The notes beneath the pieces were generated by a model that worked only from the letters and a program-made list of their open reading frames with translations, did no database searches and was not told the DNA's origin. Both the position numbers and the translations under genes were made by a program. From Owenia fusiformis (lineage: Eukaryota > Annelida > Polychaeta > Sabellida > Oweniidae), in the NCBI GenBank assembly GCA_903813345.2, contig CAIIXF020000012.1:16302020-16366019 (forward strand): a DNA stretch of 64,000 nucleotides. Direction: 5' to 3'. Positions 1 through 64,000 of the stretch are shown piece after piece (positions within the stretch are counted from its first letter, which is position 1; each line of letters opens with the position of its first letter).

Positions 1-3000
1 CATCTGTGGCATATCAAACAATGGGAGAGTGTCACAAAAGGCCTTTGTGAACATCCTGATACACTTGCCTGGAAACACACGCCCAGTACGTCCTGAAACA
101 TGATACAGAAATTATTATATGTTTCGGTGAAAAGAAGTTAATATCATAATGATTAAATGCCCCTCTCCCAATAAAACTGAAATGTTGACTTGCATTCAAA
201 GCAGATAAGGTGCTGGAGAGAAATATTGCATTGTACCTGTTTGTTGACAATAGGCTAAATACAATGGGAAATAATCTTTTAATTTTCATTCAGTGAAAGT
301 GATATCAAACTTGAAATCTGTATTTATAATATTGTCTAATATGTGTTTTTAAAGATTATTCATCAATTTACATTTTTTTTGAAAATTTCATATTTATTTA
401 GTTGGGTTCAGATGATGAAATATTTAGAAGATGATGCCCATGGTAATTACAGAGAATCTTTGTCAAAACTCCATTTTCAAGTCAAACACATACAAAACAG
501 AAATGACAAAATGTTACCCCCCTGTAGTTGCTCACAATATTATGAGATCAATCTTAAGTCAGATTTGAATTTCTGAGAACTTGCAGATGATTTTGAAAAA
601 AATTGGTCAATTATTAAAAAATATCTTTTTTTGACCTTATGAAGGTCATTTGATCTTCCGAAAAGTTGCAGATTGATTTTCAAAAAATTGAAGTCAAGCT
701 TAACAGTATTTGTTAAGTTATTGGAAGTTGTAAGAATTTGTTACAGACGCCAACCCCCACCCGCTGATTGCCAACAACAGCCATCCACCAATTGCCGCCT
801 GCTGATCGCCGTCACAAAAAATGGAGACCATAACTTTTTGGTGGTGACATGAAAACCGAATACAGTCATGTTCTTATGAAATCTGCATAATGTTTTGCAT
901 TTTACCTTTTCTCTGACTTAAAGAGGCTTTAGAACATCGAACCACCTCTAATACTGTCATCTTTCTATCGGGTTTGTAGACATTTTGTTTTTTCCAGCCA
1001 AAGTCAATGACCAGCCTCACTTTGGGCAACGTAAGAGAACTTTCTGCGACATTTGTTGCGAGGAAAATATGGCAGACATTAGGCGATGGTGGCTTAAAGG
1101 CTGCTAACTGATCCTCAAACGGAATCTAAAAACAATAATCCAAGTTTGTAAACATATAAGTTCTAGGCTGAATTTTCTACATAATTCATATCAAAAGACA
1201 TTACGGGAACACACGTTACTTTCAAGAAGAACATTTTTGGTTTATTTCACTTGAATAATCTGAGTCATAATGTATCATAACCAAGAAGAAGGTATTACTA
1301 AATGGAGTAATATTACTAAAGCAATTTCAATGTTTGGTGATTTGAATTAGCATCATTTAAGGTTGTGGGATATTTTTATGTTTATGTTTAAAATATCATT
1401 CTCAAATATCATAAATTATTACTAACCATAGAATGGAGTGCAAATATGCAGATGGGACACTTCCATCTTGAGTTCTGTTCATAAGGAGCCAGCATCTCAT
1501 AAAACATGTCAATGTCCATGTAACCTGAAACATGACAAATAACGTCTGCTTAATGCAATGCATTATGGGTATAATAGAATATTTCCATTTTGAGTTCTGT
1601 TAATGAGAAGCCAATATCTTGTAAAACATGTCAAAGTCCATGTAGCCTTAAATATTGAAATGATGTCTGATTATAGTGCATGTATTGCATTATAATTGTA
1701 TTATGGGACATTTCAGTTCTGTTCTGTTCTGAAGTCAGTGGCTGTGTCCTCGTTACATGAAATACTGGACACAAAGACTGCATACTGTAGAGCAATGAAG
1801 CCTTTTGGACAATTTTTTCTCTACGCCTGTTCATACATGTAAGAAAACACTTGTAGATTTTAATGTCCATATCAGGCCCAAGCCAGCTTTTGTCAAAGGG
1901 CAACTTTGAAAAATTTGGCCTAAAGTCACATGAAAAATGTTCAGAATCGTTACAAATTGCTTGATTTTGAAAGAATTTTATTTTTGGCATGAACCCCTCA
2001 AACCCCTTGGGCACGGGCCTGCATATTATCTGTAACAACAATAGATAAGTTTATAGTTCTCTCAACTTAGGGATAGAATGTGACATTTTGTCCCTTGATT
2101 CTCTCACCTGGTAGAAACATGAGGATTGACTCTCCAGGGGTGACTGATGCCTTTATCAAAGATATTGTCAGCTGTTTCATGGCTGCAATTAGTACATTTC
2201 CATTTGCTTTACTAGCTTGTTTACTAAGAGCTTGACTTGTCATGATCTTGCGGTTTACTAGGTCAGTCACCAAGGTCTTAATCTTGGCATTCCTCTCTCT
2301 GAAACAAAACAGTATCACACTCTTGAAGTTAAGGGGCATTGCACCATTGAAGTCCAGGGGTATCACACCCTTGTAGTCCAAGGGCATCACACCCCTGAAG
2401 TCCAGGGGCATCACATCCTGAAGTCCAGGGGCACCACATCCTTGAAGTCCAGGGGTATCACACCCTGAGGTCCAGGGGCATCTTAAAGTCCAGGGACATT
2501 AAAGGAGGCAATGTCATTCAAAAAATGGAACCTATTACATCCCAAAGAGATTATATGCTCAAAAACTTAAGTAGTAAGAAGTAAATAAGGAATACATACA
2601 TACAAATAATACATTAGTACTGAAAGCCCTGAGTAAATATGAAGGTACATGTATTCCCTTTTTATTGTCTGTGCTATAGTATATTCACAAGATGCATTTA
2701 TATATAGAGCTAGGCCAGGCAGGCACCTTTTCAAGCTAAGGCAATATTCTAGTTTATGCTAACAACTTATTTATTAATTAATAATAAAAATAAATATTCC
2801 AAGCTTACTCCATATCCTCATTTTTGGCAACTGCTTCGCCATTATAGTACTTAGCAAGAGACGTGCGGTTAAACTGGCTTATGTTTTCCGCAAGGCTGCA
2901 TAACTGAGAGGGATTCAACTCTGACTTGAACTGTTCATAGATATCTTCCAAGTAGATTTCCTCAACGGGGAATCTCTTTGCTCCAACAAATACTGATTTT

Positions 3001-5279
3001 TTTGTCATATTTGCAAGCTCCTCATCGGTTGTAAAGTACCTAAAATATAAGTACAGTTTCAAGAGTTATTCAGTTTGGTGCTCAAGAGGCAGTGTCTCAT
3101 AAAAACACAATTAGATTGCCCCCTTCATATTTTTGTATCAGGAGATGTAATACTAGTATATGTAGGTTCATCCATCAACTCCCCAACTGTCAGACACCAA
3201 CTTCTACATTTACGGTATCAATTTCATAACTGCATTATTTACTGAATGGTCAAAAAAATTCAAAGAAATTTTTTTTAAATATAAAATTGCACTGTGGTCC
3301 TTTACTTTGCTCATTTTATAATATGTTTGGTATGACTAACAAGTTTACTGCCTGGAAGAGCTTCTCAACATTTTCACCAAAAATGCATCAGATCTTTGAT
3401 TGAAAGAAAAACTGTGTCTACTTTACATGTACATGTAATACCTGATGAAGAGATCCCCTTGTATAGTTGCTGACATTATCACCACCTATACACGTTTGTG
3501 GTTCAGAGCAAGCAGTTTGACAATGAGTCTACTTTATATGTAATACCTGATGAAGAGATCCCCTTGTATAGTTGCTGACATTATCACCACCTATACACGT
3601 TTGTGGTTCAGAGCAAGCAGTTTGACAATGAGTCTACTTTATATGTAATACCTGATGAAGAGATCCCCTTGTATAGTTGCTGACATTATCACCACCTATA
3701 CACGTTTGTGGTTCAGAGCAAGCAGTTTGACAATGAGTCTACTTTATATGTAATACCTGATAAAGAGATCCCCTTGTATAGTTGCTGACATTATCACCAC
3801 CTATACACGTTTGTGGTTCAGAGAAAGCAGTTTGACAATGAGTCTACTTTATATGTAATACCTGATAAAGAGATCCCCTTGTATAGTTGCTGACATTATC
3901 ACCACCTATACACGTTTGTGGTTCAGAGCAAGCAGTTTGACAATGAGTCTACTTTATATGTAATACCTGATGAAGAGATCCCCTTGTATAGTTGCTGACA
4001 TTATCACCACCTATACACGTTTGTGGTTCAGAGCAAGCAGTTTGACAATGAGTCTACTTTATATGTAATACCTGATGAAGAGATCCCCTTGTATAGTTGC
4101 TGACATTATCACCACCTATACACGTTTGTGGTTCAGAGCAAGCAGTTTGACAATGAGTCTACTTTATATGTAATACCTGATGAAGAGATCCCCTTGTATA
4201 GTTGCTGACATTATCACAACCTTTACGCGTTTGTGGTTCAGAGCAAGCAGTTTGACAATGAGGCTGAGTAGATCCGAATCTAACTCCCTTTCATGAACTT
4301 CATCCAGAATGATGTGGGTTAGATTTTTGAAGCTGTTAGGGTTGTGGACCAGCCTCTGAAAGTATCCCATAATGCATTTGGACAGGGCAATAGGCAGACG
4401 GAACAATCGAAGCTTCTAGAGGCTTTGCTATTGAAATTTTGTTGAAGTCTTGTTTTTTAAAATATAGTACAGGAGATTCGCATATTTATCCATTTATTCA
4501 TTTTAAAGAGAGAATTTCTTTCAATTTTTTTCTTTTCCTGACCGTTTTCGCAAAAAGTGAACATATTTGAAAATGTTATCATACAAAAATGTTTTAAAAA
4601 TCTAAAGTGAGCATACCTGTATCAAATATCCTGTAGTGACAAACAATAGCGAAGTGGTCTCATTGGCTGTATAATCCTGACCAATTTTGTAGCCAACCTC
4701 AGTTCCAATTGCGCATCCACGCTCAGAAGCAACACGTTCTGCAAGTGTACATGCAGCAATACGCCTTGGCTGAGCTACTATGATATTAGGCTTGCAGACA
4801 TACTCCAAGGGATTCCTGAAAGAAAATGGGTGAATGTTCAATGAAAAATGAATTAATAAAAAGCAATCAGTTGCTAAAATTGAGAAAATTGGGTTGACAA
4901 TGACACAGGTTCATAAATAATGTCATTATATATCATGCCATAATTTTGCTAAGTCCTGGATTGAATGAGCCTTATTAGGATGAATATGTCATTGAATGTA
5001 CAGTATGTTATATCCATCATTCAACTTACTGCTTATAATCATCTAAGATGAACTGTGGAACCTTTGTGCTCTTCCCACATCCTGTCTCACCCTCTATACA
5101 CACAACTCTATGCGTCTTCAAGTGTGAGATGATCTCGTCACGGAAACGCATTATGGGTAATTCATCAGGATTTTGCGGTTCAATAAATTGAGGGTCGGGA
5201 ATGTCATCTGACTCCTCCCATTCTGAGGTTGACAGCTGAGGAGTGTGACGTGGTGTTTTAACTTCAAAGGATCCTTCCA
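1..5279 (-). CDS. DEAH-type RNA helicase module (3' part of nuclease-helicase fusion gene; runs off left edge)
   Basis: Exons, in order of transcription: 5030-5279, 4617-4815, 4177-4355, 2809-3039, 2108-2298, 1427-1524, 906-1125 and 1-92 (continues). All junctions are GT-AG and phase-consistent. Numbering from the Met at 17151, the helicase motifs are: Walker A GETGCGKST (~690-698), Ia AQPRR, TTG, DEVH (~794-797), SAT (~826-828), FLPG, the motif V block ATNVAESSLTLPKVRLVIDF, and motif VI QRKGRTGR (~1080-1087). This is the SF2 DEAH/RHA set. DEVH, the VIDF tail of motif V and QRKGR look most like TDRD9/Spindle-E or YTHDC2, which act in piRNA and germline RNA control; I infer an ATP-driven RNA remodeller. 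Its first exon starts at a pyrimidine-rich acceptor with no convincing in-frame ATG nearby, and joins in phase to the nuclease exon ending at 5651. The C-terminus lies outside the window. Confidence 0.9.
502..855. repeat. interspersed repeat family with GGTCA blocks (copy A, in intron)
   Basis: This copy begins near ATGACAAAATGTTACC and ends near GGTGGTGACAT. Inside are the text AGTCAGATTTGAA, the phrase GATGATTTTGAAAAAAATTG, AAGGTCATTTGATC and GGAGACCATAAC. The same order of blocks occurs at 38497-38972 and, inverted and shortened, at 23806-24066. Ends that begin and finish with versions of TGACA suggest a non-autonomous element. It lies in the intron between the last two helicase exons in the window. 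Confidence 0.6.
1581..1648 (-). pseudogene. Degenerate duplicate of helicase exon 1427-1524
   Basis: The stretch repeats the 5' two-thirds of the neighbouring helicase exon, with mismatches. On the plus strand both share CCATnTTGAGTTCTGTT, then AGnCAnnATCT, then AAAACATGTCAA and GTCCATGTA. The copy lies about 125 bp upstream in gene orientation and has lost a clean reading frame and donor. It is a small tandem exon duplication that decayed, in the same gene that carries the 105-bp exon-end array at 3441-4265. Confidence 0.7.
1873..2021. repeat. Short interspersed repeat with CAGGCCC ... GGGCCTG ends (copy 1)
   Basis: Copies at 22520-22728 and 29279-29462, and a short one at 56326-56397, share the ends (CAGGCCCGTAGCCAGG-like and its complement). 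They also share internal CAAAATCATGCAG-like text and a CCCCTTGG block. This copy is the most diverged. It lies in a helicase-gene intron. Confidence 0.5.
2320..2500. repeat. Minisatellite, ~30-bp unit (GAAGTCCAGGGGCATCACA-like)
   Basis: About six or seven imperfect copies of a unit containing CTTGAAGTCCAGGGG plus ATCACACC lie in the intron just upstream of the exon 2108-2298. On the minus strand the array is open and reads as a PLDF-type repeat, but it has no splice support, so I treat it as non-coding. Confidence 0.75.
3441..4265 (-). repeat. 105-bp tandem array of a helicase exon end plus its splice donor (8 units)
   Basis: Units start at 3441, 3546, 3651, 3756, 3861, 3966, 4071 and 4176, an exact 105-bp period. 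The unit at 4176 is the true 3' end of exon 4177-4355. Read on the minus strand, each unit holds about 88 nt of exon (through motif III and the codons before the donor), then GTATTACATATAAAGTA from the intron. The seven extra units are nearly identical. They all carry TAG where the real exon has AAG, just before the motif III region, so read-through would truncate the helicase. Each retains the donor ATCAG|GTATTA, so seven decoy donors sit in the intron before exon 2809-3039. Confidence 0.95.
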
Positions 5280-5525
5280 CTAAAAAACACAAAAATTTTC
5301 AGAAAGAAATTCGTATTGATCAGTTTCATTTCCAATAATAATCATAATTTGAGTCAATAGTAAAATTTTGATTCACAACAAAATGATATTCATTGTTGAA
5401 AAAATGAATCATTACGGGTACTGTACATTAAAATAGGAAAAATGCTAAAGTTTTAATAAGAAATAACCATTTTGATTTTCATAGATTGACAATATAATTA
5501 AAATACATTCATGCTTGTATTGAGT

Positions 5526-5531
5526 TTTATT
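5526..5531 (-). promoter_or_regulatory. Candidate intronic poly(A) signal AATAAA
   Basis: On the minus strand AATAAA lies about 35 nt after the first in-frame stop (5565-5567) that would be met if the donor at 5650 were not used. Retention of this intron would end the protein after the nuclease module with about 28 extra residues. This would be a route to a nuclease-only isoform. The hexamer alone is weak evidence. Confidence 0.35.
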
Positions 5532-5650
5532 TGTACACACATACACTGTAATTCTATTGGTATTTTAGGAAGAAGACAGTTGCAGTTTTGATCTCATGAG
5601 CATCTTTTGAAAAATGCCCCAATGTTGAATAAGTTCAAAGTATAACTCAC

Positions 5651-8600
5651 ATGTCTTAGAAGGAATCTGCAACACTTTCCTGTCGGATTCTGTCAGTAAT
5701 GTGTTACTGTTGATCAAATCCAGGTATATGTCCTGTACAGGCTGGGGAAGCATATCTTGAGACACCCCTGTTCAGTATATACAATTATACACGTAAAGCC
5801 TCAGTCACATTTGCTCTATGACGGCTGTATAGTGGCCGTAGCTTCACAAAATTGATATAGAAAATCTATATCATATTGCTTAAGCTAAGTTCACACCAAT
5901 GGCGCTTTGATGGCGCTTTAATGCAGCGTGCAAAGTGGCTTTGCACGCCCCATTAAAGCGCCATTGGTGTGAACTTAGCTTTATCCTCGTATTTCTTGCT
6001 ACATATTTCTCTCGATTTTGGGAAGCTACGACCGCTGTACAGTTGCCATAAATCAAATGTGACTGAGGGATGTTACATGAAACAGTACAGAATATTACAA
6101 CAAATTGTATACGAATAAGTGTAGCTCCAATATTGTGTTGTCTCACTTTTATGGGATACTTTCTAAATGGAATTGTTGAAACCATGGGAAATATAATACC
6201 ATAGAAAGAAAATAATACATTAATAAGACATCCTTACATTCACAACTTTTTATGATTTTATACCTTTAGTAAAAACAAATGACTTTAAAAATATCCTAGA
6301 TCAATCTTCAATCTGGACCTACCTGTCTCTACGAACGTCATGTAAAAATCTACAAAAGCACGTCCAATGAAGATATCTCGTGGATTAGGCTTGATATCTG
6401 GCAGAAGTAGCAAACTTGCAAGTATCTCACTGAAGTTGTAAGTTACCTAAATAATATGGGAATTAAGAACACTCTTAGAAATACTTTACTGATATATGTT
6501 TGGCAGTTATCTCCTGGTGTATTGGAGTAATATGGTGCTGCACCCATTTTTGGAAATTACTTTGAAATTACTCCAAAAAAGTGAAATTTTCAAAGTCAAG
6601 GTTATCAAACTAGATCACAAATGGTGTTATCTAAGTTTCATAAATTTTGTTGTGAAAATATACACAGGAATATGTACAGGAAATTATAATAATTACACTC
6701 CATTTGAGAATTTGGAAATGACCCACATCTAGTAATATATAAAATGCTAATTGTTTATGATTCATCATCTACTGATTGTAAAAGATTGTAAATTACAAAC
6801 AGGCCCATAATGCAACAGTAGTAACAGACGACAGGGAACCTACCTGTAGTAAAGTACTGAGACTCAGACAGCGAATACTGGGTATACCCTCATAGGCAAT
6901 GAAATTTTGCTTCGGACAAAACATCATCATCACTATGGCGATCAGTTCTGTTACATCAAACGTCAAATGTGACTGTGGATTTTTGCTGGCAATGATTAGA
7001 TAGTGGACGATGTAACATTTGAAAGCTGTCTTGGGACCATATTTGGTAAAGTAGTTGTGATTTATGCCTGAAAATTAGAAATATTTTTACTTTAGCCATG
7101 TTCCAAGTATGTTTATAGTATATCTATATAAATAACCATGCAACATCAGTGAAGATCATATGATAAGAACTGTGGACATTAATGGCCTGACATATTTCAA
7201 ATCATAGGTACAATTTTTCTAAAATGCCCCACTAGTAAACTTTTTTTTAAATACGATGAAATGCGTTCCTACCATCTGCCAGCGTGTTCTCTGACTGTGA
7301 CATCACAGTGTCAAACAGGTGTTGACGTTCACTAACACTCATGGTTGCTATGTCAACAGCAGATGGGACCTTCCCCTGTAGATCGCCATAGAACACCTAC
7401 ACGTACATGAACATAATTGAAGTTAAATATGGAAATTGGCAATATCTTGCATGGGGTAAAGATGGCTATATCTCTGTTAGTCATATGAGAAAACATCATC
7501 TCTGTTTCTCTTTTGATCAAAATATTGATTTTTCTATTATCATTACTCATAATGAATCGCTGATATCGATGCTTATACTGTTTGGCCACTGCGGATATTT
7601 TTGTCTTGAACTTTCTAGGGTTGCTCTATTGACAGACATCTTAAATGACTAATTTCTTTTAAATCTTTTTATCAGTATCATTTATCAAAAATGTACATAT
7701 AATCATAAATAAAAAAAAGTGTAGCTAATATGGCCTGGACATTGGAAAAATAAAAAATCTTGGATTTTCTGGATTCTGCATTCAATCAGGAAACTTTGTT
7801 GTGTTTCAAAGCATGTGAATATTTCTCAAATTACAAAAGTTTTAATTTGTTCCATATGCTTTGATTACTGTTTTAAATTTATCAACTGATAAGGTTTATG
7901 TTGACCTTTATAATGACATTGATAAAATAAAACTGTATGAAAACAAGTATCTGATTTTCATGTACATCAACAACTCCTTACCTTTTTAATGGCAAATAAT
8001 TCTGAGTCTGTACGACCATATTCCTTTACACAGAGTTCACTTCCGACCTTTCTTCTTTCCGTCACAATGGCGTAAAGATATTTTCGGATGTTCTCGGTGA
8101 TGTGATATGATGAGACCTTTTTTGGACTCATATCCTCCACTCTAATAAACTTCCAGTATACTTTGTTGTACCTAAAAGGAAATTGCAACAATTGAAGATA
8201 TATAAAAGCAGCCATAATTAGTTCAGTTCAATCAATCACTTCGAAAAAATACAGTACAGTACAGTACAATACAGTACTGCCCAGTTCAGTACAGTACAGT
8301 GTTACAGTAGTATCATGTACCTAAAACCTGAAAAGGAGCTAGTCACTTGTTTAACTGCTGACATGATGGGGAATTATTTCAAGCTTTAATATTTTCAGAA
8401 AAGCAAATTTTATATCCAAGTCTATTGATATTGCAAGTAACATATACTATGATAAACATTTTTTAGGTTTGTTCAGGATAAGAATTTTAGCTATAATCCT
8501 AATAGACAAGATATTTTGAAAATGCAAAAAAGTAAGAACTTACCAACTAAGGACTACTGTGTCAAAGTTGCCTCTTTGTACATTATCCTCTAAGTACAGA

Positions 8601-11600
8601 AGAGAAGGAGGTTTGATTTGTGTGCTTGCGGGCTCAATCAGTTCATTGTTGTAGAATCTTCTAGAATATTCTATGGCCTCTTTGAATTCTTTGTCTTTGG
8701 TCTAGAATAAAACAAAATGTAGATCCATAATGATATTGTTGGGTTATGGAAGAAATATGAATGAAGAAAATCTGTTTATAGGTCCTAACCAATTATATTT
8801 TCTATGAGTCCCATGATTTTAGGTTACTGGAAAGTATATGTCTTGGCCTATATATTATATAGGTTGAGACATACTTTCCAGTGTTATATAATATATAACA
8901 CATACTTGTTGTGTTATTAAGCATGCAATCTCTAAGTACACCCCCAATTCGCACTCTAAATTCAAAGTACCGTACGGTAAGATATCCCACTTTCAAAGGT
9001 TCATTTACATCAATGGTCATTTGACTAAACATGTTTCATATATTGAAGTGAACATAACACTACATATTTTACTGTTCATATTTCAATTAGGGATTTGAGC
9101 ACTGAATTGGATGCTTAGTTTATAAGTCACACATGGCTAGGCAAGGTGTGTCCCATTCAAGCCAATCTGAAAACACAGTATTTTTACATGACAGCAGTGC
9201 ATGAAATAATCAATAATGCATTTGTTGTGGTGATGAGATTGCCAATACTTTACCCTTGGAAAAAGTTCCTTTGAACATATTCTTTTAGTGATTTTCTATC
9301 TTTTAGGTGACTTTGTAGAAAATATTTTGCAATGTTTGAAAAGAATATAAGCCCAAGCATTGTAGCTGCTTCATTCCACTCAGGCGTTGTTTCCTAAACT
9401 TTGCATTCCCGCTGCGTGATCTTGCAAAGATTTTGAAACAACACCTTCATGGTAAGTTTCAGCAAACAATGCACTGAATCCAGGGCTTAAATCCTTAAAT
9501 ATAAGACAAGTGGATTTGTTTCTACCTTAAATCTAGAACAAAGGTCAAGGACATGTCATATCTTGCCATTTCAGAAAAATAAATTAACTGAAATAAAAAA
9601 TAATTGAAATAACTGAAATAAAAAATTGGTAAAAATAAATAAATAAATAAATTAACTGATACTCACCAGGAGAGATGCTATTATAGGGATAGATTCAACC
9701 GTTCCACCATTTGCAAACTTTTTGTAACCCTCCACATTCTGATTGAAGAATTTCTGTTGTTCATATTTTTCGATGAAAGGCTTTGTGAAGTCACTTCCTG
9801 TTAGAATGGCAACTTCTATTAATTCGTGTCGGTCTCTCAGCTAAAATATAAAAACCAAAAATTGTCTTCAATAATTTTAGGAAATTTTTTATGCTTCTTA
9901 CTCATTGCAGGGGTTTTATTAGCAGCAGGCCAACCTTAGTTATTTTTACAACACTATCTATACACACATGTAATCTGTTTTGGGGAATGTATTTTGCAAC
10001 CTTTTATCATAACCTTCCATATAAAAAAATTACATTAAATAAGATTTTTCCTTGTTTTTACTCAGTGAGTGAGTGAATGAGATACAACAAAGTAGCTGGT
10101 TTCTTCAAAGAGGCAAAATTAAATGTGGGGACAAATGACGTGATTTATTAATATGCATCCCGGTAAGCATTAGTTCAGACAAAAGAACGTTTCCATTTGT
10201 CCAAAAAATTGTTGATACACAACACAGATAAGTGTAAGGTTGGACAGACACACAAATGATTGGAGATTATTCCATGAGCCCATCAAGAGTGCCACAAAAG
10301 GAAATAATTATAGCAACCCTGGGTTTATAAAAAGTCCATTGTTCTATTATACAGTAAAACCTGTGTATATTGAACATTTTTTGCTGAGAAAAAAAATAAT
10401 GTTCAATGTTGGTAGATGTTCACTACAGAGAGGGTTATTATTCAGAAGTCAGTAGGAGCATGTGTGAACGTGGATGAAGGGTGTCCACTCGTAGAGACAT
10501 GTTTCACTAGAGAGAGAGGTGTTCACAAGGACAGGTTTTACAGAACTCTGTATATCATTGCTCTATAAACTGACTCCAGATCCCTCGCCCTATAATGCGA
10601 TCTGGTCCATATGAGTTGGGAGGAATATGGGAATAAAATAGAAAATTACACAGGATAAAATATGGAATTTGGGGAAAATTAGAAAATATAGTAAACTTGA
10701 ATTGTTATGGGGACAAACACATATATTGCATATTGGCATATGAATAACATATAAAATATAACTGAGGATGAAAATACAAAATATTACCACCCATGTTGTA
10801 CCCTTGTAGACCTAAAACAAAACTTATTCTTACCTCAAATGATTCCACCAACTTTTCAGGTGTTATCATATAACAAATCAGCTCTTCCAGTTTTGGTGAC
10901 TTCATCCCACACAACAGACTCTTTGTGAACTCTCCTGAAATTTTCACATATCAGCACATTGCATTGAACTGTATTGAACATTAACAAATACACATGATTT
11001 ATATATGACTCGCTGCAAAGACTTCCATTTTTTTGTATAAAAATCATATCAGCATTATTTTGTCCCTGGGGTTTCACTAGAATTTCTCACAACAGGCTAA
11101 TAAATGAACATGCGGTACAAACTTCGACCGTTAATTTGAATTTTTGACCTACCGGATGTTTGAAAATCAAGGATTACGAGTCTCGTACTGCACCGTTTTT
11201 CTTCAAACTTGTTCCATTCAAAGCATAACAAAAATCCCTTTCTGTTGGTACATTATTCTCTTAAACAGAGTCCCTACTTCCAGCGGCATTTTGGTCCCCA
11301 GCTGTAAGAAGGCCTTCTAACAGCTGGGGACCAAAACGCTGCTAGAACGAGGGATTCTTTACAATAAAGTAATGCACCGACAGAAAGGCAATTTTGTTTT
11401 GCTTTTAATGGTATACATTTGAAGAAAAACGTTGTAGTATGAGACTCGCAATCCTTGATTTTCGAGCATCTGGTAGGTCAAAAATTCAAATTAACGGTCG
11501 AAGTTTGTACCGCGTGATGAAAACATCAGACAAAATTAATGGAAACGGTAATTTTCACATAAAATAGCACTTTTGAGAAAAATGATGTTACAGGTCTGTA

Positions 11601-14600
11601 AATTAATAAATAAGAGGTATATGTTGGTGTTGGAGTTATAATATGTTACATTGGGGTATACTCTACATAATCAAACACATTTAGAACTATGGGAACCCAT
11701 ATTAAATTGTATATGGCATTAATAAGAGTCAAATTCTCTCTTTTTTCAGCGTTACGAACGGACATTTTAAAATAAGCTATTTTAGAATAAGTTTTGAGAA
11801 AAAACTGAATAAACTTAAATATAAAAGTTATATGTTTATTTTAGTATTTTCAGTTTCCTTTATTTTGCCGTTTATTTCAACAAATAACATCGAACAACAG
11901 AAAAGTTATAGCATTTTTAGATAAGCCTACCTCCGTTACGACTTTCTGAATTTTCAGCACTAACATTTTTGATTCATCAACTAACAGGTAAAATATATAT
12001 TTTTATTTCTTTATTTTTGTGTTTTAATAAAGCCTTTTGATAGTTATAAGCAAATAAAATATGAAAACATGTAAATCTTTCAAATAAACAGAAATATTAT
12101 TATTTAAAGTCTAAATATATCTAAGAGACAAAAAAGTGTAGCATCCGTAATCTGTAGAAAAAACTAAATTACATGTTAACTGAGAAATATTTTTAATTTT
12201 TATTGTTCTAGATTTAACAAATACCCCGCCCTCAAGAAAATAGCATATTTAAATATTCTGTGTTTTTTCCTTTTCAGAGTCCTGAGCTGATCTAGGTTGT
12301 GTAGCATCCGTAATAGACAATGTAGCATCCGTAATGTCCTTTATTCCCAGTTAAAGAGAAATAAACACAATCCTTCAGTATTATAAAACATGTCATATTG
12401 CAACATTGATTGATACAGACTAGAATTACTTGATATCCTTAGGAACAGAAGGGGTATTTAATTATGAGAGTTGACAAAGAACCAAAACCATATTTTTCTT
12501 TTTTAAACTTCTCATATCAAACTATGGAAAGGATGAACATTTTTATTTCAGGAATCATTCATTCAATTAAAATTAAACTGGCACAATAAAAAAATTGGAC
12601 ACTATTTCTTTAATAACATCAAACACACTATATTACGGATGCTACATATTTTGTTTATATTACATAATGTAAAAAAACAAAGTCTGACTTCAGAAGTGAA
12701 CTTATGAAACCAATAGATCAAGACTAAGAGCAACATAGGACAAAATGGGACTTTCAGCAGAGAAAAACAGAGAAAATGTGAGAAAATATCGAGAGAAATT
12801 AAAACAAGACAAATCTAAATATGAAAAGGTAAAAGAAGTTGATCGTAAAAGAAATCAAAAAGCAAGAAAAGAGCTGAAAAAAAGATGTATGAAAAATCAG
12901 CCTTTACACGAAGCAATGAAGGAGAAACAAAGAGAACGAATGCGTGCTTATAGAAAAAAGAAGAAAAATGTGGAAAGAGATTCAGAAAAAGACAAGGATT
13001 TCTGCAGGTAAAAAGGTAATGGCAGAGAAGAAAAGAAAAGAACAAAAAGCTAAAAACAGAAAGCAGAGACTGCAAGACAGACTGAAAAAAAGGCGGAAGT
13101 ATCTAGGGTACAACGTTGGAGGATGCGTATAAAATTAGAACCCAAGAAAACCCATTTGGAACTGAAAGAAATGAGAGAAGGTTCAAGAAAAAAGCAAGAG
13201 AAAGTCTACCAAAAACTCCAATAAAAAGGTTCTATTTTATTGGTTATGCACCGCAACCCACCCCCCTGGCTACGCCTATGCCTGTCGAGAGACAAAAAGA
13301 GAAGCGAAAAGACTGTTAAAACAAGTACTTCCAATAAATACTTTTACAGTTATATGTGTTTATCAACGACCCTACTTGTCAAATTAATAGAAACGAAAAC
13401 TAAATTCTTTCATTACGCGAAAACCGTTGAAATATCTACCTGATTCGCTGGAATAGTCATTAGTCACATTATTTCAGAGCAAACAATTAGCATCTACTAT
13501 AATATTTATTTTTATATCCGATATACAACTGATATTGATATCTTTCCCCAGGCAATGTGTTATCTCATGATCCGTTGACATCATCAACAATTTGATTTAC
13601 CACAAGAGAGTAACCAACATTCCTTAATTAAAAAGTTGACATTTCTTGAATTTTACAGCAAAAACACTATGACACAATAACATCGAGGCAAAATCAAAAC
13701 ATGGTGTGGAAATAAAAGGCATACAAAATGGCCATTAAAATGAAATTCTTGTTCATAAAAGTATCAACTTTATTACATTGGACGCAAATACAAAGTATAG
13801 AATAAATAAAAATAACGTCTTCCCAGAGATTACATTACGGATCAGTAAGTCAACAAATCTAACTGTTAAATAAACAAACTTAGCCCATGTCTGCAATTGT
13901 TCGTCTGCTGGTAAGAACTCGGTATCCTCTTCGGATAATCAATTTCTGTGACTACTGATGTCTTAAATAATTCATAAAGACGACGTTGTCTTTAAATAAG
14001 GATCTTTAATCTACAAACTGTAAATAAATAGCGTGAACCGGGATCGTAGACAACAACATTAATACCTTGCTGTCCTCTGTTAAATCACGAAACCCGTTTC
14101 CCTTAAATTTTTTACTAAGAGACTTATACATGCATAAGTTATCTATCAAATTATTTTTCTTTAAATATTAAATGTCGTCTAAGTTTGTTTTAATGATTAC
14201 TCTTCATCTAGATTCATTAATCATCACGATATTTATATATACATATTATGTAATAGACCTATCATATCACGTCCGTAGTTACAAAGTCAACTACATATTA
14301 ATGCAATAGAATAAGACTCAATAATTAAAAAAATAAACCTCAGTATTCGGGCCTAAAAACACAGATAAGTGTATCAATACCAACGGGTAAGCTCAAATAA
14401 CCTTCCAAATAAGTGTATCAATAATCAAGGATTGCGAGTACTAAGGACCGGGTAAGATGGTGGTAACATTGGTATTGCTAGTTATTAAACACGATTTTGT
14501 CTTGTGATAGCACAAGACAATATTGTTGATAAACTATAGAATTGCAACAGTTAAAGTTGCTAACTTAGAGTAAGATGTTACTGTTCAACTGCAGCCACAA

Positions 14601-17151
14601 AAGACTGTAAAGTTAAATAAGATGATTGTTCAACTGCAACACTAAACATTGCAAACTTATGTTATAAGATGTTACTGTTTATCCTCAACAACAATGGACT
14701 GCATTAAGTATTATTAAAAGACATTTCATTTTTACGCATCACAATTTTTCATTTTTACATATAGCATTCCTTTTACTGTAGAACAATGGAATGAAAACAA
14801 AATAGATGCTACATGTCATTATATTTTCAATTGGAACCATATTGTTTTGTTTTTATTTGTGGAAGCTAGGGTGAATAATGTGTATGCAATCAATACTTTA
14901 CCAATACATGAACTGACATTTTACCATCAGACATCATAATATTAAGTACTAGTGGAATAAGAGGTAGGCATAAATACTTAATGTTTTTATAATTCTAAAT
15001 TGTAGCATTTGAATATCATATTTATAAGATATTATATTTACTATTATCTATTAGTATTAAATATTATAAAACATTTTACATATAACTAGATATTTCCAAT
15101 TGATAATTTTATTTTTTCTCACGAGCTGACTTTGTTAATTTCACCTCTAGAGAAGTATAATTATATGAAATACCTATTCACTGAAGTGTATCATATGTCT
15201 ATATATTGCAGATATCCTAATATCTGATTATGAAGATACATGACTAGAAGAACAAGTAGATGCAGTTACTAGTTTATGGAAACTTACAATTCCTAACCAA
15301 TGTGAGTTCATATGTTTATATTCTTTACTATTTGTAGCATCCGTAATTTTTTCTATTCTATTTTGAATGTATATAAGATTAAACACTTGCAATCTACACA
15401 GTTGTTTTATATTTTCTATCACTAAACAATGTTCAAGTAACAGGATACTACTATATTCTCTTCTTTTAGACAGTCAATATATAAATGTTCCACAAAAGTA
15501 TTCTTGCTTGAGCATCTTTTTTGAATTTTTTGTATAATTATGCATTTCATATTTGTACCTGACAAAAAAATATTTTAAGTCTCTTGTAACTTATTATTTA
15601 ACAATTTCAGATTAAATATGCCAGCCATAAAACAGCATTGAGAGCTCCACACTTCAAAATGAAAAGGGTATCATTGTACATTTTTATGTAGCATCCGTAA
15701 TATCACCTACCTGTGTAACAAACTGTAAGCATCATCATACTTGCTTGTTTAAGACAAGGAAATGTTACTTCATTGATTAAAGACTGTTTTCTGTACAAGA
15801 AATTAATATCTTTGTCACTCTAACTTAAGTAAGATGAACTAGAGAATAAATGAACCATCACTAAGTGGAATAAAAATTTATAAGATAATCAAAAAAAGTG
15901 ATTTTTTGTGAAAAGATATTTAAATTCCAATATTTTCAGTTTTTATATTATTAATTCTACCATTTTCTTCCATTCCAGAAACTTACCAGTGACAATGTGC
16001 AATTCTTGTGGAAATGGGATACAATAAATTTGAGACATATAGCAGCTGTTATTCTGATGGTGTCAAACTTTGGATGACCGAATGAGACACTAAGAGATGC
16101 GAATACTTCAGGATTTTTGTGTCAAATGATCAGAAATAGATTTTTCTTCAATAAAAAATACAAAAAACAATACTTATGACAGGTTTATTTTTTGATTGTC
16201 ATGTCCTCCAAAAGTGCTATTTTATGTGAAAATTACCGAAATCATAAATTTAACATGGAAAAGTTAAAAAGTCTATGGATATAAACAACTAATCCAATAT
16301 GTTCCTTTAATTCTCCTTTCTTCATATCGCATCTCCTTTCTGATAATATTTTGAGCCCTGCATTGCACTGCATTTGAAGGATAGAGCCAGAGGTGATGAA
16401 GTTTTAAAATTTGATGGGACACAGTAAAATTACAACTGCAAACATAACCCAAACCATGCAAAATAATGTAAAATGGAGACATACCTGTCACATCAAAAGT
16501 CTCTTTGTCATTATCATTTCCCATAATGATGAAGTTAGAGCCATCCATGAGGCAGAAATCGCTATCAGCTCCCAGGATAGCAAATGCCTCTTCGTTGGCC
16601 TTCATATATTGCATAATAGTAGATTCTGCTTCCATTTCTGAGAAACAAAGCTCCACTTTTAGGGATTGTAGTGTTCGGATGACTTGTGTTTTCGCTAGCA
16701 ATGATAAACTAACTCTGACCATTCCAACTTCAGAACCCTTGTAACCATTACAAACATGACTGATATCAACGATGGAGTCATAGTTCTCTTTACTGCGTGC
16801 CTTATTGGTTTCAAATTTGGCATTGAAGCCTTCGATGTCAGTCCCAAGGCTTGCGTCAAGGAAAAACACAAGTTCAATGTTTTGCTGACGCAGTATTTTG
16901 ACATACCTCTGCACGAGAATATCTATGACATCATACTCGCCACCGTATAAATACAGGTATGTCAAACTGACATCGGAATTACGAATCTGCAGAAAATGTA
17001 TGACATACGTCTCCAGCTTAAACAGGAAGTTTGTAAAATCGACCAACAACTTAAGTCCCCCTCTATGTTCAGCTTCTGCAACTAAATCAACCTCAATTCC
17101 AAGTGTCGAAATGTTGCGTACACAGTGAGATAGTAATCCTCTCACACCCAT
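5651..17151 (-). CDS. Asteroid/XPG-FEN1-like nuclease module (5' part of nuclease-helicase fusion gene)
   Basis: Exons in order: 16485-17151, 10834-10934, 9667-9840, 8544-8701, 7982-8171, 7273-7396, 6844-7067, 6323-6446 and 5651-5767; they give 626 codons. The start MGVRGLLSHC is the classic XPG-family N-terminus, whose Gly2 is used for DNA threading. Acids equivalent to the seven FEN1 metal ligands are visible: D38 (LLVDF), D99 (FFLDA), E174 and E176 (MEAE), D196 and D198 (ADSD) and D273 (GSDFT). Exons 3-8 continue into an Asteroid-type C-terminal region (ENIRKYLYAIV, then VKEYGR), and the length is close to that of Asteroid proteins (~670 aa). A metal-dependent structure-specific nuclease is inferred. 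The final codon is split T|TG across the intron into the helicase exon at 5279, so the frame continues without a stop. The first intron (5.5 kb) is filled by a DNA transposon. Confidence 0.88.
5799..6068. repeat. Foldback element with CCTCAGTCACATTTG ends
   Basis: About 47 bp at the left end (CCTCAGTCACATTTG, then GTGGCCGTAGCTTC) return inverted at 6020-6068. A second foldback element (5881-5982) is inserted inside, so these are nested MITE-like elements in an intron of the nuclease module. Confidence 0.75.
5881..5982. repeat. Near-perfect 100-bp foldback MITE
   Basis: The arms TAAGCTAAGTTCACACCAAT and its inverse, with GGCGCTTT and AAAGCGCC next inward, make an almost complete hairpin. A shorter relative with the same end (GGCTAAGTTCACACCAACGG) is at 41312-41380, so it is a mobile family. 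Confidence 0.8.
8250..8301. repeat. ACAGT microsatellite
   Basis: Imperfect pentanucleotide run (ACAGT repeated, with AATAC and CTGCCC interruptions) in an intron of the nuclease module. Confidence 0.8.
8826..8882. repeat. 57-bp palindrome
   Basis: ACTGGAAAGTATATGTCT returns as AGACATACTTTCCAGT around a TATA-rich centre, making a small foldback in an intron. Confidence 0.7.
9117..9525 (-). repeat. Interspersed repeat related to 55447-58345
   Basis: The text GGCTAGGCAAGGTGTGTCC, the GGGCTTAAATCCTTAAATA block and an AAAGAATAT stretch match, inverted, the flanks of the composite repeat at 55447-58345. No coding content is evident. Confidence 0.55.
10351..10542. repeat. Mariner-like MITE, ACAGTAAAACCTGT ends (copy 1)
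   Basis: Left end ACAGTAAAACCTGTGTATA, right end GGACAGGTTTTACAG; the left end is preceded by TAT. Internal blocks TTGGTAGATGTTCAC and GTGTTCAC recur in the copy at 38270-38449. No ORF. Confidence 0.7.
11113..11512. mobile_element. 400-bp foldback element (CGGTACAAACTTCGACC ends)
   Basis: Nearly the whole segment is an inverted repeat. The left arm CGGTACAAACTTCGACCG is mirrored at the right end, and the centre is a GGTCCCCAGCTG hairpin. A fragment of the same family (AATCAAGGATTGCGAGTA) lies at 14424-14441. It abuts the left end of the 4.7 kb transposon. Confidence 0.8.
11546..16237. mobile_element. 4.7 kb DNA transposon with 30-bp TIRs and subterminal 14-bp motif
   Basis: The left end CGGTAATTTTCACATAAAAT, followed by AGCACTTTTG, reappears inverted at about 16207-16237. 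The motif GTAGCATCCGTAAT (or its GTAGCATCCGTAA core) occurs at 12138, 12301, 12322, 15334 and 15688, and inverted at 12632. It is clustered toward both ends, as expected of transposase-binding subterminal repeats. A lysine-rich ORF lies at 12745-13320. I see no recognisable transposase and no clear target duplication, so the superfamily is undetermined. It fills intron 1 of the nuclease-helicase gene. Confidence 0.7.
12745..13320 (+). CDS. Lysine/arginine-rich coiled-coil ORF inside DNA transposon (frameshifted)
   Basis: An 88-codon ORF starts at 12745 (MGLSAEKNRENVRKYREKLK). It is dominated by K, R, E and Q with heptad-like spacing and spaced KYR/RKR motifs. Similar composition continues in the next frames (12944-13132, then about 13110-13220), suggesting one longer protein broken by one or two frameshifts or a missed intron. 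It resembles the highly basic, nucleic-acid-binding N-terminal ORFs seen in some multi-copy elements of aquatic animals, but I cannot name the family. Part of the ORF around 13240-13290 looks like later insertion. Confidence 0.45.
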
Positions 17152-18020
17152 CTTCCATCAATGATTCAGAACCTCTCAAATAAACGTTTCTTTTTCTCCA
17201 TCAGTTTAGTTTTGTTTATTTTGACCCAAACTTCATTTGTTATCTTCTGCAGGTGCTAGGCCAAATGTACAGCATACTTTAGGTTGACAGGCGTTGTCCT
17301 ATTGTGTTATCTAAAAATAAATATAAATGAACAGGGCTACTGATAAAAAACTTCAATAAAAAAACTACAGTAAAACTGACATATAAGGAAACTTAATACA
17401 GTATGATGAAATGAGGAATATATGACAATAAGATTTATGACACGAGGGGTGATTATTTCAGGAATTTGCCTGATATATTGATAGCTCTAACATCAAAAGG
17501 TTTAATGCGTATGTTACAGATCAGTCAACCTTTGAAAGAGATTAATTTATGCATTTTGAAGCATGATGTGTGACATCGTAAATCACCACCATTGGCTGAT
17601 ACCGTGAAAAATCAATAAATTTATATGATAAGTTTTCTAACCATTTTGAGTTTGATAATTATACAGTTCAAAATATTTGCTGAAGTAAAAGTAAAAGTTC
17701 ATAATAACAAAGAAATTACAAGAATTTCAAATTCATGATCTTATAACCATGGCTCTATGTGATTTAAATCTTCCCAATCTACAAGCCATAACCTTGTAAA
17801 CTCTGAGGTCTCATCCATTATGATTTCTTCTATCAATTGCTCTCTATGCTATTGCCTTATCTAGCACCAAGACCATCCCTACCTTCAAGTGCAAAAATAA
17901 AACCCAGCATTGGTAATCATAACTCTAAATAAAACTAAATTGTACTTTTTGGCAACGAGACTCCAAATTGATGATTGATTGACTGTTAGGTTAGGACTGA
18001 TGGTTTATATTCAGGTTATC
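17152..18020. other. 5' flank of the nuclease-helicase gene; no gene seen
   Basis: AT-rich sequence upstream of the start codon at 17151. I see no second ORF, TATA box or CpG-like block that I would defend. A promoter or 5' UTR must be near, but the sequence does not show where. Confidence 0.4.
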
Positions 18021-19224
18021 GTTAAACCAAGGGAAAGATCAATACCCGGTGATTTCAGCGGGAAGTGGCGTTTCGTTCAGTGGATGAGCTGCGCGCGCAC
18101 GCATAAATGTGATTATCCAATATAATTAGGGGAGGGCTATTTGAAATAGTTTTTGGTCTCAGGCGCGACCCAGGGCTGTTGTCTTAAGGACATTTCGTTG
18201 AAAATGAGCCATTCGGCTGATAATTGGTAAGAGTTTGCGATCTTATAATGTATAACTGTTACTCAGACACATATTTTGACACGATTCTGTTGGAAATAAG
18301 CATTGAACCGAGAGATATTCACGATTGATATGCACATTTTTGATTGTGCCATTGCTTTTCCATTGCACAATCCATGTATTGATAGAAGAAACATTAATAA
18401 TGCAGATTGGTTTACCTTCAATACATGGCAGACACTACATATCGGTCTTTTAATACCAGTTTGTGCCTTAAATAGTTTTATATTTCCATCCACGGCCTGG
18501 AGCCTGGGTGTGTTTGTCTCTTATGTGTATGCTTGTGCATGGACTTCTAATCACTAGCAGAATTTAACATGATGCAAACTCGACATTATAACTCATGCTG
18601 TAACATTTTGACTTCGCTGGAAAACAATAAGAATTATTTTTCTTGCCAATCAATCATGAATCACAATCAAAATTTCAGAATGAGCAATCAGGCAATGATC
18701 CAAATCAAGTCAACATTATATGATATTCAGCAAGAAGTCCGGTAGAAATACAGAATATTTAAACATCAAAGCTGAAAGTCAAAAGCTAATTTGTCAATTT
18801 TCTGTCTGCAAAAGAGCGTTTACATTTGACACAATAACAGACTGAGGCTTTGAAATCTAGGATTCCCCAGGAAAATATGACGTCATACTAATTAGCATAA
18901 GGATTTCCCTATTGGTTGGGGTCGAGCGTTGTTCGAAAACACAATCCATAAATACATGCTAATTTCTAAGGAGATAGGAAGTGTATAACGTGTTTATCGA
19001 TTTTGTTTGAATATTTAATCAATTATCAAATTGTTTAAGTGGATAAAGTGGTCACACTTGCTTCAATTCATAGCGAAATCGACGGATAGAAACTGACCGA
19101 ATTCCCGATATCCTACCCCGTATTACTGTAGGCTATAAGCACAGTGACCTACAGAGGGCGCTATCACAAACAAGTACTGCACGAACCGATAAATTCCCGG
19201 GTATTGTAACGCCCTTGGTTAAAC
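18021..19224. mobile_element. 1.2 kb element with GTTTAACCAAGGG inverted ends
   Basis: GTTAAACCAAGGG and AATACCCGG at the left reappear inverted at the right (CCCGGGTATT, then CCCTTGGTTTAAAC-like text) at 19190-19224. The interior contains GC-richer text, including GCGCGCGCACGC. The ORF pair at 18263-18557 has no recognisable domain. It is probably a non-autonomous DNA transposon. Confidence 0.6.
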
Positions 19225-19424
19225 AATAATGCAGATGAAAGTTTAACTTAAATTACATCTGTTTCAGTGGCTCAATTTTCATAGCACCCATATGTATCTC
19301 ATAGTTATGCAAATAAAAAAATAAAAATATGTCCAGTAAAAGAAAACATATATTTCACTTTTTGTGATATCGTAACATGGGGTCTATGGGGAATCTCCCC
19401 GAAATAGAAGTCACATTTTCAAAA

Positions 19425-19782
19425 AAGGCTTTGTATAAAAAACCTCCTACCTCATACCCACCTTAACCCACCTATGAATAAAGGCATATGTGTGCATTTT
19501 AATGTGTAATGAGGAGGGTGCCTCAGGGAAATAAATAACTAACGACTGCGAGCATAGGTCCCACAAGACAGATAAAGTAATTGAAAGAAAGTGTGCTAAA
19601 TTGGATGCCCCGAGTGGGAATTGAACCTAGCTGGGATGTAGTAGCAACTTGCTATCAAGGGTCATTACAAATGCATCTATAATTCATCATAAACTAAGAT
19701 TTAATAAACTAAGATCTTTAAAATTGAACCCTTCAAAGACTGTATCATGTCCACGCACGTAGGTTTTTTATACAAAGCCTCA
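19425..19782 (-). repeat. Foldback element carrying a tRNA-like (SINE-type) segment
   Basis: The ends GGCTTTGTATAAAAAACCTC and its inverse at 19759-19780 bound the element. On the minus strand around 19600-19640 it contains GGTTCAATTCCC followed by ACTCGGGGCATCCA, which looks like a tRNA T-arm/B box with a 3' acceptor strand. A convincing 5' half is not visible, so this is more likely a tRNA-derived repeat than a tRNA gene. Confidence 0.45.
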
Positions 19783-20236
19783 AAAAGTTGATAAACAATT
19801 TTCGAAACCATACATGTATTTCTAGATGTACTTTACACGAAGATTTCAAATTTGACATCGCTAAATGACTGAATTTTGAATATTTAATGACTTTAAATCA
19901 AGATTATTTCTACTCGCATCTAGTCTATTGATAACTCAGATGGTCAGGTCACTGCCTGAGTACAAAATGTATTACATAAGCCATGCACTTGTCTAGTTGA
20001 TTGTAAGGTGCCATGCATGGCTAGGGCTGAAAATATGACATATGCCGTAAGGTTCTACACTGTTGAGAGTTTCAATACCAGAACATAGAGATGGCGGAAT
20101 AATATGATACTGCACTACATGTACAGGTACATGTATGGTCTCATTGCTTTGGAAACTACATGTATATTGAAAGAAATGAGAGAAAGTGGAATGGACAAAT
20201 TGACAGTGCTTTTGTCATAATCACAGGCATCGGAAT

Positions 20237-20793
20237 TTATCGCATCCTACGACCCCTTTAGATTGTGGTCGTAGGCCCGTTTCATTCGTAAGCCTGTCTT
20301 TCTACAATGTCGGAGAATGAACTACGCATTGCACTATTAAATGACCTACCTCGATACATTCCAGAGTATTTTGAAATTCTTTTTATGTTGTTAGATTGCC
20401 AATTGTATGGGTTTATCGGCAGAACGAAGAGATTTTAGTTTTTACATCGGAAATATCTCAGCAATTTTCAAAATGTCGGAAGGGGAATTCCCCAGGGATT
20501 TCCCTTATGACTGGTGCATGCCGGGAACTGAATGGAGGAATTTGACGGTTGAAATAAGTTAAATATTACACGCACATATTCCTATCAAAAACTAAAATAT
20601 CTTCGTTCTGCCGATAAACCCATACAACTTGCGATTCAACTATATGAAAAGAATTCTAAAATACTCAGGAATGTATCGAGGTAGGTCATTTATGTGTGCA
20701 ATGCATAGTTCATTCTCCGACATTGTAGAAACACAGGCTTACGAATGAAACGGGCCTACAACCACAATCTAAAGGGGTCGTAGGATGCGATAA
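20237..20793. mobile_element. 557-bp foldback element with perfect 8-bp target duplication (hAT-like)
   Basis: The left end TTATCGCATCCTACGACCCC is mirrored exactly at the right end. The flanks carry identical ATCGGAAT at 20229-20236 and 20794-20801. Inverted similarity extends over most of the element (for example GGGTTTATCGGCAGAACGAAG versus CTTCGTTCTGCCGATAAACCC). Eight-bp duplications are typical of hAT elements. No ORF, so it is non-autonomous. Confidence 0.88.
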
Positions 20794-20844
20794 ATCGGAA
20801 TAGATGGTAAAGTTATCCTGAAATTGAAAAGAACCCCCCCCTCC

Positions 20845-21170
20845 TCAGGGGCGGATCTGGGAACCAACAAGGGGGGGGCCCAAATTTCAGGTCAGAGAAA
20901 AAAAACGTCCGCGCTTGCGCAGAAAAAAAATTTGGGCCCTTAAAACGCAAAAGTGGGACCACATTTTGGAATTTTGAGGCCCATTTTCTTCAAAATTTGG
21001 CCTGAATTTAAAAAATAAGGCCTTAAAAGGCCCAGTAATGACTTTTTGGGGCCTTAAGGCCTTTTTTGGCCCAAAATATTTTTGATCCCAACTTTTTTTT
21101 TTCTGGGCCCACCCAAGGGGGGGGGGGCCCGGGCCCCCAGGCCCCCCCCCCCTAATCCGCCAGTGCTCCT
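20845..21170. repeat. G/C-tract foldback repeat (GGGGCGGATCTGG ... CCTAATCCGCC)
   Basis: About 320 bp with GGCGGAT at the left and ATCCGCC at the right, with runs of G and C near both ends and TTTGGGCCC / GGCCTT-rich text between. It is unlike the AT-rich surroundings. Interspersed element; no coding potential. Confidence 0.6.
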
Positions 21171-22519
21171 AGTTCAATGTACGTCGTTAAACTCAAAAAC
21201 GGAAAAACTTCTTTACTATTAGGAATTTCCTTGCCCGTTCCATAAGACATGTCAGATAAGAAACGAGGCCCAGGCTAGGTCTAATGTTGCTGGACTACCC
21301 CCTCCCCCCTACATTGTTACAGTCGAGTCAGTATGCAAATCATGATTTCTAACCAAGACTCAAGAACCCAATTCCTAAACACCAACAAAACACTGTCTTA
21401 CCTACCATCAGTATCATACATCAGCAAAGAAGAAGAATACTGCACACTATTTAGGATGGACGTCATAAAGCATCAGTTACACGTATGCCTTTCTGAGAAG
21501 TTGAAACAAACGCAAGATCGGCGCAAGATCCAAACTCCAAGTTAAACTTCTGGGAAGTGGGTAGCCTAGATTTTTAGTTCTAGTATTTCGTTCAGTGCAA
21601 ATTGGTACACTAATCTTTATCTATGATTTTAGTCGTTTCTCTCACTGTTTTAAGATTAGAAAATGAGAAAACACATCTATTTTGATATCTATTCTGATGA
21701 TAGAAGGAAGCGGCATAAGACAAATAAACGGAATTATTGTAAATTTGTGATGTGGCGTTTCGTGATCAACTTATTCAGTCCGTGCTAAACATTGACCTAC
21801 TTCGGTAAGTTCACTTTTTCATTTTTTTCTCTTTAAATCATCAAAAATACCTGTGAAAACACCTTATACTATGAAGGATATATGGTGCTCACTTACCAGG
21901 GGTTACTCGAGTCTCTAGCCAATTCTTGGCTAAAAGTAATTTCATCTGGAACACCGTGAACGCAAATTTGAAAAAAGCAGTTGCTGTTGTGTTGCATAAG
22001 GTGTCACTACGGTAAATCATTGAAAAATATTGAAAAAATCACAAAATTCATCTTCATTCATTCATCTTCATCTTGACACTATATTTAACATAGGGTTTGC
22101 GTCTCGATTTTTAAATATCACTACGCCAACATGGGACTCATTTTTAGGTAAAATCCCTGCTTCACCAATGAAAATTAACCCATAAAGTAGTTCCAGTTTA
22201 CAGGACTATATTCTTGCGATTTTTTTCTAAAAATGACATATTTAGAAAGACCTTGGTCTCAGCTTTACATACATTCCTCAAATGGCCACAGTACATACAC
22301 TTAAACGTACTATACGCACCATTGAAGTAGGCATGGCTTTGTTTTTAAAGTATTAAAAAACACTACTTACAGTAGTGACACCATAAGCCGCTGTTTCTTC
22401 GGCAGTTCGTCTCTTGTACTGTAAATTCTCTTTGTGCTCAGCTCTCTCATATGCTGAAATTCTCACTTGTTGCACAGATTTTGTATTCCATTATTTTATA
22501 TATATTGCATGTCTTGATT
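21171..22519. other. Intergenic stretch without recognisable genes
   Basis: Only a short ORF (21333-21545) with no domain or splice context. No RNA gene or array recognised. Confidence 0.4.
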
Positions 22520-22728
22520 CAGGGCCGTAGCCAGAGGGGGTTCGCAGGGTTTGGGCGAACCCCCCCCCCCTGGCCAAAAATTCTTTCAAAATCATGCAGT
22601 TTTTCACCATTTTGAGCACTTCTCGAGTGATTTTAGTCATATTTGGGCCAAAATTGTCAAATGTGAACCCCCCCTGAAAATTTTTGAAAATTGAACCCCC
22701 CCTTGGCAAATCCTGGCTACGGGCCTGT
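22520..22728. repeat. CAGGGCCGTAGCCAG foldback-type repeat (copy 2)
   Basis: The left end CAGGGCCGTAGCCAG mirrors the right end CTGGCTACGGGCCTG. Inside are CCCCCTGGCCAAAAATTCTT, AAATCATGCAG and CCCCCCTTGGCAAATC. It is the same family as 29279-29462. Confidence 0.8.
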
Positions 22729-23000
22729 GATTGTCTCTCTCATAAAGATATAGATATAATATTAAATCACTGTATGTTTATTCAGTCTCTTTCTGTTTAT
22801 ACAGCCACTATCTGTTTATACAGTCACTTTCTATTTACACAGTCACTATCTGTATTTTATTTTTGCTTGTTATATTCTTTTGGTTGTTTTTAAGTATGTC
22901 ATTAACAAATGTCTCATACTTTGATTTTGGGTCCTGTTTAGTGATTGATTAAATCCTGAGAGCAATTTTAGGTCAATAGATGGGTTGGGGCTCTCTACCC

Positions 23001-23805
23001 CTAAAAGTATAGTCTCTGCCTTATGGAGCATGAGTTCACGCTCTTCCTGGTATAATTACATTCAAAGATATAACGTTGGACCATCTCTGTCCGATTACAG
23101 TGCTCACATATATTGGAAATGTCAGTTTGAAATTTTGCTAGATGGTGATTCAGCTTTGAATGACCTGTAATGATTTGGTTTATTTTGCAGAACTCTGTTC
23201 TATTGCTCTCACAGAGATTATTTTGTACATCTACAGTCTCTATGATCTCTTGGATGTACTTAGCTTTTGTAGAATTGTCATAAAGATTCTGCCATTTTTT
23301 CAAGGCAGTATTTTTAATGGCTCTGTAGACCTCCTCTTTGCTTTGTTTCATAGAGGCTATTCGCAGGGTCGCTGCTTCCAACGCTGTTTCCTTGGCATAT
23401 GTGTCGGCTAATTCATTGCCTTGAATTCCGAGATGACTTGGGACCCAGTAGTAGGTTAATACATTGCAGCTTGCACTCAGGCAGTGGACCATGCAGATAT
23501 CTCGAATTTTGTATGCACGCCATTGGATTTCAGACCTGGGTTTGCTACTTCTGAAAGTACTTAAAGGTGCAGGTTGGCAATCGCAAAAGATGTGAATTTC
23601 AGAATTGTTAATAGGTAAAGTGTGCAGGACATCAAGTGCAAGATGTAAAGCATGGACCTCCCCACTGAAGTTATTGCTTTTCGCACTGACTGCTTTTTTC
23701 AAGCAAACAGGATCAGACTTTGTTCCGGCTAGAGAAATATGATCGCGCTAGACCCTGTTGGTCCTGGATTGGTCAAAGTTGAACCGTCCGTGAAGACAAT
23801 CACAA
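23001..23805 (-). pseudogene. Decayed LINE fragment: RNase H domain
   Basis: Starting at about 23805 on the minus strand, VFTDGSTLTNPGP is the classic RNase H first strand. After two stops and a frame change, the ORF at 23702-23001 continues with the E-containing helix (SGEVHALHLALDVL), IHIFCDCQPAP (active-site D replaced by a CD-type context) and YYWVPSHLGIQGNELADTYA. It ends with a CEHCNRTE...C zinc-knuckle-like tail typical of R1/I/Jockey-type non-LTR elements. No reverse transcriptase remains, so it is a 5'-truncated dead copy. Confidence 0.85.
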
Positions 23806-24066
23806 AAAAGGTCTTTTTTCATCTTGCTCCAAATTGACCATTTTTCCAAAATCATCTTCAAGTTCTCAGAAGTTCAAATCTGACCTTAGATTTGAGATTT
23901 CACTTTCAATGACCTTCTCAGGGTAAAAAAGGTCCTTTTTCAACTCTCTTCAAATTGACCAATTTATTTTTTAAAATCATGTACAAGTTCTCAGAAATTC
24001 AAATCTGACTTAGATTGAACTAATAATATTGTGAGCATCTAGGTGGTGACATTTTGTCATGTCAAT
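23806..24066. repeat. GGTCA-block repeat family (copy B, inverted)
   Basis: Contains AAAATCATCTTCAAGTTCTC twice in variant form, AATCTGACCTTAGATTTGAG and an end GGTGGTGACATTTTGTCATG. It is the inverted counterpart of 38497-38972 and 502-855. Confidence 0.6.
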
Positions 24067-26402
24067 GCCTTGTTTTAAGAATATCATCAATTGAATTCAT
24101 TTTCATTAATTAAATAAAATAAATACCCTTTGCCCTCTCATTAAAAGTGAAAGTGCTCTAATAATGAAAGTGAAAGTATTTGACTGTTGTTAGGAACTCC
24201 CCAAAACAAATGTCACACATGTCTCCATCCATCTAACACATATTGATGACGTTATCATAGCCCGCTTTCATGGAAATCCAATGTGATGTGACGTCATTTC
24301 CCTAACAATGATAGCTTGGGAGAAACCCCCAAACTGTTAGTGGATTCCCCAAATTATTCTTAAACACTTTAAAAGTTATATACAACCTTTTAATCATCAA
24401 ACCATTCAGAATCCGACTTGCCACACTTTTTCAAAATCGGACATTTCGACCAATCAGATTGCAACATTTTGAACCACACCCACTTATTGCCGGACACTCC
24501 AGATAACGTTATTGAACTTGGAGAGAAGAAAATATAGATTATGATTTGGGCATACTGACTGTGTAGATATTCATCTCTTGAAATATTTCAAGAGATAATA
24601 TCTTTCTTTTTTCTGTTAACGCGTCTCCTGTGTTGGGGAGAAGCCGATTTTGGGCCCCAATTTTATGAACTTATGCTTGTACAGCACAGGCATCGGAACA
24701 GAGATAGAGACATCCTGAAAAGAAAATAACCCCCACACTCTACCAAGTAAATAATTACCAAGTAAATATTATTTACTTGGTACTTAGGGTGTGGGGGGAG
24801 GTAATTTCTTTTCGTGGCCATCTTGTATTCATTCTGGTGGCCATTTTGAAGGTTTTTTGATGAATCTCGTCATTGTCGTTTCAGGAAAACTGCTCATCGG
24901 ATTTTCTCCTAATTTCCACACATGATAGTGGATATAAAGTTCTAGAGCTGATTGAGTGGTCATCTTTGTTTTGTTTGGCAGCCATTCTGAAGGTTTTTCG
25001 ATGATGTGATCTCCTTTACGTTATGTGCCTTGTTTAATTTACTTTGTAGCCTTTAATTCTGGGAGAGGGGAAGATTAAACATTAAAAGATGGAGCTAGCA
25101 TTTTTGAGTTCATTACATCTCCAGAGTTTATTGGGCTGAATAGATATGATAAAAAAACTAAAAATGAGTCACCCTTTAAATTTTGCCTTTAGTGGTAGAC
25201 TATAAAGGCTGAGACTTAATGTGCTGTCCCTTCAGAAATTTGTAATTTGTAAATTGGTAAATTCTTCTTTAAAAGTCAACATAACCTGATTACATGCATC
25301 TACTAGACAGTATGTGTACTATAATGATATTAATCATTTTATAACTGTGTTTGTATTTATATTCCAGATGAGCAGCAAGAAGACTGAGCAAACACATAGA
25401 GTAATTTAGGTGCTGCGGGTATTGTGACCCAAGCACAATGCAGCACAGAATAAACTACCTACAAGCAGATTTCACAATGTAACAGGAAAATGCGATTGCA
25501 ATAAACTGTTGGGAATGTCAATGTACATGATGTACAGCTAGATTTCTGTTACTAATATCACACCCTATTTATTAATTAAATGCTGGAGGTCATAAACAAA
25601 TTAACTAATTTGATACATGATATATTGCTACTTACAGGATATAAAATATATGATGAGTCTCGTGATGTTTAGAGATTACACCCAGATCCCATGCAATAAC
25701 TATGGTGTGAGTTGATTTATGAAAATTAATGATACCACATCATATAAATAAGAGGAGCATCCAAAGCAGGAGAGGATTTAACAATTTGTGACTGTAATAT
25801 AAATAAAGGAGAGGATTTAGCTACATGTATCCGTGACTTTAGAACATATATTTATTATTCTTTAGCATTCATGAACATTAAAAGATTCAGTACCATACAT
25901 GTTAGCAGCATTCATGACCATAACCATTCCTGATTATTAACAGCATTCACAAGGCCATTTAAGGATAATTCATGACCATAAAGCAATTTTTAGTGAATAA
26001 TGCGACTTAACATCTTACAACTGCTATAAATAGGATAAGATCAATAGCTCAACATGATGAAAAGATTTTAAGAAAATTACTGATAGACATTAGTCTTATC
26101 TGGTGTTTGAACATTTATTGCTCATGGGAGATTAGAAAATATACAATTAATTAGCGAGAGGATAAAAATTATTAGTGACCTGACTTCAGTGTGGGAAATT
26201 AAGGAAGTTATCAACACACAGCCCTTGAAAATTCACGAAGAATTATTAGTTCTTAGTGAGAGTGGATTTGATATATAGCATATTGATTTTAATCTAGGAA
26301 ATTATTTTGCTTATCGAAATATTTGTTTAATAACTGGCTAGAGCTTTGAAAAATTGAATATTAGAAGTAGCGCTGAAGGAGTATTACAAGCACGTTGGCA
26401 GG
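24067..26402. other. Upstream region of the TP53I13-like gene
   Basis: Gene-free apart from a palindrome at 24729-24797 (CCCCACACTCTACCAAGTAAA and its inverse) and a pair of similar GGCCATTCTGAAGG-type blocks at about 24829 and 24980. A short ATG ORF at 25369 follows an AG but has no further support. A promoter must lie here but none is identifiable. Confidence 0.35.
24729..24797. repeat. 69-bp palindrome
   Basis: CCCCACACTCTACCAAGTAA is mirrored by TTACTTGGTACTTAGGGTGTGGGG, with an AATAATTACC spacer. It can form a strong hairpin; probably the relic of a MITE. Confidence 0.65.
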
Positions 26403-29400
26403 ATGATGTCACAAGGAGCTGTAACTGAACTGATCTGCTTTATTCTACTGGGATATACTTATAGTGCAATGGGAGCAATGGATAAACATGGTGGCATCCA
26501 AATGGGAAAATTGAATTCCTGCGACAACGGAAAGGTAGATATTAACTTTACTGTCAAAATAAAATCTTAAAGTATGAAATATTTTATGTACGTTTTTTCA
26601 AATATGTCTGTGTTAGATAAACCTGAAATACTTCAACTTAACTGGCCTTTTTCATGTAAATTATGGAAGGATGAATATTATGTATACTATGGAAAGATCA
26701 TATCAGATTGATCAAGTGTAACAAAATTAACAAGGCTGGGTGAAAACTCTAACTTAGTTATGAGTCTCACTGACTGATTTGGTTCTGATTTTTTCATTGA
26801 AGTCTTGAAGGGACATAGGACCTTTGCTTCAAAAGAAACTTTGAATATCAGGGTTCTCACTAGGCTTTTAGACCCCAGAGATTATTAAAATAGGAAGATA
26901 ATCCTTTTAGTATTTTGAAAAGTATACTTATAGGATATCTCTGATCTCACATGGGGGATGAGTAGTCGCGATACCACAAGAAATCCGGGGTCTAAAAAGT
27001 TTAACTAGCATAGCATAATTCGAAAATCGTGAAATAAAATGTCTCAGGAAATTAACCACTTATACAGTATATCATAATATTTCAAAACTTTCAGTAATTT
27101 CATAAAATCTCTTTTGTTTGGTGGGATTTGCTACTCAATGGAGTGACATTTTTCTATTATTTTAGAAATGTTTTATGTAGGTTTTTCAAATACTGTATGT
27201 CCTTGTTAGATGAACCTGTAATACTTTAATATTATTCTATGATTTATGTTGTTATTATTACTGGAACATTGCTGTATTGATATTAAAAAATGCTACAACT
27301 ACATATTTAGTGCTAATTTGCCATATCACTACAGCCACATGATTTATGAAACTGAGCAACAAATTAATTATTAGTTTGAGCATCTATAGGCAGTATCTGT
27401 AACAAAATCTCACAATTTTGCCTCGTGTAACTGTGCAATACTTTTTCATGTTATTAATATCATGTTTTCAGTTGAACCTAGATGTGGATTGGGATGGGGA
27501 TGCTGTAGAATATACATGTCCTGGGGCAACCTATCCAGTTATACAAGGAGAGGTGAGCATACATGTAGCATTAAAAATGAATATATGTCCTGCACAGTGC
27601 ACAGTGATCAATACATGTCTTTCAACCACCATTTACCAATGATAATATGGGGTCGATGTATGTCAGGCAATTAAAACAGAAATTCATCTTTATTGGGCCT
27701 CTGGGGCTTATTCTCTGTCTTGCTTGCCCACTAATATATAAGTTTACTTTAAGTTCATGACAAATCTTGAAAACATGAAAGCCACAATCTAGCTTTTAAC
27801 CCTTGTACATGGGCAATGTCAAGGCCAACCTTCTTAACTCATACTCATCCATGTCTGAGTGTATCTACAATTTGTATTAATTTAAAAATAATCAGCAAAT
27901 GGATTTTAAAATTGTAATAGGAAATATGTGCATGTTTTAGTAGCTAAAAATGATTATGAAAGGTTACTAAATGCAAATATTTTGAGTCAAATGTGGTCCC
28001 CATGTGCAAAAGATTGAATGATTTATTTATTAATCTTTTATATTATAGAAAGCTGCTGGTGTGGAATTTTGTGAGAAGAAACCAAATCAGGTAGAAATTT
28101 ACTTATTAAACATTATCAAGAGCCTTCAATTTGAGAAAAATATTCAAGTTTGCAAAGCGCATCCACATGATGAGAACATTTGTGTTACTTTTATGATCAT
28201 TATAAATAACAAATGCGTAATATTTGTCACATTTTGTGTGGATATTTATATGCTGCAATTGGAATAAAATATTTGATTAGAAAAAATAAGTGAATCCCAG
28301 GCTCTAAAATCAGTTTGAAACCAAAGAATTTTTCATTTTTAACATTTTACTTCATACAATACAACAGGTAGTGAAATTAGTCAGCAGAGATAATTTCTAC
28401 ACATTTTAAAATATTTTTTCTGTCATTCGGATGAAAAAATTTGTGATAGATTATCCCATCACTCTATGTTTCAAGGTAATTTCTAAGGTGACGAGAAATC
28501 TTGTCACTCTGAAAAATCAAGACATAGAGGTAAAAACATCTTCTGAGCTCCTTTGATTTCACACTTAGCAACGAACCTTTAGCAACCATGTCTATCCTAC
28601 CTGATTAAACATTTCTGCTCTTTATAAAATGTGTATAACTGATATTGCTAATGTTAGACAGTAACAGTATTGATGAAGTTTATGTAGGTGCAAGTACAGC
28701 TTGTCAGCTCTTAGTGACAACCTGTCAATATTAAAAACTGAAAACCATGAATCTTAATTACGCTGTCAAAATTAACAAGAGAGAAACACAAACATAATAC
28801 TTCAGTTTTTATGAAACCTAGAATTTACATAATTTGGATTATTGATTTTGAATTCATGATTTCGAAATTCAGTTTCTTATAAAATTTATTGAAAAATGTC
28901 AGTTCATGAATATAATAAAGATTAAATAACATTACAATACATATTTATATAAATTTTACTGTAACTCCACAAATATTGAAAAAAACATTTTACAAAAATG
29001 TCACTCAGATTCATCAAGAGCCAGATTCATTTAAGAAGCAATTGTATTAATTATATGAAAATCAATTAAAGAGTAATATAAGCTCATAATTATAACCATC
29101 AATTGTTGAACCAGAGAAAACTTTCATCACATTTACAGCTGCATGGGTCAATATTGGTTTTCCATTTTAATATTCTGTATCTTTCAATAATTTCTGATCA
29201 ATAAGTGAAATACATAGCACAATCTTACTATATCACCACTGCCCATTGTCATGCTCATTTTATGCTGTACCCAGGGTTGAAGCCCGTAGCCCCCCCCCCC
29301 CGCCCGGCCAAAAAATCTTTCAAAATCATGCAGTTTCTCACCATTCTGAGCACTTTTTAAGTAATTTTGGCCATTTTTGGACCAAAATTGTCACAAGTGA

Positions 29401-32400
29401 ACCACCCCTGGAATTTTTTAAAAGGTGAACCCCCCTTGGCAAATCCTGGCTACAGGCCTGGAACCTTTAACTTTGAATGAATTATGCATCTGGCTCCATG
29501 GCAATTATGTATTTTAAAAAGCCTTTGCTTGGAATCTGATCAAATATATCTGCTTTCTTAATTTACTTCTAATTACCAGAAGTAAATTAAGATTACTTCT
29601 GATTAATATAACTTCTGATTTTATCTTTTTTTAATAACATGGAGTTTGTATGGTTTGAAGGGCTTTAATAGGCCTAATGTGATGTACTTGCTTAAATTGA
29701 ATTGTTTAAGAAAATAACGTATATTTATAACATGTGTTTCAGCCAATCCATGTCTGCATGAGCAATCAGATAGAGTATACAGACACACCACCTTTAAGGT
29801 TGGTATATTAGTCAGTTGAAAAAATATTCTCTTTTTTGATTGTTAACTATACCTGCAGAGGATTACAATTAAACTGAATGGTACAGCATTTCATTCATTT
29901 TGCATCTCGAACTCCTGAGAAATCCTGCAGAATTCACATGAAATAGCCCTTTCTCCTGCAGAATTCTCTTAGTTTTCCTTGCAGAATTTATCATTTTAAC
30001 TTGCAAAAAACTGGGACCTCAGTTATAATGATACGTTTGCAAGTGACTCTAGATAAGTTCACTTAAATGTCCCATATTAAGAGAATGTTTACTTCAAGCT
30101 TTGAGATATTTGAAACTTTTTGTAAGAGACCAAATAGCAATTTCAACAATATGGCATAATTGTGTCCGCATACACTTGGGCAGATATATTTTATTGAAAT
30201 TAAATAGTCCAAATTTCCTCTATCTCATATAGGAAACTACATACATTGTATTTATTTTCAGTGGTAAACATCGTCCTAACTGGGCAAGATATGGAGAATA
30301 CAAATATGTTCCCCCACAGAGATGGCTACACAATCTAGAGGTATGTTAGTAATACTGGGATTAGGAGTGGGGAGGTACCTTACCAAGGGATAAAGGGTTA
30401 TGACTCAATATATGGGTGGGGTATAGCTTACCCTGGATTGGAAGGCATTTGTCTTAGGGAAAAGTAGATAACTGGATCAGGGTACAGTCTGAAACCAAAA
30501 TCACAGTACTCTAGAGTGCAGATAGTGTTTGGTACTGTTCAGGTACAATATAGAAAGAGTATTTTACCAGCATAGTATACATAGGATCTTGTCTTAGACA
30601 TCATGCTATTGCATCATCGTTTCCTTCATTATATTCTTGTAGCATGGTGCGGCAAACTTCTTGTATCACCCCTGTGCAGACAAAGAGCAAGTTGAGATCT
30701 TCAAACACATAGCCAAGTCTTGCCTTAGACGTCATGTTATCACTCCATACAGACATCTACCCAAGACTGCAGTAAGTAATATCTTCAAACACATAGCCAA
30801 GTCTTGCCTTAGACGCCATGTTATCACTCCATACAGGCATCTACCCAAGACTGCAGTAAGTAATATCTTCAAACACATAGCCAAGTCTTGCCTTAGACGC
30901 CATGTTATCACTCCATACAGACATCTACCCAAGACTGCAGTAAGTAATATCTTCAAACACATAGCCAAGTCTTGCCTTAGACGCCATGTTATCACTCCAT
31001 ACAGACATCTACCCAAGACTGCAGTAAGTAATATCTTCAAACACATAGCCAAGTCTTGCCTTAGACGCCATGTTATCACTCCATACAGACATCTACCCAA
31101 GACTGCAGTAAGTAATATCTTCAAACACATAGCCAAGTCTTGCCTTAGACGCCATGTCATCACTCCATACAGACATCTACCCAAGACTGCAGTAAGTAAT
31201 ATCTTCAAACACATAGCCAAGTCTTGCCTTAGACGCCATGTCATCACTCCATACAGGCATCTACCCAAGACTGCAGTAGGTTATATCTTCAAACACATAG
31301 CCAAGTCTTGCCTTAGACACCATGTCATCACTCCATACAGACATCTACCCAAAGACTGCAGTAAGTAATATCTTCAAACACATAGCCAAGTCTTGCCTTA
31401 GATGCCATGTCATCACTCCATACAGGCATCTACCCAAGACTGCAGTAAGTTATATCTTCAAACACATAGCCAAGTCTTGCCTTAGACGCCATGTCATCAC
31501 TCCATACAGACATCTACCCAAAGACTGCAGTAAGTAATATCTTCAAACACATAGCCAAGTCTTGCCTTAGACGCCATGTTATCACTCCATACAGACATCT
31601 ACCCAAAGACTGCAGTAAGTAATATCTTCAAACACATAGCCAAGTCTTGCCTTAGACGCCATGTCATCACTCCATACAGACATCTACCCAAGACTGCAGT
31701 AAGTAATATCTTCAAACACATAGCCAAGTCTTGCCTTAGACGCCATGTCATCACTCCATACAGACATCTACCCAAGACTGCAGTAAGTAATATCTTCAAA
31801 CACATAGCCAAGTCTTGCCTTAGACGCCATGTCATCACTCCATACAGACATCTACCCAAGACTGCAGTAAGTAATATCTTCAAACACATAGCCAAGTCTT
31901 GCCTTAGACGTCATGTTATCACTCCATACAGACAACTACCCAAGACTGCAGTAAGTAATATCTTCAAACACATAGCCAAGTCTTGCCTTAGACGCCATGT
32001 TATCACTCCATACAGACATCTACCCAAGACTGCAGTAAGTAATATCTTCAAATACAAAGCCAAGTCCTGCCTTAGACGCCATGTTATCACTCCATACAGA
32101 CAACTACCCAAGACTGCAGTAAGTAATATCTTCAAACACATAGCCAAGTCTTGCCTTAGACGCCATGTTATCACTCCATACAGACATCTACCCAAGACTG
32201 CAGTAAGTAATATCTTCAAACACATAGCCAAGTCCTGCCTTAGACGCCATGTTATCACTCCATACAGACATCTACCCAAGACTGCAGTAAGTAATATCTT
32301 CAAACACATAGCCAAGTCTTGCCTTAGACGCCATGTTATCACTCCATACAGACATCTACCCAAGACTGCAGTAAGTAATATCTTCAAACACATAGCCAAG

Positions 32401-34875
32401 TCTTGCCTTAGACGCCATGTTATCACTCCATACAGACATCTACCCAAGACTGCAGTAAGTAATATCCTCAAACACATAGCCAAGTCTTGCCTTAGACGCC
32501 ATGTTATCACTCCATACAGACATCTACCCAAGACTGCAGTAAGTAATATCTTCAAACACATAGCCAAGTCTTGCCTTAGACGCCATGTTATCACTCCATA
32601 CAGACATCTACCCAAGACTGCAGTAAGTAATATCTTCAAACACATAGCCAAGTCTTGCCTTAGACGCCATGTTATCACTCCATATAGACATCTACCCAAG
32701 ACTGCAGTTAGTAATATCTTCAAACACATAGCCAAGTCTTGCCTTAGATGCCATTTTATCACTCCATACAGACATCTACCCAAGACTGCAGTAAGTAATA
32801 TCTTCAAACACATAGCCAAGTCTTGCCTTAATAGACGCCATGTTATCACTCCATATAGACATCTACTCAAGACTGCAGTAAGTAATATCTTCAAACACAT
32901 AGCCAAGTCTTGCCTTAGATGCCATGTTATCACTCCATACAGACATCTATCTACTCAAGACTGCAGTAAGTAATATCTTCAAACACATAGCCAAGTCTTG
33001 CCTTAGATGCCATGTTATCACTCCATACAGACATCTATCTACTCAAGACTGCAGTAAGTAATATCTTCAAACACATAGCCAAAGTCTTGCCTTAGACGCC
33101 ATGTTATCACTCCATACAGACATCTACCCAAGACTGCAGTAAGTAATATCTTGATCTGGATTAAAGGAAAGCCAAAAAGACAATTGTGGGAATTCTTGTA
33201 AGGGAAGTTACCATACTCATTTCAACAAAAGTGGTGAGAATTTTTTCAGTTGCATTTTGCAATCAGTGTTTGTTCCAAATTGTGACAGTTTTGTAACCAT
33301 TTGTATAGTAAAATCAGTCATATTTTCAATATTAAAATATTTATCCACTCTTTGGTGGAAGTTGTTCTTAATTCGGTAGTTGGTGGTTTGTGTTTGTCGG
33401 TTGGCATTCTGCTTCTGTAACAAATGGCAACCTTCGGCAGGTGGTGTAAATTTGCATGTTAATGTCTTGTAATTTAGATATACATTTAAAAACATTTTTG
33501 TATTAATCCATAGGTAAATAGATCTTTGAAAATTGGCATTCTCTAACATGTACATAATCTTTCATTTCAGCCTTTTGCAGTTGTAACATGGGGATGTAAG
33601 CTATCTATGGGAAGGGTAGATGTCTCAGCAGTAAAGTCATTTGTTAAGGTAAACGTTACTCTCTTTAAAGGTAGAGTTAAAGGTAGTGATTGTTCAAAAG
33701 TTCGTTAAAATGTTTACTGATCATAGCCTTATTCCTTGATTGATAATGGCTGCTTTCTAAAAATATTAAGCCCATTCTTATTTCAGTAATAATTATGGAT
33801 TTTAGCATTTTGGGTAACCAAAGTTAATAATAATAGTCACGTTTGACATCTTGTAGAGTGTAGAAGATAAAAAAACCTTTGTAATTGTTTTTCTAAATTG
33901 TTTTATATACAAGTGTTAATAAAACACTATAAAACTAATACAGAGATGACTGCTAAAATAACATACTCTTTGAGCTAGAATACCAATCTGAATATTCCTT
34001 TTGTTTTTGAAAATTTGCCAGAATCTTTGGAGCAAGGGGATTAAACATAGTTTTAACTTTGATCTTTGACCTTACAAATCTCTGTTTTTCAAATAGTCCT
34101 TGAGATTTTTCTTTGTGATATTATGTCAATATTGCTACAGAAAACATTTGTTGGTTGATTTTAGGTGTTGCTTGCAATTTTATCACACACTTTAACTTCA
34201 TCATTATGTTGTAGAAACATGCTCTAAAGACGGATGAATCTCCAGTAACCAGAGATGGGAAGTATGACCTTGAACTGATACATGCTGCGGATATAGTCTC
34301 TGATATTAAGGATTCTGTAATATGTCCTGTAAGTGTAATAGATGAACTTTCTTTGTTTAGACAAATTCATGATTTAATTATGAACTTACAGTTAAGTTTA
34401 AATTTCAAATACTTTTTCTTCCTCTTCAGGAAAATATAGTTCATTCAGTGGAAAAGAACAGGGCTAGAACATTTTCGGACCATTTCTTTTCAAAATTCAG
34501 TGGACAAATGTATTCAGCTCATTTTTACTCAGACTCAGACCTATCAATATTGCCAGGAAAATGGTCCATTTCACCAACCCCTGAAATTACCCTTATTACA
34601 TGTATGGTGCACACTGATGTATCCCTATTTTCATGCTGTGTGATACAGATTGGGACTACAGACTTTCTAGGGCACAATGTGTTCTGTGTTTTTTCTCAAA
34701 TTATTGAATAACTTATCATGCCTTTCAATACAAGTAGGAATAAACAGTATTTTTCTAGTTTAAATTTTCCAGATAATAATACATCTCTGTATTATTTTTC
34801 TAATTCCAGGAACCATCTAAGTCAATGAAAGAAATATTAGAATCTGGACGTCAGAACAGTGTCATTATGAAGTGA
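26403..34875 (+). CDS. TP53I13: TP53I13-like secreted DUF3105 protein
   Basis: Coding exons: 26403-26534, 27472-27552, 28049-28090, 29743-29798, 30262-30340, 30643-30771 (first donor), 33571-33648, 34215-34328, then either 34430-34711 or 34810-34875 as the last. All are GT-AG and phase-consistent. A signal peptide is plausible ([16 protein letters not shown]). Family hallmarks are CDNGK near the N-terminus, [60 protein letters not shown] and [10 protein letters not shown]. This is the DUF3105 fold of tumour protein p53-inducible protein 13; its molecular role is not settled. Exon 6 is tandemly amplified (30700-33150), offering many donors. No transmembrane segment is evident in either predicted tail, unlike my recollection of the vertebrate protein, so the mature product looks secreted. 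Confidence 0.88.
29279..29462. repeat. CAGGCCCGTAGCC foldback-type repeat (copy 3, intronic)
   Basis: Matches 22520-22728 closely (AAAATCATGCAGTTTCTCACC, GGACCAAAATTGTCA, CCCCCCTTGGCAAATCCTGG). It lies between TP53I13 exons 3 and 4. The short ORF 29246-29428 is just repeat sequence. Confidence 0.8.
30700..33150 (+). repeat. 29-copy, 84-bp tandem array of a TP53I13 coding exon end plus splice donor
   Basis: Unit starts occur every 84 bp from 30700. Single-base insertions make 85-bp steps at three places (ending at 31373, 31542 and 31627), and 3-4-bp insertions occur in the last few units. Each unit encodes 28 residues of the DUF3105 domain (including [20 protein letters not shown]) and contains the donor GCA|GTAAGTAAT; read through, the donor encodes VS. 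The first eight units are in one frame with exon 30643. The extra A in unit 8 leads to a stop at 31366-31368. Splicing from donors 1-7 to the acceptor at 33571 keeps frame. Copies differ by few bases, so expansion or homogenisation is recent. True copy number may differ from the assembly. Confidence 0.97.
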
Positions 34876-35502
34876 CACGTTGAAGAACTAGATCTATTAT
34901 AATGTGACATCACAATGTAGGATGACATCATTATTGCAGTATGACATAGAAACAAATGCTGAATCACCGTATTTACAAGGCTCATACAGTATCTAGTCCT
35001 TAGTATGCAGACTATCAAAATGTTAATCTTATTGTGCTACATTGCCTTTACGTCAAAGCATGTTATTTGTATTTAAAATAATTTAACTCAGTGGAAGTAG
35101 AATATTAGGAATTTTTAGTAATGCTAGTCTATTTTGATATGTTAGACCACATTTTAAAAGAAGAGATTTTTTAAAAGAAGGGTCTTTATTCTAGAATTTT
35201 ATACAAGAATAACATTCCAGAATACCACAGATATATTTTCTAGAATTCTAGGTATATCGTTGTGAATTCCAGATGTATTTTAGACACACATGCCTAGCTA
35301 GATTATATATTGTAAAGAAATCCAGATGTTAATATATTTTAGAGAATTCCAGACATTGTACTTTAAAAATTTAATATTTTCATCTATTTCTTTTATTCAT
35401 AAGCTGTTATAATAAGCTTTTTATCCCACTTTGAAAAAGTGCTATGTTGTTTATTTTAGAGAAGACTAGAATATTGTAAGGGTTTTGCTTCAGATGTATT
35501 TT

Positions 35503-35508
35503 AATAAA
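35503..35508 (+). promoter_or_regulatory. Candidate poly(A) signal AATAAA of the TP53I13-like gene
   Basis: An AATAAA lies about 630 nt after the last stop codon and just before the transposon at 35595. Plausible by position only. Confidence 0.3.
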
Positions 35509-36494
35509 TTCAAGAAATCCATTATATTTTAAATGACTTCTGCTTTGTAAGAATTCCATATTTCATGAAGCATTCCGGGTGTTGCAATTCATTATAGGTA
35601 GCGATCTGAGGCACTTCGATCAGGGTGTTGTCGGGACAATTTTTCTTGTAACTTAGGTTATGTATTTAGGTCTATCTCAACAGATTTTACTGGTCTTATG
35701 TGCCGCAAATGGTGCGAAAGATGTTAAAATTGCATTTTCGACCCTAAAATTCAGATTTCTTGGGGGTACATTATTCTTTAGCTATAAATCAAAAACTAAC
35801 CAACCAATGCTTCTTTCTTTTAGTGTTTCAGTTATGAGTAATTATATTTAAAATGCATATGTAAAAAAATTGAAGAATTTTAACTTAATTTAAAAACAAC
35901 AACATTTTTTCACCCTAAAATCATAGAATTTAGGGGGGTCGGGAGACACTGATCGGAATTGATATTTTAATTTCTCAATCAATCTTTGTTTAATATTAAT
36001 GAAACTTTCCTAAAAATAGCACCAACATGTCCCCAGCATATAGTCCATGAAGAAAAAACTCAAACTCTGATGTTTTTATCTATTGGGGTCAATTTACCTC
36101 TCCCCTCTTTCCCTTATAAAAGGGGTGTGGCCATTAATACATGTAGATTTAAACAGTAGCATGATGTCACATTAAATGAATACATGTACATATCATGTAT
36201 TTTATCAGATATATTACCATCAAATATTTTCACTTAGGTGTATACACATAGTACATACCTTTGAATTATTTATAATACAATATTTAATCTGTGTAGGCTC
36301 GAGATATAAGAATGTTCAAAATCGGAAGTTGAATAGTATCTAATACACAGTTCAAGACTCAGACATAATATTCATTTTACTCATTGTATGAATTTCTGTT
36401 TATTTACCAGAATATATTTCATCCACAAAGCTTTGTATTTCATAAACTTCCTCTTCATTTTGATCTTCTAAAGTATCATCTAATACGATAACAT

Positions 36495-37960
36495 CTACCA
36501 GGTCCTGGGGTAGAATTTTATCTGGATTTGACACTCATTGAAATCCAAATGGGCATCTTTTATCCGCCATCCATGTGGTACAGGGGAGGGAATTGATGGG
36601 GAGGGGATGTGGGCAAGTTTCCATATGTGTGCTTGATAACTGGCCCTTGCTAGATGCTGCTGTAATGAATCTTTAGATGGAGGTAGGAGGCTTATGTCAG
36701 TGCCTTCATAGCTTATCACACTTGGAGCAGATTTTGGTTGGAATTTGTTCTTGAATAAGGTATATCTCAGCTCATTTATATTTGAACACTTTTTGTTTCC
36801 ATACATCTGGCAAGTAAAATTCTCAGCACATTTAGCAGTTTGATCACTAATGACCTCTCCAATGGTGCCGAAACCTTTTTGAAATTCTACAGATCTCATA
36901 AGTAATTTTAGGTGGGGGGGGGGGCACACTTTCCCCCTTCTCACAAAGGCACTGAAAGAATCACATCCAGTGAATGAATGGAAGGCTGGTAAAGCATTAC
37001 AAATTTACAAATGTCTGAACTGAGCGCATTTCCTACTTCCTTTACATTAAAGGGGCAACAAGGACTGTAGAGAGAAAATTCACATTTTTCTCTTTTTTCT
37101 GAGCTATCAGGTCAATATTTGGCTTAACATCTTCGTTGACATACCTATTTTCTTAAAATGTATGAATAAACTCTCAATTTCAGCATTTAGAAGTGTAAAT
37201 TCAGTTCAAAGCTTCTATAAAGGGAGTCCCACTTATAGATTTTTAAGATTCACCACGTTTCAAGAGGAATATCAGCTGAAATTATGTTCATCCAGGGGAT
37301 TTCTTTGTACATAATAAAAATATATGTTAGTCTTGATGAAATATCCAAACTTAAATATATTTTGACACTAGTCGATGATCGTTAAATGGCCCCCCTGCAC
37401 TAATTGTTGCGCCTTAAATGCGCCTTAAATGAGTCATCTGTGGTCTGCACTACCAGTGTCGAAAATTAATGGAGTTTAAATAAGATTGGAAAGTACACAA
37501 GAAGTACAAAAACATCGCTATCTGGGGATCTCACAACTGTAGTTTTTTCTGTATTTTCAGGTCCATTTCATGTTAATTGCATGGAGTATAATTTTTGTAT
37601 CTGTCTCTTTGTGGGAAGATTTCAGGCTAGGTTCAACTCTATGTGTAGCAGTAGTTCCATCACTGGTTACCACTGTACAGATCTCACCACATGTAAAACA
37701 AATCTGTCTTTCTTTGAGTTAAGGAGCATTTTTATCTTTTTCCATTCTTCAAGGATCAACGGGCTCAGCTGCGTTTCATTCTCATCATTTAAAAGGAATT
37801 CCTTCCAATTGTTAGGAATCCTGGTATTAGGTCCACAATTGTTTTTTCTGGTGTGGGTCCATGTAATATTTTATGTTTTTTTCCAGCTCATGTTATAATT
37901 TTGACTTTTCTGTTTTAACCAAGAGCTCATCAGGTGTTCCAAGAGCCCAGGGTATTGGAC
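36495..37960 (-). pseudogene. Decayed transposon-associated protein gene
   Basis: The upstream part (about 37850-37600) reads RIPNNWKEFLLNDENETQLS followed by a leucine- and lysine-rich stretch broken by stops. The downstream ORF (36944-36495) has TCQMYGNKKC, then SLLPPSKDSLQQHLARASYQ and the nearby phrase PSPVPHGWRIKD. From memory, these blocks belong to one large uncharacterised multi-copy protein family common in aquatic animal genomes. I infer it is carried by the surrounding 4.2 kb element. Function unknown; clearly disabled here. Confidence 0.55.
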
Positions 37961-38269
37961 TCAGGGGATATTCCAATATTCGCTTTAGACTGATACTATG
38001 CTACTCTGATAACCTGACTAACTGGCCAAATATATTGCGCTCAGCTCTATTCTCAATCAGCTCTAATCTCAATTGGAATGGATTGAGAAAGCCATCTATT
38101 GAATCAATCAAATTAACTAATAATAGAACATCAGACAATAATAAGCCTTGAATAGCTTACTATTCTCCCTTATTGTTTTGCTGTGTTCCCTGCAAATAAT
38201 ATAGCAATTTATAATTGCAATTAGATAATCAGTTTTCTAATCAAAGTTAAATATAAAGGTGTTTCATAT

Positions 38270-38449
38270 AAAGTAAAACCTGTGTACAGTGAACATCTAT
38301 AGAGCCACAAAAAATGTGTTCACTATTGGTAGATTTCAATACAGAGAGACAATTTGTATTGGAATCAAGGTATGTGGTGAAAATAGGGTGTTCATTTTAC
38401 ACAGGTGTTCACTAGAGAAAGGTGTTCACTACCACAGGTCCCATTGTAT
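38270..38449. repeat. Mariner-like MITE, AAGTAAAACCTGTGTACA end (copy 2)
   Basis: Shares TTGGTAGAT and repeated GTGTTCAC blocks with 10351-10542; the right end CACAGGTCCCATTGTA is degenerate. Confidence 0.65.
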
Positions 38450-38496
38450 TAGGCTTATGTCATTCCAAACTTCACTAGCTACAAGTTAAATAAGGC

Positions 38497-38972
38497 ATTA
38501 ACATGACAAAATGTCACCACCTAGTTGAAACAAAAATACCTTTTTGACCTTGAGGAGGTCACTAAAGGTCAAATCTATTTTGACCTTGAGAATGTCATTT
38601 AATGATCAAATCTTAAATCTTAAGAAGGTCATTGAAGGTCAAATCTCAAACCTTAAGTCAGATTTGAGCTTCCGATAACTTATAGATGATTTTGAAAAAA
38701 TGGTTTATTTGAAGCATGTTGAAAAAAGACCTTTTTGACCTTTTCTGACCTTGAAAAGGTCATTGAAGGTCAAATCTTAAATATAAAGTCAGATTTGAAC
38801 TTCTGAAAACACGTAGATGATTTTGAAAACAATTGAAGTCAGTCTATAGGGTATTTGTTAATTACTGGAAATTGTAAGAATTTGTTACAGACCCCAATTG
38901 CCAACCACTGACCACCATCAATAAAGAACAGAGACCATAACAATATGTCACCACTTTTTGGTAGTGACATAA
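38497..38972. repeat. GGTCA-block repeat family (copy C, longest)
   Basis: Bounded by ATGACAAAATGTCACCACC at the left and GTGACAT at the right. It contains at least four AAGGTCA(A/T) blocks and two AGTCAGATTTGA phrases. It is the best copy for defining the family. Confidence 0.7.
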
Positions 38973-39932
38973 AAATGATAACCTGATTTGAACCATCCTC
39001 CTAAGCAGGTGTCCAGAATCCGTACCTCCTTCCCCCTGCTATAACCAATTTGGACACGCCGATTTAACTGAATCACGTGATCTAATTATGCGCAATGACT
39101 TATACATGATTTCTGTCGCAGTGTTGCGACAGCCAATCAGATTGCGAGTTCTTAGTCGGGGAAATGGTAACTGCTTATCGCAGGGGGAAAAAGAAAGAAT
39201 ATGTTCTGGATTTTGAAGCCCTGTGATCAGAGGATGGATAAGAACATGAAGTATTTATTTTCATATGAACATGCCAATATGGCCACGCCCCTTCTAAAAA
39301 GGGAAAGAGGGGAGAGGTAAATTGACCGCTATAGACAAAAAACATGTCAGAGTTTTTTCTTTATGGTTATGTGTTGGGGACATGTTGGTGCTACTTTTAG
39401 GAAAGTTCCATTAATATTAAACTGAGATTGATTGAGGAATTAAAATATCAATTCCAATCAGTGTCTCTCAACCCCCCAAAATTCTATGATTTTAGGGTGA
39501 AAAAATGTTGTTGTTTTAAAATAAAGTTAAAATTCTTCAATTTTTTTACATATGCATTTTAAGTATGATTACTCTTAACAGAAACACCAAAAGAAACAAG
39601 CATTGCTTGTTTAGTTTTTGTTTTATAGCTAAATAATAATGTACCCCCTAGAAATCTGAATTTAGGGTCGAAAATGCAATTTTGACATCTTTCGCACCAT
39701 TTGTGGCATGTAAGACCAGTAAATTCTGTTGAGATAGACCTAAATACATAACCTAAGTCACAAGAGAAATTGTCCCGACAACACCCTGATCGAAGTGCCT
39801 CAGATCGCTACCTATTAATTGTCCTATTTAGAACTTTTAGATTATTTAAAAAAAAATTCATTCTCATTTTGCTGCATAATCTTGTATTGTACTGTTACCA
39901 TGTATTCAGTTTTACTGATCGAGAACTATCTA

Positions 39933-40248
39933 CAGGATGTCCCGAAAATATGGGGCTTCCTTGGCAGACATATACCAATGTCTCCATAGTATGTGTCATA
40001 TATCATTTTAAAGCTTATCCAAAGTTACATTGACTCTCCAAGTATCATGGTCGACAATAGCATCCGTATTTTCTGTCACATTCAAGTCAGGGCTCTTTCC
40101 AAGATACTGAAATGAACTATATTTTTGGCTAAACACTAAATTTTGAAATGCCTGTAACTTTTTCCCATTTGTGAGTTGAACCATGGTACTTGGCAAGTCA
40201 ATGTGGAAAAATTGGTATATGTGTGCCCCATACTTTCTGGACACCCTG
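39933..40248. mobile_element. 316-bp mariner-type MITE, TA flanks
   Basis: Left CAGGATGTCCCGAAAATATG and right CATACTTTCTGGACACCCTG form imperfect terminal repeats, and TA precedes and follows. Inner blocks (GGCAGACATATACCAAT versus ATTGGTATATGTGTGCC) are also inverted. Confidence 0.8.
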
Positions 40249-42594
40249 TATAAAAGATTTCATCTGACCTATTGTTAAAAAATCTCAACTTTTACACTAC
40301 ATTTGTCTTTTCCGGCTTGTTATAGTAAATTGTGTCTTAAATACATGAATATTATAAAGATGGCACATTTATTTGAGTAAACTAGAATATAAGTCATTAT
40401 TTTAGTCAACTGGATGCATGGAATTCCTACATGTAGGTCACGCATGACGCCATTTCTGTATAAGATAAGTTACATACAACAACATGTAAAACAATATAGC
40501 TAAATCAGAACATTGATTTTCATGGCATTTTAGAGACCAGTTAAATCCCTAAACAGTTTTTGCCTAAGATGTTCATATAATTTTGAAATATTTGTCTGAA
40601 TCTCCAATTGTTAGTGCATTGATAGTTCCAACTGAAAACTAGAAAATTTGCAAACAAAATGTAGTAAAATGAAAGTTTTTTTTTCAAATAAAGATTATTA
40701 AATATAGATTTAGTTGCTTGCTATATAGTGCAGTGTTGGTGGTGAGATTCTTCACTGTAGAGTGTTCATCAGGAAATTGATTGAATAAAAGATGGCACTG
40801 GCAGCTGATTAAATCGCTGCTATATAAAAGTTTACTAGTTAAGGATAATTATTACTGATGGTAGTAATGAAAAGCTTAATTCAATCATTTAAAGGGATGA
40901 GAAAAGATGAAGATAAGTTTGGAGTAAATTCAACTGGTAAATATTATGATTGGCAGGATGCTCCTATTGTCAAAAATGAAATTGGACATTTATACATTTG
41001 AAATGGTCAATAACTTCTGTTGTGTATCTTCATTTTTTTCAATGAATTAAATTATTATTGTAAGGAAAACATTTGGTATTGTTTCCAACAATGTTTTATT
41101 TTCTGTCTATCCCTTTTTATTACTTTCAATAAAATACATATATTTTTTACCTCGTCAATCCGACATTCCAAGGTTTGATATTTTATATAGATTTACCAAG
41201 CATAAAACATCAAAGTTCATCAACATGTCTGATTATGAAGTGTTAAGTTATGCTTGATGTTTGATTCAGAAAGATATCTGTGAATGAGTCAATATACATT
41301 TTCATGTCCTTTAGGCTAAGTTCACACCAACGGCGCTTTGATGGACCTTTAAAGTGCCGTTGGTGTGAACTTACCTTTAATATTATTCACTCCTATATGA
41401 AATGCCTTATCGCTGTAATTTATATTCATAATGATAAATAACTTAAAATATCCATAGACTTGGACATTAACCTTGTTTTGTGAAAACATCAAAAATATTC
41501 CACATAGAAAGCAGTAAGACAAGTGTCAAGTAAAATAAACTACTTGACCCTTTTCAATTTTAGAATGCAATTAATTTATTTTCTACTTTTCTTGAAGTCT
41601 TGAAGTGTTAGATTCAAGTAGTGTTATTTTCATATATCATTACACTAAATTCACATTTTTACTTTTACAATTTACATTTCCCAAATCGTTAAAAATGAAA
41701 GTCCATGTATTCTTATGCTATGATGTATTTTGATTAAGTTGGGAACTGAAACCTGTCTAGTATTTGTTTAGAGGGATAGTGTTAACATCTCAAATTCTAT
41801 CTAAATGATCCTTGATCCGAATTTGAGTATTATTCGGTCTTTTGACAACCGGCCAGCTTTAGCGTTAATAGTTAATCAAATCCAGAATATTTATTCAGAA
41901 TAGGATTCTGGAAGTGTATGCTTTCAAATCTCTATAAAACAAATATAACAAACAAGCGATTGCATTGAAATGTAAAACAACACGAAAACGTATAAATCAT
42001 GGCATTAACCTAAGAGAATAGTTCATTGGCTATTCTGTCGGGGAGAACATTATGAAATGAAATGAAGAAGAACGATGAAAAATTAAAAAGAATTTCGAAA
42101 AATCAAAGGATCGTGTGCAGTCCGTTAGTTCAATACTAAAATGTTTATAGCCAATTGTGTTAATCTAAGTATATTTTGCAGTAATGATTTAAGTTCTTAT
42201 CTTTGATCATCAATAAGTTGCTATCAGAAGTGTTTTGTACCTGCATATATTAGTCTTTTAACAATTTTTAATAGACAATAACTATATGTTTACTGTGCTG
42301 TCAACGTTGAATGATACATATTGATGATATTTGATTATTAGCAATTATGATTCGTTGAAATAAGTTGTACCTGCAGGTTATCAATATATAAAGTCAGTTT
42401 TGTAAATACTCGAAAACTGACGATCATCAACGCAAAAACTCAATATACAAAACTCAAATATTAATATTTGAAAGTAACACAAGTACACTTCCGGAGCAAG
42501 ATGCGATTGAACTGAAATAAAAGCTACACGACTAGCTTTCATATTTCCATCACAATGTCTTTTCAAGTTGAGTTTGACAGAATCTGATATCATC
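40249..42594. other. Upstream region of the ankyrin gene
   Basis: AT-rich and gene-free. It holds one 69-bp MITE (41312-41380, a relative of 5881-5982). A short upstream ORF (ATG at 42555) overlaps the presumed leader of the ankyrin gene in another frame. No core promoter motif I would defend. Confidence 0.4.
41312..41380. repeat. Short foldback MITE (relative of 5881-5982)
   Basis: GGCTAAGTTCACACCAACGG and its inverse CCGTTGGTGTGAACTTACC surround GCGCTTTGATGGACCTTTAA. It shares its end sequence with the 5881-5982 element. Confidence 0.8.
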
Positions 42595-45500
42595 ATGGCT
42601 TCAGAACAAGCGCGACTAAAACAAGATCTAAAAGATGCGTTAGAGAGGGGCGATGAAAGTGAATTGAGACGACGCCTCCAATATTTATTACCTGGACTTG
42701 AGTTTCCAAAGGACACCATAGTATGGGCGTTTGGAAACAATGTCACAATGAGCAGAGAAACAATCCAGCTTTTAATGGAATATGGAATGGATATTAATGC
42801 AAGATACAAATGTTTTCCGGTGTATGGCTTTTATGAAAACGATAAGACTGCATTGATGTTTGCAGCAGAGAAGAATAATTTGGAATGTTGTCGTACTCTG
42901 ATAGACCATGGTGCTGACGTTAATGCCAGTGCCATTAATGGGCAGACTGCATTGATGTTTGCAGCAGAGAAGAATAATGTGGAATGTTGTCGTACTCTGA
43001 TAGACCATGGTGCTGACGTGAATGCCAGTGCCAATAATGGGCAGACTGCGTTGATGTTTGCAGCAGAGAAGAATAATGTGGAATGTTGTCGTACTCTGAT
43101 AGACCATGGTGCTGACGTGAATGCAACCAGTGGCAACTATAAGAAGACTGCATTGATGTACGCTGTAATGAGTAAAGATAATGTGGAATGTTGTCGTACT
43201 CTGATAGAGCATGGTGCTGACGTAAATGCAACCAGTGGCAACTATAAGCAGACTGCATTGATGTATGCTGTAAAGAAGAATCATCTTGAATGTTGTCGTG
43301 CTCTGATAGACCATGGTGCTGACGTGAATGCCAGGGACTATGATGGGCAGACTGCATTGATGTATGCTGTAGAGAGTAAAGATAATGTGGAATGTTGTCG
43401 TGCTCTGATAGACCATGGTGCTGACGTTAATGCAAGGGAGACTGCATTGATGTATGCTGTAGAAAAGAATAATGTGGAATGTTGTCGTACTCTAATAGAC
43501 CATGGGGCTGACGTTAATGCCAGTATTAAGTATGGGCAGACTGCATTGATGTTTGCAGCAGAGTTGAATAATGTGGAATGTTGTCGTACTCTGATAGACC
43601 ATGGTGCTGACGTGAATGCCAAGACTTCGAATACGTTGTTCCAAACTGGCAATACGACTGCATTGATGTTTGCAGCAGGGAATAAATCTGGGGAATGTTT
43701 TCGTTCTCTGATAGACCATGGCGCTGACGTTAATGCCAGTGACGAGGATGGGCAGACTGTATTGATGTTTGCAGTAGAGAATAATAATGTGGAATGTTGT
43801 CGTGCTCTGATAGACCATGGTGCTGACATTAATGCCAGTGACATATATGGGAAAACTGCATTGATGTATGCTGTAGGGGAGAATAATGTTGAATGTTGTC
43901 GAGCTCTGATATACCATGGTGCTGACATTAATGCCAGTGACGAGGATGGGCAGACTGCATTGATGTTTGCAGTAATGCTATATGGGAAGACTGCAATGTT
44001 GTATGCTGTAGGGGAGAATAATGTTGAATGTTGTCGAGCTCTGATAGACCATGGTGCTGACATTAATGCCAGTGACATATATGGGAAAACTGCATTGATG
44101 TATGCTGTAGGGGAGAATAATGTTGAATGTTGTCGAGCTCTGATATACCATGGTGCTGACATTAATGCCAGTGACGAGGATGGGCAGACTGCATTGATGT
44201 TTGCAGTAATGCTATATGGGAAAACTGCATTGATGTATGCTGTAGGGGAGAATAATGTTGAATGTTGTCGAGCTCTGATATACCATGGTGCTGACATTAA
44301 TGCCAGTGACGAGGATGGGCAGACTGCATTGATGTTTGCAGTAGAGAATAATAATGTGGAATGTTGTCGTGCTCTGATAGACCATGGTGCTGACATTAAT
44401 GCCAGTGACATGTATGGGAAGACTGCAATGTTGTATGCTGTAGGGGAGAATAATGTTGAATGTTGTCGAGCTCTGATAGACCATGGTGCTGACATTAATG
44501 CCAGTGACATATATGGGAAAACTGCATTGATGTATGCTGTAGGGGAGAATAATGTTGAATGTTGTCGAGCTCTGATATACCATGGTGCTGACATTAATGC
44601 CAGTGACGAGGATGGGCAGACTGCATTGATGTATTCTGTAGAGAAGAATAATGTGGAATGTTGTCGTGCTCTGATAGACCATGGTGCAGACATCAATGTT
44701 AGTGACAGTGATGGGAAGACTGCATTGATGTATGCTGTAGAGAAATATAATATGGAATGTTGTCGGGTTCTGATAGACATTGGTGCAGACATCAATGTTA
44801 GAGACAGTGATTGGAAGACTCTATTAATGATTGCTGCAGAGATGAATAATTTGGACCTTTGTAGTTTTCTGATATGCAATGGTGCAGACGTTAATGCCAG
44901 TGCCAGTTTTGGGCAGACCGCATTGATTCTTGCTGTGGCAAAAAATAATACGAGATGTTGTCTTGCTTTGATAAATGGAGGTGCAAACGTTGATGCCAGT
45001 GTTAGGAGTGGGGCTACTGCATTGATGCTTGCTGCAAGGGAGAAAAATTTGAAGTGCTGTGTCGCTCTGATTAGCAACGGTGCAAACGTTAATGCCAGTA
45101 GCAAGAGTGGGAAAACTGCATTAATGGTCGCTGTAGGGAAGAATGATAATTTCGTATGCTGCAAAGCTCTGATACACAGTGGTGCAGATGTCAATGCCAG
45201 GGACGAACATGGGAAGACAGCATTGATGTACGCTGTAGAGTTGAATTACGGGGACTGCTGTCGTGCTCTGATAGACCACGGTGCGGACATCAATGGTAGT
45301 GACGAGGATGGGACGACTGCATTGATGCTTGCTGTAGAAAAGAATAGTTTGGACTGTTGTAATGCTCTGATATACAATGGTGCGAAAGCTCATACCAGTG
45401 ATAAAGATGGAAATTATGAGGAATTTTGGAGTTCTCTGGCACATAATCACATCGAACTTTATTGCTCCCTCACCTTGTTAGGTGGCATTGTTGATAACAA

Positions 45501-48500
45501 TTACCAGAGGCTGATGTATTTAAATCAAAATGCAACCGAAGAGCAACAATCCGCAACAATAGACCAATAAGATAAAATGAATAGAAGCTCAAAACTCTCT
45601 TTACGAAAACGAGCAAGGAATTCTGTCCAACTTATCCGTAATGGTTATTATTACAAGAAAACCATCGATGGTTTAATCGACACTGGATACCTACCATCAC
45701 AGCTGAGATCCTTTATGTTGTTTGAGGAGGACATCGATGAGATGAAGAATATTCTGATAAAGCTACAAAATTTCCATATCAAGGGCACCGAAATCCTTGC
45801 TGTTTTAGGTATGTTGTTTGCAATATTTAACATGAGTTCAATCCAAAATCGGTGTAGTCTTTCCAAATGTAATCAATATTCTGTGGAAAAAAGTAAAATT
45901 GAAAGTTTTATTTAGAATCTGATGTATACCTACATGTACGAGGGTTGTCCCAGAAGTAATGCACTACAGGGTGGGCCAAAAAAACCAATACCCAACTTCA
46001 AATCAGGATAAAAATAGTTACATTCAATATGGTACATTGACTTACATATCATTTTAAAGGTTATACAATTTCAAACAATTTGGTATATAACACTATGTCA
46101 TGAAATCAATAGTAAAGTTTTATTATACTTATTTGGGAGGCCGGGTTGCTATTTAAGGTCTCCAGATTTTAGGGAGAAAATAGTAAATCTGCGAAATTAT
46201 GTTAATTTTTTTATTTATAGAATATCATTCTTTTGTTAGGTGAATACATGCTTGGATATTGATATTTGCATCATCGTGTGACTAAATTTATTGTTTATGA
46301 ATTTCAGTGCTGTTTAATAACATTTTACACTTTATCTATTTAAAAAACAATTGCTCAATACGCCCCCACCCCCTTCCCTCTGCATCAACGATAAGCTTCA
46401 AGTGGTAGCGCAATCTATCAATAGCCTTATTGAGGGATTTCAGTTGCAATTCATTTCAGCACTTTAGGATTCTGTTTCAGCTCATCAATGCTGTTTATTG
46501 GATGCTTTTGATTGTACCATTTCCCCGAGATGGCTCCTCGTATGGTAATTAAACACATTACATGTAGCATCGGGACTGTTGGGTGGCCAAGCATCGAAAT
46601 CAATCAAATTGACACCTTGTTTGCAAAGGAATGCCAATGTCTCCTGAGATCTATGGTACGAGGCAATGTCTTGTTGGAAAATAAAATCCTCGTCACATAA
46701 ATGTTTAATGTCTTTTAACAGACCCCCTTTGAGTACTTATTGATAATAAACAACACTAAAATTCATAAACAATAAGTTTAGACACACAATATGCAAATTT
46801 ACAAGCATGTATTCACCTAACAAAATTATATTCTATAGGGAAAAAATTAACATTATTCCGCAGATTTACTATTTTCTCCCTAAAATCTGGATACCTTAAA
46901 TACCGAACAGGCCGCCCAAATAAGCATAATACAACTTTAATATTGATTTCATGACATAGTGTTATATACCAAATTGTTCGAAAATGGATTACCTTTAAAA
47001 TGATATATAAATCAATGTATCATATTGAACATAGCTATTTTCATTCTGATTTAAAGTTAGGTATTGTTTTTTTGGCCCACCCTGTATATGCTCTAACTTT
47101 ATCAATAATTGATATTTTTTCATGAAATTTTCAGTAAATGTTCTTTAGAGACATTTTGATTATTCTAAAATTTTTGATGTTGACTGATATAACTATATTG
47201 ATGTTATAATAAAATCAAGTTGGTGAGTTTGGATAGGGCGGGGCAGGTTATACAGTCACGTCAAAAGGAATAAAAAATTGAAAATATGAAATTATTAATC
47301 AACAAATACCATTTGGTGTAGCTATAAGAAGTATGCTCAAAAGTACATTTTAAGATACTATACAACTTTCAATCTGGATTTTTAAAGGGACACAGCACGC
47401 AAGACCAAACTGTTCCCCACAACCTACTTCTTTATAAACTTGCAAAGTATAACTTTGATCAACCCACTGTAAATCTCATCAAATCCTATCTCTCAAACAG
47501 AACATTTTTTGTTAACGTCAATGGCAATTTATCCGAACCCTCTGAAGATCACTATGTAAATGCAGGGGTTCCCCAAGGTTCTTTATTAGGACCACTTCTT
47601 TTTCTCATTTATATCAACGATTTGCCAGACTTAGTTAAATCACTGTGTTGTATTTATGCGGATGATACATCCATTTTTCGCGAATTTGATCCAGCAAATC
47701 CAAATCACTCACTGGCTATTCTTCAAAATGATCTGAATCTGATTTCCAAGTGGTCTGATACATGGAAGTTATTTTTCAAAGCCTCAAAAAGTGCGGATTT
47801 GACATTTATTAAATCTAGGCAAGAAGCTCCCGACCTTGTTCCCTTATTTCTTGGAAAAGATGAAATTCCAAAGGTTCGATCTCATAAGCATCTTGGTGTT
47901 ATTTTTTACCACAAATTAACTTTTAATGACCATGCTAGACATGTGTCAAATAAGTATCAAAATATGGTAAATGGCTTAAAGGCAATCTTTAAAAAGTTAC
48001 CTCAAGACATCTTGAAAAAATTTACAATGCTTTCATTTTACCGATTTTAGACCATGGTGATTTATTTTATGCAGCGGCATCAAAATTTGAGCTGGCCAAA
48101 CTCGAAAGCACTCATTATAAAGCTGGTTGTATTATACAGGGTGGTCCAAAAAATTGGAACATTTGATAATTGAACGCAAAACCTTTATTTTTTCTTCTAA
48201 AATGCACCAAACTTTAACTGAGCATAGTCCAGTCACTTATGTATCTGAAGTAAAGTTTATGGGTGCAAACAACAAAGTTAATGCATTGAACTAGACAATG
48301 TTTGATATGACCCCTAAACTCCTGAATTACAAGTTGAAGCCTGGGACTCAGTTTTGAAATGATTCATTCACTTTGCTGTTCATTTGATTTTGTCAAAGCC
48401 ATCTTGATTAAAAAATTCAGCTTGAACAAACTACTTATATGTTTGCCTTGGAAGATCAAATATGTGAACACATTCAACATTTTTTACCCAAATTGATGGG

Positions 48501-51500
48501 TATCAAGCATGTTTTGATGGCTATTGTTAGGTGTATTACTGATTGAATATCCTCAAGAAAGAGGCCAGGGCAGTCTGTTTTGACTGGTAAATGAGCCCCT
48601 TCTACCTTTCTTGTTCTAATATGGATAATATTCATTGAATACATCAATATATGTATATCAATATCATAAAGGAGTTTCCCAGAACACAAATGATATATTA
48701 TATGTACTTAGAGGGGGTTTTGAATAAAGTCTTGTAAATAACTGGTCTGTTTCCCCTTAACTGAAAAGTGGAAACAATGATTTTGTCACTTTAGTAGCTG
48801 TATGGGTTATGCAATCACTCACCTCTTACATCTTTCTTTCCTACTCTTAAATAAAAATAATGATTTGGGGTATTCTTAAGTTAACAATAACACAATAGTT
48901 TTCTATTAAACCAAAGATGTTAATACCTCTTGTCAACTAAATATGATTTTATAAAATGTGTATAGCAATCAACATGTTCATTAAAGCGTTGAAATAAAGA
49001 AAACTTGAAAAAGTAGTGGCGAAATTGACAAGTGTATATTTGAGAAAAGGGGGTCATATCAAACATTGACTAGTTTAATGCCTTTACTTTGTGGTGTGCA
49101 CCTATAAACTTAACATCAGAGAGATAAGTGACTGAACTATGCTCAGTATAATTTTGGTGCATTTCAGACGAAAAATAAAGGTTTTGTGTTCAATTAACAA
49201 ATGTTCCAATTTTTTTGGACCACCCTGTAAGTGGAGTCATCCATGGATCAAGCAAAATTAAAGTTTTTGACATCCTGAACTGGAAAACTCTTGAATCTAG
49301 AAGAAATTACCATAAACTCTTGTACATGTTTAAAGTCTTTAATAAGATAAAACCTTCATATGTGTCAAATGTATTCAATGCCTATTTAGCTGATCATAAC
49401 AACACTCAGTTGAGAAGAGTGCGATACTATAAGGTACCTGGAAATATATCAGCCAGGTTATTAAACTCTCCATCATTCCAACTTATGAGCTCTTGGAATA
49501 ATGTTGATCAATCTCTCTCCAAAATAAAAGAATTCTTGCATTTTAAATATCGCCTTAAGAATTCCATTCAGGATGAAAATATATATACATGTATCATTCC
49601 AACTACTAAAATGCTTATATCAAGAAAGAAAGAAATTGCCTTAAATAGACTTAGGGTTGATTTATTTCTAAATGCTCACTTCTTTGCTCACAATTTTAAT
49701 TCAGTCTTATCCCCAGCTTGTTCATGTGGAAATAAAATAGAAGACATCAAACATTTCCTTCTCAATTGCACCCTATACAACCCCCAACGGAACAAACTTT
49801 TCGCAGAGCTTGCAAAATTCAATGTGATTGATTATTTCAAGCAAATGAATATGACAAACAAAGTTAAATTACTTCTGTTTGGAAATTCTAATAAAATGAA
49901 TTTCAAAACAAATGAATCTCTGGCACACGCAATTTCAGATTTTATAGAATCATCAAACAGAGGTTGATCGGACTTTGTAAACATCCTTTTCATGTCCTAG
50001 TGTCACCTTCACCATCATCATTTCATTCTTCATACTCATTCATTTTATCACATCTTTTTTAAATTCTTTTTTACATTTATCTTCCAATCAAGTTATTGCC
50101 TGTATGTATTTTATCTATTTGTGAATATGTCTGTAATGCCTCAGGGCGATTGACATTATTACACTTTGTTAATTGTAATATACTATTCATGCAATAAATA
50201 CTATTAAAAAAAGATACTAATTTACTATGAGCACATCCTAGATTTATTGGATGTATATTGCACAGTGTCCCATTTCACATTTTCTCAAAATATTGCCCTT
50301 TGCATGTTATGTATAGTACTTTTGATGCCTGTCAGGTCAAACACTCTCGGCAATTTCTTCCACTGTGACTTGTGGAGTTTTTGCCTCCCATGTTTGGAGT
50401 TGTCATACAGGGTCAAATCGTCTCTTAAATCTCTTCTGCCACCCCATAATTGTAGTTCTATCTGGTATATACTCCTTATATACTTTCTTCATGGTAGCAT
50501 TGTTTTGCGTGGCTATGAGTCCAAGTGAAGTATATAATTAGGCCACCAAACGCAAGGCCTTCTGTTATCAGGTGAGAATTGCAGCCATTTTTGCAATTTC
50601 TTGACTGTGACTGTATTTGAATTCGTGACTATTGAAATGTGGTATTATGACATCACAGTACTAAATGTCATTATTCGTACTTGGTTAACCTCATGCTGAA
50701 TAAATTTAACAATTTCCCAAACATTTTGACCATTTAAAGGAAAGAAATATTAATGAAAATAACACTTCAGATCTTTTCATAATTAGAAAAATTGGTACCT
50801 GCCCCGCCCACCCCTACCCCCATGTTGCTATAGCAACTATGTTAAGACGTTATATTAATGTTGGATGCTGAAACTTCAGGATATAATAGATAAAACTTCA
50901 ATTGTTATATACACAAAATTTGAATTGAAGAATATTAAAGAAAGTTATAGCATATAGTGCATTAATTCTGGGACAACCCTCGTACATACGTATATTGTCA
51001 GTTTTCGATTATTTTTAATATTAAAATTATGTTTCCGAAGACTTTCACATGCGTGAAATCAAAACGTTACCTCGTCACATCGATAAAGTCTGAACATGTG
51101 TCATGAGATCAAACTCGCTATGAAAACGAATGCTCGAAATAGTAATATGACTATTATATTAAGACCTGTCTATCTCACTTTAGCATGGTAATGAGAAGAA
51201 ATACTTCCATGATGAAACGTAATTCAATAATCTTATCAGGGTTGTATTTTTGTGAAAATGTTGTTTCTACATATTTAGAAATAGAGGAACCAGATATGCA
51301 ACAGCAAATTACTAGAAAGCATAGACGACAACGACAAACCGAGCATCAGACATGTCAGACAGATATGTCACTGATTAATGAACATCAAACAAATGAATCT
51401 CAGGTTAAGAAGAGTAAAAGAACAGACAAGGAGCGAACTAGTAAAGAGGTTGAAACTCAAACAAATACCGAAGCTCAAAGATACCTAAATAAGTATGTTT

Positions 51501-52677
51501 TTAAACAATGTTTCTTTAGAATCTGTTGTTTTTGCCAATATTCTTCCTGAATCGGAACTTGTCAAACGTCGGTGTATAAAAAAGTGAATTTTAATAATTC
51601 CTGAAATTTCTTCTAGTCAGGTCCTTTATTATCTGTACATACTGGGCTACTCTAGGGAACATTTACCTTGGGATATTTACACTAAAAATCTTATTCAAGG
51701 GAGCATGTATTATTTCCCAACGTTGTGAACGAAAAGTATACATTGCATACATGTATGTTTATTTAGTTCCGTTGCCACGTTCTCAAGGGCCACGACAGAC
51801 ATCACTTCAGCATTGGGCATGCTGAAACATTACATCGGAATCGTAGAGTCCGAAGCCATTAATCCTTTAGGTATGTCTCTTAAATATTTATTAAAATACT
51901 CAATATAATCGACAATGTGAAATTTTAATAAAATAATATACATTTAAGATATTTTGTAGAAAATGTAATGGTTGATTTTAAAGGAAAACAAACACACGAG
52001 CGTCAAAAGTACATGGTAGGTCAAAAAACCAATACCCCAGTTTAAGGATGAATATCACATGATATAACAATACACTATGCAATGTAGTAGGTTTTCAATA
52101 GAATGGAGGTGTCATATTGTTTGGAAATGATTTATCTTAGAACTGATATATAGGGCATCGTTTAACATATATCATATGAATCGTTCATGTTTAAACTTGC
52201 GTATTGTTTTTTTGGCCTACCCTGTATAGGCAATGTTTGTGATAAAATGAAAAGCACTATTTGCAAAGAGATTAATGCTGATATTGTCTTTTCAGGAATT
52301 TTTAGAAAATATTTTGTATGTTTCCAAGAGACACTGGACGAATTTCCATTGGGAAAATTTTTTAAGATTTTCTATCTTGTCTCTCCCAAACAGGTGAATG
52401 CGCATTTCGCTTTCCTGAGAAGTTCTTCATGGACATAGCTCAAGAGGTTGCCTACAAAGATGTAGATAAGGTCGCCATTTATCTCGATATACCAGAAGCA
52501 GTACGAAGTTATGCTAAACAAAACACTTTGCACAATTCTCAAATGTATCTCTTTCAACTGTTGGTTGACTGGCAAAGGACTATGTCAAATAAGGATGATG
52601 TTAGGGCAAAACTAGAAAATGCCTTACAATATGCTGGATATACCGGACTGGCCGAAAAAGTGAAAAACTACCACTAG
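42595..52677 (+). CDS. Ankyrin-repeat / Death-domain protein, split by an in-frame stop
   Basis: Exons: 42595-45808, 51279-51492, 51767-51870 and 52394-52677, with phases 1, 2 and 1 matching at each junction. I chose the ATG at 42595 ([19 protein letters not shown]). Residues from about 60 carry about 25 ankyrin units of roughly 33 aa with the consensus [20 protein letters not shown], then HGADVNASD. After a TAA at 45568-45570 the frame continues through [11 protein letters not shown] and [15 protein letters not shown] (faintly SOCS-box-like). It then passes through a charged Q/K/T linker to a C-terminal Death domain ([46 protein letters not shown]). Read through, about 1,270 aa; the first ORF alone is 991 aa. 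ANK plus Death-domain proteins are adaptors in innate immune and apoptotic signalling, which is the inferred role. Confidence 0.82.
45568..45570 (+). other. In-frame TAA between ankyrin block and Death-domain half
   Basis: The frame reads CAA TAA GAT AAA ATG: a stop, two codons, then an in-frame Met at 45577 that opens a 277-aa path to the Death domain. It could be a null allele, read-through, a second cistron or alternative start, or an assembly error. No small intron with good GT-AG signals spans it. Confidence 0.85.
45967..47084. mobile_element. 1.1 kb mariner-type element inserted in the left arm of the outer element
   Basis: TIRs CAGGGTGGGCCAAAAAAACC and its inverse are flanked by TA (45965-45966, 47085-47086). 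Long inverted arms follow (for example ATCTGCGAAATTATGTTAAT versus its inverse near 46850). It carries a decayed transposase (46545-46700) on the minus strand. Confidence 0.88.
46545..46700 (-). pseudogene. Tc1/mariner transposase C-terminal remnant
   Basis: The minus strand reads [20 protein letters not shown], then [16 protein letters not shown]. These are the QQD..A..H and W P..SPD signatures that hold the second catalytic Asp and its flank in Tc1/mariner DDE transposases. Upstream and downstream coding is lost. Confidence 0.85.
47369..50213 (+). mobile_element. 5'-truncated non-LTR retrotransposon (reverse transcriptase), interrupted
   Basis: Open from about 47369: [14 protein letters not shown], then [20 protein letters not shown] and YADDTSIF, the RT fingers and palm motifs of Jockey/CR1-like LINEs. 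The thumb follows ([17 protein letters not shown]). Coding stops at the element inserted at 48137 and resumes after 49227 ([16 protein letters not shown]). It ends with a C-terminal [17 protein letters not shown] knuckle to a stop at 49965-49967. A short A-rich tail lies at about 50200-50213. No endonuclease domain remains, so it is a dead copy. Confidence 0.88.
48137..49227. mobile_element. 1.1 kb mariner-type element inserted inside the LINE
   Basis: TIRs CAGGGTGGTCCAAAAAATTG and its inverse are flanked by TA (48135-48136, 49228-49229). Inverted similarity extends inward (ATAAGTGACTGGAC-type text near both ends, TTTGATATGACCCC versus GGGGTCATATCAAA). No transposase ORF was recognised. The LINE reading frame resumes on the other side, proving order of insertion. 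Confidence 0.9.
50290..50520 (-). pseudogene. Possible mariner transposase N-terminal remnant
   Basis: The minus strand gives [15 protein letters not shown] and, after a frame change, [15 protein letters not shown]. These recall the helix-turn-helix W..RFK...... D....GRP segment of mariner transposases. Stops and frameshifts throughout. Confidence 0.5.
52012..52224. mobile_element. 213-bp MITE, relative of 45967-47084
   Basis: Left CATGGTAGGTCAAAAAACCA and right TTTTTTTGGCCTACCCTG are imperfect terminal repeats, with TA flanks. It lies in the intron between the last two exons of the ANK/Death gene. Confidence 0.8.
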
Positions 52678-52973
52678 AACTTCTCGCCGTGATAATATAA
52701 ATGGACTATGTTCATTGCATGCAAGATTAAAAGCAGGTCATGTAATTTTTGAGCCATTTGGGTGACATATCAACTTATTTCGTGACATATTAGCCCAAAT
52801 ATGAGAGTACATCTCCTGTACATTACATTGGGAATAGGGTATGTTGACCATAATCAAACACTACATGTCATCGAAGACTTTGCAAGAGAGGCTTCATGAG
52901 TTGCTTCATATACAGTAATACTAACTCGTAATAATCTATTAATAACATATTATGGACCTTGAAGTCATGGGAA

Positions 52974-52979
52974 AATAAA
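52974..52979 (+). promoter_or_regulatory. Candidate poly(A) signal AATAAA of the ANK/Death gene
   Basis: First clear AATAAA after the stop at 52675-52677, about 300 nt downstream and immediately before a foldback element. Confidence 0.4.
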
Positions 52980-52990
52980 AATGTTCTTTT

Positions 52991-54354
52991 GACACGCCTT
53001 ACCATCGACAACGTACTGTGAGAAGATATACCGTCGTACACTTTAGGTATACGGCGGGTGTCATATTAACTGATTTGAAGCGAAAACCATGATGTAGGTT
53101 TGATTGTGGTTTTTAATATTAATTTGAGGAGTAAATAAAGGATTTCATGTTTGATTTTGTGTATATTCGATTTGGAAGACATTTAGCTTTCTAATTACGT
53201 TAAAAGATTTTCGAGCAGTGCTTGATTTTTTTCGTTGTTAATCTACTGTACTCATGCAATTGGTCGGTTGGAAAAATGTTTTTTTTTACACATTTCCTTT
53301 GATCGTTTTCTCCCCTGTCGTCTAAGAGTGTCGAATATCTTTTATCAGAATATGTTTCTCTAAACTACACAATTTAAGATGGTTGAAGGTTTTATGAATA
53401 TTCATGTATTTTGTATAATTTAAAAAATCAAAAATATACGTTGTCATCTCCAATGTACGTTGTCCCTGTAATTGAAATGTAAACAATGCAATGATTTAAT
53501 TTCAAAACGCATTAAGGGTTTTATGAGTAACAAGTGATGTTCAACGAACATGTTCATGTATCCCTGGTACAGATAAACGGGTAAAAGTTATTTTTACCTC
53601 TTGTTGAATGGTATTTTATTTTATGAAAGTGTTGATATGGTGATTAATATTTGACCATGGGGTGTTATCTTCCAACCTCTTTGACCATTCGGCGCCGGTA
53701 CGTTACATTATTTTGCACTTTTATGAATTTCTATAATATTAAGGAGTTCATGGAGAGATCTATACTAGCTAATCGAATTAAGATGACTTTCGAAATCCCG
53801 TTTATGCTATATCTGGAAAGTGCAGAGCTTCAATATAGTTCAATCAAGTTGAATTAGAAATACTGGATTGTTCCGTTTCAGTTTTAAATGAATCTGATCT
53901 CCTGCCCCTTAGTGTTATGAAAATACGTTGTCTACATAAGGGTTAACTGTGAATTCAGATATGTAAGTTTAATTGGACAACGTATATCGAGATGACAACG
54001 TACACTTATGATTTTTTTAAAATTATTTTAGCAAAAACGTGAATATTAATTAAATCTTCAACCGATCTTAATTGTGTAACTTTGGGATACAGATTCTCAT
54101 AAAAATAATCGACACTTAGGCGACAGGGGAAAATATGACCAAAGGAAATGTGAAAAAACCAATATTTTCCAACCGATCATTGTTGGTGGGTAGATTTACT
54201 ACGAAAAACACGAGCACTGCCCGAAAATCTTTTCACGGAATTAGAAAGGTGAATGTCTTCCAAATCGAATACACACGAAATTAAACATAAAATCCCTTAA
54301 GTATTCCTCAGAATAACTTTTAAAATACGTTGTCGATGGTTAGGCGTGTTTGAG
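52991..54354. mobile_element. 1.36 kb long-inverted-repeat element
   Basis: ACACGCCTTACCATCGACAA at the left returns inverted at 54330-54352. The arms stay complementary over about 600 bp (CGAGCAGTGCTTGATTTTTT, GGTCGGTTGGAAAAATGTTT, CCCCTGTCGTCTAAG, ACGTTGTCATCTC and their inverses). ORF 53651-53857 has no family. Foldback/MITE class. Confidence 0.82.
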
Positions 54355-55446
54355 TGTTTGTCGTGCTCGCTGGGACACAGTCAGTGGGACAGTAGAGGTA
54401 CAGATTTAAGTCATAATTTAACATGCCATTCGTCACGATTGAAAGCTGGTTATTTACAAATCACCCCACGGTGCACAAAATAGCATAAAAATGGTCACTC
54501 ATTTTAATCACGTGATATATCATTTTATTCGAGAATCGACTATTCATTGGTATATCATTCATTCATAATACTGGAAGTATTACGAAGACATTTTATGTTA
54601 ACTTGTACCTACTATTTTTTTACCCAAGTCATGTTAACAAATTGCAAATAAAATTATTTTGGAATAAGTTATTCATTGCAGAAGGCACTAATGAAAGATA
54701 GGCACAGTGGCCTAATAAGACCAGCATTAGATTTATTAAAAACATACATGTAGTCATATTTGATAAATCATTTCAATGTCTAGACAATCATGTTATGATC
54801 TTTTAATAATATGGACTCTTGTTATCAACACACCGCGAGAAATCCATAATACATTTTACAAGACTTTTTTATGTTTCGGAAGAATTCCATATTTTTTGAA
54901 GCATTCCAGATGTACACTATTGTTTAAAAGTCTCAATATTTTCATTAGGAAAGTATTACTTTATTTTCTGGTTTAAGTTTTAAGTATATTATAAAGATGG
55001 CAAAGTAACTGAAAAATATTTGAGTAAACTAGTGCAATTACTACTTGATGCATGGGATTCCTACATGCAGTAGATCACACATAAAGCCATTTCTGTATGG
55101 GAAATTACTTGCAACAGCATGTAAAACTTGATACATTGCCACTCAACCGGAACATTGGTTGTCATGGCTTTCTATAAAGAAGTAGAAAGCCCAAATATTG
55201 ACGATTTTATTCTGAAAAGATTCTTTTCATTTGGAACATTTGCCCACTGTCTGACCCTTCATTCAGTTAATATCATTCTTACTGTTTATGTGTTGAAAAT
55301 TCAGATAAATACAAAAATCATCAAATCGAATGTAGCAAACAGATTTTTTAAAATATGTTTTTTTAAATAAAGAAATCAGCTATAGATGTATATTTAAATC
55401 ATATTAGATTGCTTGTTAAGTGTTAGTGGTAAAACGTAGACTCTTT
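54355..55446. other. Intergenic stretch without recognisable genes
   Basis: AT-rich. Two short ORFs (54776-54976, 55128-55370) show no domains. The text near 54990-55120 (ATTATAAAGATGGCA, GCATGGGATTCCTACATG, CATAAAGCCATTTCTGTAT) resembles 40340-40470, so part is an unannotated repeat. Confidence 0.45.
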
Positions 55447-56325
55447 GATATTTAAGGATTTAAGCCCTGGAGTCAGTGCCATGTGGACTAAATCATTCCT
55501 CAAAAGCGTTATTCCAACCTTTGCACGAGGTGCACAGCATCGAGAGTGAAGTTTAAGAAATATTCACCTTTCCCCAAAGTCAGCTCATGAATATTATAAT
55601 TAGCAAATCTGAAATCTCTGACGTCAGAGTAGGGCAGATTTTCGCGGGAAAATCTAAACACATTAGGAGTCAATGTGAATCGTGACGGAAACGGGTTACT
55701 TTTATTGTCAAATTATGTTGAATAGTAATAATATTTATGATAAATGTCATGGAATTGAATTAATTATACTCACGTCTATATTCCCCCTTCTTTATATTGT
55801 TCTGGGAAATTAAATAAATAGAGAAATATTAATGTGAAGAGTCCAATGTTTCATGTACATTTTCAAATTACGCCGACTGTACAAAACCCCATGTTTAGTT
55901 CTTGACTGTCAAAATGTCAACATCTCATGGTAATCTTAAGTTCGTGTAATATTATCTCATGGGGTGAAGAAAGGGATACGGCTTAACCTTGAAGAAAAAG
56001 TATTCGACTCTCAAATCTGGGCCAACGGTGCGTTATTATCGCTTACGTTCAGCCAGCTATTGTACCACATGACAATGTTACTTTTATATCTGCCAAAGAA
56101 TTTGACAATGGTTACATGAGTGATGACTAATTTCACTGAACAATGTTAAAGTCGTTCATGTATGCTTTTTGACAATGTACCAGAGTTGCTTGTTTTACCC
56201 ACGATCGTCTATTTCAAGAGATTTATCTCTTGAAAAGCCCATGGGCGTTCTTATAAATATCGATCTTTAAGAGAACTATCAGGATATTTTTGGACGTAGA
56301 CCTACAAGAGAGAAACTCTGGCAAT

Positions 56326-56397
56326 TCAAGCCCGTAGTCAGGATTTACTTTTGGGAGCGGTTTTACTAAGGGGTAACTTTTTGACTACGGGCCTGTA
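56326..56397. repeat. Short CAGGCCCGTAGTC foldback (family of 22520-22728)
   Basis: CAAGCCCGTAGTCAGGATTT and TTTTTGACTACGGGCCTG are inverted around GGTTTTACTAAGGGGTAAC. It is a deleted family member. Confidence 0.65.
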
Positions 56398-56449
56398 ATT
56401 AAGCTTTGAATTGCAATTAAAATGCAAACTACTACAGTATGATAGTGGT

Positions 56450-57720
56450 ATAGATATAGGATTTTATTAGTACTGATGCCCTTTTAGGGCCAAACGTACA
56501 TCCGATATACAATTTTCAATAACAGTAAATATAGCAATAAAGTAAAGAAAATAGGATTACATTCTTCAAATGACATATATAAAATGTTACTTTGATATAA
56601 GAATCCTGTCTCTACCAATCATTAGATACTTTATCATGTCAGCAGCTTCTTTTAATATGATCCCCTCACTCGTCAATAGAAAAATTGTCTTTTGGTGATC
56701 ATTCATGTTTTTAAAATTACTACACAGGTTTTCAAGTTTTTCAATATGGGATTTTCTGATAAACTCCATTTTTTTACATTTGAATAAAAAGTGTGTTTCA
56801 TCTTCTATAACCGAGTCCTTACATATTTTACAAAATCGACTATTAAGATCAGTAATTGGTTTTGTATATCGGCCTCTCTCTATCTCTAGATTGTGGGCGC
56901 TTATACGTAATCTAGTTAAATGTTTAGCGTTTGAAAGTCTCGTTTCTGAAAGGTAGTGTTCAAACCCAAAGTGCGATTTTAGTTGTTTAAATAATCTAAG
57001 TTTCCCCCCATTCCCACTTATCAGATTCTTCCAATATACTTGATATCTCTCTATTAATTTCTTTTTGACTTTAATAGCAAGCCTATTTGTGCTCTTCTCT
57101 ATGTTTACCTTATCTTCAAGATTCAATTCACCAGACATTTTTATTTTAATATGGCACAGTATATTTTTGAGTTGTTTGTGCCATGTAAATGTGTTATTTG
57201 TTAAAACAAATGTTTTACTCATAATTAATGAATCGTTTAGTAAACTCCCATTTGCACTCAACTCTAAATGACCGAGGTATTTGATTTGTCTTTTTATAAT
57301 ATCGACTACCAAAGGTATTCTTCCCAATTCTCCTCTTACTGCCATGTTTGTGGCTTTTCTATGAACTCCGAGAACATATTTTTGGAACCGAATATGATTG
57401 TTTTCAATTAAAGCACTTTCGTATTTATGTTCAATATCTCTATTAGTTAGGCAGTCACGCTTGGTATATATATCAGTACACCATATTTCCGACCCGTATA
57501 AAGCAACGGGTTTGATAAGTTGATCATACAATTTCATTTTCAGTGAAGACTTCATCTCTGTGCCGCTTGTCAATTGATAAACTTTAAACATGGCTTTATT
57601 TGCTTTTTCCTTTATGTTTTGCTGGGCCGGTTTAAAAGATCCCGAAGCACTTAAGATAATTCCCAAATATGTATACCTTTGAACATTTTGTATAATCTTA
57701 CCATTTATTTGAAATCGTAA
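56450..57720 (-). mobile_element. 5'-truncated non-LTR retrotransposon, C-terminal RT region
   Basis: On the minus strand, from about 57720: INGKIIQNVQRYTYLGIIL, then KPVALYGSEIWCTDIY, RFQKYVLGVHRKATNMAVRG, ELGRIPLVVDIIKRQIKYLG, TRLRISAHNLEIERGRY, and a C..C...........H...C knuckle (FCKICKDSVIEDETHFLFKC). This is the RT thumb and tail of a CR1/RTE-like LINE. The frame is open for 359 codons to a stop at 56587, so the insertion is young or recently active, but the palm domain is missing. Confidence 0.88.
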
Positions 57721-58779
57721 CTATCGTGTTCGTCTATGATGAATATTAGTTACTAGAAAGTTGAAAGCCCATGGTTACTTCAATATATAATTTGACCATG
57801 AGCAATCGCAATCGTATCACAATTATTTCTATGGTTTGATTTACCGGATGGTGTATTTAAGACACAGCTTAGACAAAATAGTCAGAAAAATATATTTCAC
57901 TTAGTTTTTTTATCATAATATAATGAGATCTATTTCACTCAATCGGCGATCTAATACTAATTGAAGTTTTGGCACGAAATGTGCCCTGCTTTGACGTCAT
58001 TGATTTTCATCGTCCAATCAGCGCAGCGGTCAAATGAGTACACTTTGGACTTTGGGGAAAGGTGAATAGCCTGGTGAGTGGAATGAATCAGCCAGAATGC
58101 ATCAAGTCTTGGGCTTAAATTCTTTTCACACATTGCAAAATATCACCTAAAAGAACATATTTTCATTGAAACCTTTTTGCAAGGGTCAAGTTGGCAGAGT
58201 TAATCTGTATAGTCAAGTTGTCACATTGACAACCATTCAACAAGACCTTGGGTGGGTTATTGGTTATATAATTCAATGCAGTTATATGAAAGACTGTTCA
58301 GGGTGGCTTGATTCGGACACACCTTGCCTGGCTATGTGTTAAAGTACTATCTTTACTAGAAACAAGATATAACCTTCAATTACAGATGGGATTTGAGTAA
58401 GTAAAAGGCTTAATTCCTTATTTCAAGGGTCTAGAACGAATAGAGAAGAGACGAGAGTAAGTTTACCCGTCAAAAAATTGACGAGAAAATAAATATCGTT
58501 TTATGATTTATACTTCGAAACGTTATTATCCAATTTTGTTTACCAGAATCGGTCTTGAAGGTAACAACAAAGAATCACTTTAATATTATTCCGTAGTCTC
58601 AATAATTCATTTCACCAATTAACTTCAATTCCTGCACTCACTGTCACCCTATTTTATTATTTCCAAATACGAAGAGTTCATCTACCATTTCAATAATTAA
58701 TGGGATCTGGTGATTTTATACGTCATAGCAAATTCGTTGACAATATTTTGAATCAATCAAACTCGGGCAAGCGGTGAAC

Positions 58780-61700
58780 ATGGACGTCCAGAGAATTCAG
58801 AATATTGTAAGTATTACATCTTTATCTTTCATTTACTATCCTATTCTTGGTAATTTCATTTCATAGTGGAATCGCACATGTCATAATCGTATCATTTGAT
58901 ATGTTGAAATATTTCATCATTACAACATTGAAATCTAAGATGAAGGAACATTATAGCGTCAAACCACTCGCAATTTTATGAAAATGACGTATGTATATTT
59001 ATCATATTCTAAAGAAAATCACAGCGAAATTCATTCTAAAACTGTTTTTTATTGCAAGTTAGACTTTTGTATGGGCATATCACTAGTGTTCCACACAATT
59101 ACTTTATCTATTTAAAAAACATGAAAGACTGTGAAGAACTTATTTTCTAGATTAAATAGAACATAGGCCTATAAATAGATGAAATGTATAAATGCTGCAC
59201 AACAATAATATTTTAGATGTGCCACTGTTCTGAAAGCGTTTTAGCACCCCAGACATATTTTTAGTATTCAGTCCATTTCTGTATTTTGACAACCACGTTG
59301 AACATCTTTGACATTGCTTGGAACGATTGCTCTGGACAGAAACAACAACAGTTCATAAATAATTTAAGATATCTCGAATGTTTCACCAAACGAAAAATTA
59401 CAAAACAATAGGAACTATTACAAACAATTAGAAATATCGTTCTGATATGTGAATGTGTAATGTAGTTTTGTTTATTTTCGTTTATAAGTTAACAATAGTC
59501 AATGGAATATAAAACAAAGCAAAACAAAGTACAACCAAGCTTTGGCTTAAAAGCACATTACAAAATATGCAATGACATAAAAAAATTCTTCACATTAGGA
59601 AGTAATTTACAATTTTCTTCTATTTGGATGACATATTTTCTTCAGCTTGGGCGGCTGACCTTGTTATAGTTTCAAAAATATACTTTTTATTTAATCCTAT
59701 TGTTGAGACGTCATTAAAAAACTTCTGATTTCGAAAATGTTTTTGTTTTTGAATTTTAACGTTTTAATGTTTTTAACGTTGGTTTCTTTTGTGTTAAATT
59801 ATTATATTGCTCACTCGTCAAAAGAAGTAGAACCCTCTGTACCAATAAGGTTTACTCAAAATAGATGAATGTCAAACAGATAATTATACCTTTTAGCATT
59901 TCGGAAAATCAACAGAGAGTTATGCTATGTATGCATGCATGTGTATTTATTCATTAATATTTATCTCACAAAAAAGCCTATAGAGGTAATTTTGATGAGT
60001 ACATCCAGCCTTTCCCGATTTATAAGAAACGACATCAAACATTAAAATTACTAAATCTATAACACTGCATTTATCTTTCGGTTCATACGTTAAGTTAAAT
60101 GTTTACTCATTGACGTTTCAGGGTTGGGTGTCTCTCGCCGTTATACTCCATACATTGGCCACACTTGCTGAATCATCAGGTGGGTGACACATCTTAATTC
60201 TTAATTTCTAAAAAAATAATAATTTGAAAAAAAACTTTGAAATATATAATGAATGAGGAAAATAAAAGCTTATTGTTACCTCGGTAACTCTTTTTGTATC
60301 ATTCAAATCTGATCAAAGGGTAGGGTTGGAAGATTGCCCGCTATAGGTAATGGACCTACCTTCTTAAAAACGCTAAGAAAATTTTACAATTTATTTGTGC
60401 CTCGGATGGTTTGTTATCAGCGAAAATAGTGTTCGAAGATTTTCTGCTTTTGGAGATGGAGCTATTTTTCTTAAAAACGTTAAGAAAACCTCACACTTTA
60501 TTTATACCTCAAATGTGTTTGTTATATCAATGAAAATAGGGCTGGGAGAATTGCTATTAGGATCGAGCTATATTTCTTAAAAATACAATGTTATGGATAT
60601 ATCATTTGGGGTGGGCTTCAGATTTGCTTGAAGTTGAATTACGATCTCTAGGAGTTATTCTTGAAAACTACAATAGCATACACCACACTTCATTAGTTTA
60701 TCAACCAAACGTTCCAAAGACTGTTTCTTTTTTTGGATTTGGTGTTGTGTTTTGTTTAGTGTAATGTGTTTACACCAATCAATAGATCAATCAAAATCAA
60801 ATGTTTTCCTATATTTAACAAATTAATTATAATCAAAACCAATAAAATTCTATGTTAGGATTTCTCCAAGGAATGTGCATGCAAAATGTGGTAACTTGAC
60901 TCTTAAAAGTTAAGAAATTAGAGTAAATATACAGACTTGGGACTTGTGTTGTCTTGGCTACTATATAGTTGTCACTTGACGTAGACATATTACATACAGT
61001 GTTGGCCGAAGCGTCTTCAATTTGTCAATAACTTGATTTTCTTTAATATTTTTGAATGAAATGCAGGAATTGCTTTTTTGTTAAATGAGATAGATATCAA
61101 TATTGAAAATATTGAGAGTTGTAAGACCAATTAGGAGGACTTGATGAACATCAAGTAAAAAGGAGTCCAACACTTCAGGGAATCCACGGGAAAACTGGTG
61201 TTGTCTTTCTTGGCCAGAATGATTATCACAGACTAAAGAAAATTTAAAACATTGTTTAATCAAGCACCTATAATAATTTTCCTTACGATAAATACAATAT
61301 CGGATAGCCTTTCCTTCCCTGTACAGGCAGATTTTCCCAAATAACATTTTCTTGAATCAATTTTTCTTCATCTGACTTATTAACCCAATGAACGAAATTC
61401 CTTGGCATGTAGAGAAGTCGTCCGTCTTTCCGTTTGTTCGTCTGTCCGTTCGTTTATTCGTTCATGTGTCCGGGTAATAACTCAAATACCAGTTGACAGA
61501 TATGATTCAAATGTTATATGCTTATGTCGTATGATGTAGAACCTTTGCTCGAGAAGGAATCGTCAATATGGCCGCATAATTCAAAATGGCCGCCGTTTAC
61601 CGTAAATTGTATTATGCTTATTGACAAAGGAGCCCTACTCTTATAAATTTTCAAGATGTCTGCTGAATTTCAAAATGGCCCCCATTTTTCATAAAAAGCT

Positions 61701-63986
61701 TAATACTTGATAAATCAATTTGGATTCGTTTCAAATTTTGTATGCTGGTGCTTAGAAACACGAGATTTCTGACAAGCAAAGAATTTTCAAGATGGCAGTT
61801 GAATTTTAAAATAGCCGCAATTTTTCGTAAAAGAACGTAATCAATGATATCTCAAATACCAGTGGACGGGTTTGGTTCAAGTTAAATATGCTGATGCCTA
61901 GAGTTAAAATAACTCTGCTTAAGAAGACATTTTAAGATGCCCACTGAATTTCAAAATGGCTATAATCTCAAATACAAACTGACGGATTTGGTTTCAAATT
62001 TGATATGCTGATGCCTACAGCAGGGACGAATTGAAGGAGCTCTGCTCAAGAGGAAATATTTACGATAACAGTAAATTTTAAAATTGCTGTCATTTTTGGT
62101 AGAAAAACATAATTTCTAATTGTGGACGGATTTGGTTCAAATCTTTTTATGCTGATATCTAGAGACAAAGGAGCTCTGATGGAGAAGCAATTTTCAAGAG
62201 GGCCGCTATTCATCAAAATATGTTTTATTCATTGGGATTTTCTAGTCCTTGGAGACGTTGGAGTTGTTGTTTTCTTGTTTGTCCTATCATGATACTTTTC
62301 ACATTCTATTTTTGTCTGAAAATAATATCAGAAGCTACTGAATATTTTACGTACCCTTTGTGTTTCTTTAATAGACTGGACAATATGTCATGCCGCCGGT
62401 ATAGAAATCTGAGGCATGACCAATATCCGTGTTTAACATTTGCTTCAATATTGTCTTGATTGAAAACTGTATATGTTCATATAGACCCTGGTATCTGTTT
62501 ACCCTTGCTTTTGTCGAAAATGATGCATTTCTAAAGTTGTAGCGTTGTGTAATATATTGATACGTATATGTTTGGTTTGAAGTAATAGGTACGTCGGTGG
62601 AAATTCGTCCGAAAAATTATCCCAAATCTGCGTTGTATGCCAAAGAAACTACGGATGTTTGGATAAAGCAGCCAACAAATAATGAAATTGTGTTGTGGAC
62701 AATAAAATCGCCAGGCAACACCCTTGTAGCTGATACTGTCTCTTTAGAGTACAAGGCGAGACCTGGATATTTCCTGCGAAGCTTTAACGGGTACCTTAGC
62801 ATTGAGAATGAGGCATCTGGGGCTGTTGACTGGGCACACGCCTCGACGTTCAGGCTGCTAAAAGACGAATATTTCCCTGGGACATATGCTATTGAATCAG
62901 CAGCGAATGCAAAACATGTGCGTCATGCTGGTGGTCGAGGGAGAACATGGGTTGTTGAAAATACAGATGCCTTCATTAATGATGCTAGCTTCTTTCTGGG
63001 TAAGACATGTTATACCAAGTCTACATGCATATCAAGTACAATGAGCAGTTTTAAAACTCAAGCTAATAAAGCAATGCACCCGGCAATGCACACGTCCTTG
63101 GATTATGGTCTGGTGTCGTTACAATGACGCATATGTCAACATAACTTTATTATCAAATGCATGATGACAAACTGGTCGACATAGCGAACAATACACATAA
63201 AGAAAGTGTAGTCTTGGATTGAAATTAACCAGGATTAGTGATTATTTAGGTGAGATTCAGCCAAAGCTTTTCAACCCCGAGATTCGATACACAAAGTAAG
63301 CCTACAACGAACATAATGGCAATTGTATTACCAACTGCACTTTAAGTTATTGAATGATTTGAAGTGCAATACAGGATATATTCTGCTCGAGAAATTTCGT
63401 ATTGGAACGAGACGAAGTCGAGTGCCAATACAGAATATCGAGACAGAATATATCCTGTATTGCACTTCAAATCATTCTATAACATTTTTATCGTGTGATG
63501 ATCAATGGGGACAATCTCAGTAGCAACACAGATTTGTACAGCACGAAAACTGACCAATGAGAAGGCTTCATTTTACAGATCATACGATAAAATGATATAT
63601 TGGTAGTCAACATAGCGTTGTAATACACATACTGAAACTGTATTATTAACAGCCATATGCCATATTGTTAACACAGCATACACTGCACACGATTAAATTC
63701 AAACAATGTCCATTTGATAATGTAATTTGGTAAAATAATTTTATTTCAGTACCCGAAGGCTACCCCATCCATGCAATGGGAGGTGCAGTGCAACCTTTAC
63801 CATTGGGCATGGCTGGATCAGCGCTGAATATATTCACAACATTTTCACTCGAAGCGCATGGCGAGATTCTAGAATGGCAATACTATGCTCAAAACACAAA
63901 TCCGTTTTGGGGAGGTATATGGAGACCTTTGCCTGACGGTCGATATATACTAGTTGGCAAGAATGAGATTATTCCCACTGGGACTG
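58780..63986 (+). CDS. Secreted AbfB-domain (CBM42-like) protein, 3' end outside window
   Basis: Exons 58780-58806, 60122-60179, 62589-62999 and 63750-63986 (continues past a donor at 63987); phases 0, 1, 1 and 1 agree. Residues 1-28 form a signal peptide with the hydrophobic run WVSLAVILHTLATLA split between exons 1 and 2. Exon 3 carries an AbfB-type beta-trefoil: YKARPGYFLRSFNGYLSIEN and DWAHASTFRLLKDE, then FPGTYAIESAANAKHVRHAG and DAFINDASFFLG. This is the GYYLRH...D..F..DATF pattern of carbohydrate-binding module 42. Exon 4 (MGGAVQPLPLGMAGSALNIF, LPDGRYILVGKNEI) belongs to no family I recognise. In microbes CBM42 binds arabinofuranose side chains; here a secreted lectin-like role is inferred. 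No catalytic domain is visible. Confidence 0.82.
61500..62220 (+). repeat. Degenerate tandem array, ~6 units of 115-145 bp
   Basis: Each unit carries versions of CAAATTTGATATGCTGATGCC, GACAAAGGAGCTCTG, AATTTTCAAGATGGC, AATTTCAAAATGGCCGC and ATTTTTCGTAAAA. Just before it is a GTCCGTCTGTCCGTTCGTTT-like run (61420-61470). It is an old satellite-like repeat in the third intron of the AbfB gene. Confidence 0.75.
63345..63482. repeat. 138-bp foldback element
   Basis: AATGATTTGAAGTGCAATAC followed by AGGATATATTCTG is mirrored at 63440-63478, around GAACGAGACGAAGTCGAGTG. It is intronic in the AbfB gene. MITE-like. Confidence 0.85.
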
Positions 63987-64000
63987 GTGAGTGCAATGTC

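Follow-up and report, generated by a model that had tools for sequence, protein, structure and literature searches.

A probable single gene in Owenia fusiformis joining an Asteroid-like nuclease to a DEAH helicase

Results and discussion

Gene structure at the locus

The window, a stretch of 64,000 nucleotides of the Owenia fusiformis genome (C12:16302020-16366019), was extended with 20 kb of flanking DNA, the exons were rebuilt from the minus-strand sequence, and genome searches covered 498 Mb in 525 contigs. The rebuilt gene model comprises 19 exons and 4,321 codons on the minus strand, with a joined frame that is open across 12,963 coding bases and has its sole stop codon at the end, and 18/18 introns are GT-AG and in phase. 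The gene is truncated by the window, as exon 17 continues to position -45 and exons 18 and 19 are located in the flank, where exon 19 (9,461 bp) is open throughout and lies within a 3,180-codon stop-to-stop frame. An earlier sequence-only reading had described 17 exons in one frame with 1,113 continuous codons. This was reproduced here as 16 complete exons and the start of exon 17, all with GT-AG introns and agreeing phases, with exons 1-16 (3,247 bases) and 92 bases of exon 17 together giving 1,113 codons and zero internal stops; the codon split as T/TG at 5651/5279 was also as described. The predicted protein can be divided into a nuclease half (residues 1-626), a DEAH/RHA helicase half (627 to ~1,300) and a long tail beyond (~3,000 residues). 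The features are as follows, in window positions (negative numbers lie outside the window), with C8 and C1 denoting nuclease paralogues elsewhere in the genome:

16485..17151, minus strand: exon 1, nuclease core, residues 1-222 and the first base of codon 223, with D38, D99, E174, E176, D196 and D198; aligned with the C8 and C1 paralogues
10834..10934, minus strand: exon 2, nuclease; homologous exon in C8
9667..9840, minus strand: exon 3, nuclease, containing D273
8544..8701, minus strand: exon 4, nuclease C-terminal region
7982..8171, minus strand: exon 5, nuclease C-terminal region
7273..7396, minus strand: exon 6, nuclease C-terminal region
6844..7067, minus strand: exon 7, nuclease C-terminal region
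6323..6446, minus strand: exon 8, nuclease C-terminal region
5651..5767, minus strand: exon 9, last nuclease exon; its donor interrupts the codon to which the stop of C8 aligns (with a one-residue gap nearby)
5280..5650, minus strand: junction intron, 371 bp, with one AATAAA and one ATTAAA
5030..5279, minus strand: exon 10, Met-free linker (627-669) followed by helicase motif I
4617..4815, minus strand: exon 11, helicase
4177..4355, minus strand: exon 12, helicase DEVH and SAT motifs; 3′ end and donor copied in a 105-bp tandem array
2809..3039, minus strand: exon 13, helicase
2108..2298, minus strand: exon 14, helicase
1427..1524, minus strand: exon 15, helicase
906..1125, minus strand: exon 16, helicase motif V and start of motif VI
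1..92 in the window and to -45 outside, minus strand: exon 17, end of motif VI (GRTGR)
-391 to -510, minus strand: exon 18, flanking DNA
-924 to -10384, minus strand: exon 19, flanking DNA, 9,461 bp

Several repetitive elements were also observed. At 3433-4262, a 105-bp unit is present in 7.9 copies at 99%, carrying the 3′ end and splice donor of exon 12 head to tail into the intron and thereby creating eight near-identical candidate donors, and a 24-bp unit is repeated in tandem (7 copies, 82%) at 2312-2482, just before exon 14. Within intron 1, 43-nt inverted repeats (88%) flank ~4.7 kb at 11533-16251, which looks like a DNA transposon insertion and contains several TGTAGCATCCGTAAT copies and a lysine-rich plus-strand ORF (12739-13011); adjoining 204-nt arms with 85% complementarity at 11109-11516 of the same intron form a foldback or MITE-like element. 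Outside the gene, a 248-codon open frame on the minus strand (23001-23747) resembles a retroelement RNase H region, as judged by eye only. There was no Rfam match in the window.

The nuclease half

The seven acidic residues on which the nuclease assignment had been based (D38, D99, E174, E176, D196, D198 and D273), which we take to be the FEN1 active-site positions, were all present in the rebuilt protein, and the cluster of seven acidic active-site residues typical of FEN/XPG (Rad2) nucleases is thus in place. Alignment of the three nuclease paralogues showed D38, D99, E174, D196, D198 and D273 to be invariant in 3/3, with E176 replaced by D in C1, and K112, K117 and R119 were likewise invariant. 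The sole Pfam match of the nuclease half was XPG_I (E 0.0075, 17.1 bits against a cut-off of 24.9), with XPG_N unmatched at E 0.1 in the whole protein, and none of the 8 matches in a genome search with XPG_I was at the three nuclease loci. XPG_I_2, the Pfam Asteroid model, was unmatched at E 0.1 in the fusion protein and in the C8 and C1 products, and its genome search matched only C3:22691982, with the fusion locus absent.

Profile comparison was more informative about the relation to Asteroid. A profile of the three paralogues matched the C3:22691982 product at 33 bits over the whole sequence, covering profile columns 67-466, against no more than 2.4 bits in 200 shuffles, and the similarity to this Asteroid-type protein therefore extends beyond the active site. 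Because of this match to an XPG_I_2-bearing product, the label 'Asteroid-like' given in the sequence-only reading is fair with respect to the genome's own Asteroid-type protein, although Pfam's own Asteroid model gives no direct match. In solved structures, a single-sequence search with the nuclease half gave zero matches at E 10, and the best matches of the three-paralogue profile, Exonuclease 1 (E 0.054) and a FEN-1 (E 1.1), were not significant. AlphaFold2 gave no confident model of exon 1 alone (mean pLDDT 36.4). Searches further afield gave zero matches in PHROGs and two chance-like matches in NCBIfam, and 0 of the 17 stretches in viral contigs and 0 of the 43 stretches in bacterial and archaeal genomes that fit the search pattern encode a relative.

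The helicase half and the C-terminal tail

The helicase motifs reported previously were all located in the rebuilt protein, with GETGCGKST at residue 690, DEVH at 794, SAT at 826, NVAESS at 1034 and QRKGRTGR at 1080. Pfam matched Helicase_C (1.3e-11), DEAD (1.1e-10) and HA2_C (21.3 bits, equal to its cut-off), so the motifs, two RecA-like domains and HA2 that define the DEAH/RHA helicases are present, with HA2_C borderline. The fusion locus was not among the 12 matches of a genome search with HA2_C; six HA2_C matches at C12:33493055-33671970, five with near-equal E-values and a weaker sixth, suggest a tandem cluster of DEAH helicases there.

In the structure library, the helicase half matched DHX29 (1.1e-84), DHX36 (2.5e-79) and Spindle-E (6.4e-76). 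It had been assigned to either the TDRD9/Spindle-E or the YTHDC2 type. The former is compatible with the DEVH motif and with the scores of a paralogue on C7, among which Spindle-E is narrowly ahead, but a search of residues 1-4321 for a Tudor domain was negative (Pfam, in six pieces, by which weak or split domains could escape), and none of the 43 genome matches for Tudor was near the fusion gene or C7:27.6M. Mouse TDRD9 also carries a DEVH motif, and its ATPase is required for transposon silencing, according to the part of PMC5481186 available to us. The YTHDC2 type was not upheld, as none of its accessory domains (R3H, ankyrin insertion and YTH, as described in the accessible portion of PMC5832417) was found in residues 1-4321 with Pfam at E 0.1.

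From residue ~1,300 onwards, no Pfam family scored above its cut-off. Modules in the tail were picked by eye and then aligned, seven of one kind (2673-3970) and four of another (3541-4125), and because of this choice they match their own profiles by construction. One extra module-like stretch (2232-2316) reached 8.4 bits against no more than 3.6 in 50 shuffles, with other extra matches at shuffle level. The plant RNA-recognition model PORR gave a match that overlaps the first module (22.1 bits, cut-off 22.3), and two modules overlap matches to WH_Egal (22.1 and 19 bits, cut-off 27), which makes the Egalitarian winged helix a candidate identity for the modules, below its cut-off; OST-HTH was unmatched in the protein with Pfam. 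A genome search with WH_Egal gave four matches on C5 and one on C11, and since the tail was not among them, a binding role for the tail is a guess. The module profiles matched nothing at E 0.1 in solved structures, and the tail piece 2170-3427 (1,258 residues) had no other genome match at E 0.01. The alignment with the C7 paralogue extends around residues 1,430-1,640, a stretch that may be common to both genes.

Unfused paralogues in the same genome

Searching the genome with the protein identified two relatives of the nuclease half, one on C8, running downward from 29186054 with 42% identity over the first exon, the other on C1, running upward from 35611453 with 32% identity; both were modelled with our own spliced aligner using the fusion gene as query before the three proteins were aligned. 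The C8 gene is a free-standing nuclease of nine exons. Its introns occupy 8/8 of the positions found between exons 1-9 of the fusion gene (7 exactly, 1 with an offset of two residues), and the alignment, which has a one-residue gap nearby, places its stop at the codon that the junction intron interrupts in the fusion gene. Two candidate acceptors a few codons apart were found for its last exon, both leading to the identical stop, and none of the 36 matches of the genome helicase search was located on the C8 contig. The C1 model is less certain, as the alignment ends at residue 581 and 4/6 introns are exactly common.

The helicase half has a multi-exon relative at C7:27637505-27646169, with 6/9 helicase introns exactly common. 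Its scores with Spindle-E (1.2e-78), DHX36 (4.3e-77) and DHX29 (2.1e-76) are too close for its family to be settled. Across 30 kb at this locus, of which ~11 kb lies upstream of the first confident exon, the nuclease profile scored no higher than 2.6 bits; C7 was also absent from the matches of the genome-wide nuclease search, and no intron was placed at residue 627. Upstream 'exons' of C7 that aligned before residue 657 were taken as spurious. In a tree of eight helicases, all from this genome and 5/8 of them partial spliced alignments made with the fusion gene as query, the fusion gene and C7 were paired at 100/99 and not with an intronless frame on C12, and the pair was placed weakly (59/41) next to the L016 helicase. 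That intronless frame, of 2,559 codons with another DEAH helicase, contains the best-scoring helicase piece outside the locus (C12:1664624). It occupies the minus strand of C12:1660661-1668337 and displays N-terminal short repeats (NQGSVHDRAYS and alike), opposite to which lies a 307-codon open frame, and a cysteine-rich C-terminus that is RING-IBR-like by eye.

The joined architecture was found in 0/2 nuclease paralogues and 0/1 close helicase paralogues, and none of the other DEAH matches listed by the genome helicase search was near a match of the nuclease search. The sequence-only reading had regarded a lack of joined relatives as an argument against fusion, and this lack was partly borne out, for the paralogues of this one genome.

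One gene or two

The genomic anatomy supports the earlier reading of a single gene, with exact phase, a fusion donor (T/GTGAGT) that sits where the free-standing C8 gene has its stop codon, and a junction intron of just 371 bp. As unfused nuclease (C8) and helicase (C7) paralogues exist, the locus seems to derive from two genes that became connected through the splicing of a newly arisen intron of 371 bp, and at the level of sequence these paralogues in the same genome are the best evidence that the fusion is real. Nuclease and helicase probably form one fused gene. Phase agreement alone would occur by chance in one of three cases.

The main alternative for the gene itself is that two neighbours on the same strand only look joined, with the nuclease ending in the junction intron after a 28-codon extension and the helicase promoter located in the 3′ part of the nuclease gene. 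Several observations fit this: the halves occur as separate genes elsewhere in the genome, exon 9 when read through into the intron is open for 28 more codons before a stop, AATAAA (5531) and ATTAAA (5457) are located inside the intron, and Met670 lies just before motif I, at a place where the C7 paralogue, by eye, also has a Met. However, the two polyadenylation-like motifs match what composition predicts (0.72 and 0.83 expected, respectively), and the position of the donor at the paralogue's stop and the continuation of the frame in phase also speak against this alternative. The first Met encoded by exon 10 is residue 670, so a helicase gene of its own would have to squeeze promoter and start into very little space; a 3′ end, a promoter and a first exon would all have to share just 371 bp, and we consider two separate genes distinctly unlikely. 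Somewhat more room must be left for one locus with alternative products, in which polyadenylation within the intron gives the nuclease alone and splicing gives the long fusion. A consensus donor and polyadenylation-like motifs do share one short intron, and the free-standing C8 paralogue shows that the genome keeps the nuclease alone, but with these motifs at chance level this arrangement is possible rather than likely. A nuclease-only isoform is possible beside the fusion, and Met670 could, judging from its position just ahead of motif I, start a helicase-only product. A single fused gene is the reading followed below.

Proposed origin and function

We propose that a splice donor replaced the stop codon of the nuclease gene, whose transcript then came to be spliced to an internal exon of the helicase gene next to it. 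In the fused protein, the tail may hold the protein on nucleic acid, the helicase may pull a structured strand through in an ATP-driven manner, and the nuclease may cut at the boundary of single and double strand, so that unwinding and cutting would be coupled by being in one chain. Given one fused gene, the case for such coupled unwinding and cutting is evenly poised. An RNA is the more likely substrate than a DNA repair intermediate, because of the helicase relatives (DHX29/DHX36/Spindle-E-like), and it may perhaps be of viral or transposon origin. In the silkworm, virus and dsRNA both induce Asteroid, which restrains the growth of the virus, as stated in the available text of PMC10298989. 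A role in RNA defence is nevertheless doubtful for the fusion protein, and a contribution to germline small-RNA work is a guess. The explanation as a whole, of a gene fused by a stop-to-donor change with coupled unwinding and cutting and with RNA as the likelier substrate, appears likely from the sequence. A more far-reaching version is speculative and seems unlikely to hold in full: here the stop-to-donor change would have linked a nuclease of Asteroid type with a TDRD9-like helicase whose tail had already acquired an array of nucleic-acid-binding modules, and the resulting 4,321-residue machine would unwind and cut foreign or transposon RNA, as an animal analogue of Dicer assembled from unrelated components.

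Two other functions deserve consideration. The fused protein may act on DNA in repair or meiosis, as a nuclease specific for flap or branch structures that has an unwinding helicase attached; the FEN1/EXO1-type acids are as expected for such an enzyme, DHX36, which scores high, is named a DNA/RNA helicase, and human ASTE1 is included in a table of structure-specific nucleases in the part of a review available to us (PMC11574390). RNA helicases, by name, make up most of the best matches of the helicase half in the structure library, however, and nothing in the tail points to DNA, making a DNA substrate rather improbable. The nuclease half may alternatively be catalytically dead and serve as a binding platform, in line with a far diverged sequence in which XPG_I is under its cut-off and XPG_N is unmatched, but the seven acids are kept and six are invariant across three paralogues, and of all the alternatives considered here we regard this as the least probable. 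Coupled unwinding and cutting, with RNA as substrate, is preferred over both.

Fused proteins reveal which enzymes cooperate. If the fusion protein is made, the Asteroid-type nuclease, whose substrate is poorly known, would act on what a DHX36/TDRD9-like helicase unwinds, and the locus would represent a clear case of gene fusion in which a stop codon was converted into a splice donor and the two unfused paralogues can still be compared in the same genome.

Comparison with known systems

With the Asteroid/ASTE1 family (Pfam XPG_I_2), as represented by the frame on C3, the nuclease half shares a YGG-E/D-Y motif and the placement of acidic residues, whereas it is fused to a helicase, is unmatched by the XPG_I_2 model and is interrupted by 8 introns, in contrast to the 708-codon open frame on C3. 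The seven acids are also common to FEN1 and EXO1 (Rad2/XPG), but without a significant sequence match or an XPG_N match. DHX29, DHX36 and TDRD9/Spindle-E have the helicase core and part of HA2 in common with the fusion protein (E 1.1e-84 to 6.4e-76), and differ from it by its N-terminal nuclease, its ~3,000-residue tail and the lack of a Tudor, YTH, R3H or ankyrin match. An Asteroid-like nuclease and a DEAH helicase in one protein were not found among the titles and abstract openings searched, which covered the literature in part.

Fusions of nucleases and helicases as such are already known, from Dicer, WRN, DNA2 and the archaeal Hef. As at the locus described here, these join a helicase motor and a nuclease in one chain, but their nuclease and helicase families differ from those in the present protein.
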